Below are positions 1 to 64,000 of a DNA stretch of 64,000 nucleotides, piece after piece (the stretch's first letter is position 1; each line of letters begins with the position of its first letter). The notes below the pieces were generated by a model. The model was given only the letters and a program-made list of their open reading frames with translations. It was not told where the DNA came from and ran no database searches. The DNA is from Candidatus Neomarinimicrobiota bacterium. GTDB lineage: Bacteria > Fidelibacterota > UBA2242 > B5-G15. The stretch spans positions 1 through 64,000 of the forward strand of contig JACDNV010000008.1 of the NCBI GenBank assembly GCA_017656425.1, given 5' to 3'. The position numbers were made by a program, and so were the translations under genes.

Positions 1-764
1 CGGAGCAACTGTATGACTTTCCTTTTAGTTCCCATCTAACTGTTAAAAAAGGTTTCTTGTTTGCTGCAGAAAAAACAGTGCAAGGCCAATGTGATGACCC
101 TGAACTGGAAGCAGCTGTTAGGAAAAGTATAACATTCGACGGAAGTCCCATACTCGTGATTATCCAGATACATGACCCTACGATAAGGTCTAACGTCATT
201 TTGACAGTCAGCGACTCTTCCTACTACTTACTATACCGGAAGGCATTTTCGGGCAACATTACTATAAAAACAACGAGGGAACACAGGGAAATACCTAAAA
301 GTGATAACGATTTCAGAGTTATAGACGATGGGATTTTTAAAATAAATCCCGATAATTTTTCTGATGAAGATATAGAAAACATCTTTCGGTACCTAGTGTT
401 TAAACGGAAGACACTAGTCCTATCTCAAGAAGCAGGCAGAAAGGTCACAGGGAAAACTTCATGTTATATAGCCACATTAGCATACGGCAACATACTTAAC
501 AAAAATGTTGAGGAGTTTCGCCTGTTCCGTGATGTATTTTTAGCAAGATCTAAAGTAGGGAGGATTTTTATACCAAAGTACTACCGGTACTCTCCCATCC
601 TCATAGACAAAGTCAAGTATAATGCTTGTATCAAAAGTACAATTAAAGCTATTCTAGACTGTGCCCTGCATTTTATAAGGTTCTTAAACAAAAAGAAGCA
701 GTTACAGCTAAAAAGACGTTTTAACAAGGAAAATGCAAAAAGAAAACATGTGCACATTCCATAG
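1..764 (+). CDS. CFI-box C-terminal domain protein (5'-truncated by window edge)
   Basis: The reading frame is open from base 3 at the left edge, so the N-terminus lies outside the window; the TTG at 57 is only an internal codon. The C-terminal third carries the CFI-box signature: a CYIATLAYG motif (variant of CFIATAAYGS), then an FRD...L segment and the PKYYRYSPILID block, followed by a hydrophobic helix and a basic tail rich in Lys/Arg. In known families this domain sits at the C-terminus of varied, often secreted or envelope-associated proteins and is thought to act in sorting or anchoring. The part before it (about residues 1-145) resembles nothing I recognise. The next gene is convergent. 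The function of the whole protein is unknown. Confidence 0.7.
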   Translation, partial: EQLYDFPFSSHLTVKKGFLFAAEKTVQGQCDDPELEAAVRKSITFDGSPILVIIQIHDPTIRSNVILTVSDSSYYLLYRKAFSGNITIKTTREHREIPKSDNDFRVIDDGIFKINPDNFSDEDIENIFRYLVFKRKTLVLSQEAGRKVTGKTSCYIATLAYGNILNKNVEEFRLFRDVFLARSKVGRIFIPKYYRYSPILIDKVKYNACIKSTIKAILDCALHFIRFLNKKKQLQLKRRFNKENAKRKHVHIP

Positions 765-845
765 TAAGCGGCTAGAATGCGAAAGGAATTAAAGAATCCC
801 CAGTTAAGGCACGTTACTCTGGCTGTGTAAGTGAGCGTTCGAGTT

Positions 846-1742
846 CTATTTGTAGATATGAATCTGGACGGCTTTTTCTACTCGCTGGGATAGAGGTACC
901 TCAGCGAGCCACTTCTGGAACTGAACGAAACTCTCATCACCTGCAGAAAAGGTAACAGTTCCCTCTTTTACTCTCACAAACTTATCAATGCCTGCTATGG
1001 GGTTTATGCAGAAGACAGCGAGGATTGTTTCCACTGTCATTTCTGATTCCGGGTGGCATCTTACCCTGTATTTTATGCCACGTTCTTTTTCCTTTTTTGA
1101 AGGGATTTCAAAAATTGTGTTTGACTTTATAAAATTGTTCTGACAGAGAGCATTCGGGAAAATGAGCACAACGGAATTATCAGGAAGGAAGTTGAAGAGA
1201 TAAATATAACCGTCAGCGGATGATTTCACCGTGATTTGGAGTTCGTCCCCATCTTTCAGGAAATTTTTGTTGAGGCCTACCTCCAGCGACAGAGCAGGAT
1301 TTCTTTCTCCTGACGGCTCTGCGACGTTGGCTTTAAGTTTTACCCGATAGTGGTAAATATTTTTCTCAAGTTTTTCAACTTTCGAGTACAGAATTTTTTC
1401 ATCAACTATGTGACCAGTGGTGGATAGAATGGAAAATATGCTGTAAGCGGTCTGTTCTTCCACATCATTACCTTTCTCGAAGATGCGGTCATTCAGTGCA
1501 GAGGCTATCAACACCTCTGCAGGTATGGCTTTTTTAACAGCTCCTTGCCTGGCGGCGTTGAGCGTTTTTTCTCTTGCAGTTGATATTGGGACATCAGTTG
1601 TGAAGGCGAGGGTTGTATCTATATAAATCCATTTGCTCTTCTTACTCTCCTGTCCCAAAGAGCTTTTCGGGATGGTGATGAGCAAAATGATAGACAGTAA
1701 AGCAACAACGCTGATAGTTAAATTGTTTTTACATTTGCTCAT
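846..1742 (-). CDS. DUF4384-domain envelope protein with N-terminal signal
   Basis: This 298-residue protein starts with a membrane-spanning signal sequence (about residues 8-30, ending near SLGQ), so it is probably exported. Residues about 38-135 contain an alternating segment with an A..TLNAARQGAVKKAI helix, as in LPP20/FlgT-like periplasmic proteins. Residues about 150-240 match the DUF4384 pattern: a DGDELQITVKSSADGYIYLF strand pair, then PDNSVVLIFPN. DUF4384 is found in bacterial surface and signalling proteins, often with unknown ligands. An LPP20-type lipoprotein at 41396 shares the N-terminal theme, so both may work at the outer membrane. It is convergent with the CFI-box gene. The specific role is not known. 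Confidence 0.7.
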   Translation of the reverse strand: MSKCKNNLTISVVALLSIILLITIPKSSLGQESKKSKWIYIDTTLAFTTDVPISTAREKTLNAARQGAVKKAIPAEVLIASALNDRIFEKGNDVEEQTAYSIFSILSTTGHIVDEKILYSKVEKLEKNIYHYRVKLKANVAEPSGERNPALSLEVGLNKNFLKDGDELQITVKSSADGYIYLFNFLPDNSVVLIFPNALCQNNFIKSNTIFEIPSKKEKERGIKYRVRCHPESEMTVETILAVFCINPIAGIDKFVRVKEGTVTFSAGDESFVQFQKWLAEVPLSQRVEKAVQIHIYK

Positions 1743-2386
1743 GTTCTCCTCTGTCTACTTACCTGTTAATATATTTCAATCCTGAGAAAATGACAATTGA
1801 TTATTAGAAGATCACTGTTTGATTCAAGAAATGGTAGACACTTTGATTGCACATTTTACAATAATCTGATATGAAAAGATCAAGAACTACTATTCTTACT
1901 AGCTCCATTATTTAAGGCTAACTCCATCACTTCCCTATATAAATCGTAATTATTTTTATTCTATTAATTTTTCTTTTCTCCATCAATAACATTAGCCTTA
2001 TAAAATATATACAATGTGAATAAGCTGTAAAAAAAGGAGTGAAACAGCCAGAAGAGAGGTATAGAAATATTTATTCAATATCTAGAACAGTAGGGGGTAA
2101 CAAAGGGTTTGTTCAATCTCCAGAAAAAAGTCTGAGGGAATATCCATTTTTAATTACAATAAAATGGAAGAAAGGTCTTAAAGTCCCATTTTACCTTGAA
2201 AGCAAAGCTCAGTTAAACTCCTGACTTCTTAATATATCATTTTGATGTGATAATTAAAGCTGAAAAAATAGATATTTTTTTATTTTCGGCGTTGTTAATA
2301 TTATCTCCCGAGGAATTTAGATCAAAAATTTTTACTTGGTCACGGAATGTGTAAATTGATAAAAAAGAAAAGAATAATAAATCTAT
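1743..2386. other. Intergenic region between DUF4384 gene and trpG
   Basis: This AT-rich stretch of about 640 bases contains no gene I can support. It must include the promoter of the DUF4384 gene (minus strand) and the transcription end of the trp operon. A 61-codon plus-strand frame at 2039-2224 begins with GTG right after an AAAGGA sequence, but its translation matches no family I recognise and it stands alone. No convincing hairpin-plus-T-run terminator for the trp operon is visible just beyond trpG. Confidence 0.5.
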
Positions 2387-2962
2387 TTAAAACATATTGA
2401 TAAAATTAGTAATAATTATTTTCCCTACATCAGTGAGTATGCTCTCAGGGTGAAACTGTAAGCCTATTATTGGGTATTTCACGTGCGCAATTCCCATTAT
2501 AACGCCATCTTCAGTCCACGCGATTAGTTTCAATTGATCTGGTAATGAGTTTTTATCTATAATTAATGAATGATATCTTGTGGCTATAAAAGGTGAATCA
2601 ATGCTTTTAAATATGGAATGACCATTATGATAGATTTTTGATGTCTTTCCATGAAAAACACTACCTGATTTAACTATATTAGCACCAAATGCGTATCCTA
2701 TAGCTTGATGTCCAAGACAAATTCCCAGAATTGGAATTTTATCTTTGAAGTATTTTATCAATTCAACAGATATTCCAGCATTTTCTGGTCTACCTGGACC
2801 TGGAGATATTATTATACAATTTGGTTTTAATTTTTCAATCTCGCTAATGTTTATTTTGTCATTTCTGCTAACAATAACATCATTGCCCATAGAAGCTACA
2901 AGCTGGAATAAGTTATATGTGAAGGAATCATAATTATCTATCAAAAAGATTTTTTTTGTCAT
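2387..2962 (-). CDS. trpG: Anthranilate synthase glutamine amidotransferase subunit TrpG
   Basis: TrpG hydrolyses glutamine and passes ammonia to TrpE for anthranilate synthesis. The 191 residues are the full length of a class I amidotransferase. Visible landmarks are the IDNYDSFTYN start, the oxyanion segment SPGPGRPE (about 53-60), the nucleophile elbow GICLGHQ (Cys about 81) and the catalytic HPES near the C-terminus. It is the last gene of the trp operon, 17 bases after trpE. TrpG and PabA cannot be separated by sequence alone and the same subunit may also serve folate synthesis; its place beside trpE in the trp operon supports TrpG. Confidence 0.95.
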   Translation of the reverse strand: MTKKIFLIDNYDSFTYNLFQLVASMGNDVIVSRNDKINISEIEKLKPNCIIISPGPGRPENAGISVELIKYFKDKIPILGICLGHQAIGYAFGANIVKSGSVFHGKTSKIYHNGHSIFKSIDSPFIATRYHSLIIDKNSLPDQLKLIAWTEDGVIMGIAHVKYPIIGLQFHPESILTDVGKIIITNFINMF

Positions 2963-2979
2963 TATCTCCCCGTAACCTT

Positions 2980-4374
2980 TTATTTTTCAATATCTATATT
3001 TGTTGCAGCAAAAAGTGCAGAAAGTTTATTGATTGTCTCCTGGTATTCAAACTCCGGATCGGAATCAGCTACGATACCGGCGCCAGCCTGAATAAAGCCT
3101 CTATTTTTGTTTATAAAAATTGTTCTGATTGCTATGCAGAAATCCATGTTACCGTTAAAATCGAAGTAGCCAACAGCCCCGGCGTAGACACTTCGTCTTA
3201 AATCTTCGAGTTCATCTATTATCTCCATTGCTCTGATCTTGGGTGCGCCCGTTACTGTGCCTGCTGGGAAACATGCTGAGAATAGTGAAAAAGCATCTTC
3301 ATTATCCATCAACTCTCCCTCGACTGTTGATACAATATGCATGACTTTAGAATATCTACCAATTACCATTAATTCTGTTGGCTTAACCGTACCGGGCTTG
3401 CAGACTCTGCCAAGGTCGTTTCTTCCAAGGTCAACGAGCATAATGTGTTCTGCCCTCTCTTTTTCACTATTTATGAGTTCGATTTCAAGTTTTTTATCCT
3501 CATCTGGTGTCTTCCCTCTTGGACGAGTGCCAGCGATAGGCCTTGTAATAGCCACTCTGTTGATTAATTTAACAAGTGTTTCAGGAGAGGAACCAAGTAT
3601 ATAATAATCACCAAATTTTTGATAATACATATAAGGTGATGGATTGGTAATTCTCATTTTTTTGTATAGAAGGTATGGATCATTTTCTATTTTAAATTCA
3701 AATCTCTGAGACAAAACCACCTGGAAGATGTCTCCTTCAAAAATATAATCCTTGGCTTTTTTAACTATGTCTAGGAAGTAATTCCTTTCCATACAGTTTG
3801 TCATGTAATTTATTATTGGTTTATCGTCTAGTCTAATGTTATTTTTTGTTGATAGAAGTTCCCTTATTTCTGAAATTCTGTATTTATCAAGGGTGTCATA
3901 GTACTGGATTAAATATAAATTTTTCTCAAAATGGTCGACTACAAAAATTTCCGAAGGAAATATGAAGAATAAATCGGGAAAACCTGTATTGTCTGGATTT
4001 TTGTCAGGTATTTCTTCGAAAAATCTGATAAAATCATACGATATGAATCCAACTACTCCTCCTGAGAATACTGGAAATGTATGATGGTGTCTCCCAGATG
4101 CGACAAGCTCCTTTATAATTTTATAGGGGTTATCTTTTATTTTAAGGATTTCATTATTTTCAATAGTTATATTCTTACCTTTACTGCAAGCGGTCAGGAA
4201 TGGTCTGCCGCCTAAGATTGAGAATCGACCTGTTTCTACATTTTTATCAAGGGATTCGTATAAAAAGGAGTATTTCTCGCTTATATAAAGTCGTTCATAA
4301 ATCTCTGTCGGGTTCATAAAAAGATTTAGCTTGTTAATTGATAAATTTTTTCTAGGCAGATGTATCTTGTTCAT
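2980..4374 (-). CDS. trpE: Anthranilate synthase component I TrpE
   Basis: TrpE converts chorismate and ammonia to anthranilate, the committing step of tryptophan synthesis. The 464-residue protein has the chorismate-binding core: DIFQVVLSQRF, SPETLVKL, ITRPIAGTRPRG, VDLGRNDLGRVC and PAGTVTGAPKIRAMEIID. Near the N-terminus the segment FLYES corresponds to the LLES element that binds feedback-inhibiting tryptophan, so the enzyme is probably Trp-sensitive. It follows the DAHP-synthase-like gene with a 7-base gap and precedes trpG. Finding trpE and trpG at the end of the operon, not the beginning, is unusual. Confidence 0.95.
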   Translation of the reverse strand: MNKIHLPRKNLSINKLNLFMNPTEIYERLYISEKYSFLYESLDKNVETGRFSILGGRPFLTACSKGKNITIENNEILKIKDNPYKIIKELVASGRHHHTFPVFSGGVVGFISYDFIRFFEEIPDKNPDNTGFPDLFFIFPSEIFVVDHFEKNLYLIQYYDTLDKYRISEIRELLSTKNNIRLDDKPIINYMTNCMERNYFLDIVKKAKDYIFEGDIFQVVLSQRFEFKIENDPYLLYKKMRITNPSPYMYYQKFGDYYILGSSPETLVKLINRVAITRPIAGTRPRGKTPDEDKKLEIELINSEKERAEHIMLVDLGRNDLGRVCKPGTVKPTELMVIGRYSKVMHIVSTVEGELMDNEDAFSLFSACFPAGTVTGAPKIRAMEIIDELEDLRRSVYAGAVGYFDFNGNMDFCIAIRTIFINKNRGFIQAGAGIVADSDPEFEYQETINKLSALFAATNIDIEK

Positions 4375-4381
4375 TCCAGTA

Positions 4382-5293
4382 CTAATAAATTTGGTTTATA
4401 GAATTTTGTTTTAACTCCTTATAATCGACAATAATTCCGTTTAATTCCAGATTTCTAGCTATTTTTAAATAATGGTCAATTTCCTTTTTTGTTTCAAAAT
4501 TTTCTATATCCATAAGTACAGGCAGATATGTCTTTTCTTTCATATATAATATCGCTTCAATATCAGGAATTACTCTATTATGAACTGTCAGTGTACCACT
4601 TTCACACAAGATTACATTTAAATTTCCTTCATAAATTATATATTCAACAGACAGCAGGTATTCTTCGATGGATGCTGCAGGTGCCTTTTTGACTATTACT
4701 GGTTTTCTCGTTTTTCCTAATGCCCTGAGCAGTGAAAAATTTTGCATCTGGTTTTGTTCAATTACATAGGCATCAACATACTTTGAAGCAACTACAATCG
4801 AATCTGGTGAGTTTATTGAAAATATAATGGCAACATCCTGTAGGGTGTCGATAAATTTTTTTAAAAATTCAATATCGGATGGTAAGATATATTTGTTTTT
4901 TAGGTAGATTATTTTTATTCCTTTCGATATGAATTTATTTATTGATACCTTAATTTCATTTAAATTTACATTTTCGATATTGAAGGAAATAATTGGCGTA
5001 AAAGTTAAGGCTGAAATTTCTGTATTTTTGAGTTTTATAGAATACCCTTCTGGTTTGATCTCTCTGTGTATTAGTTTATATGATTTTGTAAAGTCGTAAA
5101 CCTTGCTGATAGAATCGAAGGAAATTAGTTCTACCATATCTATTTTTTTAGAATCGGGGATATGAATTACAAGAAGTTCTTCCTCTCCGCCCCTTAGTAT
5201 TCTTATCTCACTGGGATTTATATTAAATTTATTAAGAAAACTCTCCTTATCAAATTTTTTACTCTTTTCAAGAAGAGCTACTATCACTGCCAT
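4382..5293 (-). CDS. Degenerate type Iβ DAHP-synthase homologue, probable pseudoenzyme
   Basis: This 303-residue protein is built like type Iβ 3-deoxy-D-arabino-heptulosonate-7-phosphate synthase: an N-terminal ferredoxin-like regulatory domain (about 1-75, with ILRGGEEELLVI), a linker HREIKPEGYSIKL, then a TIM barrel. The late barrel is recognisable (MQNFSLLRALGKTRKPVIVK at 183-202, SIEEYLLSVEYI, NVILCESGT, LPVLMDIE). The catalytic elements are gone. The GPCSVE metal-Cys loop reads SFNIENVN (103-110), the KPRTSPYSFQG loop is missing (near 130-135), the metal-His DPSHSGG reads DIENFET, and the C-terminal Glu/Asp ligands are absent. It overlaps the trpA stop by one base (TAATG) and lies 7 bases before trpE. 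Loss of activity is inferred; a regulatory or partner role is possible. Confidence 0.8.
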   Translation of the reverse strand: MAVIVALLEKSKKFDKESFLNKFNINPSEIRILRGGEEELLVIHIPDSKKIDMVELISFDSISKVYDFTKSYKLIHREIKPEGYSIKLKNTEISALTFTPIISFNIENVNLNEIKVSINKFISKGIKIIYLKNKYILPSDIEFLKKFIDTLQDVAIIFSINSPDSIVVASKYVDAYVIEQNQMQNFSLLRALGKTRKPVIVKKAPAASIEEYLLSVEYIIYEGNLNVILCESGTLTVHNRVIPDIEAILYMKEKTYLPVLMDIENFETKKEIDHYLKIARNLELNGIIVDYKELKQNSINQIY

Positions 5294-6054
5294 TACAATG
5301 CTTCCTGGTATTGTTTTATTAAATCTTCAATATTTTCATTGTTTCTAATAGCCTCAATTATTTTTGAACCGATGATTACCCCATCGGCATATTTTTTTAA
5401 TTGTGTAATATGTTCCTTTTTTGAAATGCCAAATCCAACAGCCACTGGTTTATCTACTAATTTTTTTAATTTTTGTAGAAACGAAAAAACCTCCGAGTTC
5501 AACTGGTCTCTTGCACCTGTGACACCTGTTAGTGATACACAGTAAATAAAACCGGTAGAATTTTCATTGATCAGCTTTATCCTTAGCAGGTCAGTTACAG
5601 GAGTAACCAGGTTTATAAAATTTATACCTTTTGTGTCATAATTTTTCTTAATCTGGTTAATTTCTTCTACAGGTAAGTCAGGTATGATAATACCATCGAA
5701 TCCTGCTTCTTTCATATCTGTAAATATTCTATTAAGGCCGTAGGCTATTACAGGATTGTAGTATGTCATCATAACCAGGGGCATTTGAAGGTTGATTTTG
5801 CATACTTCATCGAACATTCTTGTGATTGAAGCACCATTCCTAAGAGCCATTTCTGATGCATACTGTATGGTTTTTCCATCAGCAACAGGATCGGAAAATG
5901 GAATTCCAACTTCTACAATATCTACATTTAGTTCACTGAACTTTTTTATAAGGTCAACACTTTCAGCAATAGAGGGGTAGCCGAAGGTTAGATACAGAAT
6001 TAGAGCGATTCTGTTATCTTTTTCAAGCTGATTGAATTTGTCTTCTATTTTCAT
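5293..6054 (-). CDS. trpA: Tryptophan synthase alpha chain TrpA
   Basis: TrpA cleaves indole-3-glycerol phosphate and channels indole to TrpB. The 253 residues form a standard-length TIM barrel. The catalytic glutamate lies in [14 protein letters not shown] (about residues 47-60), which also carries the catalytic aspartate, and the phosphate site is formed by GVTGAR and [10 protein letters not shown] and a C-terminal GVIIGSKI. The ATG overlaps the trpB stop by four bases (ATGA), so translation of the two is coupled, in line with their alpha-beta complex. Confidence 0.96.
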
Positions 6055-7235
6055 CTTCCATCTCCCAGAATAATGCCCAGGTCTTTATCACCTCTACCAG
6101 ATAGGTTAACGACAATTATTTTGTCTCTTTCAGCTATCTTCGACAGTTTTTCTGCATATGCAAGAGCGTGTGATGGTTCCAAGGCTGGTATAATTCCTTC
6201 ATACATTGTAAGATTTTTAAATGCCTGCACTGCTTCTTCATCGTATGCAACGGTGTATTCGACTCTGCCCGTATCCCTCAGGTAAGAATGCTCAGGTCCC
6301 ACACCCGGATAATCAAGCCCTGCAGAAATTGAGAATGTTTCCTCAATTTGTCCATCATTGTTTTGTAAAACATAGCTGAAACTTCCATGCAAAGCTCCTG
6401 GTTTACCATAATTTAATGATGCTGCATTTTTATTTTTATTCATTATACTCCCACCTGCCTCAACCCCAATGAGTTTTACTGATGTATTCTCAATAAAGTG
6501 GTAGAATATACCAATTGCATTGCTTCCTCCACCAACACACGCTACGATATAATCAGGTAGACATCCCTCTAGTTCTAATATTTGTTGCTTTGTTTCTTTG
6601 CCAATTACAGATTGGAATGTCCTTACTATTACCGGATATGGATGTGGACCAACTACAGAGCCAAGGAGATAATAGGTATCTCTAACATTTGTAACCCAAT
6701 ACCTTATTGCCTCATTGATTGCATCTTTTAATGTACCTGTACCTTTATCTATTGGAACTACCTTAGCCCCAAGAAGCTCCATTCTCTGGACATTGATCCT
6801 CTGCCTTAATGTATCCTTAAGCCCCATGAATACAATACATTCCATTCCAAATAATGCACAGGCAGTTGCTGTTGCAACACCATGCTGTCCTGCACCTGTT
6901 TCGGCGATTATCTTCTTCTTCCCCATTTTTTTTGCGAGGAGTATCTGTCCGATCGTATTATTTATCTTGTGTGCTCCTGTGTGTAAAAGATCTTCCCTCT
7001 TAAGGTATATTTTGGCATTACCAACATTTTTTGAATATCTTTCTGCGTAATAAAGAGGAGTTGGTCTGCCAGCATAATGTTTCAAATAGTAATCTAATTC
7101 CTCCCAGAAGAATTCATCATCGCAAATGTCTTTGAATGCTTCCTCGAGTTCTTTTAAAGCGGGTATAAGTGTTTCGGGTACATACTGACCTCCGAACTTT
7201 CCGAAATACCCCCTTTCATCAGGAAGTTTATTCAT
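6051..7235 (-). CDS. trpB: Tryptophan synthase beta chain TrpB
   Basis: TrpB is the PLP enzyme that joins indole and serine to give tryptophan. The 394-residue protein carries the PLP lysine in [18 protein letters not shown] (about residues 79-96), the phosphate-binding [10 protein letters not shown] loop, the [15 protein letters not shown] start, and the C-terminal NLSGRGDKD. Length and motifs fit TrpB1, the form that pairs with TrpA. The gene overlaps trpF by eight bases and trpA by four. Confidence 0.97.
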
Positions 7236-7839
7236 ACCTATATCCTTTCACATTTTGTATAAAATTCTTTACCAGCTTTTCATCCTTTTTCCCGGGTTTA
7301 GATTCAACTCCGGATGAAACATCGACCGCATAGGGTTTATATATTTTCAGTAATTCAACGACGTTTTCTGGATTTAATCCACCAGCAATTATATAGTCTC
7401 CTTCAATATTTTTTAACATTTCCCATTTAAATTTTATCCCACTGCCAGTGCCAGGATCAAGAAGTATCATGCTGGCTGAATTATATTTTTTTGCAAATTC
7501 CTTTATATCATCCGGGCTAGTTTCATTAGTAATTTTTAATCTCTTTATGTAGCGTTTATTGAATGACTCACACAGTTCCGGTGTTTCTTCTCCATGAAAT
7601 TGAAGAATATCTACGGGCACTTTCTTCAATAATTTTTCTATGAAGTTATAAGAATTATCCATGAGTACAGCAACTGTGATGACAAATGGTGGTATAGAGC
7701 TTATAATTTCTCTGGCAGTATCGATGGAAACTTTTCTTTTTGATTCAGCAAAAATTAACCCAATGGCATCAGCTCCATATTTTGCAGCTATTAAGGCATC
7801 TCCAGTGTTTGTAATACCACAGATTTTCACCCTTATCAT
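7228..7839 (-). CDS. trpF: Phosphoribosylanthranilate isomerase TrpF
   Basis: TrpF isomerises N-(5-phosphoribosyl)anthranilate to CdRP. The 203-residue single-domain TIM barrel starts with VKICGITN, whose Cys is the catalytic base, and has [26 protein letters not shown] (catalytic Asp) and [10 protein letters not shown] near the phosphate site, ending with [15 protein letters not shown]. It lies three bases after trpC and overlaps trpB by eight, as a stand-alone gene and not fused to trpC. Confidence 0.95.
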
Positions 7840-7842
7840 GGG

Positions 7843-8616
7843 TCAGTACTCCAGTAGGTTTTTTAAAAATTCTTGTTTATTTGTTGATTTCATTAAAGAT
7901 GTGCCAATAAGTATTGCATCAAACCCAGCCTCAGTCAGTAGTTTAACATGGACTTTTGACTTTATCCCACTCTCGCTGATTTTTATTATATCATCTGGAA
8001 TTAGCTCTATCAGCCTTAGTGAATTCTCTAAATCCACTTTAAAAGTTTTAAGGTTTCTATTGTTTATACCAACAATGTACGCTCCACAGTCCAGAGCAAT
8101 TTCAAGTTCTGATCTATCATGTACCTCCACTACCGGATCAATCGAAAGGTTTCTTGAAATTTTTATATAATTTTTCAACTGTTTTTTTGATAGAATTGAT
8201 GTGATCAAAAGCATCGCATCTGCTCCTGCATAGCATGATTCATAAATTTGATATTCGTCGATTATAAAATCTTTCCTTAAGACAGGTACACCAGAAATAT
8301 TATCTTTTATCTGTTTTAAATGTTTAATAGAACCTCCAAAATACTTTTCATCAGTAAGTACCGAAATGCAGCTTGCTCCCCCTTTCACATAGTCTTTAGC
8401 AATTTTAACTGGGTCAAAATCTTCTGCTATTATCCCAAATGAAGGAGATTTCCTTTTTACTTCTGCTATAATTTTAATTTTATCCCTTTCCCTTAATTTT
8501 TTATAGAATCTCCCTTTACTATAATTATCTGCTCTGATAGGCTTTAATGGGTTTTCGCGCTTTAAATGTTCCACTTCATGCCTTTTTTTCTGTACTATTT
8601 CATCAAGTATGTTCAA
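7843..8616 (-). CDS. trpC: Indole-3-glycerol-phosphate synthase TrpC
   Basis: TrpC closes the indole ring from CdRP. The 257 residues carry the family landmarks: ILDEIVQKKRHEVE at the N-terminus, the IAEVKRKSPSFG strand with catalytic Lys, VLTDEKYFGGS, VLRKDFIIDEYQIYE, VGINNRNLKTF and SESGIKSK. The ATG overlaps the trpD stop by four bases. Confidence 0.96.
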   Translation of the reverse strand: MNILDEIVQKKRHEVEHLKRENPLKPIRADNYSKGRFYKKLRERDKIKIIAEVKRKSPSFGIIAEDFDPVKIAKDYVKGGASCISVLTDEKYFGGSIKHLKQIKDNISGVPVLRKDFIIDEYQIYESCYAGADAMLLITSILSKKQLKNYIKISRNLSIDPVVEVHDRSELEIALDCGAYIVGINNRNLKTFKVDLENSLRLIELIPDDIIKISESGIKSKVHVKLLTEAGFDAILIGTSLMKSTNKQEFLKNLLEY

Positions 8617-9635
8617 GCCTCACCTCTTGTAAAACGAATTAGTTCATTTAGTTTTTCCATTGCCCTGCCTGAATCAATAGATTCTTCTGCCATGGTGATT
8701 CCATCCTCTATTGATCCTGCTTTGCCTGCCACGTAGAAACCTGCAGCGGCGTTAAGGACAATGGCATCTCTGTATGGACCCATTTCACCTTTTAATAACC
8801 TCAATGTGATCTCCGCATTTTCCTTTGCATCACCACCTTTTATGGATTCAATAGGATGTCTGGAAATACCAAAATCTTCTGGAGTGATTTCATAGCTTTT
8901 TACTTCATTGTCTCTAAGTTCATAAATGATGGTGCTATTGGAGATGGATATTTCATCTACGCCATCTTTGCCGTAAACAACAAGGCAATGCTTGTGTCCC
9001 ATCTTTTTAAACACTTCGATGACTTTTTGTATAAGATCTTCCGAGAAAACCCCCATCAATTGTCTTTTGACATTTACAGGATTTGCCAGTGGTCCAATAA
9101 CATTGAAAAGCGTTTTGAATTTTAGCTCTCTTCTTGGATTCATTACATTTTTCATTGCGGTGTGAAAAACAGGTGCAAACAGGAAACCGATTCCAATCTC
9201 TGTAATTGCCTGAACAGCTTTCATTGGGGGTATACTTATATCGACACCGAGTTCAGCCAGTAGGTCTGCACTACCACATTTACTTGTAATTGACCTGTTG
9301 CCGTGTTTAGCTACCCTCACACCTCCACCGGCGAGAACGATAGAAGCTACTGTGCTGATATTAAAGGTGCCTTTTTTATCGCCACCGGTACCACATGTAT
9401 CTATCAAATCATAACAATCCAGATGAAATTCACTCACTTTATCCTTGAGAGATTTTGCAAATCCATATAATATCTCCGGAGTTTCTCCCTTTAATTTAAT
9501 TGCAGTTAGTATGGCACCAATCTGCGCTTCCGTCATCTCTCCATTCATCATTTTATTCGCTAACAAATATGCTTCTTCCTCATCAATCGGTGACGGGTCC
9601 TCTACAAATCTTATCAATAATTGTTCAACTTCCAT
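8613..9635 (-). CDS. trpD: Anthranilate phosphoribosyltransferase TrpD
   Basis: TrpD transfers phosphoribose from PRPP to anthranilate. The 340-residue protein has the PRPP-binding DTCGTGGDKKGTFNIST loop, the KHGNRSITSKCGSADLL segment, and the anthranilate-site NPRRELKFKTLFNVIGPLAN. It is the first structural gene of the operon. An AGGAGG ribosome-binding site (minus strand, 9644-9649) sits eight bases before the ATG. The attenuator terminator ends only about 20 bases upstream, so transcription into this gene is decided immediately before it. Confidence 0.96.
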   Translation of the reverse strand: MEVEQLLIRFVEDPSPIDEEEAYLLANKMMNGEMTEAQIGAILTAIKLKGETPEILYGFAKSLKDKVSEFHLDCYDLIDTCGTGGDKKGTFNISTVASIVLAGGGVRVAKHGNRSITSKCGSADLLAELGVDISIPPMKAVQAITEIGIGFLFAPVFHTAMKNVMNPRRELKFKTLFNVIGPLANPVNVKRQLMGVFSEDLIQKVIEVFKKMGHKHCLVVYGKDGVDEISISNSTIIYELRDNEVKSYEITPEDFGISRHPIESIKGGDAKENAEITLRLLKGEMGPYRDAIVLNAAAGFYVAGKAGSIEDGITMAEESIDSGRAMEKLNELIRFTRGEA

Positions 9636-9657
9636 TTTTTAACCCTCCTATTTAAAA

Positions 9658-9694
9658 ACAAAAAAGCCGTGGTAGTTATCCACTATCCACGGCT
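9658..9694 (-). terminator. trp attenuator: rho-independent terminator hairpin
   Basis: On the minus strand an AGCCGTGG / CCACGGCT stem (8 bp, 9687-9694 with 9665-9672) is extended by TAG/CTA after a single bulged A, closes a 7-base loop and is followed by a run of six T and, after a G, five more. This is a canonical intrinsic terminator lying between the leader peptide and trpD. Its upstream arm is also needed for the competing antiterminator. Confidence 0.92.
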
Positions 9695-9730
9695 CCCAAA
9701 AAGGAAATTGATAGAGCCTACGGATAGTGG
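9680..9730 (-). promoter_or_regulatory. trp antiterminator pairing (regions 2 and 3)
   Basis: The end of the leader-peptide region (9714-9730) is complementary to the first arm of the terminator. CCACTATCC pairs with GGATAGTGG (9 bp, 9722-9730 with 9680-9688), and GGCTC pairs with GAGCC (5 bp, 9714-9718 with 9691-9695). The two segments are separated by a small internal loop, with an 18-base connecting loop. This pairing excludes the terminator. Region 2 can instead pair with the Trp-codon stretch itself (ATGGTGG against CCACTAT with one G-U). A ribosome stalled at the Trp codons would therefore favour antitermination. Confidence 0.88.
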
Positions 9731-9810
9731 ACAAATCCTCTCTGCCACCACCACCATTTTAATAGATAACCAAATTCTATTTTTAATTTAAACTTGCTAC
9801 TCACACTCAT
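9718..9810 (-). CDS. trpL: trp operon leader peptide with four tandem Trp codons
   Basis: A 30-codon frame starts at ATG 9810 (MSVSSKFKLK) and ends at TAG 9718-9720. Codons 19-22 are four consecutive TGG (9745-9756), followed by QRGFVHYP. Its stop codon lies inside antiterminator arm 2, as expected for a ribosome that reaches the stop and masks region 2. Position, Trp codons and overlap with the hairpins make this a leader peptide for ribosome-mediated attenuation. No Shine-Dalgarno sequence precedes the ATG. It is too short for ordinary gene finders. Confidence 0.93.
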   Translation of the reverse strand: MSVSSKFKLKIEFGYLLKWWWWQRGFVHYP

Positions 9811-9818
9811 GGCAATCA

Positions 9819-9847
9819 ATAATATATAATAATTTAATTAAGTGCAA
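9819..9847 (-). promoter_or_regulatory. Candidate trp operon promoter
   Basis: On the minus strand TTGCAC (9842-9847) and TATTAT (9819-9824) are separated by 17 bases. The -10 matches the sigma-70 consensus at 5 of 6 positions, the -35 at only 3 of 6. Transcription would begin almost at the trpL ATG, giving a leaderless leader peptide, which would explain the missing Shine-Dalgarno. The whole region is AT-rich and an upstream TATAAAAT is an alternative, so this is tentative. Confidence 0.35.
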
Positions 9848-10047
9848 TAAATAATTAATCATTTTATATAATTAAATTTATAGTTATAGTGTTGAAATTA
9901 AAGTTAAATTTTATTATAGAATAAAGTGAATTAAATTAAGAATGCTAATGTTTTCCTTGTATTGAAGGCGTTATTTTATTACCATCGTGTCGGACTTTTA
10001 TTTTGTGCTGTTTTCTGAAGAGTAAAAATTAAAATTATTAGGTCAAA

Positions 10048-11205
10048 ATGAAAGATAAATTAAAGAATAAAGATAGTGTACGTTTAAATAATAGTTACTT
10101 AGCTAAAGGCTTAGAGGGAGTTGTAGTAAAAGAGACTACTATATCTATGGTTGATGGTGTTAACGGGGTTTTAATATATCGTGGCTATGATGTCAAGGAG
10201 CTGGCAGAATATTCAAATTTTGAAGAAGTAGCTTTTCTTATTTATAATGGATACCTGCCTACATTTAAAGAGTTAACTATTTTTCAGAAAAAACTCAGAG
10301 AGTATAAATACCTTGATAAAAAATATATTGATTTTCTTCAAATTATTTCGGAAGCCCATGACTATATGGATATTCTAAAAATTGCAGTTGCATACATAGG
10401 TGCTTTGGAAAATGAAAAAGATGATATTTTTAATATATCCTGTAGACTTGTATCAATAATGCCAATGATTTTATCCTATTCTTATAGAATAAAAAATAAA
10501 TTACCAATTATTGAGCCGTCTGATAAGTTGACTCATATAGAAAACTTTTATTATATGTTTCATGGCAAGTTGCCTGAAGATGATATAAAGAAAGCTCTTG
10601 ATATATCAATGATTTTACATGCAGAGCAGGGTATAAATGCTTCGACATTTTCTGCTTTAGTAATTTCTTCCAGCATGACTGATATTTATTCTGCTATCTC
10701 TGGAGCAATTGGTTGCCTCAAAGGATATCTTCATGGTGGTGCAAACAGAAAAGTATTGGATATGCTTGATGAGGTTGGCTCAGTGGAAAATGTTTCAGAA
10801 TATGTTGAAAATTGCATAAAAAATAAAAAAAGGGTAATGGGATTTGGACACAGAATATATAAGACCTATGATCCACGTTCTATAGTCTTAAAAAAAATTG
10901 CTACTAATTTATCTAAGAAATATAGTTCCAAGTACCTTGATATTGCGATTAAAATGGAAGAGGAGGTTGTGAAACGACTGGGTCCTAAAAAGATTTTCCC
11001 AAATGTTGATTTTTATTCTGGCATAGTATATGATATGCTCGGATTCCCCAGTGAGGTTTTTACTCCGCTGTTTGCTGTGGCAAGGATTGTAGGATGGACA
11101 GCTCATATTATGGAATACAGAAAAGATAACAGAATATTTAGGCCCGTTGCCAAGTACACAGGACCTGAGAATCTGAAATATGTTCCAATTGAGGAGAGAG
11201 GATAA
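10048..11205 (+). CDS. Citrate synthase family protein
   Basis: This 385-residue enzyme condenses an acyl-CoA (acetyl- or propionyl-CoA) with oxaloacetate. The catalytic triad is visible: His in LHAEQGINAST (about 190), His in GFGHRIYKTYDPRS (about 270) and Asp in NVDFYSG (about 320), with the CoA-binding LHGGANRKVLDML segment. The length fits the short, dimeric Gram-positive/archaeal type. It is followed without a gap (TAATG) by a LeuC-family and then a LeuD-family subunit, so its product is probably passed to that hydratase. Whether it makes citrate or 2-methylcitrate cannot be told here. It diverges from the trp operon. Confidence 0.88.
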   Translation: MKDKLKNKDSVRLNNSYLAKGLEGVVVKETTISMVDGVNGVLIYRGYDVKELAEYSNFEEVAFLIYNGYLPTFKELTIFQKKLREYKYLDKKYIDFLQIISEAHDYMDILKIAVAYIGALENEKDDIFNISCRLVSIMPMILSYSYRIKNKLPIIEPSDKLTHIENFYYMFHGKLPEDDIKKALDISMILHAEQGINASTFSALVISSSMTDIYSAISGAIGCLKGYLHGGANRKVLDMLDEVGSVENVSEYVENCIKNKKRVMGFGHRIYKTYDPRSIVLKKIATNLSKKYSSKYLDIAIKMEEEVVKRLGPKKIFPNVDFYSGIVYDMLGFPSEVFTPLFAVARIVGWTAHIMEYRKDNRIFRPVAKYTGPENLKYVPIEERG

Positions 11206-12455
11206 TGGGAAAGAATGTAGTTGAAAAAATTATTTCCAGAAATATTGGTAAGGATGTAAATCCTGGAGAGATAGTCCTTGTAAAATCCGATATTGCCTTT
11301 GTGCAGGATGGTACAGGACCACTTATGATCAACGAGTTTCACAATATGGGTTTTAGAGAAATAAAAGCGCCAAAGACTTTTCTTTTTTGTGATCATGCAT
11401 TTCCAAGCCCGAGAATGGAGTTATCAAATACTCAAAAGAAGATGTTTGAGTTTGCAAATAAATATAATTCAAAAATTTTTTACGCATGCGAAGGTATAAG
11501 CCACCAGATTGTTTTTGAAGAATATGCTATTCCAGGAAATATAATTATTGGTGCAGATTCCCATACTTGTAGTTTGGGTTGTCTTGGATGTCTTGCTACG
11601 GGAATGGGCTCAACGGATGCTGCGATAGCCTTTGGACTTGGGAAAGTCTGGTTAAAAGTGCCTGAAACGATTAAAGTTATTCTTAATGGCAAGTTACAAA
11701 AGGGAGTAACTGCTAAAGATGTTATCCTTTCTTTAATAGGAAAAATAGGGGCGGATGGTGCAATATATAAAACTTTGGAATTTTTAGGTAGCTTCGTAAG
11801 AAGTAGTACAATGGATGATAGGTTCACATTGTGCAATATGGCAGTAGAATGTGGAGCAAAAACCGGGATCGTGCCGCCGGATGATATAACTTTAGAATTT
11901 TTAAAAGAAAGGGGAAGAGAAGTAGATATAGGCTGGCTTACACCTGATGAGGATGCTGACTATTGTGAAGTTGTCGAAGTGGATGTTTCAGAGATTGAGC
12001 CTGTTGTCGCATATCCTCATCGTGTTGATAATATTAAAAAGGTAAAGGAATTTGAGAATGTAAAGGTTGACCAGGTCTTCATTGGTACCTGCACAAATGG
12101 CAGGCTAAGTGATCTGAGAATTGCCGCTGATGTTATTAAAAAGGGGAAAAAGGCTCCTTGGGTAAAATTTATTGTTGTTCCAGCTTCTAAATCAATTTAC
12201 AAGCAATCTGTGAAAGAAGGGTTGATTGACGTGTTTATTGATTTTGGTGGAATTGTTTTACCACCAGGATGTGGTCCCTGCGTGGGGACACATGAGGGAG
12301 TATTAGCGGATGGGGAGGTAGCCTTATCAACTCAAAATAGAAACTTTAGGGGTCGAATGGGTAATCCGAATTCAGAAATATATCTATCATCACCGTTAAC
12401 GGCTGCTGCAAGCGCTATAACAGGGTATATAACCGACCCGAGGGAGTTTATATAA
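11205..12455 (+). CDS. leuC: Aconitase/3-isopropylmalate dehydratase family, large subunit
   Basis: The 416-residue protein is the iron-sulfur subunit of a two-subunit hydro-lyase (LeuC/HacA type). The cluster cysteines are seen in FIGTCTNGRLSDL and in PPGCGPCVGTHEGVLADGE. The substrate segment GADSHTC precedes an unusually Cys-containing SLGCLGCLATGMGSTD. The RNFRGRMGNPNSEIYLSSP block near the C-terminus is typical. The ATG overlaps the citrate synthase stop by one base and the small subunit follows after 20 bases. The family covers isopropylmalate, homocitrate, citramalate and citrate substrates; the citrate synthase neighbour makes an aconitase role plausible, so the leuC name is by family only. 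Confidence 0.85.
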   Translation: MGKNVVEKIISRNIGKDVNPGEIVLVKSDIAFVQDGTGPLMINEFHNMGFREIKAPKTFLFCDHAFPSPRMELSNTQKKMFEFANKYNSKIFYACEGISHQIVFEEYAIPGNIIIGADSHTCSLGCLGCLATGMGSTDAAIAFGLGKVWLKVPETIKVILNGKLQKGVTAKDVILSLIGKIGADGAIYKTLEFLGSFVRSSTMDDRFTLCNMAVECGAKTGIVPPDDITLEFLKERGREVDIGWLTPDEDADYCEVVEVDVSEIEPVVAYPHRVDNIKKVKEFENVKVDQVFIGTCTNGRLSDLRIAADVIKKGKKAPWVKFIVVPASKSIYKQSVKEGLIDVFIDFGGIVLPPGCGPCVGTHEGVLADGEVALSTQNRNFRGRMGNPNSEIYLSSPLTAAASAITGYITDPREFI

Positions 12456-12475
12456 ATTCTTTAGGAGATTATAAC

Positions 12476-12976
12476 ATGAAGATAAGGGGTAGAGTTTGGA
12501 AATTTGGTGATTCCATATCAACTGATGACATTACTCCAGGTAGATTTTTTCACTTGCGTTCAAATTTATCCGAATTGTCAAAGCATACATTAGAGGATGT
12601 TCGAGAAGAGTTTGCTAAGAACGTAAAACAGGGCGATATTGTAGTCGGTGGCATGAATTTTGGCCTCGGCTCATCTCGAGAGCATGCCGCCCGTGTATTC
12701 AAAGTACTCGGAGTATCCTGTATTATTGCCAAATGTTTTTCGAGGATTTTCTTCAGGAATTGTATAAACATTGGTTTGCCCGTCATTGAGTTGAAAGAAG
12801 CTGATGAAGTAACGGATGGTAATATACTTGATGTTGATCTTGAGAATGGGATCTTGAAAAATGAAACAACAGGCAAAGTTTATAACTTTCCAAAACTACC
12901 ATCGTTTGTTTTAAAAATTATTAATACCGGCGGCATTGAGGAAATGATAAAAGGGTATGGGGATATAGAGGTATAA
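12476..12976 (+). CDS. leuD: Aconitase/3-isopropylmalate dehydratase family, small subunit
   Basis: The 166-residue swivel-domain subunit completes the active site of the hydro-lyase. Landmarks are VWKFGDSISTDDITPGR at the N-terminus, GGMNFGLGSSREHAA (the substrate-binding SSRE loop) and SRIFFRNCINIGLPVIEL. The specificity loop after PGR reads FFHLRSN, not the YLRT common in isopropylmalate isomerases, which leaves the substrate open. An AGGAGAT ribosome-binding site precedes the ATG. It is the last gene of the three-gene unit with citrate synthase. Confidence 0.86.
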   Translation: MKIRGRVWKFGDSISTDDITPGRFFHLRSNLSELSKHTLEDVREEFAKNVKQGDIVVGGMNFGLGSSREHAARVFKVLGVSCIIAKCFSRIFFRNCINIGLPVIELKEADEVTDGNILDVDLENGILKNETTGKVYNFPKLPSFVLKIINTGGIEEMIKGYGDIEV

Positions 12977-13114
12977 TTAATTAAATATTTGATTGCAGGT
13001 GGTGAATAAAATTTCTATTTCACTATCGAACAAATCCTCATTCTCTCAAAACTACTTAAATCATTCTATTATCATGTATAACAATAAAATGGATTAAATA
13101 GATAGTATTACTTC

Positions 13115-14434
13115 TTAATAGTTTTTCTCCACCCAATTAAATATCCTTTCCTCTGATATTCCCAGACTACCTGTCTGACAGTGGAGTTCTGCTGCCTCTT
13201 TTTCGGTAAATAATAGATAATCTTTTGGGCATTTGAGCTTTTCATATAAAAGTTTTGCCTGACTGAATTCATCCTTTTCGCTATCTACGACCAAAAATTT
13301 GCACTTTATTTTATCGACAACATCTTCATTGGTATATTTTTTCAATTCAATAATAAGGTCATAAGGGTTGTCAACGCCATGTTTCCACATGGTATCCGCT
13401 ATGCCCCATTTTATCAAAGGTATTTTTTCAGCTACCTGGCTTATTAATCTGTTGAAATATTCTCTCCCCTTCTCAAGTTGTGTTTCAAAATCAGATATCA
13501 TTTGATTTAAGTAACCTATTATTATATCACTCCATCTGTAAACACCCGGATTGGCAATACAAAAGCTAATTCTTTTTTCAAATGCAACTGCTCTCGGTGT
13601 CAGTGACCCGCCCATACTTATACCCATAAGTCCGATTCTTTTTCTGTCCACAAATTTGAGATTACTTACAAAATCTACGACAGGAGTTATTACTTTTTCC
13701 CAGTCCGGTCTAAAAGGCAATCCAAGGATTCTTAAGCCTTTACCAATCCCAGGTCCGTCAAAAATTAAACAGTGCATTCCTCTTTTATTGGCTGCTTCGC
13801 CGATATATTTACATTGCTCTGCCCAGCCGTCTCTTCCCTGATGAACAATCAGTATTGGTGCTTTACCTTTTACATTTGCTTTAAAAAGATAACCTGGGAG
13901 ATTTTTTCCCTCATAAGGGATATTTACTACTTCAATAGGTAATTTAAGAAGCTTAATCCCACTTTTGTAATTATTGAAACTTCTTATAGCAATCTTTTTT
14001 ATTTTTTTGTCATAAGGATTCGGATATCTATGGAGTGCAGCGATAAAGTAATTTGACGAACGCAGATAACACTCGCCTGCACTGATATTGTGACCATTGG
14101 ATTCAAATTCTTTTGCTAGGTTTTCAAGCCTTTCTGAAGTTTTCATCCATTCCTCAGCCCATGAGTAGGGATTTGACATATCAACTTTTGAGACAGTTTG
14201 CAATACTTCTCCAACATCAGCAAGCTTTTGCCAGCTATGATTCAGATAATATAAAAAGACCTGATCTAGAATAGGATCAATAAAACCAAATTCATACCAG
14301 TGTTTTTCTCTTTTTTGATTTTTAAAAAAGTTGACAGAATCACTGTTCATGTTCACACCATTGTTCAACAATAATACACCGCTTAATAAACCAAGAGATT
14401 TCAATAATTCTCTTCTTGTAATTTTTTCCTTCAT
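13115..14434 (-). CDS. Alpha/beta hydrolase (FrsA/dienelactone-hydrolase-like) with Tat-like signal
   Basis: The 439-residue protein begins with TRRELLKSLGLLSGVLLL, a twin-arginine-type signal, so export by Tat is likely. A helical N-terminal part (about 45-150) precedes an alpha/beta hydrolase domain with LIVHQGRDGW (oxyanion region), nucleophile elbow GISMGGS (Ser about 275), acid VVDSEKDEF (about 385) and His in AAELHCQTG (about 420). Architecture matches the family of 2,6-dihydroxypseudooxynicotine hydrolase and FrsA-like esterases, but the substrate is unknown. It stands alone between convergent leuD and the beta-CASP gene. Confidence 0.8.
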   Translation of the reverse strand: MKEKITRRELLKSLGLLSGVLLLNNGVNMNSDSVNFFKNQKREKHWYEFGFIDPILDQVFLYYLNHSWQKLADVGEVLQTVSKVDMSNPYSWAEEWMKTSERLENLAKEFESNGHNISAGECYLRSSNYFIAALHRYPNPYDKKIKKIAIRSFNNYKSGIKLLKLPIEVVNIPYEGKNLPGYLFKANVKGKAPILIVHQGRDGWAEQCKYIGEAANKRGMHCLIFDGPGIGKGLRILGLPFRPDWEKVITPVVDFVSNLKFVDRKRIGLMGISMGGSLTPRAVAFEKRISFCIANPGVYRWSDIIIGYLNQMISDFETQLEKGREYFNRLISQVAEKIPLIKWGIADTMWKHGVDNPYDLIIELKKYTNEDVVDKIKCKFLVVDSEKDEFSQAKLLYEKLKCPKDYLLFTEKEAAELHCQTGSLGISEERIFNWVEKNY

Positions 14435-14496
14435 CTTTGCCTCCTTATTTAAAGTCCCGGCAGGAATATAAACAGAATGTAGTCATTCCGTCGTCT

Positions 14497-14510
14497 TTCC
14501 CAATTGGGAA
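14497..14510. repeat. 14-bp perfect palindrome, possible operator
   Basis: TTCCCAATTGGGAA is an exact palindrome in the spacer between the beta-CASP gene and the Tat-exported hydrolase. It lies 63 bases upstream of the hydrolase ATG, a position where a dimeric repressor could act. No second copy was noticed nearby. Confidence 0.4.
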
Positions 14511-14575
14511 GAACCTTCTTTGTATGATGGTATAATTTTTCTGTAATGTATCTAAGCTTGCTTTCTATCTAAAAT

Positions 14576-15967
14576 TTAAACTATTTCAAATTCATCGAGA
14601 TAATTAGGGATGATAGTTTCCCAGCCAAACATTGCATTAATTCTGCTTGCAAGTGCCTTAGATTGGTCTGGCTCTCCGTGGATTATAAAAACTTTTTTAG
14701 GTGGATTGTAAAAATTAGATAGCCATGCAAGTATTTCATTGTAATCTGCATGGGCAGAAAATCCTGTTATATTTTCAACTTTTGCGCGAACAGGTATATG
14801 TTTTCCATGTATTTTTACCGTTTCTGCCCTATCGAGTATCAATCTTCCCCTGGTTCCTTCCGCTTGGTATCCTATGAATAGAACGGTATTCTTTTCATCA
14901 GGAAGTAATCTTTCGAGGTGATGCAGGATTCTTCCACCGGTAACCATACCGCTTGCAGAAATTATAATGGCATTTGATTTAAGTTTATTAAGGGATACTG
15001 ATTGTTCTCTTGTTTTCATAAAATGAAGATTACTAGTCTGAAATATATCTTCACCCCCTATCTCAAGAACTTTGGATTCGAGATCATAATCTTCAAAATG
15101 TTTTCTAAAAATGTTTGTAGCTTCTATTGCCATGGGACTATCTATGTATACAGGGAGCAAAGGGATTTTTCCCTCTTTCTCAAGTTCTCTGATGTAAAAG
15201 AGTAGCGTCTGGGTTCTGCCGACAGCGAAGGACGGTACAACGAGGATTCCACCTCTATCCGCACTTTGATTTATGACTTCTGCCAACCTTTCCTTTATAT
15301 TATTTCGCTCATGTAGTCTATTTCCGTAGGTAGATTCTATTATAAGGTAATCTGTTCCAAATACTGTATGTGGGTCTCTTAGGATTGGTTGTCCCGGTCT
15401 CCCAAGGTCTCCTGTAAATAGGATTCTTCTTTCATTGCCTTTTATCTTTACCCTTATGTCAGCGAACGCAGACCCAAGGATATGTCCTGCATCTCTAAAG
15501 GTAACGTCAATATTGTCAGCTAGCTTTATTGTTTTGCCATAAGGTAGTGGATTAAATAAGCCTATAGCTTTTTGTGCATCTTCTGAGGTATAAAGAGGCA
15601 ATGCTGGAGTGTGTTTTGAAAACTTTTTGAAATTCGCATATTCGGCATCTTCCTCCTGTAGATGAGCAGAATCCAATAGCATTATTCTGCATAGATCAGT
15701 AGTTGTTGAGGTTGCGATTATCTCTTTTCTAAAACCATATTTTACTAATCTTGGAATATATCCGGAATGGTCTATATGAGCGTGTGTCAGGATGATTTTA
15801 TCTATTGTGTTTACATCAATTGGAAAATCTTCCCAGTTCATCAGTCTTAATTTTTTTAAGCCCTGAAACATACCGCAATCAATTAAAAATCTGGAATTGT
15901 CTACTTCTAAGAGTGTTTTGGAGCCTGTTACAGTTCCGGTAGCTCCCATGAATTTTAATTTTACCAT
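14576..15967 (-). CDS. Beta-CASP metallo-beta-lactamase-fold RNA nuclease
   Basis: This 463-residue protein has the metallo-beta-lactamase motifs THAHIDHSGYIP (motif 2, Zn ligands), FTGDLGRPGQPIL and a His after GFSAHADY. It also has the beta-CASP insertion with ESTYGNRLH, FAVGRTQTLLF and SASGMVTGGRILHHLERL, and a C-terminal RMMBL segment ending VFIIHGEPDQSKAL. These define the CPSF-73/YSH1-like bacterial group of ribonucleases, probably cytoplasmic RNA processing or decay enzymes. It overlaps nothing but directly adjoins the TtcA-like gene (stop-to-start contact), so they are co-transcribed. Confidence 0.9.
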   Translation of the reverse strand: MVKLKFMGATGTVTGSKTLLEVDNSRFLIDCGMFQGLKKLRLMNWEDFPIDVNTIDKIILTHAHIDHSGYIPRLVKYGFRKEIIATSTTTDLCRIMLLDSAHLQEEDAEYANFKKFSKHTPALPLYTSEDAQKAIGLFNPLPYGKTIKLADNIDVTFRDAGHILGSAFADIRVKIKGNERRILFTGDLGRPGQPILRDPHTVFGTDYLIIESTYGNRLHERNNIKERLAEVINQSADRGGILVVPSFAVGRTQTLLFYIRELEKEGKIPLLPVYIDSPMAIEATNIFRKHFEDYDLESKVLEIGGEDIFQTSNLHFMKTREQSVSLNKLKSNAIIISASGMVTGGRILHHLERLLPDEKNTVLFIGYQAEGTRGRLILDRAETVKIHGKHIPVRAKVENITGFSAHADYNEILAWLSNFYNPPKKVFIIHGEPDQSKALASRINAMFGWETIIPNYLDEFEIV

Positions 15968-16696
15968 TTATTTCCCCTTATATTCGTATTTTATAAATCC
16001 CGGTTGAAATTGAGCATTCCATTTATCAATTGCATTTTTAAGATTGGTTAGAAAACCTCTATGATGAGAAGATAAATTCTTGATTAATTCTCTTACCCAT
16101 ATTCTCTGGCTTTTTTCTCCATAGTTACAGTTAAAATTATTTATCTGGATATTATTTTCTTTAGCATAACTTGTTATCCATTTTTTCTTTACTATAATCA
16201 AAGGTCTTATAATATTGACAGTTTTATTAAACATATATTCCTGAATTGAAAGTGATAATAGATTCCCATGATATATAAGATTTAATAGTCCAGTTTCAAT
16301 ATAATCATCTTCATTATGCCCCACTGCAAGTGCATTAAATTTGTTTTGATAATAATAAGTGATCAGACGTTTTCTTCTTTCTTTTGAGCATGTATAGCAA
16401 CCAACTTCATATCCCTCTCGTATTTTTCCATCCAGTATAGTGAAGGGTACGTCCCATTCTTCTAAATATTTTTTGGTTTTTTCTATAATTGTGTCATCAA
16501 GCCTCGTCTCAGGTATTCTAACATGTGCTGCTTCAATGTATATATTATATCGTGATGAGTTACGAAGTCTTTTAAATAGGTGTGTTAAAACGAGGCTGTC
16601 GATTCCACCGGATACTGCAATGAGAATTCTATTGTTGTGACTTATTAATTTGTATTTATAAATAGAACGGCTGAAGAATGAATACAAAGTAGCCAT
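15968..16696 (-). CDS. TtcA/TilS-family PP-loop tRNA-modifying ATPase
   Basis: The 242-residue protein contains the PP-loop ATP pyrophosphatase motif AVSGGIDSLVLTHLF (about 27-41), a CYTC cysteine pair (about 105-108) and LAVGHNEDDYIETGLLNLI, as in the TtcA family that thiolates tRNA using an iron-sulfur cluster. A third cysteine in NNFNCNYG fits the family's cluster-binding Cys. The tRNA-2-thiocytidine role is inferred from family; other TtcA-like enzymes thiolate different positions. It lies two bases after ychF. Confidence 0.82.
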   Translation of the reverse strand: MATLYSFFSRSIYKYKLISHNNRILIAVSGGIDSLVLTHLFKRLRNSSRYNIYIEAAHVRIPETRLDDTIIEKTKKYLEEWDVPFTILDGKIREGYEVGCYTCSKERRKRLITYYYQNKFNALAVGHNEDDYIETGLLNLIYHGNLLSLSIQEYMFNKTVNIIRPLIIVKKKWITSYAKENNIQINNFNCNYGEKSQRIWVRELIKNLSSHHRGFLTNLKNAIDKWNAQFQPGFIKYEYKGK

Positions 16697-16698
16697 TA

Positions 16699-17799
16699 TT
16701 ATTGTCTTAGTTTAAAAGTCATAATATCACCGTCCTGAACAATGTAGTCTTTTCCCTCTATTTTGATTTGCCCCGCTTCTCTTAGCTTTGACTCCGATTT
16801 TACTTTCTCGAATAAAGACCAATGCCTAACCTCAGCTTTGATAAATCTTTCTTCAAAACTTGAGTGAATAATACCAGCTGCTTTAACAGCGGTGGTACCT
16901 CGATTGATAGTCCACGCTTGGCAAATATTTGATTCTATTGTGTAGAAAGTTATGAGTTCAAGGATCGAGTATCCTGCTCTGATAAGTTCGTTTATACCAG
17001 GTTCTTTCAGGTTCCATTCTTTTAAAAAGTATTTTTTCTCTTCATCCGATAATCTTGAAAGCTCATACTCCAATTTAGCGGATAGTGTTAAAAATATATT
17101 GCCGGTTGAAAGTGTAAATTCTTTGAATTTTTTTGTTATTTCTGATTCCGTTCTTGATACTATTTCATCTTCACTTACATTTCCAACTACTATAACAGGT
17201 TTGGTAGTTAATAAACCCAATTCTTTTATAAACGGAATCTCTTCAGGGCTTGCATGGTACGTCTTTGCAAGTTTACCCTGATTTAGTAGAGAGAGTAGTT
17301 TCTCGAGAATTTCAAGCTGTTTTTTTGTTTTTTGGTCACCCGCTTTTGCTCTGTGTGATATCTTGTTTATCCTGTTTTGCACTACTTCGATATCTCGTAG
17401 AATAATTTCTGTCTCGACAATTTCGTAATCCCTTTGAGGATCAAGTATAGAATCGATATGGGAAATACTGTTATCCTGAAAACATCGTACTACATGTATA
17501 ATCGCATCCACACTTTGTATATGGCTTAAGAATTGGTTACCAAGCCCCTCCCCTTTTGAAGCACCTTTGACAAGCCCTGCTATATCTACAAATTGTAGGG
17601 TTGTTGGGATTACTTTTTGAGGTTTATAAACCTGCTTTAATATTTCTAACCGCATATCAGGTAATGGAACAATTCCAATGTGCGGCTCTATTGTGCAAAA
17701 AGGGTATTTTTCCATTGGTACCGAAGAGTTTGTGAGAGCATTAAAAAGTGTTGATTTACCAACATTGGGTAGTCCGATTATTCCACATTTGAATCCCAT
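16699..17799 (-). CDS. ychF: Redox-regulated ATPase/GTPase YchF
   Basis: The 366-residue OBG-family protein has the P-loop GLPNVGKSTLFNALT at the N-terminus, a DIAGLVKGASKGEGLGNQFL switch II region, a central coiled-coil domain and a C-terminal TGS domain ending VQDGDIMTFKL. In YchF the usual NKxD specificity motif is altered and the protein prefers ATP; it binds ribosomes and affects stress and translation. It is the first gene of a minus-strand group with the TtcA-like and beta-CASP genes. Confidence 0.95.
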   Translation of the reverse strand: MGFKCGIIGLPNVGKSTLFNALTNSSVPMEKYPFCTIEPHIGIVPLPDMRLEILKQVYKPQKVIPTTLQFVDIAGLVKGASKGEGLGNQFLSHIQSVDAIIHVVRCFQDNSISHIDSILDPQRDYEIVETEIILRDIEVVQNRINKISHRAKAGDQKTKKQLEILEKLLSLLNQGKLAKTYHASPEEIPFIKELGLLTTKPVIVVGNVSEDEIVSRTESEITKKFKEFTLSTGNIFLTLSAKLEYELSRLSDEEKKYFLKEWNLKEPGINELIRAGYSILELITFYTIESNICQAWTINRGTTAVKAAGIIHSSFEERFIKAEVRHWSLFEKVKSESKLREAGQIKIEGKDYIVQDGDIMTFKLRQ

Positions 17800-17950
17800 A
17801 ATAATACTCTTTTTACTCCAAGATAAAAATATTTATTTTATTTTTTTTCTCATAGATATTTTTAAAAATTAGTCTTGTTTAACATTTTTAGACCATTTGC
17901 AATTCTAAATTATTTAGGTTTTTAAAGTTTAAAAGCATGTCTAAGTTTTA

Positions 17951-18943
17951 ATGATGAAAACAGTGAAAAATCTGAGCATATTTCTTTTATTAATCATTAT
18001 CCTTGCTCCTCTTATAGCAAAAGATAGTGTATTTGTGAGTATTGCTTTTGTTGGCGATATAATGGTTAGTGAATCGCCACCTGATAGTGGCAAGTGTTTA
18101 TTGGCTGAAGCTAAACCGATACTTGAGAAAGCTGATATAACCATAGGGAATCTTGAAGGTGTTCTATGTGATAGTTGTCATCCAAGATACAAAGGTAAGA
18201 ATGCCTTCAATTTCCGTATGCCAGAGTATTTTGCAGATGTTTTGAGATGGGCTGGTTTTGATGTTATGCATATCGGGAATAATCACATAAGAGATTTTGG
18301 AGATGATGGACTAAGAAAGACAAAAAGGATTTTGACTCGGTCAGAGCTAAAATATATTGGATTGCGGGGGGATGTTGTAAATTTTAGAATAAAAAGCGTA
18401 AATGTTTCTATTGTGGGCTTCAGTGTTTATAAGGATATGTATAGTCTTCTGGACAGTAACGAGACAGTAAACGTGATAAGAAAATTGAGTAAGGATTTTG
18501 ATATTTTAATTGTGTCCTTTCATGGGGGGAGAGAAGGTAAAGATGCATATCTTGTCCCTGATAGTATGGAGTATTTTTTCGGTGAGCCGAGGGGGAATCT
18601 GATAAAATTTTCCAGATGGTGTATTGATAACGGAGCGGATCTTGTTGTGGGACATGGTCCTCATACCCCCAGAAAGGTTGAGCTATATAAGAACCGTCTG
18701 ATCGCATATAGTCTTGGGAATTTTTGTACATGGAAACGGATTAAGCTCAATGACAATTTGGGATACGCCCCTCTTTTATGGGTTGAGCTTGGCGAAGATG
18801 GAAGGTTTATATCGGGTAAAATATATTCGTATGTCCAGTATCCGCCTGGTGGGGTTCGTGTTGACCCGGAAAATAGAGCCTACAGATTCATGATTGATCT
18901 ATCTGGTGAGGAATTTCTAAAATGTGGAGAGTTCAATTATTAA
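17951..18943 (+). CDS. CapA/PGA_cap-family metallophosphatase, exported
   Basis: The 330-residue protein starts with a signal peptide (about 1-24) and has the PGA_cap fold landmarks: IAFVGDIMV, TIGNLEGVL, HIGNNHIRDFGDDGL, IVSFHGGREGKD, VVGHGPHTPRKVE and YSLGNFC. These resemble the metal-binding residues of calcineurin-like phosphoesterases. CapA proteins take part in poly-gamma-glutamate capsule synthesis, but most homologues outside Bacillus are uncharacterised. No capB/capC genes are next to it, so a capsule role is unsupported. The preferred start is the second of the two tandem ATGs or the first; both give the same signal peptide. Confidence 0.82.
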   Translation: MMKTVKNLSIFLLLIIILAPLIAKDSVFVSIAFVGDIMVSESPPDSGKCLLAEAKPILEKADITIGNLEGVLCDSCHPRYKGKNAFNFRMPEYFADVLRWAGFDVMHIGNNHIRDFGDDGLRKTKRILTRSELKYIGLRGDVVNFRIKSVNVSIVGFSVYKDMYSLLDSNETVNVIRKLSKDFDILIVSFHGGREGKDAYLVPDSMEYFFGEPRGNLIKFSRWCIDNGADLVVGHGPHTPRKVELYKNRLIAYSLGNFCTWKRIKLNDNLGYAPLLWVELGEDGRFISGKIYSYVQYPPGGVRVDPENRAYRFMIDLSGEEFLKCGEFNY

Positions 18944-18981
18944 TTAGTTATATTCATAATTTTTTATAATTTTCACCTGTT

Positions 18982-20322
18982 ATGAATAATCTGTTTGATG
19001 TAATTTTAATCGGTGCAGGTCCAGCAAATCTTTTCGCTGCTGATGTTCTTGCTGAGGAAAATCTGACTGTACTTGTTATTGAAAAAGGGGATACCCCTGA
19101 TAAGAGGAAGAATGTGAGTTATGGCGTCGGTGGGGCTGGAGTATTTTCAGACGGAAAATTAAACCTTACTCATAGGATAGGTGGAGACCCTTCGAGTTTT
19201 GGTCGATCAGCTGATGAAGTAGAGGAGATAATAAATAAGATCGACTCCACTTTTACAGAACTTGGTGTGGAAGGAGGTTATTCAAAGACAGATGGACAGA
19301 AGCTTAACGAACTTTTAAAGAAATCATCTGCTGCCGGGGTAGAGTTTATTTATTCCAAGCAGAGACATATAGGGACTGATAGGCTGAATATTGTAGCTAA
19401 AAATTTTTATGATAAGCTTTTATCAAAGGGTATAGAGTTTTCAGTCAATAGCGAAGTCATAGATATTAAGAAAGTGGATGGTTTGTTTAATGTTATATGT
19501 AAAGATGGAAGCTATAAAGCAAAAGCTCTAATTGCAGCACCGGGCAGAGCAGGAGCTTACTGGTTAAGAGAGGTCGCCAGAAAGCTTGGAGTTAGGACGG
19601 TCTATGGTCCTATAGATGTAGGCATAAGGGTTGAATTCCCAGCTATTATTTATGCCGAGATTGCCGAGGTTATGTATGATGCGAAATTTCGATTTTATAC
19701 TAAATCATACGATGATCTGGTTAGAACCTTTTGTACGAACCCCAATGGTTATATAGTAAAAGAGGAGTATGATGAATTTGTACTCGTCAATGGACATGCG
19801 AAATGGGGTTCGAAAACTGATAATACAAATTTTGCATTGCTATCAAGAGTGGTATTAACTGATCCTGTGGAAGATACAACAAAATATGGGAGAGATATTG
19901 CCAGACTTGCAACTACTATTGGTGGAGGTAGACCAATTATACAACGTTTGACGGACTTCATATCTAGAAGGCGTTCGACGCCTGGGAGGCTTTCAAAGTC
20001 TACTATAACTCCGACTCTTCTTGATGCAACCCCCGGTGATATAGCAATGGCTTTTCCCCATAGAATAGTGAAAAATTTAATCGAGGGTCTGGAGCTACTT
20101 GATAAAGTAATATATGGTTTGAATTCCAGTAATACTCTATTATATGCTCCAGAGATTAAATTTTATGATACAAGGTATATTGTTAATAAATTTATGGAAA
20201 CGAATTTGAAAAACTTTTTCGTGGCGGGAGATGCCAGTGGGCACAGCAGAGGAATAGTTTATTCGGCAGTCACAGGTATCTTTGCTGCAAAAGGCGTATT
20301 AAGGAATCTTTCTAAGAGATAG
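18982..20322 (+). CDS. FAD-dependent dehydrogenase (COG2509-like)
   Basis: The 446-residue flavoprotein has the Rossmann motif LIGAGPANLFAADVLAE (about 9-25), the VIEKGDTP strand end, a GVGGAGVFSDGKLNL segment typical of the COG2509 uncharacterised FAD-dependent dehydrogenases, and a C-terminal FFVAGDASGHSRGIVYSAVTG closing the FAD site. No other cofactor or substrate site is evident. It follows the CapA-like gene by about 40 bases and may share its transcript. Its physiological substrate is unknown. Confidence 0.85.
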   Translation: MNNLFDVILIGAGPANLFAADVLAEENLTVLVIEKGDTPDKRKNVSYGVGGAGVFSDGKLNLTHRIGGDPSSFGRSADEVEEIINKIDSTFTELGVEGGYSKTDGQKLNELLKKSSAAGVEFIYSKQRHIGTDRLNIVAKNFYDKLLSKGIEFSVNSEVIDIKKVDGLFNVICKDGSYKAKALIAAPGRAGAYWLREVARKLGVRTVYGPIDVGIRVEFPAIIYAEIAEVMYDAKFRFYTKSYDDLVRTFCTNPNGYIVKEEYDEFVLVNGHAKWGSKTDNTNFALLSRVVLTDPVEDTTKYGRDIARLATTIGGGRPIIQRLTDFISRRRSTPGRLSKSTITPTLLDATPGDIAMAFPHRIVKNLIEGLELLDKVIYGLNSSNTLLYAPEIKFYDTRYIVNKFMETNLKNFFVAGDASGHSRGIVYSAVTGIFAAKGVLRNLSKR

Positions 20323-20425
20323 ATAAAGATAAATGGCTATGCAATAGTTTATGATTTGATACTTTTGGGACTTATGAGTATTCTTTACAAAAAAAGAATT
20401 TTTATTATATAACACATAGGAGGCT

Positions 20426-20887
20426 ATGAATAAAGAAAAATATTTCACACAAGTTCAGCAGGAGATCTGTTCGTTACTTGAAAAAAATCTTTGTGTAAAT
20501 GATGCTCGTAAGAGAATATGTGAAATTTTACGTAAAATTCCTGGATATGACTGGGTTGGTTTTTACATTGCTGATAATGAAAAGCAGATTTTAATTCTGG
20601 ATCAGTTTGTGGGAGAACAGACTGAACATGTGAAAATTCCGTTCGGCAAAGGTATATGTGGTCAATCGGCAATAAGTAGTAAAAGTCTTGTAGTTAAAGA
20701 TGTATCCAAAGAAGATAATTATATCGCTTGTAGTTATGATGTAAAATCGGAAATAGTGATACCTATTTTCAAGGATGGAGTGTTTGTTGCACAGCTTGAT
20801 ATAGATTCTCACAATTCAGGAAATTTTGATAATGTTGATAAGGAATATTTAGAGAAAATTTGTGATAAAATTTCCTGTTTGTTCTAA
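20426..20887 (+). CDS. GAF-domain protein related to free methionine-(R)-sulfoxide reductase
   Basis: The 153-residue protein is a single GAF domain with WVGFYIADNEKQILILDQF, IPFGKGICGQSA, YIACSYDVKSEIVIPI and QLDIDSHNSGNF, aligning with the YebR/fRMsr family. The catalytic Cys (in IACSYDVKSE) and the Cys in GKGICG are kept. The additional resolving Cys just before RIP in E. coli YebR is replaced (EHVKIP here). It may still be a free Met-R-sulfoxide reductase. A good GGAGG sits just before the ATG. Confidence 0.75.
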   Translation: MNKEKYFTQVQQEICSLLEKNLCVNDARKRICEILRKIPGYDWVGFYIADNEKQILILDQFVGEQTEHVKIPFGKGICGQSAISSKSLVVKDVSKEDNYIACSYDVKSEIVIPIFKDGVFVAQLDIDSHNSGNFDNVDKEYLEKICDKISCLF

Positions 20888-20948
20888 CGGAACTTTGCAT
20901 AAATTTATATGTAGACATAGGTGATTTTTTTAATAATTTGAGTTATTT

Positions 20949-22541
20949 ATGAGAAAAATACTTAAGCGATCATCATTAATAGCCATAATTTCCCTTTTTG
21001 TAATCTTTTTAATCATCTACGGACATAGGATAATTGCATCTGTTAATGATCTACGATTAAAGCTGGATGTCTTTAATGATATATTGAGAATTATTAACGA
21101 TCAGTATGTTGAAAAACCTGACTGGGATGAGCTGATGGAGGGGGCATTCAGGGGTATGTTGGAACGACTTGATCCACATTCTGTTTATATTTCAGCTGAG
21201 GAACTGAAGGATATACAGGAGCAATTTGAGGGTAAGTTTGAGGGAATAGGTATAGAGTATGATATACTTGATGGTTATATAACAGTGATAGCTCCAATTG
21301 CTGGTAGTCCGTCAGATAAGGCAGGGTTGCAACCAGGTGATAAGATAATTAAGATTAATGGAGAGTCTGCATATGGGATCACACGGGAGGATGTTTATAA
21401 GAAATTAAGGGGACCAAAGGGTACAAAAGTCACAATTACAATTAGAAGAAAGGGGAGTGAAGATTTTGATGTAGTAATTATAAGAGATGAGATACCGATT
21501 TATAGTGTGCCTGCATATTTTATGGTCGATGATTCAACAGGTTATATAATGATTACAAGATTTAGTAGTACCACTTCTGATGAACTCGAAAAGGCGTTGC
21601 AAGAGTTAGAGAAGAAAGGAATGAAACGGTTATTGCTGGATCTAAGAAATAATGGTGGTGGACTGCTAGATCAGGCGATAAAAGTAGCTGATAAGTTTAT
21701 ACCCGGTAGGGAAGTAATTGTATACACAAAGGGCAGGATTGAGAGCGCAAATCAGGTTTTTTATACAATGGATGATGATCATCACCCTCTTTTTCCTTTG
21801 ATTGTTTTGATAAATAGAGGCTCTGCAAGTGCAAGTGAAATTGTCGCCGGTGCTGTCCAGGATCTTGATAGGGGGTTGATAGTTGGTGAGGTGAGCTTTG
21901 GTAAGGGACTAGTTCAGAGACAATATCCAATGAAGGATGGCTCTGCTGTGAGAATAACTGTAGCGAAGTATTACACACCAAGTGGTAGGCTTATTCAAAG
22001 ACCTTATGAAAACGGAACTATAGATTATTTTAGATCACTTGCCGATGAGAACAGGGATTCCATAATGACTGAAAAAGCAACTGAAGAGTTGCCAAAATAT
22101 TTAACAAAACATGGAAGAGTAGTTTATGGAGGTGGTGGAATAATTCCCGATTATCATATAAAATATAAAGTGGAGCTTAATAGTGAAACTATTAGGCTTG
22201 TTAGGTCACCAGAAAGATTTATTTTTGAATATGCAAATAGTCTAGTGAAGCAGGATAAATTCAAGTCTATAGATGAGATGTCTTTTTTTTATGAGCATGT
22301 GATTGATGATTCTCTTTATTTGGAGTTTAAAGATTTTGTAATGGGTGAAGACTCAACGTTTAATTTCGACAAAATCGATAAGGATAAAGAATATTTAAAG
22401 ACCCTAATAAAAGCTGAAATTGCAAAAGAAATGTGGGGTTATAATAGCTATTATAAGGTTTTGAGGATAAGTGATAATCAGGTTATGGAATCAATCACTT
22501 ATTTCCAGGAAGCAAAAGAAATGATATTGCGATATAAATAA
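20949..22541 (+). CDS. C-terminal processing peptidase CtpA (S41)
   Basis: The 530-residue protein has an N-terminal signal anchor (about 8-28), a cap segment with the Tsp-type GMLERLDPHSVYIS, a PDZ domain (about 95-180, with GIGIEYDILDGYI and AGLQPGDKIIKING) and the S41 core with DLRNNGGGLLDQAI, GSASASEIVAGA (nucleophile Ser near 297) and FGKGLVQ (general-base Lys near 319). Such proteases act in the periplasm on C-termini of exported proteins. The C-terminal 150 residues are a helical extension. It sits before the exbB-tonB cluster, separated by about 100 bases. Confidence 0.94.
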   Translation: MRKILKRSSLIAIISLFVIFLIIYGHRIIASVNDLRLKLDVFNDILRIINDQYVEKPDWDELMEGAFRGMLERLDPHSVYISAEELKDIQEQFEGKFEGIGIEYDILDGYITVIAPIAGSPSDKAGLQPGDKIIKINGESAYGITREDVYKKLRGPKGTKVTITIRRKGSEDFDVVIIRDEIPIYSVPAYFMVDDSTGYIMITRFSSTTSDELEKALQELEKKGMKRLLLDLRNNGGGLLDQAIKVADKFIPGREVIVYTKGRIESANQVFYTMDDDHHPLFPLIVLINRGSASASEIVAGAVQDLDRGLIVGEVSFGKGLVQRQYPMKDGSAVRITVAKYYTPSGRLIQRPYENGTIDYFRSLADENRDSIMTEKATEELPKYLTKHGRVVYGGGGIIPDYHIKYKVELNSETIRLVRSPERFIFEYANSLVKQDKFKSIDEMSFFYEHVIDDSLYLEFKDFVMGEDSTFNFDKIDKDKEYLKTLIKAEIAKEMWGYNSYYKVLRISDNQVMESITYFQEAKEMILRYK

Positions 22542-22645
22542 TTTTTTAGTAATGTTTATTGTATTGACTTTTAGGGATTATTAAATTAAAATTGCCTTGC
22601 TATTTAAAGAAATAAAATTTTTGAAAATATGGAGGAAGGAGAGAC

Positions 22646-23266
22646 ATGCTTATTGAATTATTCGTAAAAGGCGGTATCTTTATGTGGCCAATATTGATCC
22701 TGTTTATATTTGGCCTGGCAATAGTGTTCGAAAGAGTATATACTTTGACAAAAGCATCGGTAGGTACAAAGAGGTTTTTAACAAGAGTTAAGGCAGCTTT
22801 AGAAGAAGGTGGTATTAATGCTGCTTTAAAGGTATGTGAAGAGACTCCTGGTCCGATAGCTGAGATTTTCCATGCAGGTTTATCCAGAGCAGATGAGGGT
22901 AGTGAAGCTGTTGAGAAAGCTATAGAAAGCGCAGGTTCCATTGAGATGGCATTTCTTGAAAGAGGTATGATATGGCTTGCTACCGTTGTTACATTAGCAC
23001 CAATGTTAGGGTTTACAGGGACAGTTTCTGGTATGGTTAGAGCATTTAGTGATATAGAAAAAGCGAATGATATTTCCCCATCGATTGTTGCTGGTGGTAT
23101 TTCAGAAGCTCTATTAACCACTCTATTTGGACTTGTGGTAGCGATTATTATACAATTTTTCCATAATCTTTTTGTATCCCAAGTCGATAAAATCATCATT
23201 GATATGGAAGAAAGTTCAATTAGTTTAGTTGAAACCATATCTAAACTGCAAAAAAAGAAAGAGTAA
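22646..23266 (+). CDS. exbB: ExbB/TolQ/MotA-family proton channel subunit
   Basis: The 206-residue membrane protein has three predicted membrane spans (about 13-32, 112-132 and 153-175). It also has the conserved ExbB segments MIWLATVVTLAPMLGFTGTVSGMVRAF and EALLTTLFGLVVAI. With ExbD it forms the inner-membrane motor that energises TonB. A strong GGAGGAAGGAGA ribosome-binding site precedes ATG 22646. It is followed by two exbD genes and a tonB gene with 3-14 base gaps, so one operon is very likely. Confidence 0.92.
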   Translation: MLIELFVKGGIFMWPILILFIFGLAIVFERVYTLTKASVGTKRFLTRVKAALEEGGINAALKVCEETPGPIAEIFHAGLSRADEGSEAVEKAIESAGSIEMAFLERGMIWLATVVTLAPMLGFTGTVSGMVRAFSDIEKANDISPSIVAGGISEALLTTLFGLVVAIIIQFFHNLFVSQVDKIIIDMEESSISLVETISKLQKKKE

Positions 23267-23269
23267 AAA

Positions 23270-23662
23270 ATGGCTTTAATAAAGAAAAAGCCAAGAAAGA
23301 GTGAAATACCCACTGCATCCTTGGCTGATATTGCATTTCTAATTTTGATTTTTTTTCTTGTTTCCACAACTATAGATATGGATAAAGGTCTTGGGTTGGT
23401 TTTACCTGCGAAAGGACAGGAAATAAAAGTAAGGTCCGAGAATATTTGCAATTTATTAATAGATGCACAGGGGAATATTTTGCTGGATAAGAAGGAAATA
23501 GATATAAAGGATATTAAACCAAAAGTGGAGTCAATGTTAGCCAAAAATCCAAAGCTAATAATTTCAGTAAAATCTCACCCAAGAACTGATTACCAAGTTT
23601 ATATTTCAGTAATTGATCAACTTAAGCAGGCAAAAGCAACAAGGATTTCTATAGCCGAATAA
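23270..23662 (+). CDS. exbD: ExbD/TolR-family biopolymer transport protein (first copy)
   Basis: The 130-residue protein has a short basic N-terminus, the PTASLADIAFLILIFFLVSTT membrane helix with the conserved Asp that carries protons, and a periplasmic domain. It is encoded three bases after exbB, with a second exbD-like gene following. Paired exbD genes are common in Bacteroidota and relatives, where the two proteins may form a mixed dimer inside the ExbB pentamer. Confidence 0.92.
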   Translation: MALIKKKPRKSEIPTASLADIAFLILIFFLVSTTIDMDKGLGLVLPAKGQEIKVRSENICNLLIDAQGNILLDKKEIDIKDIKPKVESMLAKNPKLIISVKSHPRTDYQVYISVIDQLKQAKATRISIAE

Positions 23663-23672
23663 GAGGTAACCT

Positions 23673-24080
23673 ATGCGATTTAAAGCAAAACATAAAGCGG
23701 AGACCGAGATACCAACAGCGTCTCTCCCTGATATCATTTTTATGTTGTTACTGTTTTTTATGGTCTCATCGGTTCTACGTCAATACGAGGGATTAAATGT
23801 TGTATTACCATCGGCGAAACAAATTGAGAAACTTGAGACCAAAAGACACGTTTCTTATATCTGGATATCAAAAGGTGGACTGATTTCTATAGATGGAAAA
23901 TTGGTTGAAATAAAGAGTATCAGAAACATTATGTATGAAAAGCGTGTTAGCGATCCTCAGTTAATAGTATCGATAAGGGCTGATAAACAGGTGAAAATGG
24001 GGTTAATAGCTCAGGTACATAATGAATTAAGAGAAGCTGATGCGTTAAAAGTTAATTATTCTTCAAAGACTGCTTTATAG
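23673..24080 (+). CDS. exbD: ExbD/TolR-family biopolymer transport protein (second copy)
   Basis: The 135-residue protein repeats the ExbD plan: PTASLPDIIFMLLLFFMVSS forms the membrane helix with the essential Asp, then a periplasmic domain with ISKGGLISIDGK and VSIRADKQVKMG. Sequence differs clearly from the first copy, so this is an old duplication and not a recent one. Confidence 0.92.
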   Translation: MRFKAKHKAETEIPTASLPDIIFMLLLFFMVSSVLRQYEGLNVVLPSAKQIEKLETKRHVSYIWISKGGLISIDGKLVEIKSIRNIMYEKRVSDPQLIVSIRADKQVKMGLIAQVHNELREADALKVNYSSKTAL

Positions 24081-24093
24081 AGGGTAGTGGGAG

Positions 24094-24753
24094 ATGATTC
24101 TTAGAAAAAAGCCGGAGGCAAGCTTAAAGTTAAGATATAAACTCATTATAAGGACTGGATTCGTTATCAGTCTGGGATTGATCATTGTGCTATTTGCAGC
24201 AATACCAAAGACAGGTCCGAAGAGAAGCATAAATAAAGAAGTTAAAATATATGTTGAAACAGAAGAAATTCCTGAAACACAGCAGCAGATTGAGTCAGCT
24301 CCACCACCATCACGACCAAGTATTCCAATAGAATCAGAAGATGAAAATTTATCAGAAGATATTACTATTGAGGAAACAACTGATTTGGATAAATACGAAG
24401 TATGGGATACCCCTCCTCCACCACCATCGGAAGAGCAAGATAAACGGTATATATTTATACCTTATGACGAGCCACCGGAACCAATAGGTGGGTATTCTGC
24501 TATACAAAGAAATGTAGTTTATCCTGAAATTGCTCGAGAAGCTGGTATAGAAGGGACAGTGGTTGTTCGAGCGTTCGTTAATGAGTTTGGTATTGTTACA
24601 GATTGTATAGTAATGAAGGGTATCCCAAATACGGGTCTGGATGAGGCTGCTGTGAATGCTATAAAGAAGACCCGTTTTAAACCAGCCAAACAGAGGGATA
24701 GAAACGTTGGTGTTTGGATTTCTATTCCTGTTGTATTCAAACTAAAGAGCTAA
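24094..24753 (+). CDS. tonB: TonB-family energy transducer
   Basis: The 219-residue protein has one N-terminal membrane helix (about 22-40), a long periplasmic linker rich in Pro and Glu (about 60-125, with PPPPSEEQD), and a C-terminal TonB domain (about 132-219) starting GGYSAIQRNVVYPEIAREAG and ending VWISIPVVFKLKS. It transmits force from ExbBD to outer-membrane TonB-dependent receptors. No receptor gene is in the window. An inverted repeat with T-run overlaps the stop codon. Confidence 0.93.
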   Translation: MILRKKPEASLKLRYKLIIRTGFVISLGLIIVLFAAIPKTGPKRSINKEVKIYVETEEIPETQQQIESAPPPSRPSIPIESEDENLSEDITIEETTDLDKYEVWDTPPPPPSEEQDKRYIFIPYDEPPEPIGGYSAIQRNVVYPEIAREAGIEGTVVVRAFVNEFGIVTDCIVMKGIPNTGLDEAAVNAIKKTRFKPAKQRDRNVGVWISIPVVFKLKS

Positions 24754-24773
24754 TTTTCAGCTAGCTGTTTTTT
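24748..24773 (+). terminator. Weak intrinsic terminator after tonB
   Basis: AGCTA pairs with TAGCT across a 9-base loop and is followed by G and six T. The stem is only 5 bp and overlaps the tonB stop codon, so its strength is doubtful; the convergent gene downstream makes some terminator here likely. Confidence 0.35.
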
Positions 24774-24950
24774 CGAAAAAAGTATTGTAATGAATGCCTA
24801 ACCGGCGAAATAAATATAAAATTCTCGATAAAGTAAAATAAGTTATATAATTGTTTTTATTTATTAGAATTGTGCATCAACAAACATATATAAAACTCTT
24901 TAGAGTAACACAGTAGTTAGATTGTTAAAGATACAGCATAAAAATTATCA

Positions 24951-25328
24951 TTAATTATCTTTTGCCCCATCCAGAATCCACTGTTCAATTATTGAAATGT
25001 CTGAATGAGAAAGTTGATTTCTACCATACGGCATCCTTTGTCCTATAGGAGGATTTTCACTTGCTATTTTTTGATACAGTAGACTGTTTTCTGGTCGGTA
25101 TGGTATTACAACAGGTCCGTTGTTACTCTCCCCGCTCATTAAGTCTTCGTAGGTGGAAAGGTTTAGATTGGCGCTACCATTTTGCCCGTGGCATTCAATA
25201 CAATTGAGCTCAAAAATTGGTTTTATGTCATAAGTAAAACTAATTGACTCCTTTTTATTTTCATTATCGCAAAGTTGAATTGATATTGTTAAGACAAAAA
25301 GCGATGTTAATATAATCTTTGTTTTCAT
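24951..25328 (-). CDS. Exported c-type cytochrome domain protein (planctomycete-type)
   Basis: The 125-residue protein has a signal sequence (about 1-20) and one haem c attachment motif CIECH (near residue 40). Preceding it is YDIKPIFELNC and following it GQNGSANLNLSTYEDLMSG, with PENSLLYQKI and a candidate Met ligand in QRMPYGRNQLS. This is the pattern of the PSCyt1 domain of Planctomycetes and FCB bacteria, usually at the N-terminus of large proteins; here it is free-standing. It would act in the periplasm or at the outer membrane as an electron carrier or sensor. It is the last gene of the minus-strand series. Confidence 0.8.
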   Translation of the reverse strand: MKTKIILTSLFVLTISIQLCDNENKKESISFTYDIKPIFELNCIECHGQNGSANLNLSTYEDLMSGESNNGPVVIPYRPENSLLYQKIASENPPIGQRMPYGRNQLSHSDISIIEQWILDGAKDN

Positions 25329-25340
25329 TTATTCCCCCTG

Positions 25341-26255
25341 TTATATTTTTATTGATATACTTGATGAAAAGATGTATCCCATTTCCCCAAGGCTATGTAA
25401 TGCAAGGTCTATGTTATATCTTCCGAGATTATACCCACAACCAATAGATGATCCACCGAAAAACGATGTGAAGGTCTGGTAGGTTGAGATCTGAAACCTA
25501 TTGGTGGATGTCCCCCATCTAAGAAAAAAATTATTGGTTATGATAAATTCACCTCCGACCTTCACTGTGATATTCTGAATGTCAGTTGATTCTGCCTGGA
25601 GGCCGATTCTAAGGGGAAGATGAGCTAATTTTTTTGAAACGGATGCTATATATTGGTTTGGTATTTGTTCGTCATAGTTTTTGCCAATTGCCAGTAGTTT
25701 TGATAGTATGGAGAAGCCCACTGAAAAAGTTGTTTTTGGCTCATATATTATAATGCCGATACGGGAGAAGAAAAAAGACTTTGTAATTGATTCTATATTT
25801 GTATTGAAATAGATGAATGATATTCCATAGTTTATTTTTCTTTTTATATTTGATGTGTATGTTGCTGACAAGATGAAATCATTTACCGAATATTTACCGG
25901 AAAAATTACCCTGATTGTCATAACCGTTAAAGTTCCCATAATTAACAAATTTACTACCTATGGCCAGACTTCTTTTTGAATTACTGAATAATAAAATGAA
26001 GTTAGTGCTATTTATATCAAGCAGGTAATCTGTATAGCAAGCCGATATCTGTTGATCAGCAGTCGATATAGTAGCAGGATTAAGGTATAATCCACTTATG
26101 TCACCAATAAAAGAGGAGGTAACGTTGTTACTACCCCACCCTTTTGCGTCCGATGGCAAATTGATCGATCTTATTATTGACATTGATAAAAGGGTTTCAT
26201 TCGACAGTATCAAGGTAGTTATTATACATATCAGAAATTTCATTCTCATCTTCAT
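25341..26255 (-). CDS. PorV/PorQ-family outer-membrane beta-barrel protein
   Basis: The 304-residue protein starts with a signal peptide and shows the family opening of GDISGLYLNPATI (the NPA motif after a Gly-rich strand), then many short amphipathic beta-strands with aromatic ends, finishing in a strand GYIFSSSISIKI. PorV/PorQ proteins are FadL-like barrels that partner type IX secretion or related systems in FCB bacteria. Its start overlaps the end of the upstream peptidase gene by tens of bases. No other type IX genes are here, so the role stays general. Confidence 0.72.
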   Translation of the reverse strand: MKMRMKFLICIITTLILSNETLLSMSIIRSINLPSDAKGWGSNNVTSSFIGDISGLYLNPATISTADQQISACYTDYLLDINSTNFILLFSNSKRSLAIGSKFVNYGNFNGYDNQGNFSGKYSVNDFILSATYTSNIKRKINYGISFIYFNTNIESITKSFFFSRIGIIIYEPKTTFSVGFSILSKLLAIGKNYDEQIPNQYIASVSKKLAHLPLRIGLQAESTDIQNITVKVGGEFIITNNFFLRWGTSTNRFQISTYQTFTSFFGGSSIGCGYNLGRYNIDLALHSLGEMGYIFSSSISIKI

Positions 26256-27111
26256 GACTCTTTAATTTAGCAATTTTATTTCTAAATTTTATAGTTATAA
26301 AAATTATTATAGTCAATAGCGGTAAAATGACCCAGATGACCCTGTTTATATCAAAATACAGTAGTTTTTTGTAATATTTATCGAGGTATTTTATCCATAA
26401 ATCTTCAAATTCTTCAAGATTAAGTCCTGTTACATTCTGGAATGCAAGTCCAAAAACTTTCAGATTTTTTGAAAGTTCAACAATTTTCCATACAGTTTGG
26501 TCGTCGAATATATGAACTAAAAATTCAATAATGGTTGCCGATTCTTCATAGGCAAGTCTTGCCTGTTCTGGATTCATTGTGAGAAATTTTTCCAAATCAC
26601 TCATTTTTATTAATTGTTTTGAGGCTATGGCTCTGGCGATAATTATTTTATCACTTATTCTTAGATCTTCTGAGTAGTATTTAGCTATTCCTTCATTAAA
26701 CCATGATGGGAATATGTTCAATGGTGCGATCGAGTTCTGAAGCATATGAATTATCTCGTGCCTTAGAACTCTGGTGTATTCACTTAAATTGTTATGGGCA
26801 AATTCGGGAGATTTTATTACTATTAAATTTTGTGGGAAAATTGAAACTGCTTCTGACCAATCCGGTAGCGGGGTTTTTGTAAAGTTTGTGTACTCTTGTT
26901 TATTATGAGCAATTTTTATTGTTAAAGTGTCTATGGAAATTTTTAAATTTTGTTTTTTCAAAAAGCTATTGATAAAATTACGGCAATAACTACTGGTATA
27001 ATCAATTAGTTTTTTATCATTTATTCTTCTGCTTTCGACATTTATAACCATTGGAACAAGTGTCTTAAAAAGTATTAAAATTGTGAGATTAAGATATAGT
27101 ATCTTTTTCAT
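26197..27111 (-). CDS. Peptidase MA-like gluzincin metalloprotease, membrane-anchored
   Basis: The 304-residue protein has an N-terminal hydrophobic signal, a zinc site HEIIHMLQN (near 139-147) and a downstream Glu ligand in SWFNEGIAKYYSED, the gluzincin arrangement of the peptidase MA family. A C-terminal membrane helix (about 255-275, IWVILPLLTIIIFITI) with a charged tail anchors it, leaving the catalytic domain outside the cytoplasm. The gene touches priA upstream and overlaps the PorV-like gene by 59 bases. Substrate unknown. Confidence 0.8.
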   Translation of the reverse strand: MKKILYLNLTILILFKTLVPMVINVESRRINDKKLIDYTSSYCRNFINSFLKKQNLKISIDTLTIKIAHNKQEYTNFTKTPLPDWSEAVSIFPQNLIVIKSPEFAHNNLSEYTRVLRHEIIHMLQNSIAPLNIFPSWFNEGIAKYYSEDLRISDKIIIARAIASKQLIKMSDLEKFLTMNPEQARLAYEESATIIEFLVHIFDDQTVWKIVELSKNLKVFGLAFQNVTGLNLEEFEDLWIKYLDKYYKKLLYFDINRVIWVILPLLTIIIFITIKFRNKIAKLKSHEDENEISDMYNNYLDTVE

Positions 27112-29543
27112 TATAATAAATCCAAGGGATCTATATCGATACTTATTCTTGATTTTCTACTTATCCTGTGGTAAAGTGATGAATTGAGGAGGTTTTTTAT
27201 AATTGTACGAAGTCGAATTCCCTTTGGATCTTCTTTTTTGCTGGATTTAATTAATATCATGTATCTGTATCTATTTTTCATTTTGAATATAGGTGCCTCG
27301 GCAGGTCCTATTACATCTACCTTGCCCTTATTGGTATCCAGGAACTTTTTTATCTTAATTGCGGCAGCTTTTGCAGCGTCGCTTTTTGTGTTTGATATTA
27401 TGATATTAGCCATCCTGCTAAATGGTGGGTAGTTTAGAGCAATACGTTCGCTTAGTTCGAGATTTTGAAAGATTTTAAAATTAAACTGTGCAGCATATTT
27501 AATTGCAATGTTGTCGGGATTAAAAGTTTGTATTACCACCTCACTCTTGATATCACCTCTGCCAGCTCTACCAATTACCTGGTATAGAAGTTGAAATGTT
27601 CTCTCCCTGGCTCTAAAATCTGGTAGATTCAGTCCTACGTCGGCATTTAGAATACCAACAAGTCCAATATTCGGGAAATCGAGTCCCTTTGCTATTATTT
27701 GTGTTCCGACGAGTATTTGAATGTCCCCTTTTTCAAAGTTTTTCAGTGTTCTTTCAGTGAATCCTCTTTCCCTTGCTGTGTCTAAGTCAAGTCTTGTTAT
27801 TGAGATACCATCGAATAAACTGCTTAGTGCCTCTTCTACTTTTTCTGTCCCATATCCAGGATATACAAGATGTGTACCCCCGCATTTATTACAGAATGAT
27901 GGTGGATTCATGTAATAACCACAATAATGACATACCAGTTTTTTTTCCCTTTTGTGATAAGTCAATGTTATACTGCAGTTGAGACAGATTGGGGTCCAAC
28001 CACAGTTGAGGCACATTATAAAATTAGAGAATCCTCTTCTATTCTGTAATAATAATATCTGATTATTTTTCTTGAGGTTTTCTTTTATTTTATAAATCAA
28101 TAGCTTCGATAATGGAAAATCTATGTTTTCAACTTTTTCATACTCCTTTTTCATATCAACAATATGAACCATTGGATTAGGGCTTTTTGAATATTTCGTA
28201 GTGATTTCAAGTTTTTGATATTTTCTTGTTATGGCATTATAAATGCTTTCCATACTTGGAGTAGCAGAGCCCAGTATTACTGTTGCATTATTTATTTGAG
28301 CTCTAAAAAGAGCTGCGTCCCTTGCATTGTATTTTGGATCCATACCAGTTTGTTTATAGCTCTGATCCTGCTCTTCATCTATAATTATGAGTCCTATGTT
28401 TTGAAGTGGCAGGAAGATGGAGCTTCTCACACCAACAACAATTTTAATCTTTCCCTCTCTTATTTGATTCCAGATGGTAAACCTATCCTGTGAAGAAAGA
28501 TTACTGTGCCAGATGGCAACACTTGCACCAAACTCTCCTCTGAATCTTCCAGCGAAGTAAGTAGTAAGTGTAATTTCCGGGACAAGTATGAATACACCTT
28601 TATTTTTTAGGATTGTGTCTTTTATTAATTTTATGTAAATCTCAGTTTTACCGCTACCTGTGACCCCGTGAAGTAGGAAACATCGGAATTTATTTTTCTC
28701 AATGTTTTCCTTAATAGTATTATATATATTCTGTTGCTCTGTAGTTAAAATTACCTCTTTTTGTTTGAGATCAAATTGCTTCCATAGTTTACCGTAATCA
28801 TATTCAATCTTTTCTATTTTTATGTATCCCTTTTTGACGAGTGCGTCAAGGCTACTCCTTGAGAAGTTTTTCAGTTTGCCTTTTTCTAAAAATTTATTAG
28901 TAGAGAGAAATGAGACTATTTCATATTGCTTTGGTGACCTCTTTAGTAGAACCTGTAGCTCATCCTTAGAAGGTTCCTTAATTAGTCGAAAGATGGTTCT
29001 TTGTGGTGGATTTTTCTGTTTGAATAATACCTTTTCCTCAATAAATCCATTTCTTTTTAGATAAACTATACCCTTTCTAAAGTAATCTGAATTGAAGTGC
29101 TTTATGGCCGTTGAATACAATATTTCTCTTTTATCTTTAATATATGATAGGATATCCTGATATTTTATTTTTTCTAAATCCGCACTTTTTTTTGAGAATA
29201 TTAGTTTTCTGTTTTTTACTAGCCTTATCTCTTTTGGGACAGCTTGCATTAGTACTTTCCCAATAGGAGTTTGATAGTAGTCAGATACCTTCATCAGAAA
29301 TTTCAATAACTCTTCAGGTAGGATTGGAGCAATATCAATAAGTTCTTTTATGTATTTCAGTTCCTTTTTGTAATCCGATTCAGTTTTTATCTGAACTATA
29401 AAGCCTGTATTCAGGCTATTTCTAACGGGGACTATTACTCTCTGACCAGGTTTGGCAAGTTCCTGTAAGTCTTCAGGAATTGTGTATGTAAATAGATTGA
29501 AACTCGGTAGAGGAATTGCTACATCAGCAAAAAGATTTTTCAT
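27111..29543 (-). CDS. priA: Primosomal replication helicase PriA
   Basis: PriA restarts stalled replication forks. The 810-residue protein has the N-terminal DNA-binding domain (FADVAIPLPSFNLFTYTIP), the Walker A LLHGVTGSGKTEIY, DEAH-like IIDEEQDQSYKQ, the SATPSMES motif, the zinc-binding cysteines in CLNCGW...CLNCS...CHYCG...CNKCGG, and helicase motif VI QVIGRAGR. Length and order of domains are as expected for a full-length enzyme. It follows rplI by about 55 bases. Confidence 0.96.
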   Translation of the reverse strand: MKNLFADVAIPLPSFNLFTYTIPEDLQELAKPGQRVIVPVRNSLNTGFIVQIKTESDYKKELKYIKELIDIAPILPEELLKFLMKVSDYYQTPIGKVLMQAVPKEIRLVKNRKLIFSKKSADLEKIKYQDILSYIKDKREILYSTAIKHFNSDYFRKGIVYLKRNGFIEEKVLFKQKNPPQRTIFRLIKEPSKDELQVLLKRSPKQYEIVSFLSTNKFLEKGKLKNFSRSSLDALVKKGYIKIEKIEYDYGKLWKQFDLKQKEVILTTEQQNIYNTIKENIEKNKFRCFLLHGVTGSGKTEIYIKLIKDTILKNKGVFILVPEITLTTYFAGRFRGEFGASVAIWHSNLSSQDRFTIWNQIREGKIKIVVGVRSSIFLPLQNIGLIIIDEEQDQSYKQTGMDPKYNARDAALFRAQINNATVILGSATPSMESIYNAITRKYQKLEITTKYSKSPNPMVHIVDMKKEYEKVENIDFPLSKLLIYKIKENLKKNNQILLLQNRRGFSNFIMCLNCGWTPICLNCSITLTYHKREKKLVCHYCGYYMNPPSFCNKCGGTHLVYPGYGTEKVEEALSSLFDGISITRLDLDTARERGFTERTLKNFEKGDIQILVGTQIIAKGLDFPNIGLVGILNADVGLNLPDFRARERTFQLLYQVIGRAGRGDIKSEVVIQTFNPDNIAIKYAAQFNFKIFQNLELSERIALNYPPFSRMANIIISNTKSDAAKAAAIKIKKFLDTNKGKVDVIGPAEAPIFKMKNRYRYMILIKSSKKEDPKGIRLRTIIKNLLNSSLYHRISRKSRISIDIDPLDLL

Positions 29544-29599
29544 ATAAAAAAGATAGTAAATTTATATAGGAAAATATAGCTTTTTGAGACTTTTAAATT

Positions 29600-30043
29600 T
29601 TAAGATTTTACAACCCAGAGTTTAATAGTTGCTGTAACCTCTGAATGCAATTTTATTGGGATATCATAAATACCAAGTGCTTTTATAGGTTCTTCTAATA
29701 AAATATTTTTCTTATCTATGTCAAATCCCTTTTCCTTTAGACTTTCTGCTATCTCATGGGATGTTACAGAACCAAATACTTTATCTTCTTCTCCTACCTG
29801 TACTGGAATGGTCAAAGAAATTTTTTGGAGTTTTTCCGCTAGCTGTTTTGCTTGTCGCAGTTTTTTCTCCTCCTTAAATTTTTGCATATTTAATCTGTTT
29901 TCAATAATCTTCAGGTTTTGTTTTGTAGACTTTATTGCAATGCCTTTTGGAATTAGGAAATTTCTTGCATATCCATCCTTTACTTCAACCTCATCATAAG
30001 CCTTTCCCAGGTTTTCATAGTCCTGAAGTAAAATTATTTTCAC
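29600..30043 (-). CDS. rplI: 50S ribosomal protein L9
   Basis: The 147-residue protein shows the L9 N-terminal domain MKIILLQDYENLGKAYDEV with VKDGYARNFLIPKGIA, a long helix (KEEKKLRQAKQLAEKLQ) and the C-terminal rRNA-binding domain. It is encoded after rpsR in the usual S6-S18-L9 order. Confidence 0.97.
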   Translation of the reverse strand: MKIILLQDYENLGKAYDEVEVKDGYARNFLIPKGIAIKSTKQNLKIIENRLNMQKFKEEKKLRQAKQLAEKLQKISLTIPVQVGEEDKVFGSVTSHEIAESLKEKGFDIDKKNILLEEPIKALGIYDIPIKLHSEVTATIKLWVVKS

Positions 30044-30069
30044 TTTTTATCCTCCATATTCAAAATAGT

Positions 30070-30300
30070 TTACATGTGTTTTACATCAGTTTGATAAGGC
30101 AATAATGCAATGTTTCTTGCCCTTTTAATAGCCTTTGCCAGTTGCCTCTGATGTTTGGAACAAGTTCCAGTTATTCTGCTCGGTATTATTTTCCCCTGTT
30201 CAGTTACAAATCTTCGTAGCAGTCTGTAATTTTTGTAGTCAATCTTTTCATGAGGGTTCTCACAAAATTTGCAAATTTTCCTTTTATTTAAAATCGGCAT
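30070..30300 (-). CDS. rpsR: 30S ribosomal protein S18
   Basis: This 76-residue protein has a Cys pair CKFC in the N-terminal extension, the [19 protein letters not shown] core and [23 protein letters not shown], the S18 signature. It follows rpsF directly, with no ssb gene between them as is otherwise common. Confidence 0.97.
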
Positions 30301-30321
30301 GCTTTTACCTCCATTTTTTTC

Positions 30322-30642
30322 CTATTTATTCTCCAGTTTTTCGGCTTTAGGTTTTTCCTTCAGCCTTACGGTAATACATGATAGTATCCCTGTTTTTAAT
30401 CGCATCCATCTTTCGAGGACTTTTGGAAGATCCGTATTTTCTGTTTCATATTGCACTAAGTAGTATTGACCATATCTTTGTTTTTCAATTGGATATGCAA
30501 GTTTTCTTTTGCCCCAATCTTTCATAACCAAGACATTGCCACCCATTTTCTGTATTTCTTCTTTTACATCATTAAGGATTTGAGTTACTCTTTCCGCCTC
30601 ATAGTTTGAATTTATTATGAATAGATTCTCGTAGTATCTCAA
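30322..30642 (-). CDS. rpsF: 30S ribosomal protein S6
   Basis: The 106-residue protein starts [15 protein letters not shown] and contains [20 protein letters not shown], typical of S6. It binds S18 in the platform of the small subunit. The upstream neighbour on the same strand is the pyrophosphatase gene, 18 bases away. Confidence 0.96.
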
Positions 30643-30660
30643 GGTTTTCTCTCCTTATTT

Positions 30661-32685
30661 TTATTTAATAAGTGGTGCTATGACGAGACTAACAACAGAC
30701 ATTAATTTTATTAATATATTTAAGCTAGGTCCTGCGGTATCTTTAAATGGATCACCGACGGTATCGCCTGTTATGGCAGCTTTATGAGTATCACTTCCCT
30801 TACCACCGAGATGTCCTGCTTCAATATACTTTTTTGCATTATCCCATGCTCCGCCAGCGTTTGCCATAAAGATTGCCATTAAGACACCTGTAACAGTTAC
30901 ACCAGCTAGGAGTCCACCAAGCATCTCTTTGTTGATAAAACCAAGAATAACGGGTATCGCTACAGCCAGAGTTCCCGGCAATATCATTTTTTTTATTGCG
31001 GCGGCAGCAGAAATATCAACGCACTTCCTGTAATCAGCTGTGGCTTTGCCTTCCATTAGACCTTTAATTTCTTTGAACTGTCTCCTTACCTCTTTAATCA
31101 TATCGAATGCTGCTTCACCAACGGCTCTTAAGACAATTGATGTGAACAGGAACGGTAGCATTGCCCCCATGAGTAAACCTGCTATTACATATGGATTTGT
31201 GAGATCAATTGTTTTGATACCAGCGGATGTTTGAAATGCAGAGAATAATGCTAATGCAGTTAGTGCTGCAGAGCCGATTGCGAATCCTTTACCGATAGCA
31301 GCTGTTGTATTTCCAACAGCATCGAGCCTATCTGTTCTAGCTCTCACATCACTACCCAGTTCAGCCATTTCGGTAATACCACCAGCATTATCGGCCACAG
31401 GTCCATAAGCATCAATGGATAGCTGTATTCCAGTAGTAGAAAGCATTCCAACCGCTGCAATAGCAATTCCGTATAGTCCAGCAATGTAGTATGCTATCAT
31501 TATTGCAGCAGCGATAAAAAGAATAGGTAAGAGTGTGGAAAACATTCCAATGCTTAGTCCAGCAATTATGTTTGTTGCATGACCGGTCTGGGATTGTTCA
31601 GCTATCCATCTTACAGGTTTTCTTAATTCAGAAGTATAATACTCTGTTAATAGTCCAATTGCGACTCCAGCTACTAGTCCAGAAACTATTGCTACAAAAA
31701 TATTTAGAGCACTTAATTGCCCATCTTTAGCGAAATAGAAAATTATCGGATAAGAAATTAAAAGCATCAAAATGTCAGCAGTGAAAATACCTTTGTTTAG
31801 TGCAACTTGTGGGTCCCCCTCTTCGCGGGTTCTGACCAAAAACGTACCGATAAGTGAACAGATTATACCCACTCCTGCAATTATTAATGGTAGTATTACA
31901 TAGTTTATGTTAAAAAGCGCACCGAGAACCATTGTACTTACAATAGATCCGACGTAACTCTCAAAAAGGTCAGCTCCCATACCCGCTACATCTCCTACAT
32001 TATCACCAACATTATCAGCAATTACCGCGGGATTTCTTGGGTCATCTTCTGGTATACCAGCTTCGACTTTTCCAACAAGATCTGCGCCGACATCAGCAGC
32101 CTTTGTATATATACCTCCACCAACACGTGCAAATAGTGCTATCGAGCTTGCTCCGAGGCTGAACCCACTTATAATTGGTAAGACAAGAGAATTAAGTAAA
32201 TCCTCGCTGCTCCCAAAGCTCTTTGTATATATAAGAAAAAGAATACTCAATCCAATAACACCAAGCCCCACAACACTCATACCCATAACGGTGCCACTTG
32301 AAAAAGCAACTTGAAGGGCTCTATTTAGGCTAGTTCTTGCGGCTTGAGCTGTGCGTACATTAGAAAGAGTAGCCGTTTTCATTCCTATATAACCAGCTAA
32401 GGCTGACGAAAAGGCACCCAGGATAAATGATATAGCAACTAATCTATTCCAGCCTTTATTACCTACCACTAACAGTATGGCAACTGCTATTAAGAAGAAT
32501 ATAAGTGTTTTGTATTCACGGAAGAGAAATGCAGTGGCTCCTTCTCTTATGTATTGAGCAATGGATTTCATTTTATCGGTACCTGCATCCTGTTTTGTTA
32601 TCCATATATTTTTTATAATGGCATAAATGATCGCGAGGATACCGACTGCCATTGGTGCAACTACCCATAAGATTGAATTATCCAT
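30661..32685 (-). CDS. hppA: Membrane-bound ion-pumping pyrophosphatase, K+-dependent type
   Basis: The 674-residue protein is a multi-span membrane pyrophosphatase that couples PPi hydrolysis to H+ or Na+ pumping. The catalytic loop [20 protein letters not shown], the [20 protein letters not shown] stretch and the C-terminal [17 protein letters not shown] are all intact. The segment [16 protein letters not shown] carries Ala where K+-independent enzymes have Lys, so activity should require potassium. K+-dependent enzymes include both H+ and Na+ pumps, and I cannot decide between them here. The start overlaps the pth gene end by 8 bases. Confidence 0.95.
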
Positions 32686-33292
32686 TTGAAACCTCCTTCT
32701 TTAAATTGTCCGTTTTTTCTAGAACTGTGGTATTGTATTTACTCATAGCAAAGTCTATTCCTTTTTCGGAAATATCCATTATAGCACTATAAAGTTTGCT
32801 AAAAACTTCCTTGACAATTATAAGTTCATCTTCTCTGAAGTCTTCCAATACAAATACCTCGCTTGGGATACCAACTGGCTGGGGTCCGATACCCAGTCTT
32901 ATTCTTGGGATGTTTTCAGTTCCCAACTTTTCAATAATCGATTCCATCCCTTTATGACCGCCGGATGATCCTAATTTTCTTATTCTAATAGTTCCGAGAG
33001 GAAGATCAATATCATCATATATTATAACCATATTTTTCGGTTTAATCGAGATGAATTCAGAAATCCTAGAAACTGCCATTCCACTATTATTCATATATGT
33101 TTTAGTTTTAAAGAAATATAAATCCTTATCTTTGTATTTTTGAGTGTGAAAATATGCGAAATATCTTGTGTTAAAATATTTTTTCTTTTCTCTTTTTGCA
33201 ATGTAATCGATGGCCATATGTCCGAAGTTATGTCTATTTTTATTGTATTCCATTCCAGGATTTCCAAGTCCAATGAAAATGTAAATATTCAT
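32678..33292 (-). CDS. pth: Peptidyl-tRNA hydrolase
   Basis: Pth frees tRNA from prematurely released peptidyl-tRNA. The 204 residues include [18 protein letters not shown] with the catalytic His, [28 protein letters not shown] and [10 protein letters not shown]. It follows rplY after three bases, a very common pairing. Confidence 0.95.
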
Positions 33293-33295
33293 TTC

Positions 33296-33934
33296 TTATT
33301 TTTCCTCTTTATCCGGTTCCTTCTCTTCCTCAGCAGATTCCTCTGTCACTTCTTCCTCTACAACCCCGACCTCAGCCTCAGCTGCTCCTGTAGGTTTAAC
33401 AATAGAAACTATTGCTACATCCTGAGGTGTTAGAATCTGTAGATTTTCCAATTTCAGATCCCTTACATAAATCGCATCCCCTAAGTTTAGTTGAGTAACA
33501 TCTATTTCTATTGCATCAGGTATCATGTCAGCTTCGCATTTTATCTTAAGTGACCATAGGTGTTGTTCAAGTATTCCACCAAATTCCTTAACCCCTATTG
33601 AAGTACCGACGACATGAATCGGAACTTCTACCTCTATAATCTCTTTCGCTGTTACACCCATAAAATCCACATGAATAATCTCGTCAGTTATAGGATGATG
33701 TTGTAATTCCCTAATTAGTGCTTTGTGTGTCTTATTGTCAAGTTTCAGGGTTATCATATGGGTTTTTTTATGTATTACTTTTATCAAATCTTTTTTATCA
33801 ACATATAAAGGGATAGGCTTTTCCTTGTGAAAGTAGTAAATACCTGGTACTTTACCATCCCTTCTTAACTTATTTGTCTCACCTTTTGTTAGAATTTCTC
33901 TTTTTTTTGCCTCAAGTACTATTTCTTTCATCAT
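33296..33934 (-). CDS. rplY: 50S ribosomal protein L25, general stress (CTC) form
   Basis: The 212-residue protein has the N-terminal L25 domain binding 5S rRNA (KRGEILTKGETNKLRRDGKVPG and IHVDFMGV) and the C-terminal TL5/CTC beta domain. The tail is strongly acidic (EEEVTEESAEEEKEPDKEE). It is located between prs and pth in the order prs-rplY-pth, widespread in bacteria. Confidence 0.93.
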   Translation of the reverse strand: MMKEIVLEAKKREILTKGETNKLRRDGKVPGIYYFHKEKPIPLYVDKKDLIKVIHKKTHMITLKLDNKTHKALIRELQHHPITDEIIHVDFMGVTAKEIIEVEVPIHVVGTSIGVKEFGGILEQHLWSLKIKCEADMIPDAIEIDVTQLNLGDAIYVRDLKLENLQILTPQDVAIVSIVKPTGAAEAEVGVVEEEVTEESAEEEKEPDKEEK

Positions 33935-33949
33935 GTTAAAACTCCTGAT

Positions 33950-34891
33950 TTAGAATTCAAATAAAATGCTTATAGATTCTTCGTTGTTTATCCTTCTAAT
34001 AGCCTCAGCCAATAGTGGCGCAGCCGATATTATTTCAAGCTTTGGGAAAATTTTACTATCATTAATTTTTATTGAATTTGTAACAATAACCTTTTCTATT
34101 GGTGATTTCATTATTTTCTCTTTTGCTTGCCCTGAAAAAAGGCCGTGTGATGCGACAGCTATAATTTTATCGCATCCTTTTTCTTTTAGTAATTTGCTCG
34201 CCTCAACGATAGTACCACCAGTATCAATCATATCATCAATTATAAGAGCATTTTTAGGGCTTTGGTCGCCGATTATATTTAATACCTCAGCTTTATTAGG
34301 TCCGGTTCTTCTCTTATCTATTATCGCAAAAGGAAGATTGAGCACTTTTGCGTATGATCTTGCAAACTTGATACCTCCCACATCTGGAGAAACGACTGTA
34401 AAGTGGTCACTTTTTACAATATCTTTTAACCTGTCTATAAAAATTGACTTGGCGTATAGATGATCAAATGGAATATTTACAAAGCCTTGTATCTGGATTG
34501 AGTGAAGGTCCATTGTAAGGATTCTGGATGCTCCAGCCGTAACTATTAAATCCATTAATAGCCTTGCAGAGATCGGTACCCTGGGTTGATCTTTTCTATC
34601 CTGTCTCGCATATCCACAGTATGGTACAACTGCGGTAATTCTTTTAGCAGATGCACGTTTGGCGGCATCCAGAATCAATAGTAATTCTAGAATATTGTCC
34701 GATGGAGGTACTGTTGGTTGTATGATAAATACGTCCTCACCTCGGATGTTCTCTTCTATTTTAACCCATATTTCTCCGTCGCTGAAATTCCTGATAGTTA
34801 TCTGGCCGGGTTCAACATCTAATTCTTTACAAATTTCGAAGGCAAGTTCTGGGTTGGCTCTACCGGTAAATATTTTACCGTTAAATTTCAT
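33950..34891 (-). CDS. prs: Ribose-phosphate pyrophosphokinase
   Basis: The enzyme makes PRPP for nucleotides, histidine and tryptophan. The 313 residues contain the flexible loop PYCGYARQDRKDQPRVPIS, the DLHSIQIQGF segment, VSPDVGGIKFARSYA, and the PRPP-binding DDMIDTGGTIVEASK. Length is standard for class I enzymes. A tRNA-Gln gene separates it from ispE upstream. Confidence 0.96.
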   Translation of the reverse strand: MKFNGKIFTGRANPELAFEICKELDVEPGQITIRNFSDGEIWVKIEENIRGEDVFIIQPTVPPSDNILELLLILDAAKRASAKRITAVVPYCGYARQDRKDQPRVPISARLLMDLIVTAGASRILTMDLHSIQIQGFVNIPFDHLYAKSIFIDRLKDIVKSDHFTVVSPDVGGIKFARSYAKVLNLPFAIIDKRRTGPNKAEVLNIIGDQSPKNALIIDDMIDTGGTIVEASKLLKEKGCDKIIAVASHGLFSGQAKEKIMKSPIEKVIVTNSIKINDSKIFPKLEIISAAPLLAEAIRRINNEESISILFEF

Positions 34892-34923
34892 CTTTTCTCT
34901 ACCTCATAAGCTTTAAAAATCTG

Positions 34924-34994
34924 CTCGGGGACCAGGATTCGAACCTGGATAAACGGCTCCAAAGGCCGCTGTCCTGCCGTTGGACGATCCCCGA
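34924..34994 (-). tRNA. tRNA-Gln(TTG)
   Basis: The minus strand folds into a full cloverleaf of 71 nt: 7-bp acceptor TCGGGGA/TCCCCGA, 4-bp D stem GTCC/GGAC, anticodon stem GCGGC/GCCGT with loop CTTTGGA (anticodon TTG), a 4-base variable region and T-arm CCAGG-TTCGAAT-CCTGG. The discriminator is G and the 3' CCA is not encoded (CAG follows), so it needs CCA addition. It lies between ispE and prs on the same strand and is probably processed from their transcript. Confidence 0.96.
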
Positions 34995-35008
34995 ATAAAA
35001 TTTACTTT

Positions 35009-35860
35009 TCAATACCTGGGAAGGGCTATGGATGTATGGAAATTTTTGAAATTCTTTTCCACCTCTTTTGCTGAGGCTATGTTTTCGTATATCCCAAACA
35101 CAGTCGAGCCACTTCCCGACAAGCCGGCATATATTGCTCCAGATTTTAAAAGTTCCTGTTTTATTCTGCCGACCTCTGGATGTGTTTGAAAAACTATATC
35201 TTCAAATTGATTTTCAAATAACTCAAAATTGAATCCATCACTATTAAAAAGAGTATCAAATTTATGTCTATAGCTTTTTTTTGTCAAGTCAAATTGAGTG
35301 TATGCCCATTTAGTTGATATATTTATTCCAGGATATACAATCAGGAATGTATAAGGGAATTTAACCTTTATAGGCGTTAGAATTTCTCCCCTGCCCTCGA
35401 CAAGCTGTAATCCGCCTCTTATAAAAAAAGGAACATCACATCCTATATAAAGAGCAATTTCTTCCATCTGTTTATTTGATAATTTTAGATCATAGAACAT
35501 GTTAAGAAATTTTATTATAGCTGCTGCATTAGAACTGCCCCCTCCGAGGCCAGCACCATATGGGATATTCTTTTCTACGGTAATTGCAAAATTATCTTGT
35601 AGGCTAAATTTTTCTTTCATTAAGTATGTTGTTTTAATAATTGTATTATTCTTATCTGACGTATAATCAGTTCCTTCTATTAACAATTTCATACTTTTAG
35701 ATGGAGTGATGTATATATTGTCATGAAGGTCTATTTCTATAAAAACTGAACTCAATGAATGGTAACCGTCTTCATATTTACCAGTAATTCTTAGGCAGAG
35801 GTTTATTTTTGCGTAAGATTTTAGCTCAATAGTTTTTGCTGTTTGTATACGGGAGGGCAT
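35009..35860 (-). CDS. ispE: 4-diphosphocytidyl-2-C-methyl-D-erythritol kinase
   Basis: IspE phosphorylates CDP-ME in the non-mevalonate isoprenoid route. The 283-residue GHMP kinase has KSYAKINLCLRI at the N-terminus, the ATP loop IPYGAGLGGGSSNAAA and the C-terminal SGSGSTVFGIYE motif. The chosen ATG overlaps the gltX end by 35 bases and has AGG eight bases upstream. With ispD and ispF nearby, the pathway is partly clustered. Confidence 0.94.
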   Translation of the reverse strand: MPSRIQTAKTIELKSYAKINLCLRITGKYEDGYHSLSSVFIEIDLHDNIYITPSKSMKLLIEGTDYTSDKNNTIIKTTYLMKEKFSLQDNFAITVEKNIPYGAGLGGGSSNAAAIIKFLNMFYDLKLSNKQMEEIALYIGCDVPFFIRGGLQLVEGRGEILTPIKVKFPYTFLIVYPGINISTKWAYTQFDLTKKSYRHKFDTLFNSDGFNFELFENQFEDIVFQTHPEVGRIKQELLKSGAIYAGLSGSGSTVFGIYENIASAKEVEKNFKNFHTSIALPRY

Positions 35861-37271
35861 CTTTTAACCTTTTTAATATATTGTCCTTTTGTAATATATC
35901 AACAATTTTTACAAGTTCAGGTCCATGTAACTGACCTGTAGTAGCTACACGGACAGACATCCATAAATCCTGCCCCTTTATTTTTGTTTCCTTTGAAATT
36001 TCTCTCATTATTTCTATAAAGGTTTTTCCATCTATCGATTCAACTTTTTGTAAATGGTTTATCAGTCTTTCTATAACAATCTTTGATGATGGTTTTTTTA
36101 AAATCGATAAGCAATCTCTGGTTGTGTAATCAACTTTATCCTGGTAAAATATTTTTGCCTTTTCAGTAATTTCAGATAAAGTATGTATATTATCTTTTGT
36201 TGCATTCAAGACTTTTTTTAGCTTTTCGACATCTTGTAAGTAAGATTCGGGTACGAATTCCTTAGAGTATTCTATTAATTTTTCAACTGGCATGTTTCTT
36301 ATATAATATCCATTCATCCACTTCAATTTCTCCAGATTGAATACTGCCCCGGCTTTATTCACTCTCTCAAGGGAAAATAATTCTATTAAATTTTCCATTG
36401 AAAAAATTTCTCTATCACTCCCTGGATTCCATCCAAGCAATGCAAGGAAGTTTACTAAGGCTTCGGGTAGATATCCCTTTTTTCGATAGTCCTCGACAGC
36501 TATATCTCCTTGCCTTTTTGAGAGTTTACTTCTATCTGGATTTAAAAGAAGTGGTAGATGGGCAAATTTAGGTTTTTCCCATCCGAGATACTCGTATAGA
36601 AGAATGTGCTTTGGTGTACTGGGTAACCATTCTTCTCCTCTTATTACATGGGTTATTTTCATATGGTGGTCATCCACAACATTTGCAAGATGATATGTGG
36701 GAAAGCCATCAGATTTTACAAGAATCTGATCATCTAGAACACTCGCGACGAATGATACTTTCCCTCGTATTAAATCATCAATAACTATGTTTCCATGAAG
36801 TGGGCTTTTCATTCTTATAACGTGGGATTCGCCGGCTTCTACTCTTTTCTTAGCTTCAGCTTCCGGGATAGATCTGCAATAGTTATCATAACGAGGCGGC
36901 TCGTTGCGAGCAACCTGTGCTTTTCTTAATGTTTCAAGACGTTCTGGGGTGCAGAAGCAATAGTAAGCATTCTTATTTTCTAAAAGTATATTTGCGTATT
37001 TTTGATATAAAGGAATCCTTTCAGATTGTATATATGGACCATATTTGCCATTGAATCCAGGTCCCTCATCAGGTATGATACCTGCCCATTTCAGAGTCTC
37101 TATCAAGTTTTCAATAGCTCCTTTTACCTTTCTTTTTTGATCTGTATCTTCAATTCTAAGTATAAACTTGCCATTATTCTTTTTTGCAAAAAGGTAATTG
37201 TACAAAGCCGTTCTTAATCCACCAACATGAAGATAACCAGTAGGACTTGGTGCAAATCGTGTTCTGGTCAT
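35826..37271 (-). CDS. gltX: Glutamyl-tRNA synthetase
   Basis: The 481-residue class I synthetase has the HIGH-type motif PSPTGYLHVGGLRTALYNYL at the start and the KMSKS equivalent SKLSKRQGD near 250. Domain order and length are standard. A tRNA-Gln gene is two genes downstream. If the organism lacks GlnRS, GltX may also charge tRNA-Gln with glutamate for GatCAB; the sequence here cannot tell. Confidence 0.95.
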   Translation of the reverse strand: MTRTRFAPSPTGYLHVGGLRTALYNYLFAKKNNGKFILRIEDTDQKRKVKGAIENLIETLKWAGIIPDEGPGFNGKYGPYIQSERIPLYQKYANILLENKNAYYCFCTPERLETLRKAQVARNEPPRYDNYCRSIPEAEAKKRVEAGESHVIRMKSPLHGNIVIDDLIRGKVSFVASVLDDQILVKSDGFPTYHLANVVDDHHMKITHVIRGEEWLPSTPKHILLYEYLGWEKPKFAHLPLLLNPDRSKLSKRQGDIAVEDYRKKGYLPEALVNFLALLGWNPGSDREIFSMENLIELFSLERVNKAGAVFNLEKLKWMNGYYIRNMPVEKLIEYSKEFVPESYLQDVEKLKKVLNATKDNIHTLSEITEKAKIFYQDKVDYTTRDCLSILKKPSSKIVIERLINHLQKVESIDGKTFIEIMREISKETKIKGQDLWMSVRVATTGQLHGPELVKIVDILQKDNILKRLKDALPYTNSKNY

Positions 37272-37274
37272 TTT

Positions 37275-37886
37275 TTAGTTTGCCCTTGCCTTTGAATTTT
37301 TAATAAGCCAGAAAATTATATAACCTGCAATAATAGTAAAAACTATTGATGTAATCAATATATTATATCTTGAAAGGATAGACTTTATCTCTTCTATATT
37401 TTTCCCGATAACTATTCCCAATGACATAAGGAAGCTTGACCACAATATCACGCTCAGCGTATTCAATAAAAGTGATTTTTTGAAATCAATTTTTAAAAAA
37501 CCAGCTGTAAGTGTTATGAAAAATCTAGTGCCAGGGAGAAAACGATTAACAAAGATTAGCCAGTAGCCATATTTTTTGAAGTGATTCTCTGTTTTTATTA
37601 TCTTTTCATGGGAAAAGAATCTGAAATTTCTCCTTTCAAAGTATTCTCTTCCCCATTTGCAGGCAAAGTAGTATACCATGATAAAACCAAAGATATTTGC
37701 CGCAATGACCAGAAAAAGCGTTAGAATGGGGTTTAAAGTCCCTACTCCAGCTAAATATGCCGAAATTACAAGGAAAGTATCTCCTGGTACAAATGGTGTA
37801 ACATATTCCATAAAAAGCAGAATAAATAGAATTGCATAGATGATTATTATAGGTAGTGATTCTAATGATAATAATAAGTTATCCAT
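37275..37886 (-). CDS. DedA-family membrane protein
   Basis: The 203-residue protein has four to five predicted membrane segments and the SNARE-associated DedA core: FMEYVTPFVPGDTFLVISAYLAG, with the acidic-Pro-Gly element, and FVNRFLPGTRFFITLTAGFL with the conserved FxRFxPGxR. Family members are inner-membrane flippases or transport proteins in lipid and undecaprenyl-phosphate recycling. The start overlaps ispF by eight bases. Confidence 0.9.
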   Translation of the reverse strand: MDNLLLSLESLPIIIIYAILFILLFMEYVTPFVPGDTFLVISAYLAGVGTLNPILTLFLVIAANIFGFIMVYYFACKWGREYFERRNFRFFSHEKIIKTENHFKKYGYWLIFVNRFLPGTRFFITLTAGFLKIDFKKSLLLNTLSVILWSSFLMSLGIVIGKNIEEIKSILSRYNILITSIVFTIIAGYIIFWLIKNSKARAN

Positions 37887-38364
37887 TTTTTTTGAGCAAT
37901 AACGAGGTGGAAAAAGCTGCTATGCCTTCCTTTCTGCCGATGAAACCGAGCCCTTCTGTCGTGGTTGCCTTTATTGAAATCCTTTCCCGGTCAATTTCAA
38001 GTATTTTGGAGATATTCATGCGCATTTTTTCTATATATTGATTTATCTTTGGCTTTTGTGCTATAATTGTCAAGTCTATATTAATTATTTCAAATTCCTT
38101 TTTCCGAACGAGTTCATTCACTTTTTTAAGTAATATCATGCTGGATATGTTTTTAAATTCGTTTGAGGTGTCAGGGAAATGTTTACCAATGTCTCCAAGT
38201 GAAGCAGCTCCAAGTAATGAATCTATTATGGCATGGGTTGCAACATCGGCATCAGAATGTCCTCCAAGTCCCAGTTCAAAGTTTATTTCTTCACCGCAAA
38301 GGATTAATTTTCTGTCCCTCTGAAAGGGGTGAACATCTATACCGTTACCTATTCTGAAATTCAT
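37879..38364 (-). CDS. ispF: 2-C-methyl-D-erythritol 2,4-cyclodiphosphate synthase
   Basis: The 161-residue trimeric enzyme carries the zinc ligands in GNGIDVHPF (Asp, His) and the LGGHSDADVATHAIIDSLLGAA stretch with the third His, then DIGKHFPDT and the C-terminal KATTTEGLGFIGRKEGIAA. The ATG overlaps ispD by 20 bases. Confidence 0.96.
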   Translation of the reverse strand: MNFRIGNGIDVHPFQRDRKLILCGEEINFELGLGGHSDADVATHAIIDSLLGAASLGDIGKHFPDTSNEFKNISSMILLKKVNELVRKKEFEIINIDLTIIAQKPKINQYIEKMRMNISKILEIDRERISIKATTTEGLGFIGRKEGIAAFSTSLLLKKNG

Positions 38365-39049
38365 GGAATATTCCTTTTTTAATTATTATCTCTGCTATCT
38401 CAAGGTCTATAGGTGTTGTTATTTTTATATTGATCTCCTCACCAGGGATGACTTTTACCTTTCCACCAATTTTCTCAACAAGATAAGCATCATCTGTACC
38501 GATTATATTGTTCCTAATTGCATAGTTGTAGGCTTTTAATAGTATTTCTTTTTTGAAAATTTGTGGCGTCTGTACACTGACAAGTTTCGATCTGTCCCTT
38601 GTTTTTATCACCAAGTTTTTATTTATTTCTTTTATCGTTTCTTTTGGGCTAAGTCCGGGAAAGACTCCGTCGCAGTTTTTTAACTCATTAATTAGTTTTT
38701 TCAGTAAGCTCTGACTCACAAATGGTCTAACTCCATCATGTACAAGAATTGAATCTGCATCATTACTGACGTTTTTCAGGGCATTATATACCGAGAATTG
38801 TCTTTCAGGACCACCTTGGATGATTTTAACCGGGACATCCACCTTATTTTGTATATCCTTGGGCAATTTATTAGTATCGTATCCTTCAGGTATGACAAGT
38901 ATTAATTCTATAAGGTTTATACATTTTGAAACGTTTTCTATAGTGTATGAAACAATCGATCTTCCTGCTATTGTTATAAATTGTTTTGGTAGGAGCTTAC
39001 CCATTCTTTTTCCACTTCCAGCTGCTACAATGATTCCTGAAATTTTCAT
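38345..39049 (-). CDS. ispD: 2-C-methyl-D-erythritol 4-phosphate cytidylyltransferase
   Basis: The 234-residue nucleotidyltransferase has IIVAAGSGKRMGKLLPKQF (CTP loop), ILVHDGVRPFVS and TPQIFKKEILLKAY, the IspD signatures. It is translationally linked to ispF, the pair often being fused in other bacteria. It follows queA by eight bases. Confidence 0.96.
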   Translation of the reverse strand: MKISGIIVAAGSGKRMGKLLPKQFITIAGRSIVSYTIENVSKCINLIELILVIPEGYDTNKLPKDIQNKVDVPVKIIQGGPERQFSVYNALKNVSNDADSILVHDGVRPFVSQSLLKKLINELKNCDGVFPGLSPKETIKEINKNLVIKTRDRSKLVSVQTPQIFKKEILLKAYNYAIRNNIIGTDDAYLVEKIGGKVKVIPGEEINIKITTPIDLEIAEIIIKKGIFHEFQNR

Positions 39050-39057
39050 TGGTAGTA

Positions 39058-40092
39058 CTATAATATTAGCATTGCATCGCCGAAGCTAAAAAATCGATAT
39101 TTTTTTTCAATAGCTTCACGGTAAGCTTTCATGATAAGTTCATGGTCTGCAAATGCAGATACCATCATTAGAACTGTTGATTTGGGCTGATGGAAGTTTG
39201 TTATCAATGCATCGATGATTTTAAACTGATATGGTGGATAAATGAATTTATCTGTCCAACCTCTTTTTGGGCTTATCTGGAAACCTGAAACGCTTACAGT
39301 TTCAAGACATCTCACCACACTTGTTCCTACCGCAATAATCCTTTTGCCTCTTTCTTTTGCTTCGTTAATTGCAAGTGCTGTTTCGGGAGAGACTTCGAAA
39401 TATTCGGAGTCCATTCGGTGTCTCGATAGATCCTCAACAGTTACAGGTCTGAATGTTCCGAGACCAATATGAAGTAAAATTGGAGCAATCTTAACCCCTT
39501 TCTGTTTTATTTTTTCAAGAAGTTCCTTGGTGAAATGTAGACCAGCCGTGGGAGCGGCTACTGCGCCTCTTCTTTTTGCGTAAACTGTCTGGTATCTTAT
39601 TTTATCTTCCTCTATTGGTTCCCTTTTTATATATGGTGGTAGTGGTGATTGCCCAATTTTATCTATTAATTTATATAACTCCTCCTGTGTAATGTTTGTA
39701 AATCTTACAACTCTACCTCCAGATACAGTGTTGTCAATTACATCACACTGGACACCATCAGCAATAGTGAGTTTATTGCCTATTCTAACTTTTCTTGCTG
39801 GTTTTACAAGTACTTCCCACAAGTTATTTTCAAGCTCCCTTAAAAGAAAAACCTCAACCTTTGCATCTGTTCTATCTTTGACCGCAAAAAGACGAGCTGG
39901 GAAAACCTGTGTTTCATTTATAACAAGTAAATCACCCTGTTTAAAATAATCTACGATTTCATAAAATTTTTTATGTTCTATTTCACCGCTATCACGGTGA
40001 ACTACCATAAGTCTTGAATGATCTCTTTTTTCAAGAGGATGTTGTGCAATTAACTCCTCTGGTAATTCATAATCAAAATCTGATAGTTTCAT
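39058..40092 (-). CDS. queA: tRNA preQ1(34) S-adenosylmethionine ribosyltransferase-isomerase
   Basis: QueA transfers and rearranges the ribosyl of SAM onto preQ1 in tRNA. The 344-residue protein starts MKLSDFDYELPEELIAQHPL and contains VVHRDSGEIEHKKF, VKPARKVRIGN, AVAAPTAGLHFTKELLEKI, GLGTFRPV and the C-terminal FHQPKSTVLMMVSAF. No queuosine transporter or other queuosine gene is in the window. Confidence 0.96.
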   Translation of the reverse strand: MKLSDFDYELPEELIAQHPLEKRDHSRLMVVHRDSGEIEHKKFYEIVDYFKQGDLLVINETQVFPARLFAVKDRTDAKVEVFLLRELENNLWEVLVKPARKVRIGNKLTIADGVQCDVIDNTVSGGRVVRFTNITQEELYKLIDKIGQSPLPPYIKREPIEEDKIRYQTVYAKRRGAVAAPTAGLHFTKELLEKIKQKGVKIAPILLHIGLGTFRPVTVEDLSRHRMDSEYFEVSPETALAINEAKERGKRIIAVGTSVVRCLETVSVSGFQISPKRGWTDKFIYPPYQFKIIDALITNFHQPKSTVLMMVSAFADHELIMKAYREAIEKKYRFFSFGDAMLIL

Positions 40093-40107
40093 TTTACCTC
40101 CTGCTTT

Positions 40108-41127
40108 TTATTGAAATAATCTTCCTTGGGATCCTTTTTCTTTTATGTTAAAATATTGATAAGCTCGAGGGGTTACCTCTCTTCCACGAGTGGTTCTTTT
40201 AAGTAAGCCTTTTTGTATTAAGTATGGTTCATACACATCTTCTATAGTTTCTGGTTCTTCGCCAACTGCCACTGCCAGGCTATTCAACCCTACAGGACCG
40301 CCGGAAAATTTATCCAGTATGGTCATAAGAATAAGCCTGTCCATAGAATCCAAACCGAGTTCATCTATATCAAGCATTTCGAGAGATTTCCTGGCGACAT
40401 CGATTGTTATTATACCTCCTGCTTTTACTTGAGCATAATCTCTTGTTCTCTTCAAAATGCGGTTTGCAATCCTTGGTGTACCCCTTGCTCTTTTTGCAAT
40501 TTCCTCTGCTCCTTCAGGGGTTATTCTTACATCTAATATTTTTGCACTTCTAAGGACAATTTTATACAATTCTTCAGGAGTATAATAATTAACTCTTAAA
40601 ACAACTCCAAACCTATCTCTCAGTGGAGATGTAATTCTACCAAGACGAGTTGTGGCACCAATGAGTGTAAATCCTTCAAGATTAAGCTGAATGGTTCGTG
40701 CATTTGGACCCTTATCGATAACAATATCTATATGGAAATCCTCCATAGCCGAGTATAGATATTCTTCGACTACATTATTCAGTCTGTGTACCTCATCAAT
40801 GAAAAATACATCCCTATGCTTGAGGTTAGTTAACATACCTGCAAGGTCACCTGGTCTTTCTATAACGGGACCTGATGAAACTTTAATATTACTGTCGAGC
40901 TCATTTGCTATGATATGAGCCAGGGTTGTTTTCCCCAGGCCAGGTGGACCAAAGAGCAGGACGTGATCCAGTGGTTCTTTTCGCTCATTGGCCGCTTTTA
41001 TATATAACTTCAGGTTTTCTACAACAGATTTCTGACCTATGAAATCCTTGAAACTTGTAGGTCGTATACTTTTTTCTATCTCTATATCGTCTTCTATCTG
41101 CTTTGGATTTAAAAGTTCATCTTTCAA
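40108..41127 (-). CDS. ruvB: Holliday junction branch migration helicase RuvB
   Basis: The 339-residue AAA+ motor has [20 protein letters not shown] (Walker A), [16 protein letters not shown] (Walker B), [20 protein letters not shown] (sensor and arginine finger) and the C-terminal winged helix ending TPRAYQYFN. It opens the long minus-strand series running to about 25 kb, so its promoter should lie in 41130-41395. No ruvA or ruvC is adjacent. Confidence 0.96.
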
Positions 41128-41295
41128 TTGATTCCCTGCTTATTTTTTAATGTAAACAAATTGTTGTTTTATGTAGGTAACGAGTTTATTTTTTAAATTC
41201 TTTAAAATATCCTCTCTATTGTCCTTCTTATTCATAATAAAGAACGTTTTGTAATTTAATAAAAAAAGTCCTCTAAATCAATTAGAAAGGGAAAT

Positions 41296-41323
41296 TTGAC
41301 AAATGTTAAAATAATGTTCTAAT
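41296..41323 (+). promoter_or_regulatory. Sigma-70-type promoter for the LPP20 gene
   Basis: TTGACA (41296-41301, full consensus) and TCTAAT (41318-41323, 5 of 6) are separated by 16 bases. They lie about 70 bases before the ATG at 41396, in the divergent region with ruvB. Confidence 0.6.
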
Positions 41324-41395
41324 TTTTAGTATAATTATTAAATTAAATGCGATAATTTGTGATTTTCTTGAAACTAATATGGAATCGAGAGGGTA

Positions 41396-42826
41396 ATGAG
41401 GGTAAAGTTAATATTTTGGTTTACCATAATTCTTTTTGGTTATTCTTGCTCGATCATATCCACAGGCCGGGTCAGTTTAAATGATCATGAGAGGCCAGAT
41501 TGGATAGATAATATTCCCGAGGGCTATTTTGTTGGTGTATCAACAATATCGGGTGATATTTCAGTTGCTAGGGATAAGGCTGTTTTGAATGCAAGGAAGC
41601 AGATAGTAGAATCTCTCGGCGGTATAGTTCAAAGTGAGTTTATTGATTATATTTACGAGGGTAAGGATACCCAAGGGATAGATGAGTTTTCAAAATCTAA
41701 AATAAAAATTTTAGCGAAAAACATTGTAAGTGTAGTACCCGAAAAAATATTTATCGAAAAGTTAGAGACAAGAAGGGGATATAAAAAAAGAATTTTATAT
41801 CGTGCCTACGTTCTTGTTCCTTTTTCCAGAAAAGATTATGACAGGTTCACTCTAGAGCTTATTGCTAGCACAACATTAGCTGGAAGAAAACTTCTTGATG
41901 AAGCAAGGGAAAGTGTATCCAGTGGTGACATAATTTCTGCAGTTAATATTCTTAAAAATATTGAAAAAAATATAAATCCTATCTTTGAATTAACAGGAAT
42001 CAGGCCTTCTTTAAAGCTTGATTTAATGTATTTGAAAGAAGATATAGACAAATTGAAAAGAGATGTGAATAATAAACTTATAATACAACCGGCAAAAGAT
42101 TTTTATACTGGCGTATGGGGTAATGGCAAACTTAAAGTACAGGTTAAAATTAGCCTTATAAGTAAAGGCAAGTCGATACCGATTCCAGAGGCTGGAATAA
42201 AATTTGAATTACTGGAAGGCTCTGCTGATATTACAGAAAGTGCAATTACGAATAGGAATGGGATAGCTGAATGCATAGTAAGTGAGATAAAAAAACCGAA
42301 TGATATAGTCATAATGGCAAGCACAGATTTTAACCCCTCCGCTGGTTTAAGCAATAAAAAATGTAAGATTTATATTAAATTAAACAATTCTGTTTGTTCC
42401 ATTATCAGAGAGAAATACATCAGCCAGAATGAAACACCCTGTATTTTCAGAGATATTATACTATCAAAATTTGCTGATAAAAATTTCGATATTTATGACT
42501 TAAGTGACCAGATTTCGGTTAATTTTGCCGATTATGATGATATTACCCTAGAAAAGGTAAGACTTTTTGTTAATGATAAATATCAGTTTATTGCTCTTGG
42601 GTACATGTATATTACACGATATAAGAAGATAGATGACGGTTTCTATTTTGTCTGGGCTAATACTGGAATCAAATTCTACAATCTGAAAACGGGACAATTG
42701 TTGGTAGGTTTTACAAGGGAAGAGAAAGTTGCTGGGAACTCAATGGAAGACGCTGAAATAAAAGCTGTAAGGAAGGTAGCGGATAATTTGTTTAAACAAA
42801 TAGAAAGAGATCTGGGATTTAATTAA
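41396..42826 (+). CDS. LPP20-type lipoprotein with Ig-like insertion
   Basis: The 476-residue protein begins with a lipoprotein signal (lipobox FGYSC, Cys about 18). Residues about 33-150 match the LPP20 pattern: RPDWIDNIPEGYFVGVS, then DKAVLNARKQIVESLGG. A coiled stretch (about 160-215) leads to a Big-1/invasin-like segment (about 230-310: IPEAGIKFELLEGSADITES, TNRNGIAECIV) and a C-terminal domain ending in GNSMEDAEIKAVRKVADNLF. It is probably lipid-anchored in the outer membrane. Its stop overlaps rlmN, which is convergent. Function unknown; related in theme to the protein at 846-1742. Confidence 0.72.
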   Translation: MRVKLIFWFTIILFGYSCSIISTGRVSLNDHERPDWIDNIPEGYFVGVSTISGDISVARDKAVLNARKQIVESLGGIVQSEFIDYIYEGKDTQGIDEFSKSKIKILAKNIVSVVPEKIFIEKLETRRGYKKRILYRAYVLVPFSRKDYDRFTLELIASTTLAGRKLLDEARESVSSGDIISAVNILKNIEKNINPIFELTGIRPSLKLDLMYLKEDIDKLKRDVNNKLIIQPAKDFYTGVWGNGKLKVQVKISLISKGKSIPIPEAGIKFELLEGSADITESAITNRNGIAECIVSEIKKPNDIVIMASTDFNPSAGLSNKKCKIYIKLNNSVCSIIREKYISQNETPCIFRDIILSKFADKNFDIYDLSDQISVNFADYDDITLEKVRLFVNDKYQFIALGYMYITRYKKIDDGFYFVWANTGIKFYNLKTGQLLVGFTREEKVAGNSMEDAEIKAVRKVADNLFKQIERDLGFN

Positions 42827-43869
42827 TTCTGTTTGCAGTAAAGTTGTCCACAGGCTCCTTTAATAGAGCGACCCTGGCTCCTCCTTACAGTAACTGCAAA
42901 GGGAGCTTTGTATATTTCTTCAATGAATTTATCCATAGTTTTTTCATCCGACGATTGAAATTTTGAAAATTCATTTTCGTTAAAAGGAATTATATTCAAC
43001 TTGCATGGTATACCTGATAAGAGTGATTTCAACCTTTTCGCATCATTAACTGAATCGTTGAAACCTTTAATTATAACATATTCAAAAGTTACTCTTCTTT
43101 TCAAATTTGAAGTATAATAGTTTATTGCTTTTAGGATATCCTTGATTGGGTATTTTTTATTTATTGGCATTATTTTATTTCTTTGCTCATTTGTTGTAGC
43201 ATTTAAAGATATTGCCAGCTTAAACTTATGCCTTTCGTTGGCTATTCTATAAATTATCGGGACAATACCGCAGGTAGAGACGGTTATTTTTCTTGCCGAT
43301 ATTTCAGGACCAAGTTCACTATTAAGAATTTTAATACTTTTTATTGTATCTTCATAGTTTAAAAGAGGTTCTCCCATCCCCATGTATACGATATTGGTTA
43401 TTTTTCTATCCTTAGTTCTATTTATAAATAAAAATTGATCGAGTATTTCCCCGGCTGTGAGATTTCGTTTCAATCCCATTCTGGCAGTTGCACAAAAAGT
43501 GCAGCCAAGATTACATCCAACCTGTGTTGACAGGCATACTGTCCTTCTGCCTTGACTCTCCATGTACACTGATTCTATATAGTTTCCGTCAGTAAGTCTG
43601 AATAAATATTTTTCCGAATTATCATCGGGAGATTTAATAACTTCAACGGGTTCTACAAGATTTATTATTGTCTTTTTCTCAAGATAGTTTCTCAATATCG
43701 CTGGTAGGTCAGTCATTTCTTCAAAACTTCTTGCTAATTTCCTGTATAGCCAGATATGTAGCTGTTTCGCCCTGTAGGGTTTTTCTTTCAACTTTTTCAT
43801 AAATTCAGTCAATTCCTGAATATCCCAACCCTTTATTACTATTTTATCTCTATCAACCGAATTTCTCAT
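42823..43869 (-). CDS. rlmN: Dual-specificity 23S rRNA/tRNA adenine-C2 methyltransferase RlmN
   Basis: The 348-residue radical-SAM enzyme has the CxxxCxxC cluster motif in GCNLGCTFCATARMG (about 118-132), YMGMGEPLLNYE, ISARKITVSTCGIVP and a C-terminal GRSIKGACGQL with the methyl-carrying Cys. Length is standard. It ends inside the last codons of the convergent LPP20 gene. Confidence 0.95.
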   Translation of the reverse strand: MRNSVDRDKIVIKGWDIQELTEFMKKLKEKPYRAKQLHIWLYRKLARSFEEMTDLPAILRNYLEKKTIINLVEPVEVIKSPDDNSEKYLFRLTDGNYIESVYMESQGRRTVCLSTQVGCNLGCTFCATARMGLKRNLTAGEILDQFLFINRTKDRKITNIVYMGMGEPLLNYEDTIKSIKILNSELGPEISARKITVSTCGIVPIIYRIANERHKFKLAISLNATTNEQRNKIMPINKKYPIKDILKAINYYTSNLKRRVTFEYVIIKGFNDSVNDAKRLKSLLSGIPCKLNIIPFNENEFSKFQSSDEKTMDKFIEEIYKAPFAVTVRRSQGRSIKGACGQLYCKQN

Positions 43870-44016
43870 TAAGAGCTCATATATAATGCCATTATGAATT
43901 TAAAAATCGACGAACTATTATTAAAGTAATTTAATCCAGATTGACATTTGTGAGGTCTGGGAGTAAATTTTCTAAATTAGATTTTGTTATTTCTCAAAAA
44001 AGGGGGGTGATAAGAT

Positions 44017-44625
44017 ATGCTTAATTATATCTGGTTGTTTTTGATTATAGTATCGATTGTTGTTGCTGCAGTAAATGGCAGGTTAGATGAAACGACAAAG
44101 GCGGCGCTTGACTCTGCATCATCTGCAGTGGAGATTTCTTTTGGTATGATTGGTATTATGGCTTTGTGGCTTGGTATTATGAAAATAGCCGAAGAGGGAG
44201 GGCTCATAGAGATACTTTCAAAGATTCTGAGACCTCTTGCAAGGTTTTTGTTTCCCAATATACCAAAGGATCATCCTGTAATTGGGCTGATGCTTATGAA
44301 TCTCATAGCAAGCTGGTTGGGTCTCGGTAATGCTGCTACTCCTCTAGGATTGAAGGCAATGGAGTCATTGCAGAGATTGAATAAAAAGAAGGATACCGCT
44401 ACAAACGCGATGGTAGTTTTTCTCGCTCTTAACACTGCCAGTATTTGTATAATACCAATGACAATAATAGCTATCAGGAATGAACTGGGTAGCCTTAGAC
44501 CGTATGAAATTATTGGAGCTACATTTCTTTCAAGTCTATGTGCTACTATTGCTGCAGTAATTGCAGCTAAATCCTTCGAAAGGCTTAAAATATTTAAGGA
44601 AAATGATCCTGATTTGCTTGAATAG
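44017..44625 (+). CDS. Spore maturation protein A-like (Gate domain) membrane protein
   Basis: The 202-residue membrane protein has several hydrophobic spans and the nucleoside-recognition (Gate) core GMIGIMALWLGIMKIAEEGG, NLIASWLGLGNAATPLGLKA and NTASICIIPMTIIAIRNELG. It corresponds to SpmA. It pairs with an SpmB-like gene 82 bases downstream. SpmA/B are found in many non-sporulating bacteria, where their role is not established; a GGGGGG-type ribosome-binding site precedes the ATG. Confidence 0.85.
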   Translation: MLNYIWLFLIIVSIVVAAVNGRLDETTKAALDSASSAVEISFGMIGIMALWLGIMKIAEEGGLIEILSKILRPLARFLFPNIPKDHPVIGLMLMNLIASWLGLGNAATPLGLKAMESLQRLNKKKDTATNAMVVFLALNTASICIIPMTIIAIRNELGSLRPYEIIGATFLSSLCATIAAVIAAKSFERLKIFKENDPDLLE

Positions 44626-44707
44626 AAGGATTAAAATGTATAATAAAGTTAGATTAATTTTTATTATTTATTGTGGTTATATCGCATCACTCTTTGGAGG
44701 TAAATAG

Positions 44708-45256
44708 ATGAAGGAATCAATTTTTGTGGTTCTTATTAAAGCTTTCTCAACTATATTAATACCTCTAATGCTTTTTACAATCCCTATATGGGGTTTTGTT
44801 AAAAAAATAAATGTATATGAAGTATTCATAGATGGTGCTAAGGATGGTTTTAAAATTGCGGTCAGAATAATCCCATATCTTGTTGCTATAATGGTTGCGA
44901 TTGGAATGTTTAGAGCATCTGGTGCTATGGAGATCTTTGTGAGGATTTTCTCACCGATAACATCATTGATAGGAATGCCTGCAGAAGTACTACCGGTAGC
45001 TATAATGAGACCTCTTTCGGGAAGCGGTACTCTTGGTATTATAACTGAGCTATTAAAATCATTCGGACCTGATTCTTTTATTGGAAGACTTGCATCTATT
45101 ATGTTTGGCAGCACTGAGACAACATTTTATGTGCTTGCTGTCTATTTTGGATCTGTGGGGATAAGAAAGACGAGGCATGCGGTAGCTTCAGGACTTGTTG
45201 GAGATTTTACAGGAATTGTAATGGCAGTACTCTTTTGCAGATTTTTGTTTGGCTAA
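44708..45256 (+). CDS. Spore maturation protein B-like (Gate domain) membrane protein
   Basis: The 182-residue membrane protein carries the second Gate-domain half: VYEVFIDGAKDGFKIAVRII, PAEVLPVAIMRPLSGSGTLG and FGSTETTFYVLAVYFGSVG, as in SpmB. It presumably forms a complex with the SpmA-like protein. The stop overlaps the convergent thiolase gene by four bases. Confidence 0.85.
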   Translation: MKESIFVVLIKAFSTILIPLMLFTIPIWGFVKKINVYEVFIDGAKDGFKIAVRIIPYLVAIMVAIGMFRASGAMEIFVRIFSPITSLIGMPAEVLPVAIMRPLSGSGTLGIITELLKSFGPDSFIGRLASIMFGSTETTFYVLAVYFGSVGIRKTRHAVASGLVGDFTGIVMAVLFCRFLFG

Positions 45257-46497
45257 AGATTTTCTATTAATAAAGCGCAGCCGAGGCCTCCAGCTGCACA
45301 GGAAGAAACGAGAGCATATCTACCATTTTTCTCTTTTAGTGTTCTTACAGCGTTCATTACTAATCTTATCCCAGTTGCAGAAAAGGGATGGCCAAGGGCA
45401 ATTGAGCCACCAAAAACGTTTACCTTTTCCTCTTCTACTCTTCCATCTGGAGGTTCTATATTTAAAATTTTTTTACATAATTTTTTATTATTGAGGCATT
45501 TTATTGTTGCGAGTATTTGAGAGGCAAATGCCTCGTGAATTTCAAAGATATCGATATCGTTGAGAGTTAATTTATCTTTTTCTAATAATGTTGTTATCGC
45601 ATAAATCGGAGCGAGTAGTAGTTTTTCATCATTGTCTGTAGCGGAGAACCGATAATTTTTTATTTTAGCCAGTGGTTTTAGATTAAATTTTTTTAATCCA
45701 CTTTCCGAGCATATCAAAATAGTTGCTGCCCCATCCGTTACAGGGCTTGAATTACCAGCGGTGAGTTTACCGTTTTTCTTGAAAACAGGTTTTAATTTAG
45801 AAAGTTTTTCAAGAGATGTATCCGGTCGCAGAGTTGTATCTACTGAAATTTTCTCAGAGCCAATCTGAATATTTAAAATATCTTCTTTAAAAGTCCCTTT
45901 CATAAAAGCTTCGTAGCCTTTTTTATGGCTCTTAAGAGAAAATTCATCGAGTTCATGTCGATTAAGATGGAAAATATCAGCAAGAATTTCCCCATAGTCT
46001 CCCATGCGAAGGTTTGTTGATAATTCTCTAAATTCAGGTATTGATGGTATCAGGTACTTTGGCCGTATGGATGAAATCATTATAAATGCTTTTTCGAGAG
46101 GATTTTTCTCTTTTGAAGCCTTATATAATGATTGTATAAATTCAGTTCTATAAGGGACTGACATAAAAGAGATGGAATCAACTCCACCGGCAATAAGAAA
46201 ATCTGCCTGTTTTGTATTAATACTTTCAACAGAGGTGGTGATTGCTCTGAGTCCTGATATGCAGGCAGTATTTATTGTATATGCGTTAATTTGTGGATCA
46301 AGACCAAGTTGATAGACAACCTCCCTTGCTATATTTGGCCCTTTTAGATATGGTATTACATTACCCAGTATTATTCCATCAGGTTTGAAATTTTTTAAAT
46401 TTATCTTCTCAATTATACCCTTTACACAAAGTGAAGCGAGCTCAACAGGTGTTTTATCCCGGTAATAGGTGAGTGCTTTTACAAAGGGTGTTCTCAC
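45253..46497 (-). CDS. Thiolase (acetyl-CoA acetyltransferase family)
   Basis: The 414-residue enzyme has the nucleophilic Cys in INTACISGLRAITT, NSSPVTDGAA, HEAFASQIL, NVFGGSIALGHPFSATG with the active-site His, and SSCAAGGLGCALL with the second Cys. Such enzymes condense or cleave acyl-CoAs in butyrate or fatty-acid metabolism. The given start is the GTG 46497, but the frame stays open upstream and adds IYIVDF, the usual first strand of thiolases, from an ATT at 46515 with an AAGGAG exactly six bases before it. The true start may be that ATT. It follows the Nif3 gene. Confidence 0.88.
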   Translation of the reverse strand: MRTPFVKALTYYRDKTPVELASLCVKGIIEKINLKNFKPDGIILGNVIPYLKGPNIAREVVYQLGLDPQINAYTINTACISGLRAITTSVESINTKQADFLIAGGVDSISFMSVPYRTEFIQSLYKASKEKNPLEKAFIMISSIRPKYLIPSIPEFRELSTNLRMGDYGEILADIFHLNRHELDEFSLKSHKKGYEAFMKGTFKEDILNIQIGSEKISVDTTLRPDTSLEKLSKLKPVFKKNGKLTAGNSSPVTDGAATILICSESGLKKFNLKPLAKIKNYRFSATDNDEKLLLAPIYAITTLLEKDKLTLNDIDIFEIHEAFASQILATIKCLNNKKLCKKILNIEPPDGRVEEEKVNVFGGSIALGHPFSATGIRLVMNAVRTLKEKNGRYALVSSCAAGGLGCALLIENL

Positions 46498-46529
46498 AAA
46501 GTCGACAATATAAATATTGCTCTCCTTAC

Positions 46530-47282
46530 TTAAATTGGATTTTCTGTATCAAAGAATTCAGCCGGGATTCCAAAATTTTTTCTAATATAGTCGGTAATTG
46601 CAATTATTCCAAATTTCTCGGTAGCGTGATGTCCTGCTGAGATGAAATGGATTTTTTCTTCTTTGGCAAGATAAAAGGTTTCCTCGCTAACTTCTCCCGT
46701 AAGATACAGGTCTAATCTTTCATCAATGGCTTTTTTTATCTCCTTCTGTGCGGCGCCGGAGATTATCCCTATTGTTTTTATTTTTTCCCTGCCAAAGGGA
46801 AAAATTATAGATTCCTTTTTTATTTTATTTTTTACTATCTCAAAAAATATTTCTGCCTCTGTTAACTCAATCTCACCTTTTATACCGATATATTGATCTT
46901 TTATCTGACCAAAAGGTTCTACTTTTTTTAATCCGAGTTCTTCTGCAAGGAGTATATTGTTTCCTATTTCAGGATGGGCATCAAGGGGTAAATGATAAGC
47001 TAAAAGGTTTATATCGTGGCTTAACAGAACTTTTAATCTCTCTTTGTAGCTACCTTTTATCAGAGGTGTATTGTTAAACCATATAAGCCCGTGGTGAACA
47101 ATTACTGCATTTGCGCCAACTTCAGCTGCTTTTTCAAATAATGCAAGGGAAGATGATACTCCTGTTACAATTTTATTTATTGATTGACTCCCTTCTACCT
47201 GCAGGCCGTTCGGACAGTAATCAGCGAATGAATTTATATTTAGATATTCGTTTAGGTTGTTAACCAATTCATCTCTATTCAT
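46530..47282 (-). CDS. Nif3-like dinuclear metal centre protein (YbgI/DUF34)
   Basis: The 250-residue protein has metal-binding motifs ANAVIVHHGLIWFN, NLLAYHLPLDAHPEIGNN and HFISAGHHATEKFG, ending in YIRKNFGIPAEFFD. The family hexamers bind two metal ions and are suspected hydrolases, perhaps GTP cyclohydrolase I-like in some lineages. Its TAA is 15 bases before the ATT candidate start of the thiolase. It is the last clearly intact core gene before the accessory island. Confidence 0.9.
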   Translation of the reverse strand: MNRDELVNNLNEYLNINSFADYCPNGLQVEGSQSINKIVTGVSSSLALFEKAAEVGANAVIVHHGLIWFNNTPLIKGSYKERLKVLLSHDINLLAYHLPLDAHPEIGNNILLAEELGLKKVEPFGQIKDQYIGIKGEIELTEAEIFFEIVKNKIKKESIIFPFGREKIKTIGIISGAAQKEIKKAIDERLDLYLTGEVSEETFYLAKEEKIHFISAGHHATEKFGIIAITDYIRKNFGIPAEFFDTENPI

Positions 47283-48110
47283 GATTGTCTTCCTCCTTTC
47301 TATTGCATAACGCCGAGAATTTGGGGCGTAGCATAATCACGTTCTTATAATTCACTTGTTGTGCTCCTCTTAATTATTAGAGCTGGTACAGCACAAGCCG
47401 CACATGCCTCTCAGTGGCAATTTCTATTCTTGCTTTCTCCGGCTCGAGAGTATCGGCGTTACCATAATGCCTAAACACAATCCTGCAAGCATGTTTCCAA
47501 TGAGTGCTATAGTAGATTCTACTAGAATAAAGAAACTGTAAGGTATAAGAAAAAGTTAAAAACATTATTAAAATATGCGTTAATCATTTCTCATTAGCCA
47601 GCGCACTAGGTTTATTGTTTGCCATAAATCTGATGAATAATTCCATTTTCCATACTTAACAATTTTACTATGAATATTGGATGAATCAAAGACAAAAGAA
47701 ACATTATATCTTACTTCAATTTCTCAAGACGCGTATCAATATTATATAAAAAAGATTAAGACAATAAAATAAAATTAAAAGCTAAACTAATTATTAACCC
47801 ATGCTATGCAAACTTAACCAACTTAACTTATTCATAACAAGCAATATTAAATCGTCATTTCATCAACTGTAATAATCTCTGCATATTTTAAGTAAGGGCA
47901 TTTACCATTCTGAATATGTTTTAAAGCAAACTACGAAGTATATATACAAGTAATAATGAAAGCAGAATATCAATGGATTCTAATTGCGTTGTTCTATAAC
48001 GTTAAATGGCTACATAAAAATCCCTTATAGTGTGACTAGATCAAAAAAATTGCACTATTTTTACTTTTACAAAATACCTTCGATGTATCTCGACTATAAA
48101 CCAATTATTT
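47283..48110. other. Long non-coding stretch at the island border
   Basis: About 830 bases with no supportable gene. A 62-codon minus-strand frame at 47377-47565 has no recognisable relatives. The stretch is AT-rich from about 47600 and lacks tRNA, hairpin-T-run or obvious repeats. It marks the change from compact core genome to sparse, decayed accessory sequence and may include eroded genes beyond recognition. Confidence 0.5.
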
Positions 48111-48599
48111 TTGTTTAATAAGCTTAGTTTCTTCACAAGTTTTTTAATATCCGGTGTCTCTATCCAGTCTTCTGGAAAAGTTCATCCGTATGGTGGTACG
48201 GTAGAATTGATTGAATTAAGGATAATGAGTAATGAGAGCATGGCCCGTGGACAGACTATACACTGTAAGATTTTTGGAAAAGGAATCAAAGATAAGGAGA
48301 AAAAACATGGCCTATCCCGATTAGGGATCCTACGGACACATTACCCCAATGCTAATGCCGATGTAGAATCCTCTCACAGATTAATCGAAGACGAATTCTA
48401 CTGCATAGAATCATTCAGCTCAGTAAAAGATTTCCTTGTTAAAGCTTCATCCTACCAATTCTATTTCAATTTCCTGAGAAAAAACTCATATAAAAAATTC
48501 AAGACCCCGCTTGATATCCTGAAAGATTATAAAATATCCCCAAGTATCGCATTTATGCCTCCTCTCCCGAATAGGGATTCTACGAATAATAGTCGATAA
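48111..48599 (+). pseudogene. Fragment of a DDE integrase-core transposase
   Basis: From about 48335 the translation reads NANADVESSHRLIEDEFY, the region around the third catalytic residue (Glu) of the rve integrase core, followed by FLVKASSYQFYFNFLRKN and KTPLDILKDYKISPSIAFMP, the usual C-terminal end of such transposases. The first two catalytic Asp and the DNA-binding domain are absent, and the first 70 residues of this frame look unrelated. It is a remnant, not a working enzyme. Confidence 0.7.
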
Positions 48600-48700
48600 A
48601 TTACTCGGCAAAAATCCATTAACCATTTACCTTAACCTTAAATTCGGTTTGTACCACCATGTACCTGAACATCTCGCAAGTACAAAACAAAATACCTGAA

Positions 48701-49105
48701 ATGAAAATAGCTGTTGATCTTGACGGTACTATTGTTGAGCATAAATATCATTAAATAGAAGAGGGGAATTTTTTTACTTTTGAAACTTTAAAACAACTAT
48801 AAAAAAGGGATCATCAAATTATTTTATGGACTTTTAGTTATAGAAAAGAACTGGAGGAGTTCGTGAAATATTGTAGAAAGAAATGGTTTGAATTTTACGC
48901 AGTAAATAAAAGTTATCCTGAAGAATAATTTGATTCTGAGACGTGTAGCAGGGAAATTTATGCTAATATTTTTATTGATGACAAAAATTTGGGTGACTTT
49001 CCCGGTTGGAGCGAAGTTTGGAAAATGTTGCATCCTGAAATTTATAGCAATAATGTTGACTTGAAAAAGGGAAAAAAGAAAAATAATTTTGTAAAAAAAT
49101 TTTGA
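48701..49105 (+). pseudogene. HAD-family phosphatase with three in-frame TAA stops
   Basis: Reading straight through from ATG 48701 gives IAVDLDGTIVEHKY, HQIILWTFSYRKELEEFVKY, FEFYAVNKSYPEE and ANIFIDDKNLGDFPGW, a complete small HAD hydrolase of the type widespread in Bacteroides (VDFDGTIVEH... ILWT... FYAVN... FIDDRNLG). The catalytic DxD and later acidic residues are present. TAA codons interrupt it at 48752, 48800 and 48926, and the frame ends at TGA 49103. All three can arise by one base change from Lys or Gln codons. It is a decayed gene with no indels. Confidence 0.85.
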
Positions 49106-49224
49106 GAAAAATGATATTGTATTTAAATTAAATTATAATGAAAAGCGTTTTGAGAAACCTATATTTTTTATTTTGATGCCATTATTCTTTAATTGTCGTG
49201 ATAGATGAAAAATGATGTGAATTT

Positions 49225-49655
49225 ATGGTTAACGAAAGTAAAGACAATTACATTTACCGCACTGTTTTTCATTTCGGCGACTGGCTTTACTCAAAAGTGA
49301 ACGGGATAAACCCTGATTTCTCAAGCCCGGGTTATAAAAAGATTATTATCGCACCATACGTAAATGACACTCTGAAATATGTAAATGCTTTATATAATAG
49401 CATATATGCATATATGGTAAAATAGTTTCAAACTGGAAATTTGAACAAAACCGGTTTATACTTAATGTTGAAAAACCCTTTAATACAACGGCAAACATAA
49501 TTTTGCCATGTAATAGTTTTGAAAACATTGAGATTATAAAGGGAGAAAAAATCAACAAAGACAATATCTCAATAAAGTCAAACCGTGCCTGCATTAATAC
49601 TGGATCGGGAAAATATACATTTACAATATCTGTTGAAAAATTAATTCAAAATTAA
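49225..49655 (+). pseudogene. C-terminal remnant of GH78 alpha-L-rhamnosidase, frameshifted
   Basis: The first frame reads FHFGDWLYSKVNGINPDFSS and KKIIIAPYVNDTLKYVNALY, typical of the C-terminal end of GH78 rhamnosidases, then hits a stop at 49423. The next frame continues with SNWKFEQNRFILNVEKPFNT, TANIILP and ends at TAA 49653. The break is caused by an exact tandem copy of CATATATG at 49401-49408 and 49409-49416. Removing one copy restores SIYGKIVSNW, the family consensus. The catalytic domain is missing entirely, so the gene was truncated at its 5' end as well. Confidence 0.82.
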
Positions 49656-49661
49656 AAGTAC

Positions 49662-51698
49662 ATGAAAATTAAATCACTGATAATAATCATACTTATTGTT
49701 AATAGCTGCTTGAATTTATTTGCGCAGGAAAAAAGTCTGGTAAATACTTATCATAGCAAATATGCCCGTGTATTTCCGGTAGAAATGGATGATGTTGAGT
49801 TAAAAGGAGGATTTTGGGGGCATTGGTTTGATATCTGCAGAGATTCCATGATTACCCATATGTGGAAAATTTACAGTGATCCTGAAATGGCACATGCTTA
49901 TCAAAATTTCAGAATTGCAGCCGGCCTTGATACCGGACATTTTAAAGGACCTCCGTTTAATGACGGCGATTTCTATAAAATGTTAGAAGCTATGGCTTCA
50001 GTTTATGCAAAAACCAAAGACAGTTATTTAGACAGTTTAATGGATACTATTATTTCGATTATAGGGCTGGTTCAACGTGAAGATGGTTATATTCATACCC
50101 CAGCATTGATTGAGCAAATTAATCATCCCGATAAAAAGCCCGAATTTAAAAACAGAATTAATTTTGAAACATATAATCTGGGGCATTTGATTACTGCAGC
50201 CATTGTACATTATCGCGCTACCGGAAAAACTACCATGCTTCAAATTGCAGAAAAGGCTGCTATGTTTTTATATAATTTTTATAAAAATTATCCAGTCGAC
50301 TTTGCAAAAAGTACCATATGTCCGTCACATTACATGGGTATAACCGAATTATACCGTACTACCGGCAATCCTGTATATCTCGAATTAGCAAAAGGTTTAA
50401 TTGAAATCAGAAATCTTGTGGGTGATGAGGGTACTGATCAAAACCAGGATAGAATCCCGTTTAAAAAACAAAGAAAAGCTGTAGGACATGCAGTTAGAGC
50501 AAATTATCTATATGCCGGAGTTGCCGACATATATGCCGAAACAGGCGATGATTCATTATTTATTGCCTTAAACAGCATCTGGAATGATATTGACAAACAT
50601 AAATTATACATAACAGGCGGTTGCGGTGCATTATATGATGGGGTTTCGCCCGACGGAACTACCTACAATCCATCTGAAATTCAACAAGTGCACCAGGCTT
50701 ACGGCAGAGAATATCAATTACCCAATATCACCGCACATAATGAAACATGCGCCAATATTGGTTATGTACTATGGAACTGGAGAATGTTTCTTATAACAGG
50801 AAATGCCCGCTACATCGATAAACTTGAACTGGCAATTTACAATAGCGTTCTTTCAGGTGTCAGTCTGAACGGTAAAAGATATTTTTATACCAATCCTTTG
50901 TGTGTTGTCAATAATCTGCCTTTTACACTTCGATGGTCAAAAGTAAGAGAAGAATTTATATCATTAAGTAATTGCTGTCCCCCAAACCTTCTCAGAACTA
51001 TTGCCGAAATATACAACTACATATATGCCAGAGACGATTCAAGTGTATGGATAAACCTGTATAATAACAGTGAATTATCGGTCAGACTAAACAACAATAA
51101 AGAAATAAAACTCAAACAGGTTACCGGCTTTCCATGGGATGGAAAAGTTACTGTTAAAATAACAAAAGCGTCAGGTGGAAAAATACCAATTAAAATAAGA
51201 ATACCCGGCTGGTCTGATGAAACAATTATAAAGCTTAATGGGAAAAAATATAATACAATAATAAAGACGCAACCATTTTACTATACCGTTTCAAGGGAAT
51301 GGAAAGAGGGTGATAAAATCGATATTTATTTTGATGTATCGCCTAAAATTATTGTCGCAAACCCACTGGTTGAAGAAGACGCCGGCAAGGGTGCCATCAA
51401 GGCCGGTCCAATAGTATATTGCCTTGAATCACCTGACCTGCCTGATAATGTAAATATACTTGATGTACATATCCGGGCAAAAATGAAATTTCAAACAGAA
51501 TATATAACAATTGAAAATTTTAAAATCAAAGCACTTAAGGGCAAAGTAAAAATAATACAGAATATACCCCATGATAAACTTTACGATAATATAAAGCAAC
51601 CCATAGTTAAAAATGCCACGGTTAGATTTATTCCTTATTTTGCATGGCAAAACAGAGGAAAATCGGAAATGACAGTCTGGATGCCGATTGATTATTAA
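49662..51698 (+). CDS. GH127 beta-L-arabinofuranosidase-like enzyme, exported
   Basis: The 678-residue protein has a Bacteroidota-style signal peptide ending NLFAQ (about residues 1-22) and a GH127 (DUF1680) catalytic domain. The zinc-cysteine site is visible: HNETCANIGYVLWNW (Glu361, Cys363) and SNCCPPNLLRTIAEI (Cys438-Cys439), one of which is the nucleophile in the characterised bifidobacterial enzyme. C-terminal beta domains follow (about 480-678). It removes beta-L-arabinofuranose from plant glycans. The gene is intact, directly after the rhamnosidase remnant, and is closed by a strong terminator. Confidence 0.9.
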   Translation: MKIKSLIIIILIVNSCLNLFAQEKSLVNTYHSKYARVFPVEMDDVELKGGFWGHWFDICRDSMITHMWKIYSDPEMAHAYQNFRIAAGLDTGHFKGPPFNDGDFYKMLEAMASVYAKTKDSYLDSLMDTIISIIGLVQREDGYIHTPALIEQINHPDKKPEFKNRINFETYNLGHLITAAIVHYRATGKTTMLQIAEKAAMFLYNFYKNYPVDFAKSTICPSHYMGITELYRTTGNPVYLELAKGLIEIRNLVGDEGTDQNQDRIPFKKQRKAVGHAVRANYLYAGVADIYAETGDDSLFIALNSIWNDIDKHKLYITGGCGALYDGVSPDGTTYNPSEIQQVHQAYGREYQLPNITAHNETCANIGYVLWNWRMFLITGNARYIDKLELAIYNSVLSGVSLNGKRYFYTNPLCVVNNLPFTLRWSKVREEFISLSNCCPPNLLRTIAEIYNYIYARDDSSVWINLYNNSELSVRLNNNKEIKLKQVTGFPWDGKVTVKITKASGGKIPIKIRIPGWSDETIIKLNGKKYNTIIKTQPFYYTVSREWKEGDKIDIYFDVSPKIIVANPLVEEDAGKGAIKAGPIVYCLESPDLPDNVNILDVHIRAKMKFQTEYITIENFKIKALKGKVKIIQNIPHDKLYDNIKQPIVKNATVRFIPYFAWQNRGKSEMTVWMPIDY

Positions 51699-51704
51699 AG
51701 ACAT

Positions 51705-51730
51705 TGCCCGTAAATTGCGGGCATTTTTTT
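51705..51730 (+). terminator. Intrinsic terminator after the GH127 gene
   Basis: TGCCCG pairs with CGGGCA across a 7-base loop, followed by seven T. It begins 6 bases after the GH127 stop codon. Confidence 0.88.
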
Positions 51731-51884
51731 ATCTTTCTCCAATTTATATAAAAACACGCCAAAAAGCACAGAAAAGGTAAGTAAAAAAATTATTAGAATA
51801 ATCTACTAATTCTGCGTGAAATTAATCCTTCATTCATTTTGAATTTTAGTATTTAATAACTTTTATTTTAAATGTACCTATTTG

Positions 51885-52790
51885 GCTGAGTTAGCCCTCA
51901 AAATAAGTGGACAAAATCAAAGAGAACTACACTTTTATGGACATGAAAAAGAGAACATTTACAATTGAAGAGAAGCTCAAAATAATAAAAGAGGCTTCGG
52001 AAAATGGCATAGATGTCACATTGAAAAAATACGGGATATATAAGGCTTCGTATTATTCGTGGAAACGCAAATTTGAACAAATGGGCGAAGAGGGGGTTAA
52101 AACATGATATGACACCTGCTCAATTGAAGCGTATACGAAAACTTGAGAAAGAAAACCAAATGCTTAAGCAATTACTTGCCGAGAAAGAGCTTGAATACAA
52201 ATTACAGGAGGAATTGTTAAAAAAGAGATATGCCCCGAGGAAAAGAAGGAACTTGTAAACAAGTACATTTCCCGGGGTCTAAAGAGAGATAAAGCTCTTT
52301 ATATTGCATGTATTAGCAAACATAAGTATTATTATCAACCTTTAGGAGGCAAAAAAGGTAAAAAGGCAACTGAGCAAACATTGAAACTTACAGATGGCAA
52401 TACTGAAAAGGTTGATAATAATGAAGTTATAAAAGAGATAAAAAAGATAAAAGAAGATTCAGACAAAAATTATGGGTATCGAAAAATGACCTATGAATTA
52501 TTATTGCGAGGTTACATAATAAATCATAAAAAAGTTTACTGACTAATGAAAGAGAATCAATTATTGCAAGAAAAACGTAAGAAACAAAATAGAGAATTTG
52601 TAAAATACAGAAAGGTTTTACCCACACAACCATTAGAATGTTTTGAAATGATGTTTGGGTAGAAAGAGACAAAAGGCATTGCTATATTTTAAGTGTTATT
52701 GATACTTTTACAAGAGTGGTAGTTGGATGGACATGTGGATTTAACATAAAACGAGAGCAAGTAAAAAACTATGGGAACGTATTATAATAA
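51885..52790 (+). pseudogene. Decayed IS3-family transposase (OrfA and OrfB remnants)
   Basis: OrfA is recognisable from 51940 (FTIEEKLKIIKEASENGID, YKASYYSWKRKFEQMGEEG), a helix-turn-helix domain. An extra G in the run 52092-52096 shifts its frame; after it the reading continues LKHDMTPAQLKRIRKLEKEN, the leucine-zipper part. OrfB follows in another frame (ELVNKYISRGLKRDKALYI, NYGYRKMTYELLLRGYI). A TGA comes after KKVY, then a frame change, then WVERDKRHCYILSVIDTFTR and VVGWTCGFNIKREQ, the DDE core start. The end of OrfB is missing. The left side TTAGCCCTCAAAATAAGTGGACA looks like an IS3-type terminal repeat; no right copy is seen. Confidence 0.82.
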
Positions 52791-52964
52791 ATCATTTAAT
52801 ACTATTTCAGCAATGGTATATTCTCATTATCCTGAAATACTAAACTTCTTTGATAATAGAAGCAGAATCATTTAACGCTAAGATAAAAGCTTTTAGAGCT
52901 ACTCAAAGAGGGGTTATTGATATACTATTTTTCTTATTTCGGCTTGCTAAAATTTATGCTTAAT
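52785..52964 (+). pseudogene. C-terminal fragment of an ISAon1-like transposase
   Basis: Frame 1 gives SFNTISAMVYSHYPEILNFF and DNRS, then a small deletion with frameshift, then AESFNAKIKAFRATQRGVID and ILFFLFRLAKIYA followed by TAA 52962. In intact Bacteroidota ISAon1-family transposases these are the last 60 residues, with about four to five residues between DNRS and AESFNAK, which are missing here. It is joined directly to the broken IS3 element. Confidence 0.72.
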
Positions 52965-53160
52965 CCACAACTTTATGAAGTGTTCCGTTAAAACCTTGCA
53001 AAATTTTTAAAATGGTACCTGTAAAAAAAATTCAAACAGATTTTTTAAGAGGAGGTTGGATAATATATATCCCTTTTCTCAAGTACAATCAATATAAAAT
53101 CATAGATTTTCAACTATCGACCTAAAATTTTTAACAAAAATTATCAGAAATAAATCTAGT

Positions 53161-56626
<3,466 letters not shown>

Positions 56627-56637
<11 letters not shown>

Positions 56638-57050
56638 TCCTGTCAATTGCATGGTATTTATACAATCTCTTATCATAAGAGGCACAGTAGCTCTTTCGGC
56701 AAAAGATTGTGCATAAAAACTCGACATGGCAATTGAACAAATTTCTATATTATATTTTTCCGCTTCATTCAAAAAATCATTTCTAAAAACAGGATCCAAT
56801 AACTTATTATCAAAAGTATCTCTATTCCCAAGACCACCCATATCAACTTCAACTCCATCAGCTCCAATTTCAGCTGCTAATTTAAACGATCCCGGTTTTT
56901 GTCTTTTTAAAATCATCCAGTCACATATCCCTACTTTATACTTTTTTTACTTTCAGAAAAATTATTTTTATTTATTCCTTTATATGCAGAGATAAAAGGC
57001 ATAGCAACAGTAAAAATCAATCCGCCTTTTATAATTTCACGTCGTTTCAT
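56627..57050 (-). pseudogene. Sugar phosphate isomerase/epimerase N-terminal half, frameshifted
   Basis: ATG 57050 starts MKRREIIKGGLIFTVAMPFI, a Tat-like signal, and stops at TAG after SKKSIK near 56930. The neighbouring frame continues VGICDWMILKRQKPGSFKLA, EIGADGVEVDMGGLGNRDTF and AERATVPLMIRDCINTMQLT, an AP-endonuclease-2-fold sugar isomerase. One missing base at about 56931-56935 explains the shift (KKSIK-VGICDW is the expected join). After GVKT the gene is cut and joined to the GH2 tail, so the C-terminal half is lost. It is not functional. Confidence 0.78.
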
Positions 57051-57085
57051 ATTAATTAAAATTTTGTATTAAAACCATTCTTTAA

Positions 57086-58148
57086 TTAGTCAGGCCATTT
57101 ACCATCTACAATAGGCTCCAACACAAGTTGCGAAGGATCTACCTTTACATATTTAATCCTCTCTCTTCGCCAGGCGTAAACGATATGAACCATTCCTTCA
57201 TTATCTAGAATTACGGAAGGGTAGGAATATCGACCTTTTGAATTCTCAAGAATTAAAGCAGCATACCAATGAATTCCATCGTAGGATACTGCAACGTTTA
57301 AAGGTGTACGAAGCCGCTTGCTATGATTGTATACAAGTAAAAACCTTCCGTCGGCAAGAGTTACTCCATCAATTCCTGAATTATTGTTAGGCAAGGATGT
57401 CTTATTTAGAGGGTTCCAAGAAAATCCACCATCGTAAGACCAGCTCTCAAAAATTGCTCTATTTTTACTTCTGCATAATGCCTGCAATGTATCGGGACTA
57501 TGAACCAATATTGTTGGTTGAATAACCTGAATTTCTTTGAAAGATTTTTTAATATCCTGCGTCTTTAACCAGTTTTTTCCAAAATCAAAGGTAAATTCAA
57601 AATGAATGTTCCAACCTCTGTTTTCTGTACTAGAGGGACAAATTAATTTATTATAACCTAACAAAACAGGTTTATTTTTGACTGGACCTATAAAGCCGTA
57701 AGGCAATTTAATTTGTTTACTCCATGTCAAACCATTATCGGCGGAGATACGCATATAACCTTCCCACGATGAGGGATTGGGACCAATTTTATAAAAAAGA
57801 AATAACTTCTTGTCAGGAGCATAAAACAAAACCGGATTCCAGCATGGGTATCTCAAAGTATCATTAATAATACCGTTAGCCACTTCAATAGGTATAGACC
57901 ATTGCCCATTTATCTTTCTACTAAACCATATACCAACATCTGGTTGACCCTCATGCGTACCACCAAACCAGGCTGCAACCGGACCATCAGATGTAATAGC
58001 TACTGTAGCAGCATGACATGAAGGAAAAGGAGCTTTATCAAAGATAAATTCCTCTTCCACAATACCATTTTTAAAATTTTGTTGCGAAAAAGATATTATA
58101 AATAAACTTAATAAAAAAAAACAGCAAGCAAAATTTTTTACACATCAT
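57086..58148 (-). CDS. Sialidase-fold (BNR/Asp-box) glycoside hydrolase, frame interrupted in the signal peptide
   Basis: The main frame (57086-58060 from an internal GTG) encodes a six-bladed propeller with Asp-box-like repeats ISADNGLTWS, TFDFGKNWL, SYDGGFSWN and VSYDGIHWY, as in exo-alpha-sialidase-like proteins of Bacteroidota. ATG ATG at 58143-58148 with a GGAGGAG ribosome-binding site starts MMCKKFCLLF, which ends at a stop in its own frame. The continuing frame supplies LLSLFIISFSQQN and leads into the enzyme. One T too many in the T9 run (A9 at 58113-58121) explains the shift. This may be a real mutation, a slippage switch or a base-call error. Confidence 0.75.
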
Positions 58149-58360
58149 CTCCTCCAAACTTCATTTATTGTTATAAATCGCCACCATTTATTAATTTAAT
58201 TACCTAACTTAAAATATTCTATTCATTCCGGGCAATACTATATTCTCCCGATTTCAAATTAGTCTCAGTTCTTTTTGTTCTTCTTTATAATATTCACATA
58301 AGAATAAACATATGAAAAATAATAAATCTCATCAGTAAACATATTGGATTCTGGGTATTG

Positions 58361-59761
58361 TCAATTTAAAAATTCAACTACAAGTAACCAATCTCTACCT
58401 TCAACCGGAGGTGTTATAGTTAAAGAACTTTTTCTTTCTATAATACTACTATGCGTTTTACTACCATTCTCGGGATTATACCATAGCAATCTGAGTTTTT
58501 TCCCTGGTAGAAGTTTCGCATTTATACAAAACTTCCTTCCAGTATAGATATAAAACAGGGCGTATTTCTCGTTTCGCGCAGATGCTATATATTCGTATTT
58601 CTGTCCCCTGTTTCCGCAAACAAGATTTGTATCTGGGACTAATTTGAAGTAGAGATATTTCTCCATTAGTTTTCGGAAATATTTCATTTGTCTGGCACCA
58701 TCACTATTTAAAACATCAAACCAGTATGCTCTTACACCATATGCTTTATGACTATCCCCTGGTCTATAAAATTGCATTACTGAATTATGACCATAGGTAA
58801 AACCGCATGCACCTGCCAGTACTGACCAATAAGCGTATCTACGTACATCTCTTGCTGTCCAGCGCGGTTGAGTTGTATCATGAAGACCCTGTGGAATATC
58901 TTCATATGATGGTTCGCCGTCCAGTGTTGGTTTTGCTGGTTGTTTATTATAATCCATAAAAACATACTTCCAGTTATCCTCACCAAATTGCAAACCGGAG
59001 GTATCTTGATCATACCTTTTATGGCCCGATTGGAACATGTTAAAATCAAGCCAATTTTCATTATGAAACCATAATGAAGAGGATGTTCTCCCGAAGGGAT
59101 GAAATGAAATCACTTGATTTTTGCATTTTTCGTGCAATGTGTTTCCAAGTGTATTCCAGATATTTGTTGAATCACTACCGAGTGCATCGCCACCATTAAG
59201 CCATATAATATTGTTTTTCATTCCATACCGACTTGCCAGAAAACTTGCATATCGCTCTATTTGTTTCGAATTGACCATGCCTTTTCTTACATTACTTCCC
59301 CATATAGGGACCAGTGCAAGATATAATTTGTGTTTATCAGCCAGATTAACAACGAAATCAAGATGATCCCAGAAGTCATATTCATCACTATTTTCAAATG
59401 AATTACCAGGGGTAACAAGAGGTTTTGAAATGTCCTTACCAGTAAAAGCTGAATCACCATAAAAATTTACAGGTCTCTTTAAATCGTGAATAATCATAAT
59501 TTGAATAACATTAAAGCCTTGTTTTTTTCTTATCTTGAAGTATTTTTTAATATCCTCGCGTGATAACTTTTTAAGTAGTAACCACCCAGTATCTCCGAGC
59601 CAGAAAAATGGCTTTCCGTTTTCCGTAATGAAATATCTACCGTTTCCCGAAATTCTTAAAGAAGGAGTTTCCTCTTTAATCAAACAGTCAGACAAGGGAT
59701 ACAAAATAATACAAAAAAATAGAAAAACGCTTATTATTAATCGTTCAGTTTTTACAGACAT
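58361..59761 (-). CDS. GH140-like (DUF4038) glycoside hydrolase, exported
   Basis: The 466-residue protein starts with a signal sequence (hydrophobic about 8-25) and a DUF4038 TIM barrel: FITENGKPFFWLGDTGWLLL, QGFNVIQIMIIHD, NIIWLNGGDALG (likely acid/base) and KPTLDGEPSYEDIP (likely nucleophile Glu). A C-terminal DUF5060/collagen-binding-like beta domain follows (about 390-466, ITPPVEGRDWLLVVEF). GH140 founding activity is apiosidase acting on rhamnogalacturonan II; other DUF4038 members have unknown specificity. The gene is intact and co-oriented with the sialidase-like gene. Confidence 0.85.
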   Translation of the reverse strand: MSVKTERLIISVFLFFCIILYPLSDCLIKEETPSLRISGNGRYFITENGKPFFWLGDTGWLLLKKLSREDIKKYFKIRKKQGFNVIQIMIIHDLKRPVNFYGDSAFTGKDISKPLVTPGNSFENSDEYDFWDHLDFVVNLADKHKLYLALVPIWGSNVRKGMVNSKQIERYASFLASRYGMKNNIIWLNGGDALGSDSTNIWNTLGNTLHEKCKNQVISFHPFGRTSSSLWFHNENWLDFNMFQSGHKRYDQDTSGLQFGEDNWKYVFMDYNKQPAKPTLDGEPSYEDIPQGLHDTTQPRWTARDVRRYAYWSVLAGACGFTYGHNSVMQFYRPGDSHKAYGVRAYWFDVLNSDGARQMKYFRKLMEKYLYFKLVPDTNLVCGNRGQKYEYIASARNEKYALFYIYTGRKFCINAKLLPGKKLRLLWYNPENGSKTHSSIIERKSSLTITPPVEGRDWLLVVEFLN

Positions 59762-59813
59762 CGTTTTTATCTCTATAATTTAATTACTCGATAATTATTC
59801 AATTTGGGTCTTG

Positions 59814-61235
59814 CTATTGAATTTTGATTACTATACGCTGATATCTCGTCAACGGTGGTGTACCGTTGTCCGTTACCTCACAGATGATATGAATGGTATC
59901 TCCTTTCTTGGCGTCTGCGGGTACGACAAATGAGGCATTCTGCTGGTCCGCATTTGCGATCTTGACGGTTCCCTCATAGGTATCTGCTTCCTCATACTGC
60001 CACCAACGATAGGTCAAAGCGTCTCCGTCGGGATCTGTGGACCATTTAGCACTTAGTAGAATTTTCTCTCCAGGACGAGCTTTCAAGTCGAGCGGATGGG
60101 CAAGCTTGACCACAGGTGGATGATTGGCTTCTTCATAAGACTTTACGCACCAGTCAGCTCGTGCTGCAAAGTCATTTTGAATTGCATCAATCCAACGCCA
60201 CTGGGGCTTGAAATAGGCAGTAAGTAGAGTGTCGTTCTGGATTTTCTTTCTCAGGCGACTGCGTCCCCAGGCTGTTCTGGTATACCATCTTCCTTCAGGA
60301 TATTGGTAGCCAGGCTCCAACACAGGATCGAGCCAGGTATTCTCGCGCACGCGTACGAACCGGCCGCCCCAGCCACCCCAGTCGGGTGACTCGGTACTTC
60401 GCAGACCGTTTGGGACTACATGCAGAAAAGCAGGGGAGTCACCCTCAGAGCGGAAGCTTCCATCATCGTTCGCCTTGTACAAGGCGAGGAGAGGTCCGCG
60501 GTCCTGCAAGATGTTTTGCATCATCCATTCTGCGGAAAAGTAAAGCTTCATTTCCTGAGGTATCGCCCGCCTCTGATGTTTGTACGCCATAGCAAGGAAC
60601 TGGTCAGAGGTGATTGTGAGAATGTTGTACTTTCCCCAGTGCGGACGGATGTAGCTCTGATAGGTACTATCCTGCTCCCAGATTAAGTAAAGCCGGATCT
60701 TCTTCGCGACCTCTGCCATTTTATCAGGGTGCTCTTCTTCGATGGTTTTGAGAGCCCTGGCGATGGTATTAGGACCGCCCCAAGCCTGAAGCCAGATCGG
60801 ACGGCAGTCTGTTTCATCCAGAAGGACATTTACAATGAGTTGTGAGCCGGGGGTAATCTCATCCATTTCACCCTCAGTGTTCACATTCCCGACAGCAGTG
60901 CGTGACTTCAGATACTCCGGTGTGGGATACCTGCTGTCGTGTTTAATAAGATTTGGATATACCTGTGCGTAGGCATTCAGATATGGCTTGATCCAGTCAT
61001 CCCCCGCCCATTTATGTCCACGCCAGTGGTATTGCGAACTGGAGAGAATTATTGCTTCAACGTCAAATTCATTGGCATATAGCAGGAACCGTACCATAGA
61101 ACACATGTCGTCGATCTCGCCATCGGTTGTGACGATAACACGAGGTCTTTCATATCCAATTTTACTCTGGGCAAATGCGTAGCAGGCATAAAAGATCAGG
61201 CTTAAAAAAATAAAAATTCTCATATACCGGTTCAT
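59814..61235 (-). CDS. DUF1593 nucleoside-hydrolase-like protein, exported, GC-richer than neighbours
   Basis: The 473-residue protein has a signal peptide ending YAFAQ. Residues about 28-290 are a nucleoside-hydrolase-like domain (RPRVIVTTDGEIDDMCSMVR, the DGExDD metal motif, then LQAWGGPNTIARAL). Residues about 375-473 form a PKD/Ig-like domain (VSTDPDGDALTYRWWQYEE). DUF1593 proteins occur in polysaccharide-degradation loci of Bacteroidota and planctomycetes, with no firmly known activity. By eye it is clearly GC-richer than the genes on both sides and uses more G/C-ending codons, a sign of separate transfer. Confidence 0.85.
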   Translation of the reverse strand: MNRYMRIFIFLSLIFYACYAFAQSKIGYERPRVIVTTDGEIDDMCSMVRFLLYANEFDVEAIILSSSQYHWRGHKWAGDDWIKPYLNAYAQVYPNLIKHDSRYPTPEYLKSRTAVGNVNTEGEMDEITPGSQLIVNVLLDETDCRPIWLQAWGGPNTIARALKTIEEEHPDKMAEVAKKIRLYLIWEQDSTYQSYIRPHWGKYNILTITSDQFLAMAYKHQRRAIPQEMKLYFSAEWMMQNILQDRGPLLALYKANDDGSFRSEGDSPAFLHVVPNGLRSTESPDWGGWGGRFVRVRENTWLDPVLEPGYQYPEGRWYTRTAWGRSRLRKKIQNDTLLTAYFKPQWRWIDAIQNDFAARADWCVKSYEEANHPPVVKLAHPLDLKARPGEKILLSAKWSTDPDGDALTYRWWQYEEADTYEGTVKIANADQQNASFVVPADAKKGDTIHIICEVTDNGTPPLTRYQRIVIKIQ

Positions 61236-61272
61236 TTTATTACCCTCCCTCTTATAATGAAATAGCTCCCCT

Positions 61273-61302
61273 TTTACAGAGACTGTAAAATATTTTTACA
61301 GA
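61273..61302. repeat. Alternating TTTTACAG elements, possible operator
   Basis: TTTTACAG (61273-61280), its exact inverse CTGTAAAA (61284-61291) and TTTTACAG again (61295-61302) follow one another with 3-base spacers. Any adjacent pair makes a 19-base palindrome, so two alternative hairpins or two overlapping dimer sites are possible. The block lies 38 bases upstream of the DUF1593 start codon and 36 bases after the isomerase stop, in a minus-strand series. No T-run follows, so a terminator is unlikely; a regulator site is the better reading. Confidence 0.55.
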
Positions 61303-61337
61303 TGTAATTTACATTAGACCAAATAAAAATAAGTATT

Positions 61338-62759
61338 TTAGCTGTGCTTATAAATGTCCCATCCTAAGTAATTTCCTATTGCTTCTTCTAGTATTTCAGC
61401 AACTTTTCCGCGTACCATTGCTACATGGTGCTCAAAACCATTCTTACATATATATTTCAATAACTGCTGAAGATTATTAACTTCTGTTACAGCAATACCG
61501 CCATCCATTCCATATTCATCTGCGGTGAACTTGCCAACGCCAAGGTATGATTTTATAGTACCCCTCAAATCATCTGTTGAGATACGAAAGAATGTGAAAT
61601 CACCAGGGGCAACGGGTCCTTTTACAGCACCGAAAGTATCTTCTTGACCCAATACTGTACCTAATACATCCAAGGAACCTATTGTAGGTGTATTCTGCAT
61701 GAAGCTCTTTGGATAGTTACTGCAGTGTGTGCAGACGCATTTGTTTCTTTCTTGAGCAAAGTTGTTATTCCAATCAAGCAGTGCGGATGGATTTCCAGAA
61801 GCTAACGTTAATGCGTACATAGAAACAGCACCAGTAATGTCCACTTCACAGGCGCTTGGCATTAATCTTTCACCCAGCATACTCATTGTCAAACATGATG
61901 CACACCCAAAATTATGTTGCAATGAATCCCAGCATTCAATAGCACTAGCATCAATTTCATTTGCTTGTAACCAGTTTTCTACCGCAATAGTAAATTTAGC
62001 CTGACGAATTATTTGTTCTTCTTTTGCTCGTGGATCAATTTTGCCATAGGCTTTAATTTCATTAATCTTGGACTTTAATTCTGCAGAATTATTATCTATT
62101 TTATTAGCAGATCCAATGATTTCGGAAAGATCTACTGTTACTACTGTTATACCTGATGCCTGAAGGAGCTTTTCGCTTGCACGCATTGTCTGAAAAGGGG
62201 ATGGACGAGCACCAATTGCACCTATACGAGCATTCCTAAGCCCATTTACAACACGACAAATAGCAGCAAACTTTCTTACATCTTGATCGAACATCTCACT
62301 GTCTAACGGATAGGTGTGGTACGTTGTATCAGTAAACTTTATTCCATACTGATAAAAATTATTGCAAACACTTATTTTACCACAGAAAGCATCTCTTCGG
62401 CTATAGACATCTACTTTGTCATTATCATCATCACAGGCCTGAACAAGTATGGGTACATTTAATCCTGATAATTTGATTGCATTTACAATTCCTAATTCAT
62501 TACTAAAATTTGGAAGAACTACAATAACTCCGTCTATTTTCTCCAGATTTTCACGGAAAAATTTCGCACATTTCTTGCCGTCTTCATAAGTATCGACAAC
62601 GCCACTGGGAGTTTCTGTTGTAGGTAGAATGACATAATCATAGCCTAACTTTTCCATTTTGCGTAACAAGACCTCTCTAGCTTCTTGGGCAAGCTTTACG
62701 TTGAAAATATCTCTTGTGCCTACGATGAGGCCAAATGTAAGTTTTTGTTTGTACGCCAT
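61338..62759 (-). CDS. L-fucose/L-arabinose isomerase family protein
   Basis: The 473-residue cytoplasmic protein has no signal peptide and the fold of the L-fucose isomerase family: FGLIVGTRDIFNVKLAQEA at the start, IVVLPNFSNELG, ALECWDS-like AIECWDSLQHNFGCA, CEVDITGAVSMYAL (with conserved Glu/Asp metal ligands) and a C-terminal His-containing GFEHHVAMVRGKVAEILEE. It probably interconverts an aldose and ketose, but the sugar is not clear; close relatives are annotated both as fucose and arabinose isomerases. It is followed, upstream in transcription order, by glycerol kinase 28 bases away, so both are in one operon. Confidence 0.82.
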   Translation of the reverse strand: MAYKQKLTFGLIVGTRDIFNVKLAQEAREVLLRKMEKLGYDYVILPTTETPSGVVDTYEDGKKCAKFFRENLEKIDGVIVVLPNFSNELGIVNAIKLSGLNVPILVQACDDDNDKVDVYSRRDAFCGKISVCNNFYQYGIKFTDTTYHTYPLDSEMFDQDVRKFAAICRVVNGLRNARIGAIGARPSPFQTMRASEKLLQASGITVVTVDLSEIIGSANKIDNNSAELKSKINEIKAYGKIDPRAKEEQIIRQAKFTIAVENWLQANEIDASAIECWDSLQHNFGCASCLTMSMLGERLMPSACEVDITGAVSMYALTLASGNPSALLDWNNNFAQERNKCVCTHCSNYPKSFMQNTPTIGSLDVLGTVLGQEDTFGAVKGPVAPGDFTFFRISTDDLRGTIKSYLGVGKFTADEYGMDGGIAVTEVNNLQQLLKYICKNGFEHHVAMVRGKVAEILEEAIGNYLGWDIYKHS

Positions 62760-62787
62760 TGTTTACCCTCCTTTATATTGGTTTTTG

Positions 62788-64000
62788 TTATAAGATAGTA
62801 CGTTGTATTGCTTTTTTCCAGCCATTATAAAGAGATTCAACTTTTTCTATTGACATCTTTGGTACAATATATTCATTTCCTTTTCGCAATGAAGTAACGT
62901 CTTCGAATTTAGTCCATCGTCTTAATGCGAATCCATTCATAATCACCGCACCTAAGGCTGATGCTTCCTCAATTGGTGAAACATTAATTTTTCTCTGTAA
63001 CATATCCGCTTGAAATTGCATCAAGAATTTATTCCTAGTTGGTCCGCCATCAACGCGTATCTCAGTTATTTCGATACCAGACTCTTGAATAAGCGTTATT
63101 AAATCTTTTATTTGGTAGGCAATTGATTCCAACGCTGCACGTACTATGTGCGCTTTTGTGGTTCCACGATTCATTCCACAAATTAGTGCTTTTGCATTGT
63201 GATTCCACCATGGTGCACCTAATCCTGCAAATGCCGGAACAAAATAAACTCCATCTGTACTTTCAACACTATTTGCAATTTCCTCTGTTTCTTCTGCAGA
63301 TTGAATAAGCATTAAATTATCTTGCAACCACTTTATTGTACCACCAGTGCAATGAATGTTGCCTTCATATTCATAAAAAACTTTTCCAAGAGAAGAAAAT
63401 GCAACCGAGGTTACTAAACCTCGAGGGGGTAGCTGTACTTTTTCACCTATGTTTATTGCGATAGAAGAACCTGTACCATAAGTGGCTTTTCCCATTCCGG
63501 GAGAAAAACACATTTGCCCTACCAACGCTCCATGCGAATCACCTAATACCCCCGCAATGGGAACTTCGGGTAATAAACCGCTCATGTTTGTTGTTCCATA
63601 ATGTGCATCGCAAGGTAGTACTTCTGGCATCATGGATCGTGGTATTGTAAAGAGCTCTAGTAATTCGTCGTCCCAATCCAGAGTATTTATATTAAATAGA
63701 AGTGTACGCGAAGCATTGGTATGATCAGTTGCATGTATTTTTTTTGAAGTAAGATTCCAAATTAGCCACGTATCTATCGTCCCTAAAATCAGGCGACCTT
63801 CGTACGCCGCTTGTCTGGCATTTTTCACATTATCGAGTATCCATTGAACCCCACTTGCTGGGAAATAAGGATTAATTATTAGTCCTGTTTTTTCTAAAAC
63901 TTTTTGCTCATGTCCTTGCGCAATTAAGTCTTCACAAATTTTTGCACCACGATTACATTGCCAAACAACAGCATTATAAATTGGTTTCCCCGTAAACTTA
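62788..64000 (-). CDS. glpK: Glycerol kinase (FGGY family), truncated by window edge
   Basis: The frame is open from the right edge, starting FTGKPIYNAVVWQCNRGAKI; the N-terminal ATP-binding half is partly outside. Within the window are GTIDTWLIWNLT, THTNASRTLLFNI-like DHTNASRTLLFNINTLDWD, YGTGSSIAINIGEKVQLPP, the APWWNHNAKALICGMNRGTT block and EIRVDGGPTRNKFLMQFQAD. These are glycerol kinase hallmarks and not those of fuculokinase or xylulokinase. It phosphorylates glycerol, though in this context a related polyol is possible. An internal ATG at 63828 is not the start. Confidence 0.88.
   Translation of the reverse strand, partial: KFTGKPIYNAVVWQCNRGAKICEDLIAQGHEQKVLEKTGLIINPYFPASGVQWILDNVKNARQAAYEGRLILGTIDTWLIWNLTSKKIHATDHTNASRTLLFNINTLDWDDELLELFTIPRSMMPEVLPCDAHYGTTNMSGLLPEVPIAGVLGDSHGALVGQMCFSPGMGKATYGTGSSIAINIGEKVQLPPRGLVTSVAFSSLGKVFYEYEGNIHCTGGTIKWLQDNLMLIQSAEETEEIANSVESTDGVYFVPAFAGLGAPWWNHNAKALICGMNRGTTKAHIVRAALESIAYQIKDLITLIQESGIEITEIRVDGGPTRNKFLMQFQADMLQRKINVSPIEEASALGAVIMNGFALRRWTKFEDVTSLRKGNEYIVPKMSIEKVESLYNGWKKAIQRTIL

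Follow-up and report, generated by a model that had tools for sequence, protein, structure and literature searches.

The trp operon on the minus strand of the window (the whole 64,000-nucleotide stretch that was analysed) is very probably controlled by a classical four-segment ribosome-mediated transcription attenuator, which would respond to charged tRNA-Trp and govern trpDCFBA, a DAHPS-like gene and trpEG together. Computation establishes the parts of this attenuator, their spacing, their alternative and mutually exclusive folds, and their conservation in a sister genus.

Leader anatomy and the predicted switch

The minus strand from 9810 to 9660 reads ATGAGTGTGAGTAGCAAGTTTAAATTAAAAATAGAATTTGGTTATCTATTAAAATGGTGGTGGTGGCAGAGAGGATTTGTCCACTATCCGTAGGCTCTATCAATTTCCTTTTTGGGAGCCGTGGATAGTGGATAACTACCACGGCTTTTTT and lies in a 412-nt intergenic region. 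It opens with a leader peptide ORF of 30 codons plus TAG (9718..9810, minus strand) that encodes MSVSSKFKLKIEFGYLLKWWWWQRGFVHYP, and four consecutive TGG codons at 9756-9745 form region 1, the regulatory Trp codons. The original prediction of a 30-codon leader with four consecutive TGG was confirmed base by base. No short ORF with WWW or WWWW arose when the intergenic region was shuffled 5000 times with its dinucleotides preserved, and the folding of the leader stood out against shuffles (z=-4.33).

Region 2 (9713..9734, minus strand) consists of TTGTCCACTATCC (9734-9722) and GGCTCT, spans the last leader codons and the stop, and provides the 5' arm of the antiterminator. Region 3 (9676..9697, minus strand) consists of GGGAGCC and GGATAGTGGATAA (9688-9676); it provides the 3' arm and overlaps the 5' arm of the terminator. 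In the antiterminator, TTGTCCACTATCC pairs with GGATAGTGGATAA and GGCTCT with GGGAGCC, at -29.5 to -31.7 kcal/mol. The 14 bp in two segments claimed beforehand are present, but the structure is longer, with about 14 bp plus 6 and 3 bp. The corresponding stalled-state segment gave z=-7.06 against 200 shuffles in the window and z=-5.72 in L002, the leader of the sister genus.

The intrinsic terminator (3:4; 9660..9694, minus strand; -18.2 kcal/mol) has the form AGCCGTGG-A-TAGT-ggata-ACTA-CCACGGCT followed by T6. Its arms AGCCGTGG (9694-9687) and CCACGGCT (9672-9665) make the eight perfect base pairs that had been predicted, with the T-run at 9665-9660, and the stem extends inward past a bulged A through a TAGT/ACTA helix. 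This inner helix accounts for the conservation of the CTA in region 4, and a dedicated pairing of that CTA with the Trp codons was rejected. A terminator scan of the window region, limited to loops of 3-8 and perfect stems, returned no match, probably because the 8-bp stem encloses 14 bases and so exceeds the loop limit.

Folding of the minus-strand leader, the check proposed with the original prediction, gave competing antiterminator and terminator structures that exclude each other. The parts stand in the predicted order before trpD, and their spacing suits control by a ribosome. The Trp codons can indeed pair with the antiterminator arm, in a 1:2 hairpin of -13.8 kcal/mol. This protector pairing is weaker than 2:3, which makes its part in vivo uncertain, and in the minimum free energy fold of the full untranslated RNA the Trp codons pair with the 3' arm of the terminator, not with region 2.

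In the cell, the leader would be expected to switch with the supply of Trp. When Trp is scarce, the leading ribosome would stall on the UGG run (9756-9745) with its front edge ending at about the start of region 2; the 2:3 antiterminator would then form and RNA polymerase would enter trpD. When Trp is sufficient, the ribosome would reach the UAG at 9720 and cover region 2, so that the 3:4 terminator forms and transcription stops at about 9660. To model these states, we cut away the RNA as far as the leading edge of a ribosome whose A site held a chosen codon, and then computed the terminator probability. In the window and in L002 alike, the predicted probability was 0.00 when the ribosome occupied either the first or the last Trp codon, and 1.00 when it occupied the stop. 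With the spacer shuffled, it averaged 1.00 and none of 60 shuffles came as low as the real sequence. Region 2 runs from the assumed footprint edge of a ribosome stalled on the last Trp codon to the stop codon. Untranslated RNA at equilibrium is predicted to read through (terminator probability 0.00), a prediction that kinetic folding of 1:2 may change.

From the trpD-first WWWW family we compared two members, the window genome and a genome of the sister genus (G001), whose TrpD is 63% identical to that of the window. There, trpD is preceded by MDMGVFKSNKYSWLKWWWWKTGKVHYP and a stop codon, with both arms (GTCCACTATCC and GGATAGTGGA) and the terminator (-18.5 kcal/mol) as in the window. Between the two genera, conservation of the leader is highest across the Trp codons, region 2 (with GTCCACTATCC identical), region 3, the terminator and the T-run. 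Conservation of the Trp codons and of the alternative pairings in a relative, on which the original prediction had been staked, was thus found. The outer antiterminator pair carries one change, from G.U to G-C, with pairing kept; the covariation sought in relatives is present to that extent but minimal, the comparison being one of two sequences. Within the peptide, the N-terminal halves are not conserved, whereas the C-terminal half keeps the pattern KWWWW..G.VHYP before the stop.

These peptide patterns bear on the idea that the leader peptide or a released short RNA acts in trans besides attenuation, as do peTrpL and rnTrpL of Sinorhizobium meliloti. The window leader may resemble that system in that peTrpL, which acts in trans, is encoded by a leaderless mRNA (PMC7298713) and the window leader is predicted to be nearly leaderless too. 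We nevertheless consider a trans role unlikely, given the unconserved N-terminal halves of the two peptides and a C-terminal VHYP whose conservation is explained by the pairing of region 2. Still less probable is a hairpin that merely ends an upstream transcript or acts as a constitutive intergenic terminator, with a fortuitous four-Trp ORF in front of it. A terminator between divergent genes would require no regulation; however, the nearest upstream gene (citrate synthase-like, starting at 10048) is itself divergent, with no same-strand gene directly upstream of the leader, WWW and WWWW were missing from all the shuffles, and the conservation of WWWW and both alternative arms in L002 largely refutes this explanation. 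A TRAP-bound leader or a tRNA-Trp T-box, both of which govern Firmicutes trp genes through competition of terminator and antiterminator, can be dismissed with near certainty, as neither mtrB (PF02081) nor a match to the T-box covariance model (RF00230) was found in the 99.7% complete genome by searches whose controls worked. The ribosome-mediated attenuator is the reading that we keep. Its leader matched none of the Rfam covariance models, including that of the proteobacterial Trp leader, even at E<=10.

Host operon and start of the leader

The host genome (2.8 Mb) has the Candidatus Neomarinimicrobiota MAG QNCQ01000245 as its nearest named relative. It belongs to Fidelibacterota (the current NCBI name; Marinimicrobia/SAR406), a mostly uncultured phylum within the FCB group, in agreement with the earlier description of the genome as FCB-like. 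The operon on the minus strand has the order trpD-trpC-trpF-trpB-trpA-(DAHPS-like)-trpE-trpG. The first structural gene, trpD (8613..9635), scores 406.8 bits with TIGR01245 (cut-off 199) and has an AGGAGG Shine-Dalgarno sequence at 9644..9649; the remaining genes occupy 2387..8616. The attenuator precedes trpD because trpD heads the operon and trpE-trpG come last. The claim that it stands before trpD and not trpE is correct in that trpD follows directly, but trpE is also downstream of the attenuator in the same gene cluster.

A DAHP-synthase-like gene lies between trpA and trpE in both genera (window 4382-5293, minus strand; L029 1592-2464, minus strand). In both, it lacks the usual GPC..E and RGGA.KPRTSPYSFQG motifs, and two full-length DAHP synthase matches lie elsewhere in the genome (C1:242970 and C2:194888). 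The gene in the trp operon is perhaps a regulatory pseudoenzyme.

A candidate -10 hexamer TATTAT (9819..9824, minus strand) lies 8 nt before the leader ATG, and a candidate -35 hexamer TTGCAC (9842..9847, minus strand) lies 17 nt before it; the promoter score by itself falls short of significance (z=0.3), and the start site is placed from these hexamers. In L002, TTGCGT-17-TATTAT with equal 17-nt spacing occupies almost the same position. No clear Shine-Dalgarno sequence lies upstream of the leader ATG, whereas a match of at least 4 occurs in 30 of 48 window genes versus 17% of random positions. Among the 57 leaders found across the phylum (see below), the best promoter-like site lies 2-10 nt from the start codon in 33, and Shine-Dalgarno matches never exceed 4 nt. 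This arrangement suggests that the leader-peptide mRNA of the window is likely near-leaderless and that the leader ORF would be translated in that form. In L045, L046, L048, L054 and others, the trpE start codon follows the T-run of the terminator by no more than about 15 nt and has no visible Shine-Dalgarno sequence, unlike trpD of the window.

Trp leaders across Fidelibacterota

A TrpE search of 245 genomes of the phylum gave matches in 69, and we scanned the regions before trpE for a terminator and, ending ahead of it, a Trp-containing ORF. A Trp-containing leader with a terminator precedes the trp operon in 57 genomes, including the two trpD-first ones; in the others it precedes trpE. Shuffles of the same 190 nt rarely placed an aromatic Trp-containing ORF before the terminator (p<=0.01 in 51 of the 57, p<=0.05 in 55). 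The scan suggests that the trp operon within Fidelibacterota usually has such a leader. A clean attenuator of this kind had been called uncommon; that may hold for the literature, but within the phylum it is the usual arrangement before the trp operon. Several other trpE upstream regions end at contig edges. The trpE-first operons of three genomes of family f14 (L057, L063 and L071) have no recognisable Trp leader or terminator before them, whereas L050 and L055 of the same family do, and it is possible that attenuation was lost in the former three. In L042 and L065, the Trp leader has a second strong terminator (e.g. ATGGGGCAGAGGATT/AAACCTTTGCCCCGT) on its upstream side, probably the end of the preceding gene.

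The equilibrium switch test succeeds for the window and L002 and for five other leaders. We rejected it as a universal test, since the terminators of most phylum leaders are so stable that they win in every state, and for this reason the nascent transcript before the 3' arm of the terminator was also scored. By energy this test was strong, the nascent antiterminator having z<-2 against shuffles in 39 of 57 leaders; its pairing-probability version was weak (p<=0.05 in 9 of 57; window p=0.22). In one subgroup of 12 leaders, the final codons (GGGGTT, mostly Gly-Val) contain region 2, whose pairing partner is the AACCCC terminator arm. Thirteen of 14 tested antiterminator pairs are kept in at least 9 of the 12 sequences, as counted on an alignment corrected by hand where MAFFT had misplaced the terminator arm in three sequences, a correction that leans towards the structure. 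One kept pair shows a G-C/A-T exchange (7 versus 4 sequences), and others show U.G/U-A or G-C/G.U.

The codons of these leaders vary with the genes behind them. In many families, trpEGDCFBA is followed by genes for prephenate dehydratase, prephenate dehydrogenase or chorismate mutase, DAHP synthase and EPSP synthase (Pfam). Leaders of such trp-aro operons mix the aromatic residues in clusters, for example NYYSWYWFF in L045 and L046, YYWWYYY in L037, FNYYWYY and FYFWYY; a few of the leaders have a single Trp. Mixed Phe/Tyr/Trp leaders stand upstream of trpE in L035, L043, L045, L046, L048, L054, L058 and others. Leaders of trp-only operons read NNWWW, FWWWHN or RWWKN. Across 44 genomes, the mean number of Phe and Tyr no more than six residues away from the Trp codons was 4.85 where the operon has Phe/Tyr genes (26 genomes, 9 families), 2.44 where DAHPS or EPSPS alone was detected (9 genomes) and 0.89 in trp-only operons (9 genomes); all classes are raised in that aromatic content was one of the grounds on which leaders were chosen, and the middle class is imperfect because f9 operons hold a chorismate-mutase-like ORF missed by the homology search. 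In L113 of that family, this ORF lies between trpA and a class II DAHP synthase gene (6624-6914, reverse complement coordinates). Independent contrasts of leader Phe/Tyr against operon content gave r=0.52 (p=3e-4) on a midpoint-rooted tree of concatenated Trp proteins built from the same operons. Two Phe/Tyr operons (f14 and f15) are exceptions, with only two Phe/Tyr in the leader. AT-richness was rejected as the source of the Phe/Tyr codons, as the class rich in them has the lowest flanking AT (0.641 versus 0.691-0.724). The window leader is of the Trp-run type, and its operon has a DAHPS-like gene.

We lean towards the view that Fidelibacterota commonly attenuate trp and trp-aro supraoperons through leader peptides whose codons have been retuned to operon content. 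Operons with prephenate dehydratase, prephenate dehydrogenase or chorismate mutase genes would have mixed clusters sensing Phe, Tyr and Trp, trp-only operons would have plain Trp runs, and the WWWW of the window would mark a lineage rearranged to trpD-first. A mixed leader before a trp-aro supraoperon is a possible three-way aromatic attenuator. The correlation of codons and operons would form a natural series in which evolution altered which amino acids a single regulatory device responds to. It predicts aromatic cross-regulation, with starvation for Phe or Tyr inducing the Trp genes, and leader codons may help to predict the products of uncharacterised operons.

Comparison with known systems

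The attenuation mechanism itself is classical. In trpL of E. coli and Salmonella (trpLEDCBA), tandem Trp codons, 1:2, 2:3 and 3:4 pairings and an intrinsic terminator are combined so that the position of the ribosome decides the outcome. The window has the same short Trp-codon ORF, three alternative pairings and terminator, with predicted control by ribosome position. It differs from E. coli trpL in having four Trp codons instead of two, in preceding trpD in a trpD-first operon, in the lack of an Rfam match and in a predicted near-leaderless start. The E. coli trp operon terminates without translation, whereas the untranslated RNA of the window is predicted to read through at equilibrium. In multivalent ilv leader attenuators, one leader senses several amino acids, in keeping with what the operon makes. 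Other Fidelibacterota follow a parallel logic in their Phe/Tyr/Trp leaders, although ilv concerns branched-chain and not aromatic amino acids.

A survey of 2010 regarded leader-peptide attenuators as undemonstrated outside Proteobacteria and Actinobacteria, save for an atypical erm leader, and added Firmicutes (PMC2965389). We found no report of a trp leader-peptide attenuator in Fidelibacterota in the open-access papers searched, and the phylum-wide, operon-matched aromatic version seems to be undescribed. Leader-peptide attenuators are thus placed, as the usual trp arrangement, in a deep and mostly uncultured phylum of the FCB group.

Other known systems share single traits with the window leader. 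In trpL-trpE(G) of S. meliloti, the transcript starts at the leader ATG (PMC7298713); the window has a Trp-run leader peptide as well and may have a near-leaderless start, whereas the operons differ and, outside the Trp run, the peptides show no evident similarity. Actinobacterial trp attenuators (Corynebacterium, Streptomyces) have UGG repeats, a terminator, an antiterminator and shared complementary patterns, as described in passages of PMC1262725. The first three features recur in the window; the actinobacterial attenuators belong to another phylum and use Trp codons only, and those passages describe no start lacking a Shine-Dalgarno sequence. Passages of PMC1173090 list attenuated aromatic supraoperons from Merino's database, e.g. 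in Desulfovibrio vulgaris, Enterococcus and Streptococcus. Those passages concern phyla other than Fidelibacterota, and leader peptides are mentioned nowhere in the paper (0 occurrences), but the supraoperons resemble those of Fidelibacterota in being large aromatic gene clusters behind predicted attenuators.
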